This document shows, in pieces, positions 1 to 25,003 of a DNA stretch of 25,003 bases. The notes under the pieces were generated by a model. It saw nothing but the letters and a program-made list of their open reading frames with translations, made no database searches and had not been told where the DNA came from. The translations under genes were made by a program, and so were the position numbers. Each line of letters begins with the position of its first letter. Positions within the stretch are counted from its first letter, which is position 1. This DNA comes from a virus, in the IMG/VR virus record IMGVR_UViG_3300022745_000139, positions 1 to 25,003 of that record. The stretch is one strand, 5' to 3'.

Positions 1-13
1 TTTTTGTTTCCAT
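1..13 (-). CDS. Start of a gene running off the left edge
   Basis: After the TAG stop of the fibre gene an ATG opens two bases later and reads Met-Glu-Thr-Lys before the window ends. The spacing is like other junctions here, so it is probably the next gene of the tail operon. Only four codons are visible and no function can be given. Confidence 0.35.
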
Positions 14-15
14 AG

Positions 16-1053
16 CTATACTATATCTGCCTGAAACTGCAGAGTAAATCCTGCGATCCTGAAGCGCAGTCCTTCACCGCTGTTGTTGTAGTACCACAGG
101 TCTCCGGTGGTAGTTGAATTTGTGGTTCGTGCATTTAAGCCTATGCGATGTATGCCGTCAACGCGCTTGTTGTTCATTGAGAGCCCGTTCGTCCCGAAGA
201 CTGCTATTTGCGTACCATCATTGAAAATGTACACCCCGTAGGAGCTTCCCTCTGCCTCTATCCATATGTTTCCTCCGTTCAGTGCGTGGAAGTATAGGTT
301 CGTTGTGTCGGCGTAGAGTCCTCCGCGCTCTGCCCCTGATGAGTTGTAAAATGTTATCTCGTCTGTATCCAGGGTGATGCGGAGCTCTCCGGAGGAGTCG
401 TATACATTCAGTGCATCGTCCCCATCATCAAGCTCTACGCGAGAGCCTGATGACGATGTACGAATAAGGGCACCGGTTATAGTTCCCGATGTTAGGGTGA
501 GCGAGGTGATGGTGTTGGTTTGGATCTCGTTTGCAGTTATTGAGTTGGCCGCTATATTGTCTGCAGTGAGTAGAACGCCCACACCCCCTGATCCTCCGAA
601 TGCCTGGAAGATAGCTTTCTTCCCCGATGCTACGTTCTGTGCCACGCCCATGAGCAGTTTGTTCGGTCCCACAGCATTGGCCGCGGTGGTCGTATGCTGG
701 AGAACGGTCGGTGTCACGAGGTCGAAGTAAATGTAGGTAAGCGATGACATTGTCCCGGTGGTCGCTCCTGTTATGGAGTAGGTATTTCCATCCTTGAATC
801 GAAGTGTACCCGATGCCCACGCAACGACGGTATTACTGCTTGCACTCCATGCGCCGTCATAGGTCCAGCCCTGTATGCTTATATCCTCGAAGCCGTTCAC
901 CACTTCCTCTTCTACGGTTGTGAGTCGGTCACCGTCGGTTGGTGAGAGTTCGGCGAGTGTTGTTGGTTTGTCCACCACCTCATCCCAAAGCACCGCCTCC
1001 GGTAGGTCGGTTTCTTTCAGTGCTTCAGGTTCGAAGTATGTTTTTTCAGTCAT
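16..1053 (-). CDS. Tail fibre / receptor-binding-type structural protein
   Basis: A 345-residue protein, last complete gene of the tail block. The middle reads like a fibre shaft: TADNIAANSITANEIQTNTI is the short hydrophobic/polar beta repeat seen in trimeric phage fibres. It is followed by SSGELRITLDTDEITFYNSS and similar strands, then a C-terminal segment rich in Asn, Gly and Tyr. No catalytic motif or membrane segment is visible. I chose the start at 1053 (MTEKTYF), one base after the TAA of the upstream gene; an ATG at 1071 in the same frame would add six residues and overlap that gene by 17 bases. Fibre identity is inferred from composition and from position downstream of hub and adaptor genes. 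A baseplate or decoration protein is the alternative. Confidence 0.55.
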   Translation of the reverse strand: MTEKTYFEPEALKETDLPEAVLWDEVVDKPTTLAELSPTDGDRLTTVEEEVVNGFEDISIQGWTYDGAWSASSNTVVAWASGTLRFKDGNTYSITGATTGTMSSLTYIYFDLVTPTVLQHTTTAANAVGPNKLLMGVAQNVASGKKAIFQAFGGSGGVGVLLTADNIAANSITANEIQTNTITSLTLTSGTITGALIRTSSSGSRVELDDGDDALNVYDSSGELRITLDTDEITFYNSSGAERGGLYADTTNLYFHALNGGNIWIEAEGSSYGVYIFNDGTQIAVFGTNGLSMNNKRVDGIHRIGLNARTTNSTTTGDLWYYNNSGEGLRFRIAGFTLQFQADIV

Positions 1054-1054
1054 G

Positions 1055-2500
1055 TTATATGTCGTCTCCAAATGAGAAGTATGTGTAGATGCCTGCCACC
1101 TCTGGACTGGTGTTGCCTGAATGGTAGAGCTCTACGCGGACTTCGTATTGTTCACCCTGACCTTCGAGGTCGAAGATACCTTTCATTTCCCCGGTCTGGT
1201 TTATGGCATCTCGTTCGTCACTCATCGTTGCCGGTATCCAGCCGTTTGCATCGTCTGCCGCCTGCCCTTCTGTGGTAAGCCTGGTCACTCGGTACCGCAC
1301 CTTCACTGAGCATCCTGCGGGGAGTGGTTGTGCGAGGAGTATCTTCACGTGTCTGATCAGCTTTTCGTTCTGCTCCTTTTCCATATCCATCTTGAGTGAT
1401 TCATAGATGGCGTCGGTCTTGTTTGCGCTGTCGGTTATATCAATGCCGTATGTGCTTCCATCCTTCCATGCCACGTACAGGTCGGTATCATCTGATGCCA
1501 TTGCTCCTATCTCGGTCCCGGTAAGCTTTCCGTGACTTGGTATGTATTCAAGGTTTAGCGCACGGGGATCGTTCAAACTAAGGCGTCCCAGGCTGTACAC
1601 GCCGTTCTTGGAGCCCCCATTCATGCCTATATGGGGCAATGTACCGTATTCGGCCACTGCGCCCGGATATGCGCTTGCGGTGCCTGGTATTACCGTAAGG
1701 GGAACGGTGTCCCCGAAGTTCCAGTATTTCAGTTTTCCTGCGGTCCCTACCTGGGCTACGATGCCTTGCTCGTAGATGCTCATTGCATTGACTCCATTGC
1801 CCTGGGCTGGCTTCTTGTCCTTCCATGAATCCTCTGTACGTCTCCAGGTTATGAAGTATCCCTCTGGTAGTGTCCGCATTTTAACTCCGGTTATTACCAG
1901 GTCATTCCTATCGAGGAGTGCCCTGGTCTGCGTGCCGGTTGGCATGCGGAGAGCCGCGTTGTTGAATGCGTCCTCATAGTCGTACATCGCGAATACGTCG
2001 CCATCGCAAATTATAACCACCCCTATTGCTACGCGCATGGTGTGGAAGTCTCCCGATATGCCGTTGCTGAATGAGCCCACCTCCGTGATGTTACCGCTCC
2101 ATGTTCCTCCTGCATTCGTGAGTGTTATTTTTTTGAGCTTGGTTGCTGTCGCATAGAGTATGAAGGTGTTTGATGTTGACTTGAATTCGCATGCACCTGA
2201 AATTCTGCCGTCGCTGTCTGTGTATTTAAGGGTCCACGATCCTCCTGAAGCCTTGCGGTATATTTTGCCGGTGTCGCCGAATGCATACATTGCTCCGTCT
2301 GATGACTTGAACATTGCGAGCGCGAGGTCTACAACGACGCTTCCGCTATCCTTCTTCAGTGCCTGGTTACTCTTCAGGGTATTGTTCTCGCGTATGTTTA
2401 GTCCCTGGCCGAACGCAAAAGACCCCTTTACACCCTTTGATGCAAGAGGTGAAATTCCTCCATTAAAATCTTTTATTGATAGTGTATTGAGGTCTTTCAT
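1055..2500 (-). CDS. Large beta-rich tail protein, possible tail hub
   Basis: A 481-residue protein lying between an adaptor-like gene and the fibre gene. The N-terminus (KDFNGGISPLASKGVKGSFA) is followed by repeated blade-like units in which small beta strands end in Gly-Asp or Trp, for example MYAFGDTGKIYRKASGGSWT and DDTDLYVAWKDGSTYGID. That resembles the beta-propeller tail hubs of podoviruses, where the protein joins the adaptor ring to the tail tip. No signal peptide or enzyme motif is present. The hub role comes from this repeat look and gene order, not from a recognised family signature. It starts nine bases after the upstream stop, with no Shine-Dalgarno sequence. Confidence 0.5.
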   Translation of the reverse strand: MKDLNTLSIKDFNGGISPLASKGVKGSFAFGQGLNIRENNTLKSNQALKKDSGSVVVDLALAMFKSSDGAMYAFGDTGKIYRKASGGSWTLKYTDSDGRISGACEFKSTSNTFILYATATKLKKITLTNAGGTWSGNITEVGSFSNGISGDFHTMRVAIGVVIICDGDVFAMYDYEDAFNNAALRMPTGTQTRALLDRNDLVITGVKMRTLPEGYFITWRRTEDSWKDKKPAQGNGVNAMSIYEQGIVAQVGTAGKLKYWNFGDTVPLTVIPGTASAYPGAVAEYGTLPHIGMNGGSKNGVYSLGRLSLNDPRALNLEYIPSHGKLTGTEIGAMASDDTDLYVAWKDGSTYGIDITDSANKTDAIYESLKMDMEKEQNEKLIRHVKILLAQPLPAGCSVKVRYRVTRLTTEGQAADDANGWIPATMSDERDAINQTGEMKGIFDLEGQGEQYEVRVELYHSGNTSPEVAGIYTYFSFGDDI

Positions 2501-2509
2501 ATTTTTGTA

Positions 2510-3178
2510 TTATCCCCAGCGGGTTGATTTTGCGGTCCCTCCTTCTCCCTTTGCATCCTCTACGTCGCTCTGTGCCTTCAGCTGTGCTAGGAGCCCTACT
2601 CCCGGGTCTAGTACCTCGAGCAGTTCCGCCTTTGCTTCCGCATATTGCTTTGCCTTTCTCAAGCACGCCGCGAGCGCTATGCGTACAATGCTCTCGTCAA
2701 ATTCTTCAGGAGTGATTGGTTCGTCATCATTCCCCATGTCTGCCAGGTTCTTCCATCCCTTCAGTCCGTATAGGTTCATCTCTTTGTCGTCCTCTGGGAT
2801 TGGGTATAGGTGGAATTGTCCGTTGTGATTTGTGAATACGGGATCTGGGTCCTGTGTTTGTATCCGCTCCTGGAATGTCTGCCAGTTCACCCGGCGTCTT
2901 CCTGCCTGCCCTTCCGGGTACTCTTCTCCTTCGATGTCTATCTGGTAGATGCTATTCGGTTTGAAACGCACCACTCCTCCCGGATAGTCATAATAATTTC
3001 TTTGGTCTACGGTCTGGCGTTCGAGCGCGAGCTCAAGGAATCCCCAGCGGTAGTATCCACATACCGTTTTCCCTGCAGAGTCCAGCCACGCTATCTTCAT
3101 TGTCGAGGTCCAGAATCCTGATACGCTTGCGGCGCTTATTCGGGAGTCTAGGTCTGCGAGTAATTCTGATTTAGTCAT
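2510..3178 (-). CDS. Head-tail adaptor-like protein
   Basis: A 222-residue protein. It opens with a helix, followed by a beta-rich middle with many aromatics, then a C-terminal helical part (PEEFDESIVRIALAACLRKA) running into an Ala/Glu/Lys-rich helix. This layout, with a late Phe-Asp-Glu-x-Ile-Val-Arg-x-Ala helix, is typical of podovirus adaptor proteins, which form a ring between the portal and the tail hub. Its position just upstream of a hub-like protein agrees. The ATG overlaps the end of the repeat-rich gene by 8 bases, suggesting translational coupling. The call rests on helix pattern, size and order. Confidence 0.5.
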   Translation of the reverse strand: MTKSELLADLDSRISAASVSGFWTSTMKIAWLDSAGKTVCGYYRWGFLELALERQTVDQRNYYDYPGGVVRFKPNSIYQIDIEGEEYPEGQAGRRRVNWQTFQERIQTQDPDPVFTNHNGQFHLYPIPEDDKEMNLYGLKGWKNLADMGNDDEPITPEEFDESIVRIALAACLRKAKQYAEAKAELLEVLDPGVGLLAQLKAQSDVEDAKGEGGTAKSTRWG

Positions 3179-4409
3179 GTGGGTATTTTACATTATAATC
3201 GTCTTCATCACCATGCGGGTTGTACTTTACATCGTAGTCGTCCGCATCTCCGTGTGCCGGGTACTTCACCTTCCAAAAAGGTGCCGATAAGGTCACCACT
3301 ACGGATACGGCTACGGTGAATGTTTTCCCAATTATCCTTCCTATGCTTGCGGTTGCGGTTGCTCCGGCGTTCATTATTACCACGCGCACCCGGGTGAGTG
3401 TTGCGGTGGTGGTTACGGTGGCACCCAGCGTCTTCAGTATGGTTTTAAATTTGTCTATGGTGCCTGTCGCTGTCGCTCCAGCGTTCAGTGTCTTTCCCCA
3501 TATCATCGCCTTTGTGATACTTGCAGTTGCTGTGTATGCCGCATTCAATGCCTGTAGGTAGGTCCTGCTTGTTGCCAGGGTCGCGGTCACGGTTGCCGTT
3601 GCTCCGAGCGTCTTTGCCATCTGTTTCAGTATCGCGCCGGTTGCTGTCGCGCCTGAGTTCAAGCGCTTTGACACCTGGCGTACGAACGATGCAGTACCTG
3701 TTGCTGTCGCACTCAGGGTTTTTATTATGGTCTTTAATGCAGTCAGTGAACCGGTTGCGGTTGCTCCGGCGTTCAGTGTCTGATTGTATGTTTGGGCGTT
3801 CGTCGCCTTCATTACCAGCGCCATCATGGAGTATCCGCTGTCTCCTGGTGTGTTGTTGGTCCATGATATGGATGAGGAGGACCCTGTCTTATACGATGTC
3901 CCGCACTTACGGCCTCCGTTCTGGATACCTACGTTCTGGATCTGGGTATCTGCCGTTGTTATGTTTACTCCATTGAACTGCGACGCTATACCGCTTGTTG
4001 TCATGTCACTTGCCCCTGCAGTAATACTTAATGTTGCCGTACTCCATCCTGCTGATGCTGAACCCTTCACTGAAGAGTACCCACCACCTACTACCCCGGT
4101 CGCGGACTGTGCGGTTATTGCGTATGACACGCTATCGCTTAGGTTCCCGGCGATGGTTGATACTCCAGTCGCTGGGTTTGCGAGGACGTACATCGTCGTG
4201 GTCATGTACCCGTTTGTTACGGTATCCACAAGCGTCATTGATACTCCGCCCCATGTCGGTGCTCCTGACGGCACGCCTCCTCCTGAGCACTGCACTATCA
4301 GGAGTGCAAAGCGATCCGAACCGGACACGCTTCCACTACTGAACGAGAATGACGAATTGCTTCCCGTGGTGTTTGATGAGGTTGCGGTTGTGTTCGATGC
4401 TACTGCCAT
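3171..4409 (-). CDS. Repeat-rich surface/tail protein with beta N-domain
   Basis: A 412-residue protein of unknown family. Residues 1-205 are rich in Ser, Thr and Gly and look like one beta-sandwich domain (SGSDRFALLIVQ, PTWGGVSMTLVDT). Residues 208-378 hold about nine imperfect repeats of 17-21 residues around the core LNAGATATGS, each ending in a basic or hydrophobic turn. The tail (381-412) has three acidic KYP/HGD/DDY units. Repetitive Ala/Thr beta repeats suggest an elongated fibre or decoration exposed on the virion. The start codon lies inside a 12-base palindrome directly after the tRNA-like element, only 4 bases past its predicted 3' end. No Shine-Dalgarno sequence is placed correctly: an AGGAGG is present but is too far away and is paired in the T-arm. 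Confidence 0.6.
   Translation of the reverse strand: MAVASNTTATSSNTTGSNSSFSFSSGSVSGSDRFALLIVQCSGGGVPSGAPTWGGVSMTLVDTVTNGYMTTTMYVLANPATGVSTIAGNLSDSVSYAITAQSATGVVGGGYSSVKGSASAGWSTATLSITAGASDMTTSGIASQFNGVNITTADTQIQNVGIQNGGRKCGTSYKTGSSSSISWTNNTPGDSGYSMMALVMKATNAQTYNQTLNAGATATGSLTALKTIIKTLSATATGTASFVRQVSKRLNSGATATGAILKQMAKTLGATATVTATLATSRTYLQALNAAYTATASITKAMIWGKTLNAGATATGTIDKFKTILKTLGATVTTTATLTRVRVVIMNAGATATASIGRIIGKTFTVAVSVVVTLSAPFWKVKYPAHGDADDYDVKYNPHGDEDDYNVKYPHD
3276..3788 (-). repeat. Tandem Ala/Thr repeats within the surface protein
   Basis: About nine degenerate units of 17-21 codons each encode a variant of Lys-Thr-Leu-Asn-Ala-Gly-Ala-Thr-Ala-Thr-Gly. Units differ at DNA level but share strings such as those for GATATG. 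Such arrays can gain or lose units by recombination, which would change fibre length. Confidence 0.7.
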
Positions 4410-4482
4410 ATATGGCGAGGGGAGGACTCGAACCTCCTCTGTGTGCCACTCCCGCGTAGTCTAACAGGCGCCTGTTAGCCTT
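4410..4482 (-). ncRNA. tRNA-like element with intact T-arm, non-canonical 5' half
   Basis: The 73-base gap between two genes holds a perfect T-arm (5-bp stem 4421-4425/4433-4437, loop TTCGAGT), followed by a 7-base acceptor-like 3' strand CCTCGCC and a discriminator A. No matching 5' strand GGCGAGG exists upstream. Instead an 18-base perfect palindrome (4461-4478) occupies the place of the D-arm. I could not draw a normal anticodon arm. It may be a decayed tRNA, a tRNA mimic, or a processing signal in the tail mRNA. It ends 4 bases before the next start codon. Confidence 0.45.
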
Positions 4483-4854
4483 TTAGCTAATTACGATGTT
4501 AACCGTAAACGCTATGCTGTCCCCGTTCGCCAACGCTATGCCGGTGAAGTCTCCGCGCACATACATATTTCCTGATGATGATGCGTCAAAGAGTCCAGCC
4601 TCTGCAATAGTCTGTGATGAGGACGATGTTATTGTCCCAGTCACGCGATAGGTGTCGTTCGTTACCGTTGTGGTCACTACGGACTTCGTACCGCTTACGC
4701 GTGATTCAGCTGAAGGTGTCACGAGCGTTGTCTGTGTCGCCGCCGCTGTCGTCGTTCCCGTTCCCCAGTGTAGGTATACGGGCGCTGTCAGCTGTGTGTT
4801 GTTGATGGCGCTTGTGATAAGTGCCTTCGCTGTGTTTGTAAATGCTGTTGCCAT
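4483..4854 (-). CDS. Small beta-rich phage structural protein
   Basis: A 123-residue, Thr/Ser/Ala-rich protein. The C-terminal half contains TIAEAGLFDASSSGNMYVRG followed by a strand ending in GDSIAFTVNIVIS. The pattern IxEAGLFD...GxMxxR...(I/L)xxGDSIxxTxxI recurs in small tail or neck proteins of many phages and in the C-terminal domains of some fibres. There is no signal peptide or membrane segment. It starts 9 bases after the upstream stop, behind an A-rich leader without a Shine-Dalgarno sequence, and its TAA is immediately followed by the tRNA-like element. The structural assignment is fairly safe; the exact role is not known. Confidence 0.6.
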   Translation of the reverse strand: MATAFTNTAKALITSAINNTQLTAPVYLHWGTGTTTAAATQTTLVTPSAESRVSGTKSVVTTTVTNDTYRVTGTITSSSSQTIAEAGLFDASSSGNMYVRGDFTGIALANGDSIAFTVNIVIS

Positions 4855-4863
4855 GGTGTCTTT

Positions 4864-5070
4864 TTAGTTATGAGCGAACTGTACGCTTGCCGTACCTCTC
4901 TCGCTCGATGCTATCTCTCCCAGGTTCTCCCATCGACCGGTCCATTGTACTTGACGCTTGGCTAGGAAGAGGAAGAGTGCTTTCGGCATCCATCCTGGTC
5001 TCTTCGCCCAGTCAATTCTGAACACGCGGGCCTGTATGCTCACCTTCGGTTGTGTGTGTGCTTCCTGCAT
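4864..5070 (-). CDS. Small hypothetical protein in the tail block
   Basis: A 68-residue basic protein with several Trp residues (RIDWAKRPGWMPKALFLFLA, WTGRWENLGE). The ATG lies two bases after the TAA of the upstream gene and its stop is 9 bases before the next ATG, so it fills the space exactly as expected for an operon gene. I do not recognise the family. The Trp-rich middle could be a short beta sheet, and a small tail or neck component is possible from context only. Confidence 0.5.
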   Translation of the reverse strand: MQEAHTQPKVSIQARVFRIDWAKRPGWMPKALFLFLAKRQVQWTGRWENLGEIASSERGTASVQFAHN

Positions 5071-5072
5071 AC

Positions 5073-5609
5073 TTAGTATGCTGGTCCATTACCTCCGTCC
5101 ACCTTGTTCGCTTTCTCGATGCGGTTCTTTCGAATAGCTTCGATTATCTCCTTGTTCTTGGTTTCCATAGTCACTCCGGTGACACCTTCGTCCGTTGCTA
5201 TCTTGATGAGGTCCACCTTTGGTGTGTTTGGAAGGAGTCCGTCTGACTGCTTGCTTCCCTCCTCGCTTGCGTTTATCTTTGCCTCCTTTGCCTTCAGCGC
5301 TTCCTCTCGTTCCTTAAGCTCACGCTCCTTGGTCTCGAGGTCCTTCATCCATTCGCCTCTGTCTTTTACAACGTCCTTGACGTTGTCCTGGACGCGGATG
5401 TATACGGTACCGAATGACTTCTTGTCCCCTTCGAGGAAGTCTACTAATTCTGGATCGGTCGTTTCAAAGATGCCCTCTACGAATCGGATGTCTTTGCCCG
5501 GGACCGTCACTATCCTGCCGTTCACCTCCTTGGTGTAGGTAGAATTTACAACGATACGGAGCGATGTATATCGCGATATGTACCGTGCTGGATTATGGTC
5601 GTCTTGCAT
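5073..5609 (-). CDS. Hypothetical head/neck protein with coiled coil
   Basis: A 178-residue protein directly downstream of the major capsid gene. Residues 1-75 look like a small mixed alpha/beta domain. Residues about 80-118 form a strongly charged coiled coil (KERELKEREEALKAKEAKIN), and the C-terminus has a short helix-rich segment ending in Gly-rich sequence. I do not recognise the family. In related gene orders this place holds neck or head-completion proteins, but nothing in the sequence proves that. It is separated from the capsid gene by a strong 16-bp hairpin, so its expression may be set apart from capsid expression. The leader is A/C-rich and lacks a Shine-Dalgarno sequence. Confidence 0.55.
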   Translation of the reverse strand: MQDDHNPARYISRYTSLRIVVNSTYTKEVNGRIVTVPGKDIRFVEGIFETTDPELVDFLEGDKKSFGTVYIRVQDNVKDVVKDRGEWMKDLETKERELKEREEALKAKEAKINASEEGSKQSDGLLPNTPKVDLIKIATDEGVTGVTMETKNKEIIEAIRKNRIEKANKVDGGNGPAY

Positions 5610-5649
5610 ATAGTTGGTTGTGTTTAATTATAATGGAGGGTCGTACCGG

Positions 5650-5695
5650 CCCTGCAGGAAGCATTAAGACTGACGGCTCAATACTTCCTGCAGGG
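5650..5695 (-). terminator. 16-bp stem hairpin downstream of capsid gene (attenuator/processing site)
   Basis: The arms 5650-5665 and 5680-5695 pair over 16 bp with a 14-base loop; in minus-strand RNA the only non-Watson-Crick pair is one G-U. Each arm carries CCTGCAGG. No U-tract follows on the minus strand, so it is not a textbook terminator. Placed about 30 bases after the capsid stop, it may stabilise capsid mRNA, be cut by RNase III, or partly stop transcription before the tail genes. Confidence 0.55.
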
Positions 5696-5728
5696 TCTGT
5701 TTCCAGACCTCTGCCTCCTCCGGCTGGA

Positions 5729-6904
5729 TTAGAGTCCTGCCTTTGAAGCGATCGCATGTCGAGATTCTTGCTCGAACTGAAGGCCTACCTCTGAGAGGTA
5801 TTCCTCGATCTTCTCGTCGTCTCCATTCCCTTGACGGTCTGTAAAGAGTTTGGTGTCACGACCAGTAAGATACCGATACGTGAGGGCTTCCATGTCCACC
5901 ACTACGCAGTAGTTCCCATAGGTTGTTCCTGTGAGAAGGTCGTGCTTGATGATGTTCAATGTACCGTGAGCCGATATGTAGCGAGTGATGAGAATTCCGA
6001 AGGTCTTCTCAGACTGCATGATCTGCACCTTGTTCTTCGCCCATTGGTTAATTTGCGAAACAAAGGCCGCTGATGCATATGCGTACTTCTCGGTGTTGCC
6101 GTTGCGAAACGCGTCCTCGAGGAATGTCTCGAATTCTGCCTCCGTGTCGATGTTAGTCGCCGCGTAGGTCACAATTTGAGGGATGACTCCTCCCGTGAAA
6201 CGCTGAGGCTTACCGTTGATAGGGCCTGTGATCTTCGCTTTCTTTCCAAAAAGGAAAGCGCGCTCGATGTCGACCATATGTTCGATACCCTTCTTTCGTC
6301 TCTGGTAGTCGAAGTCATTTTCCTTGATGAACGTCTTCGTTGCCCGTGACGTTTCAGTCACTCCGAATGGTGTGCGGAAGATCTGACAGTATCCTGTCTT
6401 CTCTGTCGCTGTCGTACCCTTGAGGGCACGAAGGCCCGCGCCTTCTTCGTTCGCGTTACCGATAATCCAAATCGTCAAAGACGAAAGGTCTACGGTTCCG
6501 GTTACGCCACCAAGCTCATTTGAAAGCGTGAGTGTGTCTGTCGATACGCCTGTTACCAAGAAGGTATAGCCGGATGCGACAAATTTGATCACGTCATTCA
6601 CTGAGAAGTTGACGCCTGTTCCCGTTGCTACAGTTACAGAAGGAGTCGATGCAATGTTCTTTGAAGTGTTGCCTGATGCAGTAGCGCCGTCTCGGGTGCC
6701 GAATGTATCCTCAAACCACTTGAACTCTGGATCGGTTGTCTCCTTTTTCTTGAGTGACTTCTTCGCCTTGGTTACCGGGTCCATACCTTTCACATTCGAT
6801 AGAATGGCAAGCATTGGATACCGTCCAACGTTGAGGAGTGATACTACGTCTGCGACGTCGTACTTTCGTCCTGCTACGCTTGAAGTGTCTCGTGTTGTAC
6901 TCAT
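5729..6904 (-). CDS. Major capsid protein (SU10/DUF5309-like)
   Basis: A 391-residue protein that forms the phage head shell. The N-terminus (NVGRYPMLAILSNVKGMDPV) leads into EFKWFEDTFGTRDG. A beta insert with an Ig-like look follows (residues about 85-150). Then come YCQIFRTPFGVTETSRATKT and a basic helix (RKKGIEHMVDIERAFLFGKK), and the C-terminal half reads as alpha/beta. The order F-x-W-x-x-D then Q-I-F-R-x-x-x-x-V-(T/S)-x-T then a D-I-E-x-A-(F/L)-L helix is the signature of the SU10-type major capsid family, and the length fits. It follows the acidic scaffold gene, as expected, and has its own promoter and a long structured leader. The initiator sits in an AT-rich stretch without a Shine-Dalgarno sequence. 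Confidence 0.85.
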   Translation of the reverse strand: MSTTRDTSSVAGRKYDVADVVSLLNVGRYPMLAILSNVKGMDPVTKAKKSLKKKETTDPEFKWFEDTFGTRDGATASGNTSKNIASTPSVTVATGTGVNFSVNDVIKFVASGYTFLVTGVSTDTLTLSNELGGVTGTVDLSSLTIWIIGNANEEGAGLRALKGTTATEKTGYCQIFRTPFGVTETSRATKTFIKENDFDYQRRKKGIEHMVDIERAFLFGKKAKITGPINGKPQRFTGGVIPQIVTYAATNIDTEAEFETFLEDAFRNGNTEKYAYASAAFVSQINQWAKNKVQIMQSEKTFGILITRYISAHGTLNIIKHDLLTGTTYGNYCVVVDMEALTYRYLTGRDTKLFTDRQGNGDDEKIEEYLSEVGLQFEQESRHAIASKAGL

Positions 6905-7060
6905 GATGATGAATTCAATTACTGAATAATAGATTCCCGGTTGACCCGTACCTCTAAGTACCTGCCTGGTCTCTGCACCGTTTTGGATTTTCCTTCGGGT
7001 TATCCTGCGCGGGCCCTTGGGGTCTTCAGGCGGGTGTGCTCCGCCACAATGTACCTATCT
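6905..7060 (-). promoter_or_regulatory. Long structured 5' leader of the capsid gene
   Basis: About 150 bases separate the putative promoter from the capsid start, while other leaders in this window are short. The first half is GC-rich and can fold (GGCGG/CCGCC near 7032-7050, and a GGAT/ATCC pair further on); the last 40 bases are AT-rich and unstructured. It may boost translation or mRNA life of the most abundant protein. I see no known riboswitch. Confidence 0.4.
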
Positions 7061-7069
7061 AGTATAGCA
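7061..7069 (-). promoter_or_regulatory. Extended -10 promoter for the capsid gene
   Basis: On the minus strand the sequence reads TGCTATACT, an extended -10 element (TGn then TATACT), just after the scaffold gene stop at 7079. It would start a transcript with a leader of about 150 bases before the capsid ATG. No clear -35 box is seen. Similar TGn-TAnnnT elements occur in three other gaps of this window. Confidence 0.55.
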
Positions 7070-7078
7070 GACTCTGGA

Positions 7079-7921
7079 TTAGAGACCGCCCAGGATTGTG
7101 GATGAACCTCCTCCTGCGTTCATCATCCCGTCGATTATCTTGTCCCGGTCTGTCTTTACTTTCCCCGCGTCTCCTCCGTCCTGCTTTTCCACCTGGGTGC
7201 GTGGCTTCTTTTTTACCACCGTAGCGGTTTCCGTTGCGGGCTTGATTGCCATTGCCTTGTCTGCCTTCTCGCAGGCCTCCTTCAGGGTGATGACTTTCTT
7301 GTTGGCACTTCCTGCCTCTATGATCGAGAGTACTATCTCGCGATAGTCCTTGTTCGTTTTGAGGTGCGGGTGTGCTTTCGTTGCCTGCTGTATCTCCCGT
7401 GATACATTGGACTTTGTTTCGTTCGACCGTTCTATCGCGTCCCGGGCTATCTGGGTTGCGCGTTCGGTTATCTTCTTGTTGAGGTGGATTGCGAACTGCT
7501 TCGGTGACATCTTGCTTAATTCCTCATCGGTAAGTCCGATGTCGAACTCGTCATCCTTGCCGTCCTCCTTCTTCACGGTGACGTTCTTCTTCGCGAGGAA
7601 GTCCTGGGCAAGCTTGAGAGCTTTCTGTCCGATCATCCCCTCAAGATTTTTATACATCTCGATGAGCTGTTCGGGTGTCTTTCCCTTGAACTTTGCCATT
7701 GGATCTTCTTCGGATGGCTTCTTTTTTTTGCCACCCTCTTCCTCCTCACCTTCCTCTTCCTCGCCTTCACCTTCGCCACCCTCTTCCTCCTCTTCAGATT
7801 CTTCCTCACCCTCGCCACCTTCCTCTTCCTCACCCTCTTCTTCCTTTCCTGCGTCGTCATCTTCGGCCGAGTCGTCTTCTTCTATTTCGAAGTCGTCCTC
7901 TCGGTTCTCGTTGATTAACAT
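7079..7921 (-). CDS. Capsid scaffolding protein, highly acidic N-terminus
   Basis: A 280-residue protein immediately upstream of the capsid gene. Residues 1-75 are almost only Glu, Asp and Gly. A Lys cluster (GGKKKKPSEEDP) and a predicted helical middle follow (KTPEQLIEMYKNLEGMIGQK), then more helices and a basic, Ala-rich C-terminus. Scaffolds of tailed phages are acidic, helical and encoded just before the capsid gene; they bind capsid subunits through a basic C-terminal segment. The assignment rests on this context and composition. The acidic run is encoded by purine-rich repeats of GAG and GAA codons that are prone to length change. Start: ATG after an A-rich leader with no Shine-Dalgarno sequence. 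Confidence 0.7.
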   Translation of the reverse strand: MLINENREDDFEIEEDDSAEDDDAGKEEEGEEEEGGEGEEESEEEEEGGEGEGEEEEGEEEEGGKKKKPSEEDPMAKFKGKTPEQLIEMYKNLEGMIGQKALKLAQDFLAKKNVTVKKEDGKDDEFDIGLTDEELSKMSPKQFAIHLNKKITERATQIARDAIERSNETKSNVSREIQQATKAHPHLKTNKDYREIVLSIIEAGSANKKVITLKEACEKADKAMAIKPATETATVVKKKPRTQVEKQDGGDAGKVKTDRDKIIDGMMNAGGGSSTILGGL

Positions 7922-7954
7922 AATGAATTGTTTCAGTTTATTGGTCGAATAATA

Positions 7955-8278
7955 CTATTGGTTCTCCGGTCCCCAGGGTTCTTTCGTTCCCTCTCTCGCT
8001 TTCGTGAGACGGCTGAGGAATGTTCCAGCCTTCTTCGCACCTTTCTTGATCGCCCGTCCTGCACTCATGTATGGCGATTCAAGGAGTGCATCTTCTTGCG
8101 TTGTAGTGCCGGGACGATACCCGCCTGATGCGTTCTCCATGAGTCGTATGTTTCGCTCACGGTTCGCATCATTCACTCCACGCTGTTTCGCTTCGAGGGT
8201 GTCGAGGCCTTTTTTTACAATGCCGGTACCCTTGTTGCGTATGTCCATTAATCTCTTTTTGAAGTCATCCATAATCAT
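7955..8278 (-). CDS. Hypothetical basic head-block protein
   Basis: A 107-residue basic protein. The N-terminal half is helical and charged (KKRLMDIRNKGTGIVKKGLD), and the C-terminal half has a Lys/Arg-rich helix (SAGRAIKKGAKKAGTFLSRL). The family is not recognised. The ATG overlaps the TGA of the upstream gene as ATGA; a second in-frame ATG two codons later could also serve. Its place among capsid-block genes suggests a minor head or DNA-binding role, but this is inference only. Confidence 0.5.
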   Translation of the reverse strand: MIMDDFKKRLMDIRNKGTGIVKKGLDTLEAKQRGVNDANRERNIRLMENASGGYRPGTTTQEDALLESPYMSAGRAIKKGAKKAGTFLSRLTKAREGTKEPWGPENQ

Positions 8279-8535
8279 TGGTTGTTTAACGCCTGCTCGT
8301 GTGCCTCCTTGATCTCATTTACGATCTCAAGGACGCGCTCGAGTCCGTTTACTTTTTGGATACGGGATATGTATTCCGACCCTATGTTCTCGAGCGACCG
8401 CCCATCAAGGTCTATCTGTCGCAGTTCGTGGAGGCATTGGAGTACCTCTTCCTTGATGCGCGATGTGATGATTGTCCATCCCTGGCATCGTTCCAGTTCC
8501 TGGATCATCTCCCCCTCCTCGATCGCCTTTTCCAT
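8275..8535 (-). CDS. Hypothetical helical head-block protein
   Basis: An 86-residue, mostly helical protein (EEVLQCLHELRQIDLDGRSL, RVLEIVNEIKEAHEQALNNQ). It begins three bases after the stop of the acidic 75-residue gene and ends in an ATGA overlap with the next gene, so the three form one translationally coupled set. I do not recognise the family, and no metal or nucleotide motif is visible. A small head-assembly factor is possible. Confidence 0.5.
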   Translation of the reverse strand: MEKAIEEGEMIQELERCQGWTIITSRIKEEVLQCLHELRQIDLDGRSLENIGSEYISRIQKVNGLERVLEIVNEIKEAHEQALNNQ

Positions 8536-8538
8536 AAG

Positions 8539-8766
8539 CTAGTCTTCTCCCGCTTCTTCATCAGGCACTGGCATGCCTTTTTGTTCTTCTTCTCCCAAGC
8601 CTCCCATGCCGGGTTCGCTCTCCAGTGCCTTGATGTTTTCCTCGACCTTTTCAAGTATTTGCTCCTTGGTCGTGAGTGTTTCGTCTGCGAATGCTGACTC
8701 TACTGCACTCGTCATTTGCTCCTTCAGGGTTGCCTTATCTTCGGGTGTTATTGGTTTTGATTCCAT
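8539..8766 (-). CDS. Small acidic hypothetical protein
   Basis: A 75-residue acidic protein (about one third Glu/Asp) with a central helix (TTKEQILEKVEENIKALESE) and a Gly/Glu-rich tail. It follows the first of the two structural proteins after a 33-base A/C-rich gap without a Shine-Dalgarno sequence. The family is not recognised. Acidic helical proteins in this place sometimes act with the scaffold, but nothing here shows that. Confidence 0.45.
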   Translation of the reverse strand: MESKPITPEDKATLKEQMTSAVESAFADETLTTKEQILEKVEENIKALESEPGMGGLGEEEQKGMPVPDEEAGED

Positions 8767-8799
8767 GATGTGTGTGATGTACTTACTCGCTTATAATGG

Positions 8800-9570
8800 T
8801 TACGCCTGTACCGGGAACGGTGTCGCCCAGTTGCAGAGGATTGCATCGATGTGCATTTCCGCTGTCGGTGACGAGCCTCCGGTGAAGTCTATGCTTGCCC
8901 GGATGAACTTCTTCGTGCGTGTCACCTGCTTTGTGTAGATGGTGTCTGCTACTACGGTTTGTGATTCTCCGCCAAGACATGTTGATGCCGATGCGAAGTC
9001 CGCAGTATCGCTTTCCTGGATTATCACCGCTACGCTGTCTGGCGTATTGGCGATGTTTCCTACAGCGATGCGTACGAGTGCTGTGTCGTACTGTTCTCCA
9101 TCGCGTCCTCCTGAGAGTGTTGCACCTGATACGACGTTGCCGGTTCCTGACATTGCCTCTGAGAGTGTAATGTCATTTCCTGCCTTTCCTGCCGCACGTG
9201 CGGTAAGGGTGATAACGTCTGCTACCGGTGTTGATGCATCTACGGTCTTGTTGCGCGTCATCGATGTCGCATAGTCCGTTCCCGGAGTACCTCCGTCAAG
9301 GTTGATTGCCGCCTTGAGGTTCGCCTGAGTGAGAGCCGCTGATGCTCCGATCTTCACGTTTCCATCCACGTCCGTGAGGGATGATTGGAATGTGTAGACC
9401 TTTCCTCCGATTGTTACGGTGTGCGTGTTCGATGGGTTTGTCGGAATGGTTACCGAGCCCGTCGCCGCTACCATGCCGTGGGTGTCCACGGGTGCTCCTA
9501 CTGCGTCGCCTGATACTACCTGGATTGGAAGTAGTGCGATGGCTCGGATGTATCCTTCTAGCATTTTCAT
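8800..9570 (-). CDS. Structural protein with inserted beta domain (A)
   Basis: A 256-residue protein. An N-terminal stretch of about 35 residues and a C-terminal part (QYDTALVRIAVGNIANTPDS to the end) flank a beta domain. That domain has the pattern VTIGGKVYTF, then LKAAINLDGGTPGTDY, then TLTARAAGKAGNDITLSE, ending in a Gly-Gly turn. This domain recurs in many phage tail, sheath and decoration proteins. The next gene upstream carries the same pattern, so the two are probably related by domain exchange or duplication. A head decoration or minor capsid role is likely from its position between portal and scaffold. No signal peptide is evident. Confidence 0.6.
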   Translation of the reverse strand: MKMLEGYIRAIALLPIQVVSGDAVGAPVDTHGMVAATGSVTIPTNPSNTHTVTIGGKVYTFQSSLTDVDGNVKIGASAALTQANLKAAINLDGGTPGTDYATSMTRNKTVDASTPVADVITLTARAAGKAGNDITLSEAMSGTGNVVSGATLSGGRDGEQYDTALVRIAVGNIANTPDSVAVIIQESDTADFASASTCLGGESQTVVADTIYTKQVTRTKKFIRASIDFTGGSSPTAEMHIDAILCNWATPFPVQA

Positions 9571-9594
9571 AATGTGTATGTGATTAGTTGTTTG

Positions 9595-10317
9595 TTAATA
9601 CTCGACGACGTTCACTGTGGCGGTGCCTCCGTCTCCCAAGAATGAGAGGTAGGATATGCTGTCGTCCAGTGTGAACTCCTTCGTTGCTCCTGCAGGAACG
9701 TAGTCGTCGTAGTTTCCTGCCAGTCCTCCTGCCATTACCGACCCGGTAAAGGTGAAGTGTGAGGTGCCTGCTTGGGTTGTCGCGATTGCGTTTCCATCGG
9801 TGCCGAACTTCTTCGCACTGATGACGAACGCATGCGAGGTGATGGTTGTCGACGCTACGACGTCGGGGTGTTCCAGGGTCCCTGTGTAGTAGTCGGTACC
9901 GTCTCCTACTCCGGACGCATTGATTGCCTTGATGAGGTTTCCAATGTCCGCGTCTGCACTCACTCCTCCGCGCTTCACGTCATATGCCTGGGCTGGGGTG
10001 TTCTTGAATCGGTACACGGTGGTACCGATCGTTATTGTTGCCCCGTCTGCAGGCTCGGTGTTGTCGCTTGTGAGCGTTGTGGTTGCTCGTACCGCCGCCG
10101 CCGCTACCCTACTGAAGGCTACGTACACCGGATTGGTGATGGCTATTACCTTCACGAGCCCTGCGAGGCTGTTCAGATAGTAGTCTTGCTCCTTCTTCCA
10201 GGTCGTTGTCGCGCTGATGACGCCACGTGCCAGGGATGCTATGGCGAGGAGTCCGGTTACGAACCCTGCCGGTGCTCCTTTTGCTTGTGCGTATGTGTAG
10301 TTTTTTCGTTGTGCCAT
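9595..10317 (-). CDS. Structural protein with inserted beta domain (B)
   Basis: A 240-residue protein. Its N-terminal 70 residues (GAPAGFVTGLLAIASLARGV and on) and C-terminal 40 (GATKEFTLDDSISYLSFLGD) form the likely core. Between them lies the inserted beta domain: ITIGTTVYRFKN, LIKAINASGVGDGTDYYTGT, then FVISAKKFGTDGNAIATTQA. The gene follows the portal after an 11-base gap. Together with protein A it probably makes head or decoration parts. The N-terminal hydrophobic patch is not a clean signal peptide or membrane segment. Function is inferred from context and domain type only. Confidence 0.6.
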   Translation of the reverse strand: MAQRKNYTYAQAKGAPAGFVTGLLAIASLARGVISATTTWKKEQDYYLNSLAGLVKVIAITNPVYVAFSRVAAAAVRATTTLTSDNTEPADGATITIGTTVYRFKNTPAQAYDVKRGGVSADADIGNLIKAINASGVGDGTDYYTGTLEHPDVVASTTITSHAFVISAKKFGTDGNAIATTQAGTSHFTFTGSVMAGGLAGNYDDYVPAGATKEFTLDDSISYLSFLGDGGTATVNVVEY

Positions 10318-10328
10318 GGTGATAATGA

Positions 10329-12347
10329 TTACTTGCTAAAACGTTGCTTTGCTCGTGCTATGAGGTTTGCAAGGAATCCTCCCTGCGGTGCCTCTGTCAT
10401 GCCCGTTGTCGCTCCTTCAGGAGGTATAAGGGCTTCGGGTCCGGGGAGCCCCTGTCGTATGACGTCAGGTACCGGATTATCCGCTATCCCCTCTGCGGGT
10501 CCGTTGGGTATCCGGGCCGTCATCTCTGGCGGTGCGGTTGCCTCCTTCACAACGGGTGCGGTCTTCTTCAGTTCAGGTGCGAGGATGTCCGCGTATTCCT
10601 CGTATCCCATTTTCTCTACGATGAGTTTCTGCAAGACGTTCTTCTTTTTCTTCCATGCGTCCATCTCTTCAGGGTCTCCGCCTTCAGGCTTGTCGTCTAC
10701 CACGAAGAGTTTGTACATCTCGAGCACCTCCTTGCTTTCCTGCTCTGCACTCTTCTCCTTCTTCGGTACGACGTCTACGGTTGCATCCACTTCGATGTTC
10801 TTGTCCTCCTGCGTGAGCTTTCCCCATCTCACCTTCTTGCCGAGGATGCGGAATGATTTGTCTGCTCCGAGGAACTCTCGGTTCATTTGGATGAATGCGT
10901 TCGCAAGCTCCCCTATTGCTATCTCCATTTGTCGTACGAGGAGTGAGAACCGGATGTTCGTCTGCATGAGGAGTATCTCTACCTTCGATGCCGGTTCCTG
11001 GTTTCCTTTCGGCATGCCTGATGTGTACTCGCTCAGTGCCAAGGATGTTTGTATCTCGCGTCTGAGAAGATTGTCCTTCTCTACCCATGCACGTGAGATG
11101 TCCGGACCTCTTTCTATCACCACATCGTCTGCCTTTTCTAGGTACCATATCTTTCCTGGTCCGTGTACGATGTCGCTGTCCTTGTATCCCTTACCCTTGC
11201 GTACCTTCCTGATTGGATCGAGTGAGAATACGATGTCGTCCATTGCCTGGTTGCGTGAGTCCGCTATCTCATGAATGGTGGTCTCTACCGGCTCGAGGTG
11301 GCTCATCGCGTAGTACTCCCAGTTCAGTGTGATGTCCGGCAAGTCGATGAATACCTGTCCGCCGTTTACCTTTGAGTATGGATTGTCCTCGTTGCGTCCT
11401 ACTTCCTTTCTATTAAAAATTGTGACGAGCTTCCCTTCTACGTGGTCCCAGCATTCCCATATCTCCACCTGCTTGTCTCCTGCGTTCTTGTCCGGTGTCG
11501 ATGTGCCGTGTCCGGATGTTTGGTCGATGGCATTGTCCTTGGTCTTACGGTCATCTATCTGCCCCATCTTGAGCGTATTGATTTCGTAGCGTGCCCGACG
11601 TGGGTCGTCCGGTGTCTCACTGCCTTCTTCTATTTCCTTCCATCGTTTTGACTTTATGAGCGGTATCACCTTCATCTCTCCCGTTGCTTCGTCCAGTTCA
11701 TTCACGGTGTATGTAACCTCCTCTCCACGGTCAAGTTCCGCCTTCTCGATGACGGCTTTTGATTTGAATGCTTGCTTGATTTCCCAGCGTGAGTTCTTCA
11801 GGCGCTTCATTGCCTGTGGGTCTGGGTAGAACAGGAAGTTATCCACTACCTCGATGTATGGGTCGCCGTCATCTCCTCCATCCCACATGATTTGAAGTAC
11901 GCCGTTTCCGAATAGGAGCTGTGCATTAATCCATTCGATCTTCTTGTCATCGAACTCAGTAACCTGGAGGTCGTACTCGACGATGTCATCCCAGCTGTCG
12001 ATGGCGTTGCTTCCGATGTGCTCTTGCTTTGTTGGGTAGATGTTGACGCTTATCTCTGCTGATGCGAGGCGTGGCTTTACCGTCTCGATGATTTCGAACC
12101 CTGTCGGTGGCATGAGGCTTGTGCCGTATGCGTAGTTTGTTGCCGCACGATATGCGCGGTAGAGCTTGTACATGCGGATGTTGCGGTCGATGTATGCGCG
12201 TCTGAATGTTTCGGCACGTGCGAAACGTTCCGTCCACAAGGACACAAGCTTTTTATTTTTCTCTTCCTCGGTGTCGTCAGGCTTCAGTCCCACTGCTTCC
12301 TGGTCGGGAAGCTTGGTCTCTGGCCTGGTTTCTATTTCAGTTGCCAT
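10329..12347 (-). CDS. Portal protein
   Basis: A 672-residue protein that forms the ring through which DNA enters the head. The N-terminal helix has ARAETFRRAYIDRNIRMYKL. A middle segment (GNGVLQIMWDGGDDGDPYIE, VVDNFLFYPDPQAMKRLKNS) has the Asp-x-x-(F/L)-x-Phe-x-Asp-Pro turn common in large podovirus portals. Residues about 360-480 are the long helices of the stem (IHEIADSRNQAMDDIVFSLD, LALSEYTSGM), followed by an extended Pro-rich C-terminus. Size and placement next to the large terminase fit a portal of SU10-like or related podoviruses. It is preceded by a candidate promoter only 16 bases before the ATG and has no Shine-Dalgarno sequence. Confidence 0.85.
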   Translation of the reverse strand: MATEIETRPETKLPDQEAVGLKPDDTEEEKNKKLVSLWTERFARAETFRRAYIDRNIRMYKLYRAYRAATNYAYGTSLMPPTGFEIIETVKPRLASAEISVNIYPTKQEHIGSNAIDSWDDIVEYDLQVTEFDDKKIEWINAQLLFGNGVLQIMWDGGDDGDPYIEVVDNFLFYPDPQAMKRLKNSRWEIKQAFKSKAVIEKAELDRGEEVTYTVNELDEATGEMKVIPLIKSKRWKEIEEGSETPDDPRRARYEINTLKMGQIDDRKTKDNAIDQTSGHGTSTPDKNAGDKQVEIWECWDHVEGKLVTIFNRKEVGRNEDNPYSKVNGGQVFIDLPDITLNWEYYAMSHLEPVETTIHEIADSRNQAMDDIVFSLDPIRKVRKGKGYKDSDIVHGPGKIWYLEKADDVVIERGPDISRAWVEKDNLLRREIQTSLALSEYTSGMPKGNQEPASKVEILLMQTNIRFSLLVRQMEIAIGELANAFIQMNREFLGADKSFRILGKKVRWGKLTQEDKNIEVDATVDVVPKKEKSAEQESKEVLEMYKLFVVDDKPEGGDPEEMDAWKKKKNVLQKLIVEKMGYEEYADILAPELKKTAPVVKEATAPPEMTARIPNGPAEGIADNPVPDVIRQGLPGPEALIPPEGATTGMTEAPQGGFLANLIARAKQRFSK

Positions 12348-12363
12348 AGAATGTTGTGCCCCA

Positions 12364-12372
12364 ATAATAGCA
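12364..12372 (-). promoter_or_regulatory. Extended -10 promoter before the portal gene
   Basis: The minus strand reads TGCTATTAT in the 66-base gap between large terminase and portal. The ATG lies 16 bases after the element, giving a very short leader. A hairpin directly upstream (CACCCCTG 12397-12404 with CAGGGTG 12371-12377) ends in the promoter itself and might be a weak terminator or a regulator site. Confidence 0.45.
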
Positions 12373-12413
12373 CCCTGTTACCCTGGTGTACACAAGCAGG
12401 GGTGTGCGTATCT

Positions 12414-14048
12414 CTACGCCTCCGCTTTTGCCTTTCTCGCCATTGCTATCTTGAAGTATATGAGCGCATGCAGGAGGTCATCCTTTCCGGTTGATACCCA
12501 TTCGCGTTTCGGTATTCCCAGCCGGTCGGTTACGGTCCGTGCATAGGTTGTTTCCACGTGCTCTATGAGCATCTTGATTGCTTCGTCATGCGGTCCGTAA
12601 AAGAACCGTATACGTCCATGCTTCAGGTCCTCGAGCAGTAAGTCCATGATTCCGTCCCGGTCAGTCAGTACGCGTATCTCTTCCTCGAAGTCTTTCTGTT
12701 CGTCGGTGAATTCGTCATCGCTCCATCTCATTACCCGGACGCCCTTTGGATCGTCTTTGTACCAGTTCACCCACACTCTTCCCGGGAATTGCTGTGCCGC
12801 CTTGATGCTGTCCTGGGGTTTGTATCCTCCGTCTATCACGCAGTACCGCACGTCGTACGCTTCCATGAGCTCCGCCCAGCGTTCCCACTTGCTTTGTCCG
12901 CGCTTGCCCTGGCTCTCGATGTATTCGTCGCTGTCCCGGACTCGCGCTATGACGAAGATGCCCTCCTCGTTTCCGATGTGTAGGTACAGCTCTCGCTCCT
13001 GGACGTCTACGCCCATGCATGAGTTCAGTTCGATGTGGTCCTTCGATGTGAGGTTGCGTAGTATGAGGTCTTGTCCGATGCGTGAACCGCTCGAGACGTA
13101 CGGCAGTCCCAGCTTGTGGTTGTAGAAATACTCCATCGTCGCTTCGTTCTTTCCTGCCTTTGCGTCGTTGTAGTAGTCCACCAAGGAGGAGCATGGTATC
13201 CACGGGATTATCATCTGAGTTATGAAGTATCCGTGACGCTTCCTGTCCGGGTACTTTGCCTTCCACCTTCCTGTCCCTCTTGGGTTTACAGTGGTCCGTG
13301 GTCGTATCACGAGTGGGTCTAGGTCTGCTCCGCATCCACTGCATACGTATACCTTCCGTTCTAGGCTCACGTTCTGTGGCCACTCCATGTGCTGTTCCTT
13401 CTTGCATGCCTCACAGTTGAATCTCCAGTGTCTCTGGTCGCTGTCCTGCATTACTTTATTGATGCCGAAGTTTGGAACGGTTGGCGTGCTTATCCAGCGT
13501 CTCTGTCTTAGTGACGCTTCCCCCTCGAGTCGTGAGTCGTAGATACCAATCTGGCTCATGTCGCTTTTGTCGAGCTCGTCGTATGTGTTGCGGTCTGATG
13601 AGAGCATGAGCGAGTCGCTCTCTGACTTGGTTCCTTTGAAGTATAAAAATCCTTTGTTGAATTGTTTCTGCCCGATGGCGTCCACCTCTTTGTTCTTCAG
13701 CCCTGCCTTGATGGTGGGGTTCCGCTTTATCATTTCGTTGACCTTGCTTGGTACGAACTTCGTCACCGCGTCCGATGTGGGGAGTGTGTGGATCTGGTTG
13801 ATGCCGTGGTACTTCGCATCGTGTAGTTCCATGAGTATCGCCCACGTCGAAACGCCCGCTTGCGAGGGCTTCTGTACGGCTATCTCATCGGCTGTGTCTG
13901 CGTAGAGTGCTTCGAGAAAGAAGTGTGGTGCCCGTGGTCCTACCTTTATGCGACGCCCCTTCTCATTTACTATCTTCTTTTTCCGCACCCATACCAGCGT
14001 GTGTGCCCGGATGAAGCCTTCCATTTTGTCTTTGATTGAATCAATCAT
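12414..14048 (-). CDS. terL: Terminase large subunit (GpA-like)
   Basis: A 544-residue motor that pumps DNA into the head and cuts it. The ATPase part has a Walker A-like loop KPSQAGVST (residues 60-68) and a Walker B segment ending in YDELD (catalytic Glu near 158). A zinc-finger insert has Cys pairs at 212/215 (CEAC) and 236/239 (CSGC), typical of the GpA family. The C-terminal RNase H-like nuclease shows GVDVQERELYLHIG, then YCVIDGGYKPQD, then DDLLHALIYF, giving three acidic metal ligands. Length is usual for this family. Its start overlaps the small subunit gene by 8 bases. Met9 is a possible alternative start. Confidence 0.9.
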   Translation of the reverse strand: MIDSIKDKMEGFIRAHTLVWVRKKKIVNEKGRRIKVGPRAPHFFLEALYADTADEIAVQKPSQAGVSTWAILMELHDAKYHGINQIHTLPTSDAVTKFVPSKVNEMIKRNPTIKAGLKNKEVDAIGQKQFNKGFLYFKGTKSESDSLMLSSDRNTYDELDKSDMSQIGIYDSRLEGEASLRQRRWISTPTVPNFGINKVMQDSDQRHWRFNCEACKKEQHMEWPQNVSLERKVYVCSGCGADLDPLVIRPRTTVNPRGTGRWKAKYPDRKRHGYFITQMIIPWIPCSSLVDYYNDAKAGKNEATMEYFYNHKLGLPYVSSGSRIGQDLILRNLTSKDHIELNSCMGVDVQERELYLHIGNEEGIFVIARVRDSDEYIESQGKRGQSKWERWAELMEAYDVRYCVIDGGYKPQDSIKAAQQFPGRVWVNWYKDDPKGVRVMRWSDDEFTDEQKDFEEEIRVLTDRDGIMDLLLEDLKHGRIRFFYGPHDEAIKMLIEHVETTYARTVTDRLGIPKREWVSTGKDDLLHALIYFKIAMARKAKAEA

Positions 14049-14553
14049 CTTCTTCGTCTTCTAGCGCCGCGAGGTATGCCTTTGCTCCTGCTATCTCTGC
14101 TTTGTTCGGGAGTCTCTGCTCCTCTTCTGGTATCGCATCGTTCGACACCTCGACGCGTTGTTTTGCCCTTCCTAGTGTGCGGTCCAGGAACTCTTTCGCC
14201 GCCGGTATGCTCTTATTCTTCAGTGCTTCATGCCGGAGCATTTCCAATGTGGCCCGGAGTGTGGACTTCTTTGTTTGGGTGCGCTTCTGTGTCTTCAGGT
14301 TTATTTCTATAACGTCTACGTCCTCTACCAGTATCTGGTCAATCATGGCGCTCACTCCTATAGCGTCCAGTCTTTCGCCTTTTGTTATCCTTCCTGAACG
14401 GTCACGTCTCCCGCCATTGCCACCCTTTGGCACGTAGTTCCTACCACCTTTTGCAGGTTTTTGTTTTTTTTCAGTTTTCCGCTCTGCTCCGATACCCTCC
14501 TTGTTAGGAGTTTGCGGGGCCGTAGCAGTTGCTATCGGTTCTCCCTGTTTCAT
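14041..14553 (-). CDS. terS: Probable terminase small subunit
   Basis: A 170-residue basic protein immediately before terL. Residues 1-55 are Gly/Lys/Arg-rich and probably disordered, a likely DNA-binding arm. A helical part follows with AAKEFLDRTLGRAKQRVEV, a motif often found in small terminase-type phage proteins, then an acidic end. I chose the ATG at 14553 (MKQGEP). An upstream in-frame ATG at 14586 would place a -10 promoter inside the gene. With that promoter the mRNA would start at or next to the chosen ATG, so it is probably leaderless. Small terminases recognise the packaging site; the hairpin-rich gap just upstream is a natural candidate. Identity rests on helix pattern and position. 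Confidence 0.65.
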   Translation of the reverse strand: MKQGEPIATATAPQTPNKEGIGAERKTEKKQKPAKGGRNYVPKGGNGGRRDRSGRITKGERLDAIGVSAMIDQILVEDVDVIEINLKTQKRTQTKKSTLRATLEMLRHEALKNKSIPAAKEFLDRTLGRAKQRVEVSNDAIPEEEQRLPNKAEIAGAKAYLAALEDEEDD

Positions 14554-14561
14554 ACCCCGAA

Positions 14562-14570
14562 AGTATACCA
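14562..14570 (-). promoter_or_regulatory. Extended -10 promoter for terS, leaderless start
   Basis: The minus strand reads TGGTATACT, then eight bases, then ATG. A start point the usual 6-8 bases after the -10 element falls on or next to the A of that ATG. It lies directly downstream of a terminator, so transcription is handed over from the early to the packaging block here. The -35 region (TTGTGC, spacing 15) is weak. Confidence 0.6.
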
Positions 14571-14587
14571 TGCCTGAAGCGTGCACA

Positions 14588-14620
14588 ATAAAAGCCCCGT
14601 GTATTACTTACATGGGGCTT
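14588..14620 (-). terminator. Rho-independent terminator
   Basis: The minus strand gives AAGCCCCATG, a 9-base loop, CACGGGGCTT and then TTATT. The stem is 10 positions with one A-C mismatch, followed by a U-rich end. It closes the transcript coming from the anti-defence genes and the hairpin region, just before the terS promoter. The plus strand has no U-run after the stem. Confidence 0.7.
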
Positions 14621-14630
14621 GGTAGGTGGT

Positions 14631-14697
14631 GGAGCACCCGCTAGCGTATGAAGGATCAAGAGTCTCCTGTGTGTATCCCATCGCTATTGGGTGCTCC
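14631..14697 (-). ncRNA. Long hairpin RNA ending in ACCA
   Basis: The arms 14631-14639 and 14689-14697 pair over 9 bp. Inside, TAGCG/CGCTA pairs over 5 bp and AGGA/TCCT over 4 bp around a 9-base loop. On the minus strand the 3' end is GTGCTCC-A-CCA, like the acceptor end of a tRNA with encoded CCA, but there is no T-arm or D-arm. It may be a structured RNA, a tRNA mimic or part of a packaging signal. The plus strand can form the same hairpin. Confidence 0.45.
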
Positions 14698-14722
14698 GTA
14701 TGTAATTGTACTATGTTCTTTG

Positions 14723-14813
14723 TGGACCGTCGAGGAGTCGAACCTCATATCTTCCATGGTCCCGCGTCACTCTCAGCGCGGGGATGGATGCTTGCCCGTT
14801 AAGCTACCGGACC
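14723..14813 (-). tRNA. Non-canonical tRNA-like gene
   Basis: The best tRNA candidate of the window, 91 bases. It has an acceptor GGTCCGG/ACGGTCC with mismatches at pairs 3 and 7, TA at positions 8-9, and a good D-arm (GCTT, AACGGGC, AAGC). The anticodon stem is TCCAT/ATGGA, followed by a 5-base variable loop and a T-arm with TTCGACT. The oddity is the anticodon loop. Instead of 7 bases it has 26, including a 6-bp stem CCCGCG/CGCGGG whose 10-base loop contains CTGAGAG. That string resembles a GAG (Leu) anticodon loop. It could be a tRNA with an insert, a decayed tRNA or a mimic. The anticodon cannot be assigned. Confidence 0.45.
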
Positions 14814-14816
14814 AAA

Positions 14817-14931
14817 TAGCGGGAGTGTCTCCACCCTCCCGCTACCAGCCGTGACGTTTAGTCACAAAATCGTATCGCGATACGCCTGCCCGTAAAGGAC
14901 AGGATGCAATCCCGGTAATGTTCCGGGATTG
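14817..14931. repeat. Array of four hairpins and a 14-base palindrome
   Basis: In 115 bases there are: a 9-bp stem (14817-14825/14836-14844), a 5-bp stem GTGAC/GTCAC (14851-14865), a perfect palindrome CGTATCGCGATACG (14871-14884), a 7-bp stem (14885-14891/14897-14903) and a perfect 9-bp stem CAATCCCGG/CCGGGATTG (14907-14931). They lie nearly end to end. No ORF is plausible. Location next to terS suggests a packaging site (cos/pac), origin or structured RNA; the palindrome could bind a regulator. The first hairpin, on the minus strand, is followed by UUU. Confidence 0.55.
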
Positions 14932-14941
14932 TACCTGCTCT

Positions 14942-15283
14942 CTACGCCTGGTCTGTTCCCTCTATTCCTCTTTCCTTTCTGTCCTGTGTGCGTCGTCGTA
15001 GTGCGTCTTGCACTCCTTCCAAGTGTGCTATTGCCTGGTCGTTGTGTGATGACGGTACTGCCTGGTTCAGGTAGTATAGCCGATCCAAGAGTACGCTGAC
15101 TACTGTCTCTGTGGATACTCCATCCACGAGAGTAACGAGCTTCCCGTCCTTTGCCTCCTCTTCTGATCCTGCAAATGATGCGGGTCCCTTCTCGATGAAT
15201 TGGAGGGTTTGTCTCTCTCCTCCTTCAGTCACCATGCTGTACTCGTGTCCTGGATTGATTGCTTCGTATGGTTGAGCTTCCAT
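14942..15283 (-). CDS. Acb2/Tad1-type hairpin-domain protein (predicted anti-defence sponge)
   Basis: A 113-residue protein. The N-terminal 50 residues look like short beta strands (HEYSMVTEGGERQTLQFIEK). The C-terminal half has LLDRLYYLNQAVPSS, AIAHLEGVQDAL and RRRTQDRKERGIEGT. The pattern L-x-x-R-L-x-x-L-N, then A-I-x-x-L-E, then R-T-x-x-R-x-x-R-G-(V/I)-E-G-T is a helical-hairpin domain common in phages. I associate it with the Acb2/Tad1 group, which binds cyclic nucleotide signals of CBASS or Thoeris and so blunts host defence. The strand-then-hairpin layout is Tad1-like. It starts one base after the upstream gene, which also looks like a hairpin of this type. Family assignment is from memory of motifs; the ligand is unknown. 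Confidence 0.6.
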   Translation of the reverse strand: MEAQPYEAINPGHEYSMVTEGGERQTLQFIEKGPASFAGSEEEAKDGKLVTLVDGVSTETVVSVLLDRLYYLNQAVPSSHNDQAIAHLEGVQDALRRRTQDRKERGIEGTDQA

Positions 15284-15284
15284 A

Positions 15285-15560
15285 CTATTGCCAGGTCACC
15301 GCTTTGACTGCCCACATTTGAGCTGTCTGCGTATCAGTAATTGCGACCGACAGCATGCGGAGCTTCTCTCCTTTCTCCGAATCTGCAATTGTTTCGTCGA
15401 GCTTGATGACTTCCCGCAAGTCATTGAGCTTGTCGATTGCTGATGCGAATCGTGTCTTTATCTCCTGTACTTCCATGTTCCCTCCCGGGTTGAAAGTTAA
15501 ACCTACTGCTCTCTCACCGAATGTGAGATGTCTATTTGCGGCTAATCCTATTTCTGCCAT
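15285..15560 (-). CDS. Acb2-like hairpin protein (predicted anti-CBASS)
   Basis: A 91-residue protein. GERAVGLTFNPGGNMEVQEI is followed by helix 1 (ASAIDKLNDLREV) and helix 2, ending in LSVAITDTQTAQMWAVKAVT. The combination of an AVGLTFNPGG loop, an Ile-Asp-x-Leu-Asn helix and a terminal S-x-A-I-T-x-x-(Q/E)-T-A-Q-M-W-A-V-K-A helix is a common phage signature that I link to the Acb2/Tad1 hairpin family. Acb2 forms multimers that bind cyclic di- and trinucleotides. Size matches. It begins after an intergenic tRNA-like element, has no Shine-Dalgarno sequence, and is followed one base later by a second hairpin-type gene. Placement at the edge of the early block fits a defence-evasion gene. Function is predicted, not shown. 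Confidence 0.6.
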   Translation of the reverse strand: MAEIGLAANRHLTFGERAVGLTFNPGGNMEVQEIKTRFASAIDKLNDLREVIKLDETIADSEKGEKLRMLSVAITDTQTAQMWAVKAVTWQ

Positions 15561-15611
15561 TGTGCATTGTCTTATTGAATAAAATTGTGTCTGCTCCGAT
15601 ATGGGCAGAAC

Positions 15612-15691
15612 GTATCACTGAGTCAGGAAGGATTCGAACCTACGACCCCGGCTTCCCCCAGTCAGGGCTGACCACACATCGTCAGTGATAC
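15612..15691 (-). ncRNA. tRNA-like element with 10-bp terminal stem
   Basis: A perfect 10-bp stem GTATCACTGA/TCAGTGATAC (15682-15691/15612-15621) encloses a tRNA T-arm with loop TTCGAAT and one T-T mismatch in its 5-bp stem. Further inside is a GTCA/TGAC mini-hairpin. Five bases separate the T-arm from the terminal stem, and no D-arm or anticodon arm can be drawn. It fills the gap before the anti-defence pair and may be a tRNA mimic, a processing site or a decayed tRNA. Confidence 0.45.
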
Positions 15692-15703
15692 ATTCCACCC
15701 ACA

Positions 15704-15829
15704 TCATCCATCGCTCTTCCTCCACTTCCTTTTTGCTTTGCATGGATACCACCAGCAGTGGTATGTGTTTCTTTGCCGGTTTCCGTTTCTCACCCATGTA
15801 TGCAGTCCAAGTATGCAGAGGATGTTCAT
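15704..15829 (-). CDS. 41-residue Cys/His/Trp micro-protein
   Basis: A short gene whose ATG overlaps the TGA of the upstream gene as ATGA, the coupling used repeatedly in this window. It encodes 41 residues: an N-terminal MNILCILGLHTWV, then a basic middle, then HCWWYPC and a Lys/Arg-rich end. The C-x4-H...C-x4-C spacing and the LGLHxW start resemble small zinc-binding phage proteins, but a metal site is not proven. A competing frame at 15615-15797 runs into the tRNA-like element and is less likely. Function is unknown. Confidence 0.5.
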   Translation of the reverse strand: MNILCILGLHTWVRNGNRQRNTYHCWWYPCKAKRKWRKSDG

Positions 15830-16083
15830 GGTCCCTCCTTCTTAAATCCGGATCTCTTCAGCGCATCTATGACTATGGTGTCGAGCGTCTGTGCCCGGAA
15901 CGCTTTCTGTACCACTCCAGTCTCCCTCTCTATGAGCTCAAGTACTGCCCCCACCATCCCTGCCTCCATGCCGTCCCACCTCGGTGGTCTTTGCTTGTGT
16001 GCCATATAGAATTGGAAGTTTCCGAGCTCACTGTGGAGCGCTATCATCTTTCCTACTATCTCTTCCGGGGTTGGCTGTGCCAT
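15826..16083 (-). CDS. Hypothetical helical protein
   Basis: An 85-residue protein beginning one base after the stop of the dockerin peptide gene. Two helices (PEEIVGKMIALHSELGNFQF and MVGAVLELIERETGVVQKAF) are linked by a basic, Pro-containing turn. I do not recognise the family. It ends in an ATGA overlap with a 41-residue gene. No signal peptide is seen, so unlike its neighbour it is probably cytoplasmic. Confidence 0.5.
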   Translation of the reverse strand: MAQPTPEEIVGKMIALHSELGNFQFYMAHKQRPPRWDGMEAGMVGAVLELIERETGVVQKAFRAQTLDTIVIDALKRSGFKKEGP

Positions 16084-16084
16084 G

Positions 16085-16273
16085 TTACTTGCTGGGATTA
16101 ATCTCCGAAGCGAGAATTGAAAGGTCGATGATGTCTACCTTCCCGTCGTTGTTCAGGTCTCTGCTTACTGCGGGTACTACGATCGTGTTTGAATGTGTCG
16201 CAGTGTATGCCTGGGCTACTGCCATCGTTACGAATGATAATACTACGAGGCTTTGTACGATTGTTTCTTTCAT
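16085..16273 (-). CDS. Secreted single-repeat dockerin-like peptide
   Basis: A 62-residue protein. Residues 1-22 are a signal peptide: charged start, hydrophobic core VQSLVVLSFVTMAVA, likely cleavage after Ala-Val-Ala or Ala-Gln-Ala. After a linker of about 15 residues comes one dockerin/EF-hand-like calcium loop, DLNNDGKVDIID (39-50), with ligands Asp39, Asn41, Asp43 and Asp50, and the helix LSILASEI. Classic dockerins have two such repeats and bind cohesins; this has one, so pairing or a partner may be needed. Its ATG overlaps the upstream TGA. A secreted calcium-binding peptide is unusual in a phage early block. It could act at the host surface, for example in superinfection exclusion or adhesion, but no function is shown. 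Confidence 0.7.
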   Translation of the reverse strand: MKETIVQSLVVLSFVTMAVAQAYTATHSNTIVVPAVSRDLNNDGKVDIIDLSILASEINPSK

Positions 16274-16674
16274 ATGCCTTCGATGAATTTAGAACCGATC
16301 CAGCGCCAGAGTCTTTCCGGCATCCATGTCGGTCGAGGTTTGATGTGCTCCTCGAAGCTCTTATAAAGTTCTTCTGTTTTCTCTTGTGCAAATTTCCGCA
16401 TCTCTTTCCCGTAGAGTTGCGCCACCTTCCTTTGTAACTTCTTCCCGCTTTTGACCTTGCCGAAGTTGTCGACGATGAGCTTTATCTCCCTCGCCATTAC
16501 TCCGGTGCTCACGTACTCTGCGTTCCTGCAGACCAGGCGTGCTTCCGGGGAGTCGGGTTTCGCTCCGCATTGTTCGCACGTTCTGTCTGCAGGCAGAGTA
16601 TCCAGAGTGCCATGCCGGTGATGTCCGTTCTGGATCATCTGCCCTACTATTGAATCTGGCATTGCGTGTATCAT
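16270..16674 (-). CDS. Hypothetical protein with possible zinc site
   Basis: A 134-residue protein. Near residue 33 there is TCEQCGAK followed by an isolated Cys (LVCRN), a possible incomplete zinc ribbon. The rest is basic and helical (KSGKKLQRKVAQLYGKEMRK), ending in an amphipathic aromatic segment (TWMPERLWRWIGSKFIEGI) that could touch a membrane. It starts in an ATGA overlap with the upstream zinc-ribbon gene and ends in another ATGA overlap with the dockerin peptide gene, so all three are coupled. The family is not recognised. Confidence 0.5.
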   Translation of the reverse strand: MIHAMPDSIVGQMIQNGHHRHGTLDTLPADRTCEQCGAKPDSPEARLVCRNAEYVSTGVMAREIKLIVDNFGKVKSGKKLQRKVAQLYGKEMRKFAQEKTEELYKSFEEHIKPRPTWMPERLWRWIGSKFIEGI

Positions 16675-16892
16675 AAGTTGTTTAGGGCTTCTTGATTGTC
16701 CCTGTTGGTTATGCTGTCAAGGTACCTTCTGTCTCCCATCTTTACCTTCATCTCGTTGAGCCTCTGCTCTGTGATGAAGTAGTCGCATTCGGCACACTTG
16801 CTTCCTTTGCCGTTTGGTTCCTGGGAGATTGGTCCGGAGCACCTTGGACACTTATTGTGTTGTAGGTTGCTCCATTTCATCTTATTTGCCAT
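16671..16892 (-). CDS. Small zinc-ribbon protein
   Basis: A 73-residue protein with two Cys pairs, CPRC (about 15-18) and CAEC (about 33-36), spaced as in a zinc ribbon. A helical, charged C-terminus follows (RLNEMKVKMGDRRYLDSI). Small zinc ribbons in phages often bind nucleic acid or modify host transcription, but nothing here selects a partner. It is the first gene of an operon behind a candidate extended -10 promoter and has no Shine-Dalgarno sequence. Confidence 0.6.
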   Translation of the reverse strand: MANKMKWSNLQHNKCPRCSGPISQEPNGKGSKCAECDYFITEQRLNEMKVKMGDRRYLDSITNRDNQEALNNL

Positions 16893-16932
16893 CGCTGTTC
16901 CGAGAGTGTCTTATGTGTTTCTCTCTTCCCCC

Positions 16933-16941
16933 ATTGTACCA
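16933..16941 (-). promoter_or_regulatory. Extended -10 promoter of the accessory operon
   Basis: The minus strand reads TGGTACAAT in the 65-base gap after the methyltransferase gene, with a weak -35 match (TAGACT) 16 bases upstream. It would drive the zinc-ribbon, dockerin and following genes. The motif matches the TGn-TAnnnT form seen in three other gaps. Confidence 0.5.
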
Positions 16942-16957
16942 GTAGTCTGTATCCAGT

Positions 16958-17743
16958 CTATGCGTCCTTCTTCACGGCAGTGGATAACCTGGTCGCTACC
17001 TTCCCAGTGAGCGTTTCCCACCGCTCTATGATGGTTGTGCAGTATCCTGGGTCAAGTTCTATCATCGCGCATTTCCTGCCCATCTGTTCGCATGCGATGA
17101 GGGTGCTTCCGCTTCCTCCGAATGGATCGTATATCCATTCTCCTGGTCGCGTGTTGTTCGGTATTATTTTCCGGAGCAGTCCTACCGGTTTCATGGTTGG
17201 GTGAAGCTTTGAGCTTGATGGCTTCGGGTGGAAGATGACCGTCTTGCTCTTCGGCCGGTTCATCTTGTGGCGTCCGTGCCAGCAGTATGCCGCGACCTCA
17301 TGCATTGGTAGATAGTCCTTCCTGCCCACCACGACGCTGTTCTTCACCCATATGAGCATCTGGCTGTAATAGAATCCGGCCGCGTCTATACCATTTCGGA
17401 GTGCTCGGAACATCAGGTCGCTGTTGAATATGTAGCATGCGTTATAACTCTCCAGTCGTCCCTTCACTGCATCCATCCATGCCTTGGTGAATAGTGCGTA
17501 CTCTTCTTCTGTCTGCAAGTGGTCGTTCATGATCTCTTTCACGTTCTCCTTCCCCAGCTTCATGTGGTCTCGCTTCCCCTCGACGTATGCCACTCCGTAT
17601 GGAGGGTCCGTCAGTATCATGCGAATCTTATCCGCATGTGACAGTAAAGAGTGGACGAATGTTTCATCCAAGGACGAACCACATCCCAGTATGTGGTGTT
17701 CTCCCAGCTCCCATATCTCTCCTGGTTTTATTTCCTTTTTCAT
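16958..17743 (-). CDS. DNA amino-methyltransferase (DPPY type)
   Basis: A 261-residue methyltransferase that adds a methyl group to adenine N6 or cytosine N4. Motif IV is TDPPYG (DPPY 46-49) and motif I is DPFGGSGST (206-214). DPPY comes first, the beta-class order, with the target-recognition part between them. The N-terminus EIKPGEIWELGEHHILGCG is the linker seen in ParB-methyltransferase fusions, but no ParB domain is present here. AdoMet binding is further supported by the HPTMKPVGLL segment before motif I. It overlaps the C5 methyltransferase gene as ATGA. Most likely it protects phage DNA from host restriction; the target sequence cannot be read from the protein. No partner nuclease is visible. 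Confidence 0.85.
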   Translation of the reverse strand: MKKEIKPGEIWELGEHHILGCGSSLDETFVHSLLSHADKIRMILTDPPYGVAYVEGKRDHMKLGKENVKEIMNDHLQTEEEYALFTKAWMDAVKGRLESYNACYIFNSDLMFRALRNGIDAAGFYYSQMLIWVKNSVVVGRKDYLPMHEVAAYCWHGRHKMNRPKSKTVIFHPKPSSSKLHPTMKPVGLLRKIIPNNTRPGEWIYDPFGGSGSTLIACEQMGRKCAMIELDPGYCTTIIERWETLTGKVATRLSTAVKKDA

Positions 17744-18762
17744 TTTGGTATGTGTTTAAGGATGTGCGCTACCACGTCCACGTTGAATGCGTTCCCTAGT
17801 GTCTTGTATCTCTGGTTGTCGCTTCCCATTTCCGTGTACGAATCCGGGAGTGACTGCAGTCGTTCGCATTCTATTGGTGTGAGTCTCCGCACCCTATTGC
17901 CTGTAAATACATTAATGCTTGGCTTGGTCATAAGGTTCTTCACTTTGTTTCCCACCCGCCCTCTTCGGGTTCTTGATCCTGGGAAGCTCAGGTCTATTGC
18001 ATCGCCGTCGTATGCTGTCGCGTACCCCTTCTTTGTCGCTTCCGGTATGATGAGGTATAGACCTGTCTTCGCACCAGTACCCCCCCCTCCGGCCTGCAGA
18101 GCTACGCTCTTGCCGTCAGTTGAATAGATGCGTTGTGACTGTGGCAGGCTTCTTCCCTGCCGCATCTTTTCCAGGATGCTCTGAAGCGTTTCTTCGCTTA
18201 TGTAGTATTTCTCATCCACCTCTGGTTCTAGTATATCCTTGACGTAAATCTCCCGGTCAGTCGGCTGTGTCACTCCAGGTATGTTGGTCCAGAATAGTCG
18301 CTTGCGTCTCTGTGCAGATACCAATCCCGCATCGATCATGATGGGCTCCACACCCAGCTCTCTTGATATAATGTCCTTTGCTTCTTTTGGCATGCTTGCC
18401 ACATTCTCGAGCACGAACCATGTGGGTCGCTCTCTCCGGAGCGTCTCGAGGTAGGTCCAGAATAGTCCGGAGCGTTCTCCATCAAGTCCTTGCCTGTTGC
18501 GCTTTGCAATGGATAGGTCCTGGCATGGTGACCCACCAATGAGTAGGTCTAATGTTCCTCCGAATGAGAAGCGGTCCTTGACTGTCTGAACGTCGCCTAT
18601 TTGAATGGTGTCCGGGAAGTTCCTCTGTGCCACCTGTATTGCATACTCGTCTATCTCACTGGCAAGGTATGCCCCGATGGGAATGCCTGCCTTGTTCAGC
18701 GCCATACGTGCACAGCTTATTCCGTCGAAGTATGAGAGGACTTTGTATGGTGTGGTTATCAT
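17740..18762 (-). CDS. C5-cytosine DNA methyltransferase
   Basis: A 340-residue enzyme that makes 5-methylcytosine. The AdoMet motif is LSYFDGISCARMAL (phage-style FDGIS in place of FAGxGG). The catalytic loop is GGSPCQDLS with Cys80. Motif VI is ENV (119-121), motif VIII is QRRKR, and the C-terminus has LTPIECERLQSLP and the final GNAFNVDVV motif. All key residues are present, so it should be active. The variable recognition region lies before the C-terminal motifs. It overlaps its neighbours on both sides as ATGA. Like the adjacent amino-methyltransferase, it probably shields phage DNA. Specificity is unknown. Confidence 0.9.
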   Translation of the reverse strand: MITTPYKVLSYFDGISCARMALNKAGIPIGAYLASEIDEYAIQVAQRNFPDTIQIGDVQTVKDRFSFGGTLDLLIGGSPCQDLSIAKRNRQGLDGERSGLFWTYLETLRRERPTWFVLENVASMPKEAKDIISRELGVEPIMIDAGLVSAQRRKRLFWTNIPGVTQPTDREIYVKDILEPEVDEKYYISEETLQSILEKMRQGRSLPQSQRIYSTDGKSVALQAGGGGTGAKTGLYLIIPEATKKGYATAYDGDAIDLSFPGSRTRRGRVGNKVKNLMTKPSINVFTGNRVRRLTPIECERLQSLPDSYTEMGSDNQRYKTLGNAFNVDVVAHILKHIPK

Positions 18763-19382
18763 GATGTTACTTTTTTGTATATCTCATGTGTTGCTTCGCA
18801 GTCGCCGAGCGCCCGGTGTGCGCTGTTTTGTGTTATGCCCATCTCCTGACAGCATAGGGTTACGTTGTACTTCACTCCCTTGACCACCATATTCATGATG
18901 CGCGTTCCCCAATCGTAGAACGTTTCGTTCCAGCGCCGTGGCATGTTCAGCTTTCCTGCCTTGACGAATACTGCACTATCGAGTGCTCTCTTATTCAGGC
19001 TGTCAAGGAACAACTTGTGGTCTCCTACTGTATAACCCAGGGTCTTCGCCACGTGGTATGCAAGCCATTCGATGTCGAATCGAAGGCCGTTATGGGTAAG
19101 GTGCGGGATGGTCTGATCTGATAGCAAAATAGCCAGGAACTCTTCCAGGCATGTCTTGGGGTCCTTGCCCTCTGTATCTATCAGCTCCTTGGTAATGCCG
19201 GTCAGCTCCGTTATTAATTCCGGGATCTCAATACCATGATTCAAGAGCCAGCTCTTTCGTTCTTTTATTTCTCCCTTCTCTACGAGGAGACATCCTATCT
19301 CGAGTATCTTGCACTCTTCTTTTTGGAGACCTGATGTTTCCAAGTCCCACACGATGTATGTACTTGGGTATTGAATGTTCAT
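18759..19382 (-). CDS. DnaQ-like 3'-5' exonuclease
   Basis: A 207-residue DEDD-family exonuclease. Exo I is VWDLETSG (Asp13, Glu15), Exo II is HNGLRFDIEWL and Exo III is HRALGDCEATHEI, with His and Asp placed as in the DEDDh type. It therefore should cleave nucleotides from 3' ends of DNA or RNA using two metal ions. It resembles proofreading epsilon subunits or oligoribonuclease/RNase T-type enzymes; without a polymerase in the window the substrate stays open. It is coupled by ATGA overlaps to methyltransferase genes on both sides, so the cluster probably acts together in DNA metabolism. Confidence 0.85.
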   Translation of the reverse strand: MNIQYPSTYIVWDLETSGLQKEECKILEIGCLLVEKGEIKERKSWLLNHGIEIPELITELTGITKELIDTEGKDPKTCLEEFLAILLSDQTIPHLTHNGLRFDIEWLAYHVAKTLGYTVGDHKLFLDSLNKRALDSAVFVKAGKLNMPRRWNETFYDWGTRIMNMVVKGVKYNVTLCCQEMGITQNSAHRALGDCEATHEIYKKVTS

Positions 19383-20014
19383 ATAATTTTCTTAGCTTTT
19401 TGATTTGTAAATTCACCCCATCGCCGGATGATGACGTCGACCATTATCGGGTCCTGCTCCATCATGAAGCACTTCCGCTTCAGCTGTTCGCAGGCGATCA
19501 TGGTAGAGCCCGCTCCGCCGAAGAGGTCGAGGACGTTATGTCCGGGTGCTGTGCATCTCTTGAGTGGTTTCTCTATGAGTGTCACCGGCTTTTGGAATGC
19601 ATAGTCGTAGGCATCCTTGCGGTCACTCTTGTCTATCCAGAGGTTTAAGTATTCCCATACGTCTTCCTGGATCTGATTGCCAGAGTCTATCTCCTTGTTG
19701 AGTACCTGGCTCAGGTTCTTTATGCCGGTGTTGATAAATGGTTTCCCGCGGGTCCCATAGACCACCGCTTCGTATGCCTTGTTGAATGCGTTCTTCGGAG
19801 TTACCTGCATGTCGCTCTTTATCCAAAGTAGCACGCGTTCTGTTTTCATCTTGTGCTCTTTAAAGAGTGTCTGCAGTAACCAGATGTCTCGTTCCTGTGT
19901 CCAGTAGAATGCGTGGCAGTTCGGCTTGGCGTTTGCCATTGCGTTCTCTATGGTGCTGTTCAGGAAGCTTGCGAATGTGCCCTCCTCTTTCTTTTCCTTC
20001 TTCACCTTCAGCAC
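19379..20014 (-). CDS. Methyltransferase C-terminal part (frameshifted from ParB half)
   Basis: A 211-residue frame with a GTG start. It carries the C-terminal half of a DNA amino-methyltransferase: the target-recognition part, then HNVLDLFGGAGSTMIACEQL (AdoMet motif I) and a basic end. The DPP motif IV lies just upstream but in another reading frame. Removing one C from a run of nine at 20038-20046 joins it to the ParB-domain frame and gives CDPPLKLLAEGHV leading into this protein. So this is probably the second half of one gene. The stop overlaps the exonuclease start as ATGA. Separate translation from the internal GTG is possible but would lack motif IV. Confidence 0.7.
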   Translation of the reverse strand: MLKVKKEKKEEGTFASFLNSTIENAMANAKPNCHAFYWTQERDIWLLQTLFKEHKMKTERVLLWIKSDMQVTPKNAFNKAYEAVVYGTRGKPFINTGIKNLSQVLNKEIDSGNQIQEDVWEYLNLWIDKSDRKDAYDYAFQKPVTLIEKPLKRCTAPGHNVLDLFGGAGSTMIACEQLKRKCFMMEQDPIMVDVIIRRWGEFTNQKAKKII

Positions 20015-20627
20015 GTGTCCTTCGGCTAGGAGTTTGAGGGGGGGGGTCGCAGAAGATCATGTCAGCGCTTTCGCCTCCCATGAGCGTCTTCACGTGTGCT
20101 GGGTTCGATGCATCTCCGCACATGAGCATATGCTGGCCAAGCAAGTATACATCCCCGGTGCGTGCTTTTGGATTTTTAATTTCCCGGGCTCCGCCTCCTG
20201 GCACGTGGTCGTCATCTATCACGTCGACGTCGTCAAAGAATACCTGAAGGTCTTCGTCTCCGAATCCTACATCCAGGAGAAGGTTCAGTCCCATGTCGCG
20301 GAGCTTCTCCTGGTCCCAGCTTCCCACGTTCTTGTTGAGGCGCAGGTTGAGGCGCTTCTCTTCAGTTATTGTAAGCTCACGAGATGGCACCATAACATCC
20401 ACGTCCTTGATGCCACGCTTCAGGTATAGCCTGGTGCGTTGGTGTCCGCCTATAAGAACGTTCTCCCGCTTCCCGATGTTCACCACCACCGGTATGACGG
20501 CACCAAATTCCCCGATGCTTTCATCGAGGTCGCGCTCTTCCTGCTCTGTCATCTTGCGCGGGTTGTAGTCGGCCTCCTTGAGGTCAGCTACTTTTCTTTT
20601 CTCAATTGTCCAGGATATATTTTTCAT
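19860..20627 (-). CDS. ParB-domain DNA methyltransferase, N-terminal part (frameshifted)
   Basis: A 255-residue frame. Residues 10-110 are a ParB/Srx-type domain (DYNPRKMTEQEERDLDESI, FGAVIPVVVN, NVLIGGHQRTRLYLKRG). A linker TGDVYLLGQHMLMCGDASNP leads to motif IV, ADMIFCDPP (Asp194-Pro-Pro). The frame then runs through nine C bases into a Pro/Arg-rich tail without similarity to the family, a sign of a shifted frame. The correct continuation is in the next frame downstream. Either the C9 run is a sequencing error, or the enzyme is switched on and off by slippage. Intact, it would be about 415 residues, normal for phage ParB-methyltransferases. It is coupled to the upstream gene by ATGA. Confidence 0.75.
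   Translation of the reverse strand: MKNISWTIEKRKVADLKEADYNPRKMTEQEERDLDESIGEFGAVIPVVVNIGKRENVLIGGHQRTRLYLKRGIKDVDVMVPSRELTITEEKRLNLRLNKNVGSWDQEKLRDMGLNLLLDVGFGDEDLQVFFDDVDVIDDDHVPGGGAREIKNPKARTGDVYLLGQHMLMCGDASNPAHVKTLMGGESADMIFCDPPPQTPSRRTRAEGEEGKERGGHIRKLPEQHHRERNGKRQAELPRILLDTGTRHLVTADTL
20038..20046 (-). repeat. C9 homopolymer splitting the ParB-methyltransferase
   Basis: Nine consecutive C on the minus strand sit exactly at the DPP motif. Eight or eleven would restore one frame across the whole enzyme. Homopolymers of this kind are both frequent sequencing-error sites and known slippage sites for phase-variable methyltransferases. DPPL, the restored motif, is less usual than DPPY or DPPF. 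Confidence 0.7.
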
Positions 20628-21241
20628 GACTGTTCTTTATTGACCGATTCGCCGCACCCTGCACACCGACCATGGTCGGTGATGTGGTGTGGACACTCTA
20701 TCCCTTCGCCTTCTCCCGTTCCTTCTCCGCTTTCTGCTCCTCCACGATCATCTCCGCCACCTCCCTCAGTTCCGCCTGCTCCATCTCCAGTCTCTCTTCT
20801 CCTCCCTTCAGGGCGTCCGCTACCGTTGTTTTCTTCGGTTGCATTGTCTGGAAGTCCATCTCCTCCTTCAGTACCTTCCCCATGTCCTGCTTCTTCAGCA
20901 CTCTGATGCGTGCCTCCAAGGTCAGTACTATCGCTAATTGTCTGTCGTGGTGGGAGACCAAGGTCTCCAGTCGGCTTTTTGTTTCCATAGAGTATTAATA
21001 GTGATTGTTCATGCGTCTGATAAAATGCGAGGATCTGCTGTTCACATTCGATTCGCTTGCGCGTGTCATCTATGAGCTTTGCCCGTTCCGTCTCCTCGAA
21101 CGGTTCGGTCCAGCCATAGTACCTTTGAAGTTCTTCGGCTGTGCCATGTGTATGGAACGCCAGCTGTATGAGGCTGTTGGCGATGTTGCGTATCATCATT
21201 TTCTCCAGCTCAAAAAATTGTTGTGTTAGATTATTCTTCAT
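20624..21241 (-). CDS. Hypothetical protein with zinc-like tail, overlapping another frame
   Basis: A 205-residue frame. Residues 1-85 are a normal-looking helical domain (FFELEKMMIRNIANSLIQLA, then RKRIECEQQILAFYQTHEQS). Residues about 95-180 are Gly/Glu/Arg-rich and of low complexity. The last 25 form a plausible metal site (ECPHHITDHGRCAGCGESV). The stop overlaps the ParB gene start as ATGA. The low-complexity stretch lies over a second, coiled-coil-like frame (20698-20988), so either both are translated or the middle is only a read-through of an open frame. The good N- and C-termini in one frame argue for real translation. Function unknown. Confidence 0.55.
   Translation of the reverse strand: MKNNLTQQFFELEKMMIRNIANSLIQLAFHTHGTAEELQRYYGWTEPFEETERAKLIDDTRKRIECEQQILAFYQTHEQSLLILYGNKKPTGDLGLPPRQTISDSTDLGGTHQSAEEAGHGEGTEGGDGLPDNATEENNGSGRPEGRRRETGDGAGGTEGGGGDDRGGAESGEGTGEGEGIECPHHITDHGRCAGCGESVNKEQS
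20698..20988 (-). CDS. Coiled-coil protein overprinted on another gene
   Basis: A 96-residue frame entirely within, but out of phase with, the 205-residue gene. Its sequence is that of an ordinary helical protein (SRLETLVSHHDRQLAIVLTL, GGEERLEMEQAELREVAEMI) rather than the low-complexity string produced in the other frame. It starts with ATG right after the conserved-looking N-terminal part of the longer gene. It may be an independent overprinted gene, or the true continuation after a frameshift. The family is not recognised; single-strand binding or chaperone-like roles cannot be told apart. Confidence 0.5.
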   Translation of the reverse strand: METKSRLETLVSHHDRQLAIVLTLEARIRVLKKQDMGKVLKEEMDFQTMQPKKTTVADALKGGEERLEMEQAELREVAEMIVEEQKAEKEREKAKG

Positions 21242-21800
21242 CTTCGATTTGTAAGCCTGTTAAATCTGCCTCCTGCCCGCGCTCCTTCTCCCACCGGAGT
21301 ATCGTCTTCTTCCGGATCACGCGCCCCACGTTCTCCCGTATGCCGGGGACGAACATGTTGCGGAATACTGACACTCCGTCCAGGGCCCGCATCTCACTCG
21401 TGGTCCGTAGCCTCTCTGCCTTGTCTGCTACCTCCTCCGGTGTGAGTGGTCTGTTCTGTATTGCCTCGTTCGTTCTTCGTATTGATTCTGCCACAAGTCT
21501 GTTGTGATCACCTTTGCATGTGCAGTTCCCCCGCTTCATGTGCCACTTGCCGTATGCACATTGCCATTCTCCTGACTTCACTCTGCAGAGGTCCTCGTAC
21601 TGCCGGTGATTGTAGACGGCTTCCATCTCTGCCGTATTGATGGTTATGTTCCCCAGCTCTCGTATCTTCATGAAGCTGTGTCCTTGCTGATTGGATAGAT
21701 GCTCCGATGCCCGGTCTCCGGTTTCCTTGCTCACCCAATGGATCAGTCCGCTCTTCATGAGGATGATCATCTTGTTCTCGTATATTGTTACCTGTGTCAT
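21231..21800 (-). CDS. Hypothetical protein with Cys/His cluster
   Basis: A 189-residue protein. The N-terminal 60 residues are beta-like (VTIYENKMIILMKSGLIHWV). A Cys/His cluster follows (WQCAYGKWHMKRGNCTCKGD), which may bind zinc. The C-terminal half is helical and basic (TPEEVADKAERLRTT, RVIRKKTILRWEKERGQEAD). I do not recognise the family. It overlaps the winged-helix gene upstream as ATGA and the downstream gene by 11 bases, so it is likely co-translated with the replication-type gene. A role in DNA metabolism is a guess from this context. Confidence 0.5.
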   Translation of the reverse strand: MTQVTIYENKMIILMKSGLIHWVSKETGDRASEHLSNQQGHSFMKIRELGNITINTAEMEAVYNHRQYEDLCRVKSGEWQCAYGKWHMKRGNCTCKGDHNRLVAESIRRTNEAIQNRPLTPEEVADKAERLRTTSEMRALDGVSVFRNMFVPGIRENVGRVIRKKTILRWEKERGQEADLTGLQIEDEE

Positions 21801-22492
21801 ATGCTTACTCCGGCACCCGTTCTGGATGCTGGCTTACTAGTATTATATTTCCCCGACCGTGACAGCCAGGTTGCTATCCTGCGCTTCACCTCGAAGGTCG
21901 GTTCTGTCTCCCATCTTTGTTTCTTCCCACTCTTCGTTGGCTCTGTCCAGTAGGCGTAGAATTTTCGGATCTCTTCTATGACGTTTTGCCGCGGTGCACC
22001 GGTGAGGTCTACTATCTCATTGATTATCTCCTCTCTCCATTTTGACGGTGTGCCACTTGGTGCGAAGAAATCCCTGGCAATGTCTCCCGGAGTCACCTTC
22101 TCCGGTTGTTCCTCAAATGGAATGATTGCTCCCGGTTCTATTTTTTCAGTCTTCACTTTCTTTCCTTTGGTCTTCAGGATTGGTGGTTCGTCTCCCTTTG
22201 CGTCCTTGGTCATGTGTACGAGTGCTTTTATTTCCTTTCTGTGTCGGTGCGTGTCGTCGGTGAATGTTCGCTTGATGAATCCGAACTGCTCGAGTCGCTC
22301 CAGTGATGCACCTACTGATCGCTCTTTGACGCATGCTACCTCTGCTATCGTCTCATTCGATGCCGTACATTTTCCGTTCACCATTTTTTCGAACCAATAG
22401 ACTACCGCGTACACGTCTCCATCGCTCGGCCGTAGCCCAGGGTGTGCATGTACCTCGTATGGTTTTATAAGAAAATCTGGTTTGAATTGCAT
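21797..22492 (-). CDS. Winged-helix protein, possible replication initiator
   Basis: A 231-residue protein. Residues about 20-75 form a winged helix-turn-helix: LRPSDGDVYAVVYWFEKMVN, then TASNETIAEVACVKERSVGA and SLERLEQFGFIKRTFTDD. This is the fold of phage replication proteins that open the origin and load helicase, and of some regulators. A basic Lys/Glu linker and a C-terminal helical domain (WREEIINEIVDLTGA, YAYWTEPTKSGKKQRWETE) follow, an arrangement found in helix-turn-helix replication proteins where the C-domain contacts helicase partners. No ATPase motif is present. It starts after an 80-base gap without a Shine-Dalgarno sequence. A transcription regulator is the alternative. Confidence 0.6.
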   Translation of the reverse strand: MQFKPDFLIKPYEVHAHPGLRPSDGDVYAVVYWFEKMVNGKCTASNETIAEVACVKERSVGASLERLEQFGFIKRTFTDDTHRHRKEIKALVHMTKDAKGDEPPILKTKGKKVKTEKIEPGAIIPFEEQPEKVTPGDIARDFFAPSGTPSKWREEIINEIVDLTGAPRQNVIEEIRKFYAYWTEPTKSGKKQRWETEPTFEVKRRIATWLSRSGKYNTSKPASRTGAGVSI

Positions 22493-22572
22493 ATGTTCCG
22501 ATATGTCTTACGTCTCTTCTCTATCAGTGTACTCTCTTCCTGGTCATTTGGGACTCCCCATGTGGGGACAAG

Positions 22573-23124
22573 TCATCCAAGACGTGCGTGGAGACGTGCG
22601 CGTAATTGTTCTATTGCTATATCCTGTGCCCGTGCGTATCCGTATGCCCGTTCCAGTTTCCAGAATTCCTCGCTGTCCGGGAATTCAAACCCATTCGAAT
22701 CGAACTCCGTTTCCTTCAGCGTCTCCAGAAACTTGTGCCATTCCTGGGTCTCTGTAAAATCTGTCGTTGACTTCCTTCGTCGCGTTGTCCTGTCTGTCAG
22801 TTCGACGTCGTATCCAAGTACGCGGTCGAGTAACGTCTCCCGTCCTACCTTCTTCATGTGTGGCGTCACCTCCTTGTCTGCATTTTCCTGGGTCTGTATG
22901 ATCCAGTATTCTACAACGGGTCCATTGAAGAACTTCCTCTGCTGTTCTGTCTCAGGGTTATATATCTGGTATGTCACGCGAACCATTACGGAGTCGAACT
23001 CCGTCTCTCTCTCTGCCTGCAGTATCCTAAGCCATTGCTCTTTCCGCTCCATGTCTTCCGTACTCGGTGCAGTGATTCTGTGCCGGGTAACGTTATAGAA
23101 TAGGGTGATTTTTTTGGTCTTCAT
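22573..23124 (-). CDS. Hypothetical protein
   Basis: A 183-residue charged protein. The first half mixes strands and helices (KKITLFYNVTRHRITAPSTE, FDSVMVRVTYQIYNPETEQQ), and the second half is Arg/Glu-rich and helical (EEFWKLERAYGYARAQDIAI). No motif I recognise. The start overlaps the HNH-like gene by 32 bases; a later Met at residue 25 is possible. After the stop, an 80-base gap with a small CCCC/GGGG hairpin leads to the winged-helix gene. Confidence 0.5.
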   Translation of the reverse strand: MKTKKITLFYNVTRHRITAPSTEDMERKEQWLRILQAERETEFDSVMVRVTYQIYNPETEQQRKFFNGPVVEYWIIQTQENADKEVTPHMKKVGRETLLDRVLGYDVELTDRTTRRRKSTTDFTETQEWHKFLETLKETEFDSNGFEFPDSEEFWKLERAYGYARAQDIAIEQLRARLHARLG

Positions 23125-23455
23125 AAAATTTGTTTAGCCTTTCTCTTTTCTTTATAAGGTCCTCTGCCTTGCTCCATCTCCGGAGTGTTTCGTCATCTGC
23201 ACGATTGAGCATTATCCAATTCAGATAGTTGCGTACCTCATGCGTATCTGCCTTGGCATGTACGCTCCGGAGAAGTGGAAGGATGCACCATTTTTCGTTC
23301 ACCCTTCCTTTGTTGCCGTTTGCGTATGATTCAAAGTTGTGATGCCACTCTACTCTCGAGGTGAGCGCTGATGCTCCTGTCACACAACATCGCTTATAGA
23401 ACGGGTCCCGCTCCATCTCCTCCCTCAGCTTTTTAGGTATCGGTTTCGTTAGCAT
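23093..23455 (-). CDS. HNH-like putative nuclease
   Basis: A 120-residue protein with CCVTGA, then VEWHHNFESY, NEKWCILPLLRSVHAKAD and a basic helical C-terminus. A Cys near the start, a His-His-Asn stretch and a later Cys/His pair are arranged like a small HNH (beta-beta-alpha metal) nuclease, and NEKWCILPL followed by His is common in that group. The second Cys of the usual CxxC zinc pair is not clear, so it may be inactive or use another metal site. Such proteins in phage early blocks process DNA recombination intermediates or nick DNA. Lambda NinG-like function is possible but unproven. Confidence 0.55.
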   Translation of the reverse strand: MLTKPIPKKLREEMERDPFYKRCCVTGASALTSRVEWHHNFESYANGNKGRVNEKWCILPLLRSVHAKADTHEVRNYLNWIMLNRADDETLRRWSKAEDLIKKRERLNKFYEDQKNHPIL

Positions 23456-23654
23456 TCTTGATCATGAATTCAATCGAGTGTAGAAGTCGCTGGCATTCTT
23501 TCTCTAATGTGTCCCCGCCCTTCTGTGCATCGCGCTTCTTCTTAAGCTCCGCATGCATCTTGTTCAGTTTTCCTATGGAGTTCACTATCGTGATGTGCTT
23601 GATGTTCCCGAACTCCGGCTTAAAATTTATTTGTGGATTGTAGTTGTAGCTCAT
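23433..23654 (-). CDS. Small helical hypothetical protein
   Basis: A 73-residue protein with an N-terminal Asn/Tyr-rich arm, then one long charged helix (KLNKMHAELKKKRDAQKGGD and further). It overlaps the HNH-like gene start by 23 bases and starts in an ATGA overlap, so it is coupled on both sides. The family is not recognised. A small adaptor is conceivable. Confidence 0.45.
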   Translation of the reverse strand: MSYNYNPQINFKPEFGNIKHITIVNSIGKLNKMHAELKKKRDAQKGGDTLEKECQRLLHSIEFMIKNANETDT

Positions 23655-23866
23655 AATGTAACATTAATGGTTGTTCGTTTCTCTTCGGAGATATACTTCG
23701 GACCGAGAAGTTTTTTAATAAAAACTTCCCGTTCCTCTGGCGTGATACCTATCAGGCTCCACCATTTCCCGCAATAGCACATGACCACCGTCTGTACGGG
23801 TCCTGTCATGTTTGCACGCATTATTTCCGTCGCCTCTGCCCTTGTTATTTCTACTGGCTCTTTCAT
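23651..23866 (-). CDS. Small hypothetical protein
   Basis: A 71-residue protein with helix EITRAEATEIMRANMTG, then VVMCYCGKWWSLIGI and a second helix (TPEEREVFIKKLLG). The C-x-C and Trp-Trp core could be a small fold stabilised by metal or packing. ATGA overlaps on both sides indicate it is part of a coupled operon. I do not recognise the family. Confidence 0.45.
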   Translation of the reverse strand: MKEPVEITRAEATEIMRANMTGPVQTVVMCYCGKWWSLIGITPEEREVFIKKLLGPKYISEEKRTTINVTL

Positions 23867-24306
23867 ATTTCAATGACGGGCTTTGGGTGGTACTCGACCG
23901 TGTAGAGTCCTTTGTCATCCAGGAACTGCTTGATGTCTGGTATCTCGTGGAGTGTGCAGTATTGATCCAGGATCGGCTCTATGTCCTTCAGCGGTGACTT
24001 CCATATCTTGGTTGGTATCGGATACTTGTTTGCGAAGAACTCCTGGCACCGTTCCATGTTGATTCCGTAGTCAGCCTGCTCCTTCCGGTATATGAGCCCT
24101 CCCCCGTGTATGAGGTATGCAAATTTTGTATACCCTTGCTGGCCGAATAGGTGCTTCACCTCTGACAGTTTGAATTCGTGCCTGTCCTTTTCTATGCACC
24201 ATTTGTACACCTGCCAGAGTGATTGTATGTGTTGTCGGTCTATCTGCCGTGCGTACCTCGCTATGGATCTTCCGCACGTCGCACAGCACTCTCTTTCTTT
24301 TTTCAT
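23863..24306 (-). CDS. Hypothetical protein with N-terminal Cys pair
   Basis: A 147-residue protein. CCATCG near residue 7 suggests zinc or structural Cys. Then helical ARYARQIDRQHIQSLWQVYK, and a wing-like FKLSEVKHLFG followed by FAYLIHGGGLIYR and YGINMERCQEFFANKY. The helix / strand-turn-strand look suggests a DNA-binding fold, possibly a winged helix, but no family is certain. I chose the ATG at 24306, which overlaps the upstream TGA as ATGA; an ATG three codons earlier is in frame. The C-terminal 50 residues are strand-rich. Confidence 0.5.
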   Translation of the reverse strand: MKKERECCATCGRSIARYARQIDRQHIQSLWQVYKWCIEKDRHEFKLSEVKHLFGQQGYTKFAYLIHGGGLIYRKEQADYGINMERCQEFFANKYPIPTKIWKSPLKDIEPILDQYCTLHEIPDIKQFLDDKGLYTVEYHPKPVIEI

Positions 24307-24407
24307 ACTTTGCATGCCACCTTAAAGATTGCAACGAACATAAAGGCCATGGACCACATCGCTATGTATGTTATACAAAGCCACCATGCGAAATTATATT
24401 TTTTCAT
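24303..24407 (-). CDS. 34-residue single-span membrane peptide
   Basis: A short gene whose ATG overlaps the upstream TGA as ATGA and whose TGA overlaps the next ATG. It encodes 34 residues: Met-Lys-Lys-Tyr-Asn-Phe, then a hydrophobic span WWLCITYIAMWSMAFMFVAI and a short basic end. This is one membrane helix, probably with the N-terminus inside. A longer in-frame ORF exists, but its upstream part is an Arg/Gly-rich shadow of the neighbouring gene. Tiny phage membrane proteins can affect lysis, superinfection or host membrane functions; none can be assigned here. Confidence 0.5.
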   Translation of the reverse strand: MKKYNFAWWLCITYIAMWSMAFMFVAIFKVACKV

Positions 24408-24604
24408 TGCAGGTTTTCGTCGACGAGTCTTCTCGCTATCTTTTCGAAGTCCCCGTCTTCTGGTATTTTTACGACCGCGATAGCAAGTACTGCCACCGCT
24501 GTTCCCTTGCCCAGCTTCTCCGTTATGAATGTCTGATCCCCTACCCACGTCTCCACGTTCCCTGTCACGAACTTCATCTGTTTGATCATCTGTTCTTTAA
24601 GCAT
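24404..24604 (-). CDS. Small hypothetical protein
   Basis: A 66-residue protein starting at ATG 24604 (MLKEQMIKQM); a TTG two codons earlier is less likely. It has a beta-like middle (VETWVGDQTFITEKLGKG), a hydrophobic stretch TAVAVLAIAVVKIP that is too short and polar-bounded for a clear membrane span, and a charged helix at the end. It overlaps the previous gene by 8 bases and the next as ATGA. Family not recognised. Confidence 0.45.
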   Translation of the reverse strand: MLKEQMIKQMKFVTGNVETWVGDQTFITEKLGKGTAVAVLAIAVVKIPEDGDFEKIARRLVDENLQ

Positions 24605-24716
24605 ACCCAAGTTTAAGCAAGTGTTCGATCACGGCCATGCGGGTGATGCCGTATACCTCTCCCTGTTTTCCTTTTCCTACGTACCCTCCCGCGAATGGCA
24701 CAATGATGAACCACAT
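24597..24716 (-). CDS. 39-residue hypothetical peptide
   Basis: A short gene: MWFIIVPFAGGYVGKGKQGE, then VYGITRMAVIEHLLKLGYA. It starts four bases after the stop of the partial gene and overlaps the next ATG by 8 bases, so spacing supports it. The N-terminus is hydrophobic but short, and the end is a helix. No known family. I trust the coding call more than any function. Confidence 0.4.
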   Translation of the reverse strand: MWFIIVPFAGGYVGKGKQGEVYGITRMAVIEHLLKLGYA

Positions 24717-24720
24717 ACTT

Positions 24721-25003
24721 TTAGATTATTATTCCTGGTTCCTTTGATAATTCCGCAAGCTCTGCCTTCATCCCGTTAATCTTTCGCCGATGCTGTTCCA
24801 GCGCGTTTCTGAATTGTGCAGTGTCGGTTGGGTTCTCTGCGCAGATTGAGTACTGGGTTTCCTCTTGTTCGATGCTCCACTTCAGTGCATCGTATCTGAA
24901 TTGAAGTGGTGACTTTTCCTGTGTCAGTTTGAATGTGTCGACCTTTTTCCATAGTACGATCGTCTCCTCTACCTTCTCCTCCTTGAATTGTAGGCACGTC
25001 TCT
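24721..25003 (-). CDS. Helical protein, 5' end beyond the window
   Basis: An open frame with no start inside the window and 93 visible codons to a TAA at 24721. The sequence is an ordinary charged helical protein (LQFKEEKVEETIVLWKKVDT, QYSICAENPTDTAQF, then QHRRKINGMKAELAELSKEP). A competing 73-residue frame (24776-24997) is Arg/Thr-rich and looks like a shadow. The first gene in view of the early operon; family unknown. Confidence 0.6.
   Translation of the reverse strand, partial: ETCLQFKEEKVEETIVLWKKVDTFKLTQEKSPLQFRYDALKWSIEQEETQYSICAENPTDTAQFRNALEQHRRKINGMKAELAELSKEPGIII

Follow-up and report, generated by a model that had tools for sequence, protein, structure and literature searches.

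Two adjacent hairpin genes in a phage window

Can a single phage carry two different sponges for nucleotide signals side by side? As published, members of the Tad1 and Acb2 families sequester gcADPR as well as cyclic di- and trinucleotides (PMC12043709, PMC12657218). The question is raised by two small minus-strand genes in the 25,003-nt virus record IMGVR_UViG_3300022745_000139, the whole of which was analysed here as the window. A sequence-only reading had described the two genes as adjacent, one base apart, and had placed both in the Acb2/Tad1 hairpin group. We found both open reading frames on the minus strand, with position 15284 as the only spacer:

15285..15560, minus strand: gene A, ORF of 91 aa containing AITDTQTAQMWAVKA; Acb2/Tad1-hairpin protein
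15284, minus strand: intergenic base, the single nucleotide between the gene A stop (TAG) and the gene B start (ATG) in TAGTATG
14942..15283, minus strand: gene B, ORF of 113 aa containing LDRLYYLN and RRRTQDRKERGIEGT; Tad1-family protein
14890..14945, minus strand: RNA hairpin directly 3' of gene B (-29.6 kcal/mol, z -7.9)

Gene A comes first in the sense of transcription, and a single base separates its TAG stop from the start codon of gene B. This one-base spacing, established here, is consistent with translational coupling, which we infer from the arrangement of the two frames. The strong RNA hairpin, which none of 200 shuffles equalled in folding, may mark where the transcript ends or serve the cassette as an RNA element.

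The assignment of both genes to the hairpin group also held, for gene A through Pfam PF24729 (Acb2_Tad1_hairpin) above its cut-off and for gene B through the Tad1 profile and the fold. We reject an artefact or a chance motif, given the matches in Pfam and PHROG, the PDB profile match and the fold. The hairpins of genes A and B, compared by hhalign (probability 90%, E 1.5e-6), are homologous to each other as judged from this alignment.

Gene A belongs to a separate hairpin family

Gene A matched PF24729 with 39.8 bits (5.2e-10), the curated Pfam cut-off being 27 bits, and all 54 aligned members of its family matched as well. The family is described by the pattern 'FGEKAVGLTFNP...QTAQMWAVKAxTW' with the invariant segment G--A-G--FNP; its strictly conserved residues are G15, F23-N24-P25, K35, W83, K86 and T89, and gene A keeps 30 of the 31 strongly conserved columns. 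Gene A also matches the final 72 positions of phrog_717, a PHROG family of 289 aa, which suggests that larger proteins carry the hairpin C-terminally.

The AlphaFold model of gene A (pLDDT 92.4) has a short helix at 14-18 and long antiparallel helices at 29-54 and 60-89, an arrangement that Acb2 shares (PMC12043709). Among 350,542 PDB chains searched by Foldseek with this model, T4 Vs.4/Acb2 with cGAMP (7uq2) took ranks 1 and 2, with probabilities of 0.97 and 0.93 and an E value of 0.71, which is not significant, a value that small helical hairpins can give. The family profile, searched against PDB sequences, gave no Acb2 chain and no significant match; against T4 Acb2 itself, in a one-sequence test, it scored 16 bits over 44 residues. 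The ligand-stacking residues used for comparison (T4 Y8 and F82) were taken from PMC12657218 only, according to which F82 stacks on the ligand and its replacement by Cys diminished binding. T4 F82 aligns with Thr89 of gene A, Trp90 lying one residue further, and the N-terminal segment of gene A has no reliable alignment to the Y8 region of T4 Acb2.

Compared with Acb2 (T4 Vs.4, 7uq2; PaMx33-type anti-CBASS 2), gene A thus shares PF24729, the short N-terminal helix with two long antiparallel helices and the MWA--A ending, whereas it forms a separate family marked by G--A-G--FNP and has Thr at the position of T4 F82. The earlier placement of gene A in the Acb2/Tad1 group stands, and gene A has the hairpin and the order of helices of Acb2. 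Because gene A has its own family, no significant sequence match to Acb2 and Thr89 in place of F82, it should not be named Acb2. By its sequence, gene A is an Acb2/Tad1 hairpin-family protein and apparently not an Acb2 orthologue; its product probably works like Acb2, to judge from family and predicted fold.

The pair occupies a variable accessory site

The genes around the pair delimit its locus as follows:

14587..15825: variable accessory locus with genes A and B, flanked by the gene at 15826-16083 and the putative small terminase
15826-16083: conserved small gene, one flank of the locus, with orthologues in related phages
14041-14586: putative small terminase, the other flank, named by position only

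The putative small terminase had no Pfam or PHROG match, and no near DNA relative of the region was found in the phage collection. Five related phages (L164-L168, of which L164 and L165 may be near-copies) have terminases 55-78% identical to that of the window and keep at least one of the flanking genes (15826-16083, 16270-16674 or the putative small terminase) beside the large terminase. None of the five carries a homologue of gene A or gene B at the syntenic site, and other small ORFs occupy the space of the pair in the three whose sites were inspected (L165, L166 and L167). Since the relatives keep the flanks without either gene, genes A and B are accessory cargo and the site that they occupy is variable; this position is established here. 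Such a site would be the usual setting for anti-defence genes. Relatives of gene A adjoin polymerase, helicase, terminase, integrase and endolysin genes, and such varied neighbours are expected of cargo.

These contexts bear on whether gene A encodes a sponge at all. Gene B could be the sole sponge, and gene A a hairpin protein of the same fold that serves a different purpose such as packaging or assembly. Most of the strictly conserved residues of the gene A family listed above are absent from T4 Acb2, and some relatives do adjoin terminase genes, as such a role would allow. However, the relatives adjoin many unrelated modules, and gene A is missing from the syntenic site of close phage relatives, which speaks against a structural role of an essential kind. 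A fixed packaging role finds no support, on the same two grounds, and we regard a job other than that of a sponge as unlikely, though it is the likeliest of the alternatives. A sponge-type function for gene A remains our preferred reading.

Gene B is a Tad1-family protein

Gene B matched phrog_2428 (E 6e-16). As a single sequence it matched Tad1 structures weakly (E 0.03), and a family profile built from gene B and 12 relatives matched Tad1 crystal structures with E values of 7e-20 (CmTad1) to 4e-16 (CbTad1). PF24729 matches 32 of 40 family members and gives no match to gene B itself. In the AlphaFold model (pLDDT 92.5), an N-terminal beta region precedes a C-terminal helical hairpin (58-75, 79-104); the strand region that had been noticed at the N-terminus of the second gene appears as five strands predicted with high confidence (6-10, 14-18, 24-29, 31-34 and 48-53). 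The top 14 Foldseek matches of this model in the PDB were all CbTad1 or CmTad1, with a probability of 1.00 and a best E value of 8.8e-5. The proposed match to Tad1 structures was therefore borne out by both profile and model, and gene B is, on sequence profile and predicted fold, a Tad1-family protein.

Gene B resembles the known Tad1 proteins (CbTad1, 7uav/8smd/8kbe; CmTad1, 8kbb; SBSphiJ7 Tad1) in its predicted fold of N-terminal strands and C-terminal hairpin and in the RT-DR--RG-EGT ending. It differs from them in being shorter than the CbTad1, CmTad1 and SBSphiJ7 proteins compared, in its apparent coupling to a second sponge-type gene, and in two stretches that are conserved among its IMG/VR relatives, where it has GVSTET for GTTNEE and SHN for REN. 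Since these two stretches are changed, the ligand range of gene B may differ from that of tested Tad1 proteins. Residues F82 and N92 of CbTad1, which we take to be ligand residues, carry no weight in this comparison.

The same substitutions could be read as signs of a degenerate Tad1 that no longer binds ligand and whose task gene A has taken over. Against this, the ORF is intact, the fold is predicted with confidence by AlphaFold, and most family-conserved residues are kept, including the core R68, N81, R98, R102, R105, E108 and G109. Moreover, the tested CbTad1 likewise deviates at the first stretch (HGVIDSD), and ABMM1 and R22Y are phages whose relatives of gene B have its S-x-x-N form, as has the one in OBP in part, so the changes are better read as divergence than as decay. 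We consider loss of ligand binding very improbable and treat gene B as a probably working member of the Tad1 family.

The combination is new, its parts are familiar

The gene A family is common in environmental phages, with at least 430 loci in IMG/VR (at least 432 in one scan, of which 80 were retained), and the Tad1 subgroup of gene B has 48 loci in an IMG/VR scan. No locus besides the window had both genes within the fetched flanks. Searched as whole records, 48 others with gene A yielded no Tad1-type gene, the two weak hits among them overlapping the gene A homologues, and 29 Tad1 records yielded no second hairpin gene, so that the two kinds were combined in none of the 77 other sampled records. 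The absence of a partner gene is weak evidence here since fragments are frequent among the records, and a divergent partner may have escaped the searches since PF24729 is blind to gene B. A motif scan for gene A in bacterial genomes gave nine loci, and in the available sequence around them no Tad1 gene adjoins. The idea that the pairing is a common arrangement was rejected on the sampled records and fetched flanks.

A parallel case is IMGVR_UViG_3300032893_000127 (loci L162 and L163), which also has a relative of gene A and a second, different hairpin protein of 67 aa. Unlike gene B, this second protein is a short hairpin and not Tad1, and the two genes lie at opposite contig ends, where they are neighbours only if the genome is circular. 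The hairpin genes are at 2478-2681 of L162 and 33-293 of L163, both on the minus strand; each is near its own groES copy, and one is also near a groEL-like gene.

The pairing of gene A with gene B is a new combination of known kinds and not a new kind of system. From the sequences compared, gene B is clearly of the Tad1 sponge type and gene A a member of a large, related and separate family, which makes the pair an unusual combination of familiar parts. In the openly available literature we found no tested member of the gene A family and no ligand or phenotype for it. Given its link to the Acb2/Tad1 hairpin, the family is a promising place to look for a new sponge specificity, and its natural pairing with Tad1 lends itself to testing whether related sponges are stacked by phages to counter more host signals.

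A probable two-sponge cassette with different ligand ranges

We think it likely that the two genes make up a small operon by which a tailed phage counters host defence, with two sponges carried as accessory cargo beside the packaging genes. The two would most likely have different ligand ranges, directed against Thoeris and CBASS-type signals. The product of gene B would form hexamers as a Tad1-type sponge and bind cyclic ADP-ribose signals (Thoeris) as well as cyclic di- and trinucleotides (CBASS) without degrading them, and gene A would provide a second, smaller Acb2-like hairpin sponge that binds a cyclic oligonucleotide or another nucleotide signal. Produced together, they would keep the free alarm signal too low to trigger the host effectors, and together they could cover more signals than either alone; such a wider signal range is plausible. 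We infer the oligomerisation, ligands and anti-defence activity of both products; their families and predicted folds are established here.

It is worth mentioning that T4, with acb1 and acb2, likewise directs several proteins, at least two, against nucleotide signals (PMC11722364). T4 combines a nuclease with a sponge, whereas the window has two sponge-type genes, closely spaced and with homologous hairpins.

The two products might instead co-assemble through their related hairpins into one mixed hexamer with combined or new pockets, an idea that the homology of the hairpins, the one-base spacing of the adjacent genes and the role of the long helices in building interfaces and pockets of Acb2 and Tad1 hexamers (PMC12043709) would favour, but the hairpins are only 18% identical across 38 aligned columns and both families normally occur singly, so each can work without the other, and we hold co-assembly to be a distant prospect. 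Just as slight is the chance that combined pockets of such a mixed sponge bind a signal to which Tad1 and Acb2, each on its own, are blind. Two separate sponges remain the reading that we prefer.

tRNA-like elements and other genes in the window

Three tRNA-like elements with the T-arm motif GGTTCGANTCC were found on the coding strand, where 0.07 were expected; the first two flank the sponge pair:

14722-14815, minus strand: tRNA-like element
15610-15690, minus strand: tRNA-like element
4410-4475, minus strand: tRNA-like element

Neither ARAGORN nor Rfam called any of the three elements a tRNA, nor did they give a tRNA gene around the pair at normal thresholds, and ARAGORN at 80% thresholds marked 16 places, mostly noise. 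L164 and L165 each have one tRNA-like element at the syntenic site, and L166 has a called tRNA-Ala. The elements are possibly degenerate tRNAs or processing elements.

Further along the window, a ParB-like frame (19860-20627, minus strand) and a DNA methyltransferase frame (19379-20014, minus strand) overlap in different frames, with a DPP- motif at the end of the first. This overlap suggests that a fused gene has undergone a frameshift, or has a programmed one, and L167 likewise has two consecutive frames at this site. The methyltransferases of the window span 16958-20014 on the minus strand and comprise an N6/N4 type (16958-17743), a C5 type (17740-18762) and the one at 19379-20014; an exonuclease lies between them.
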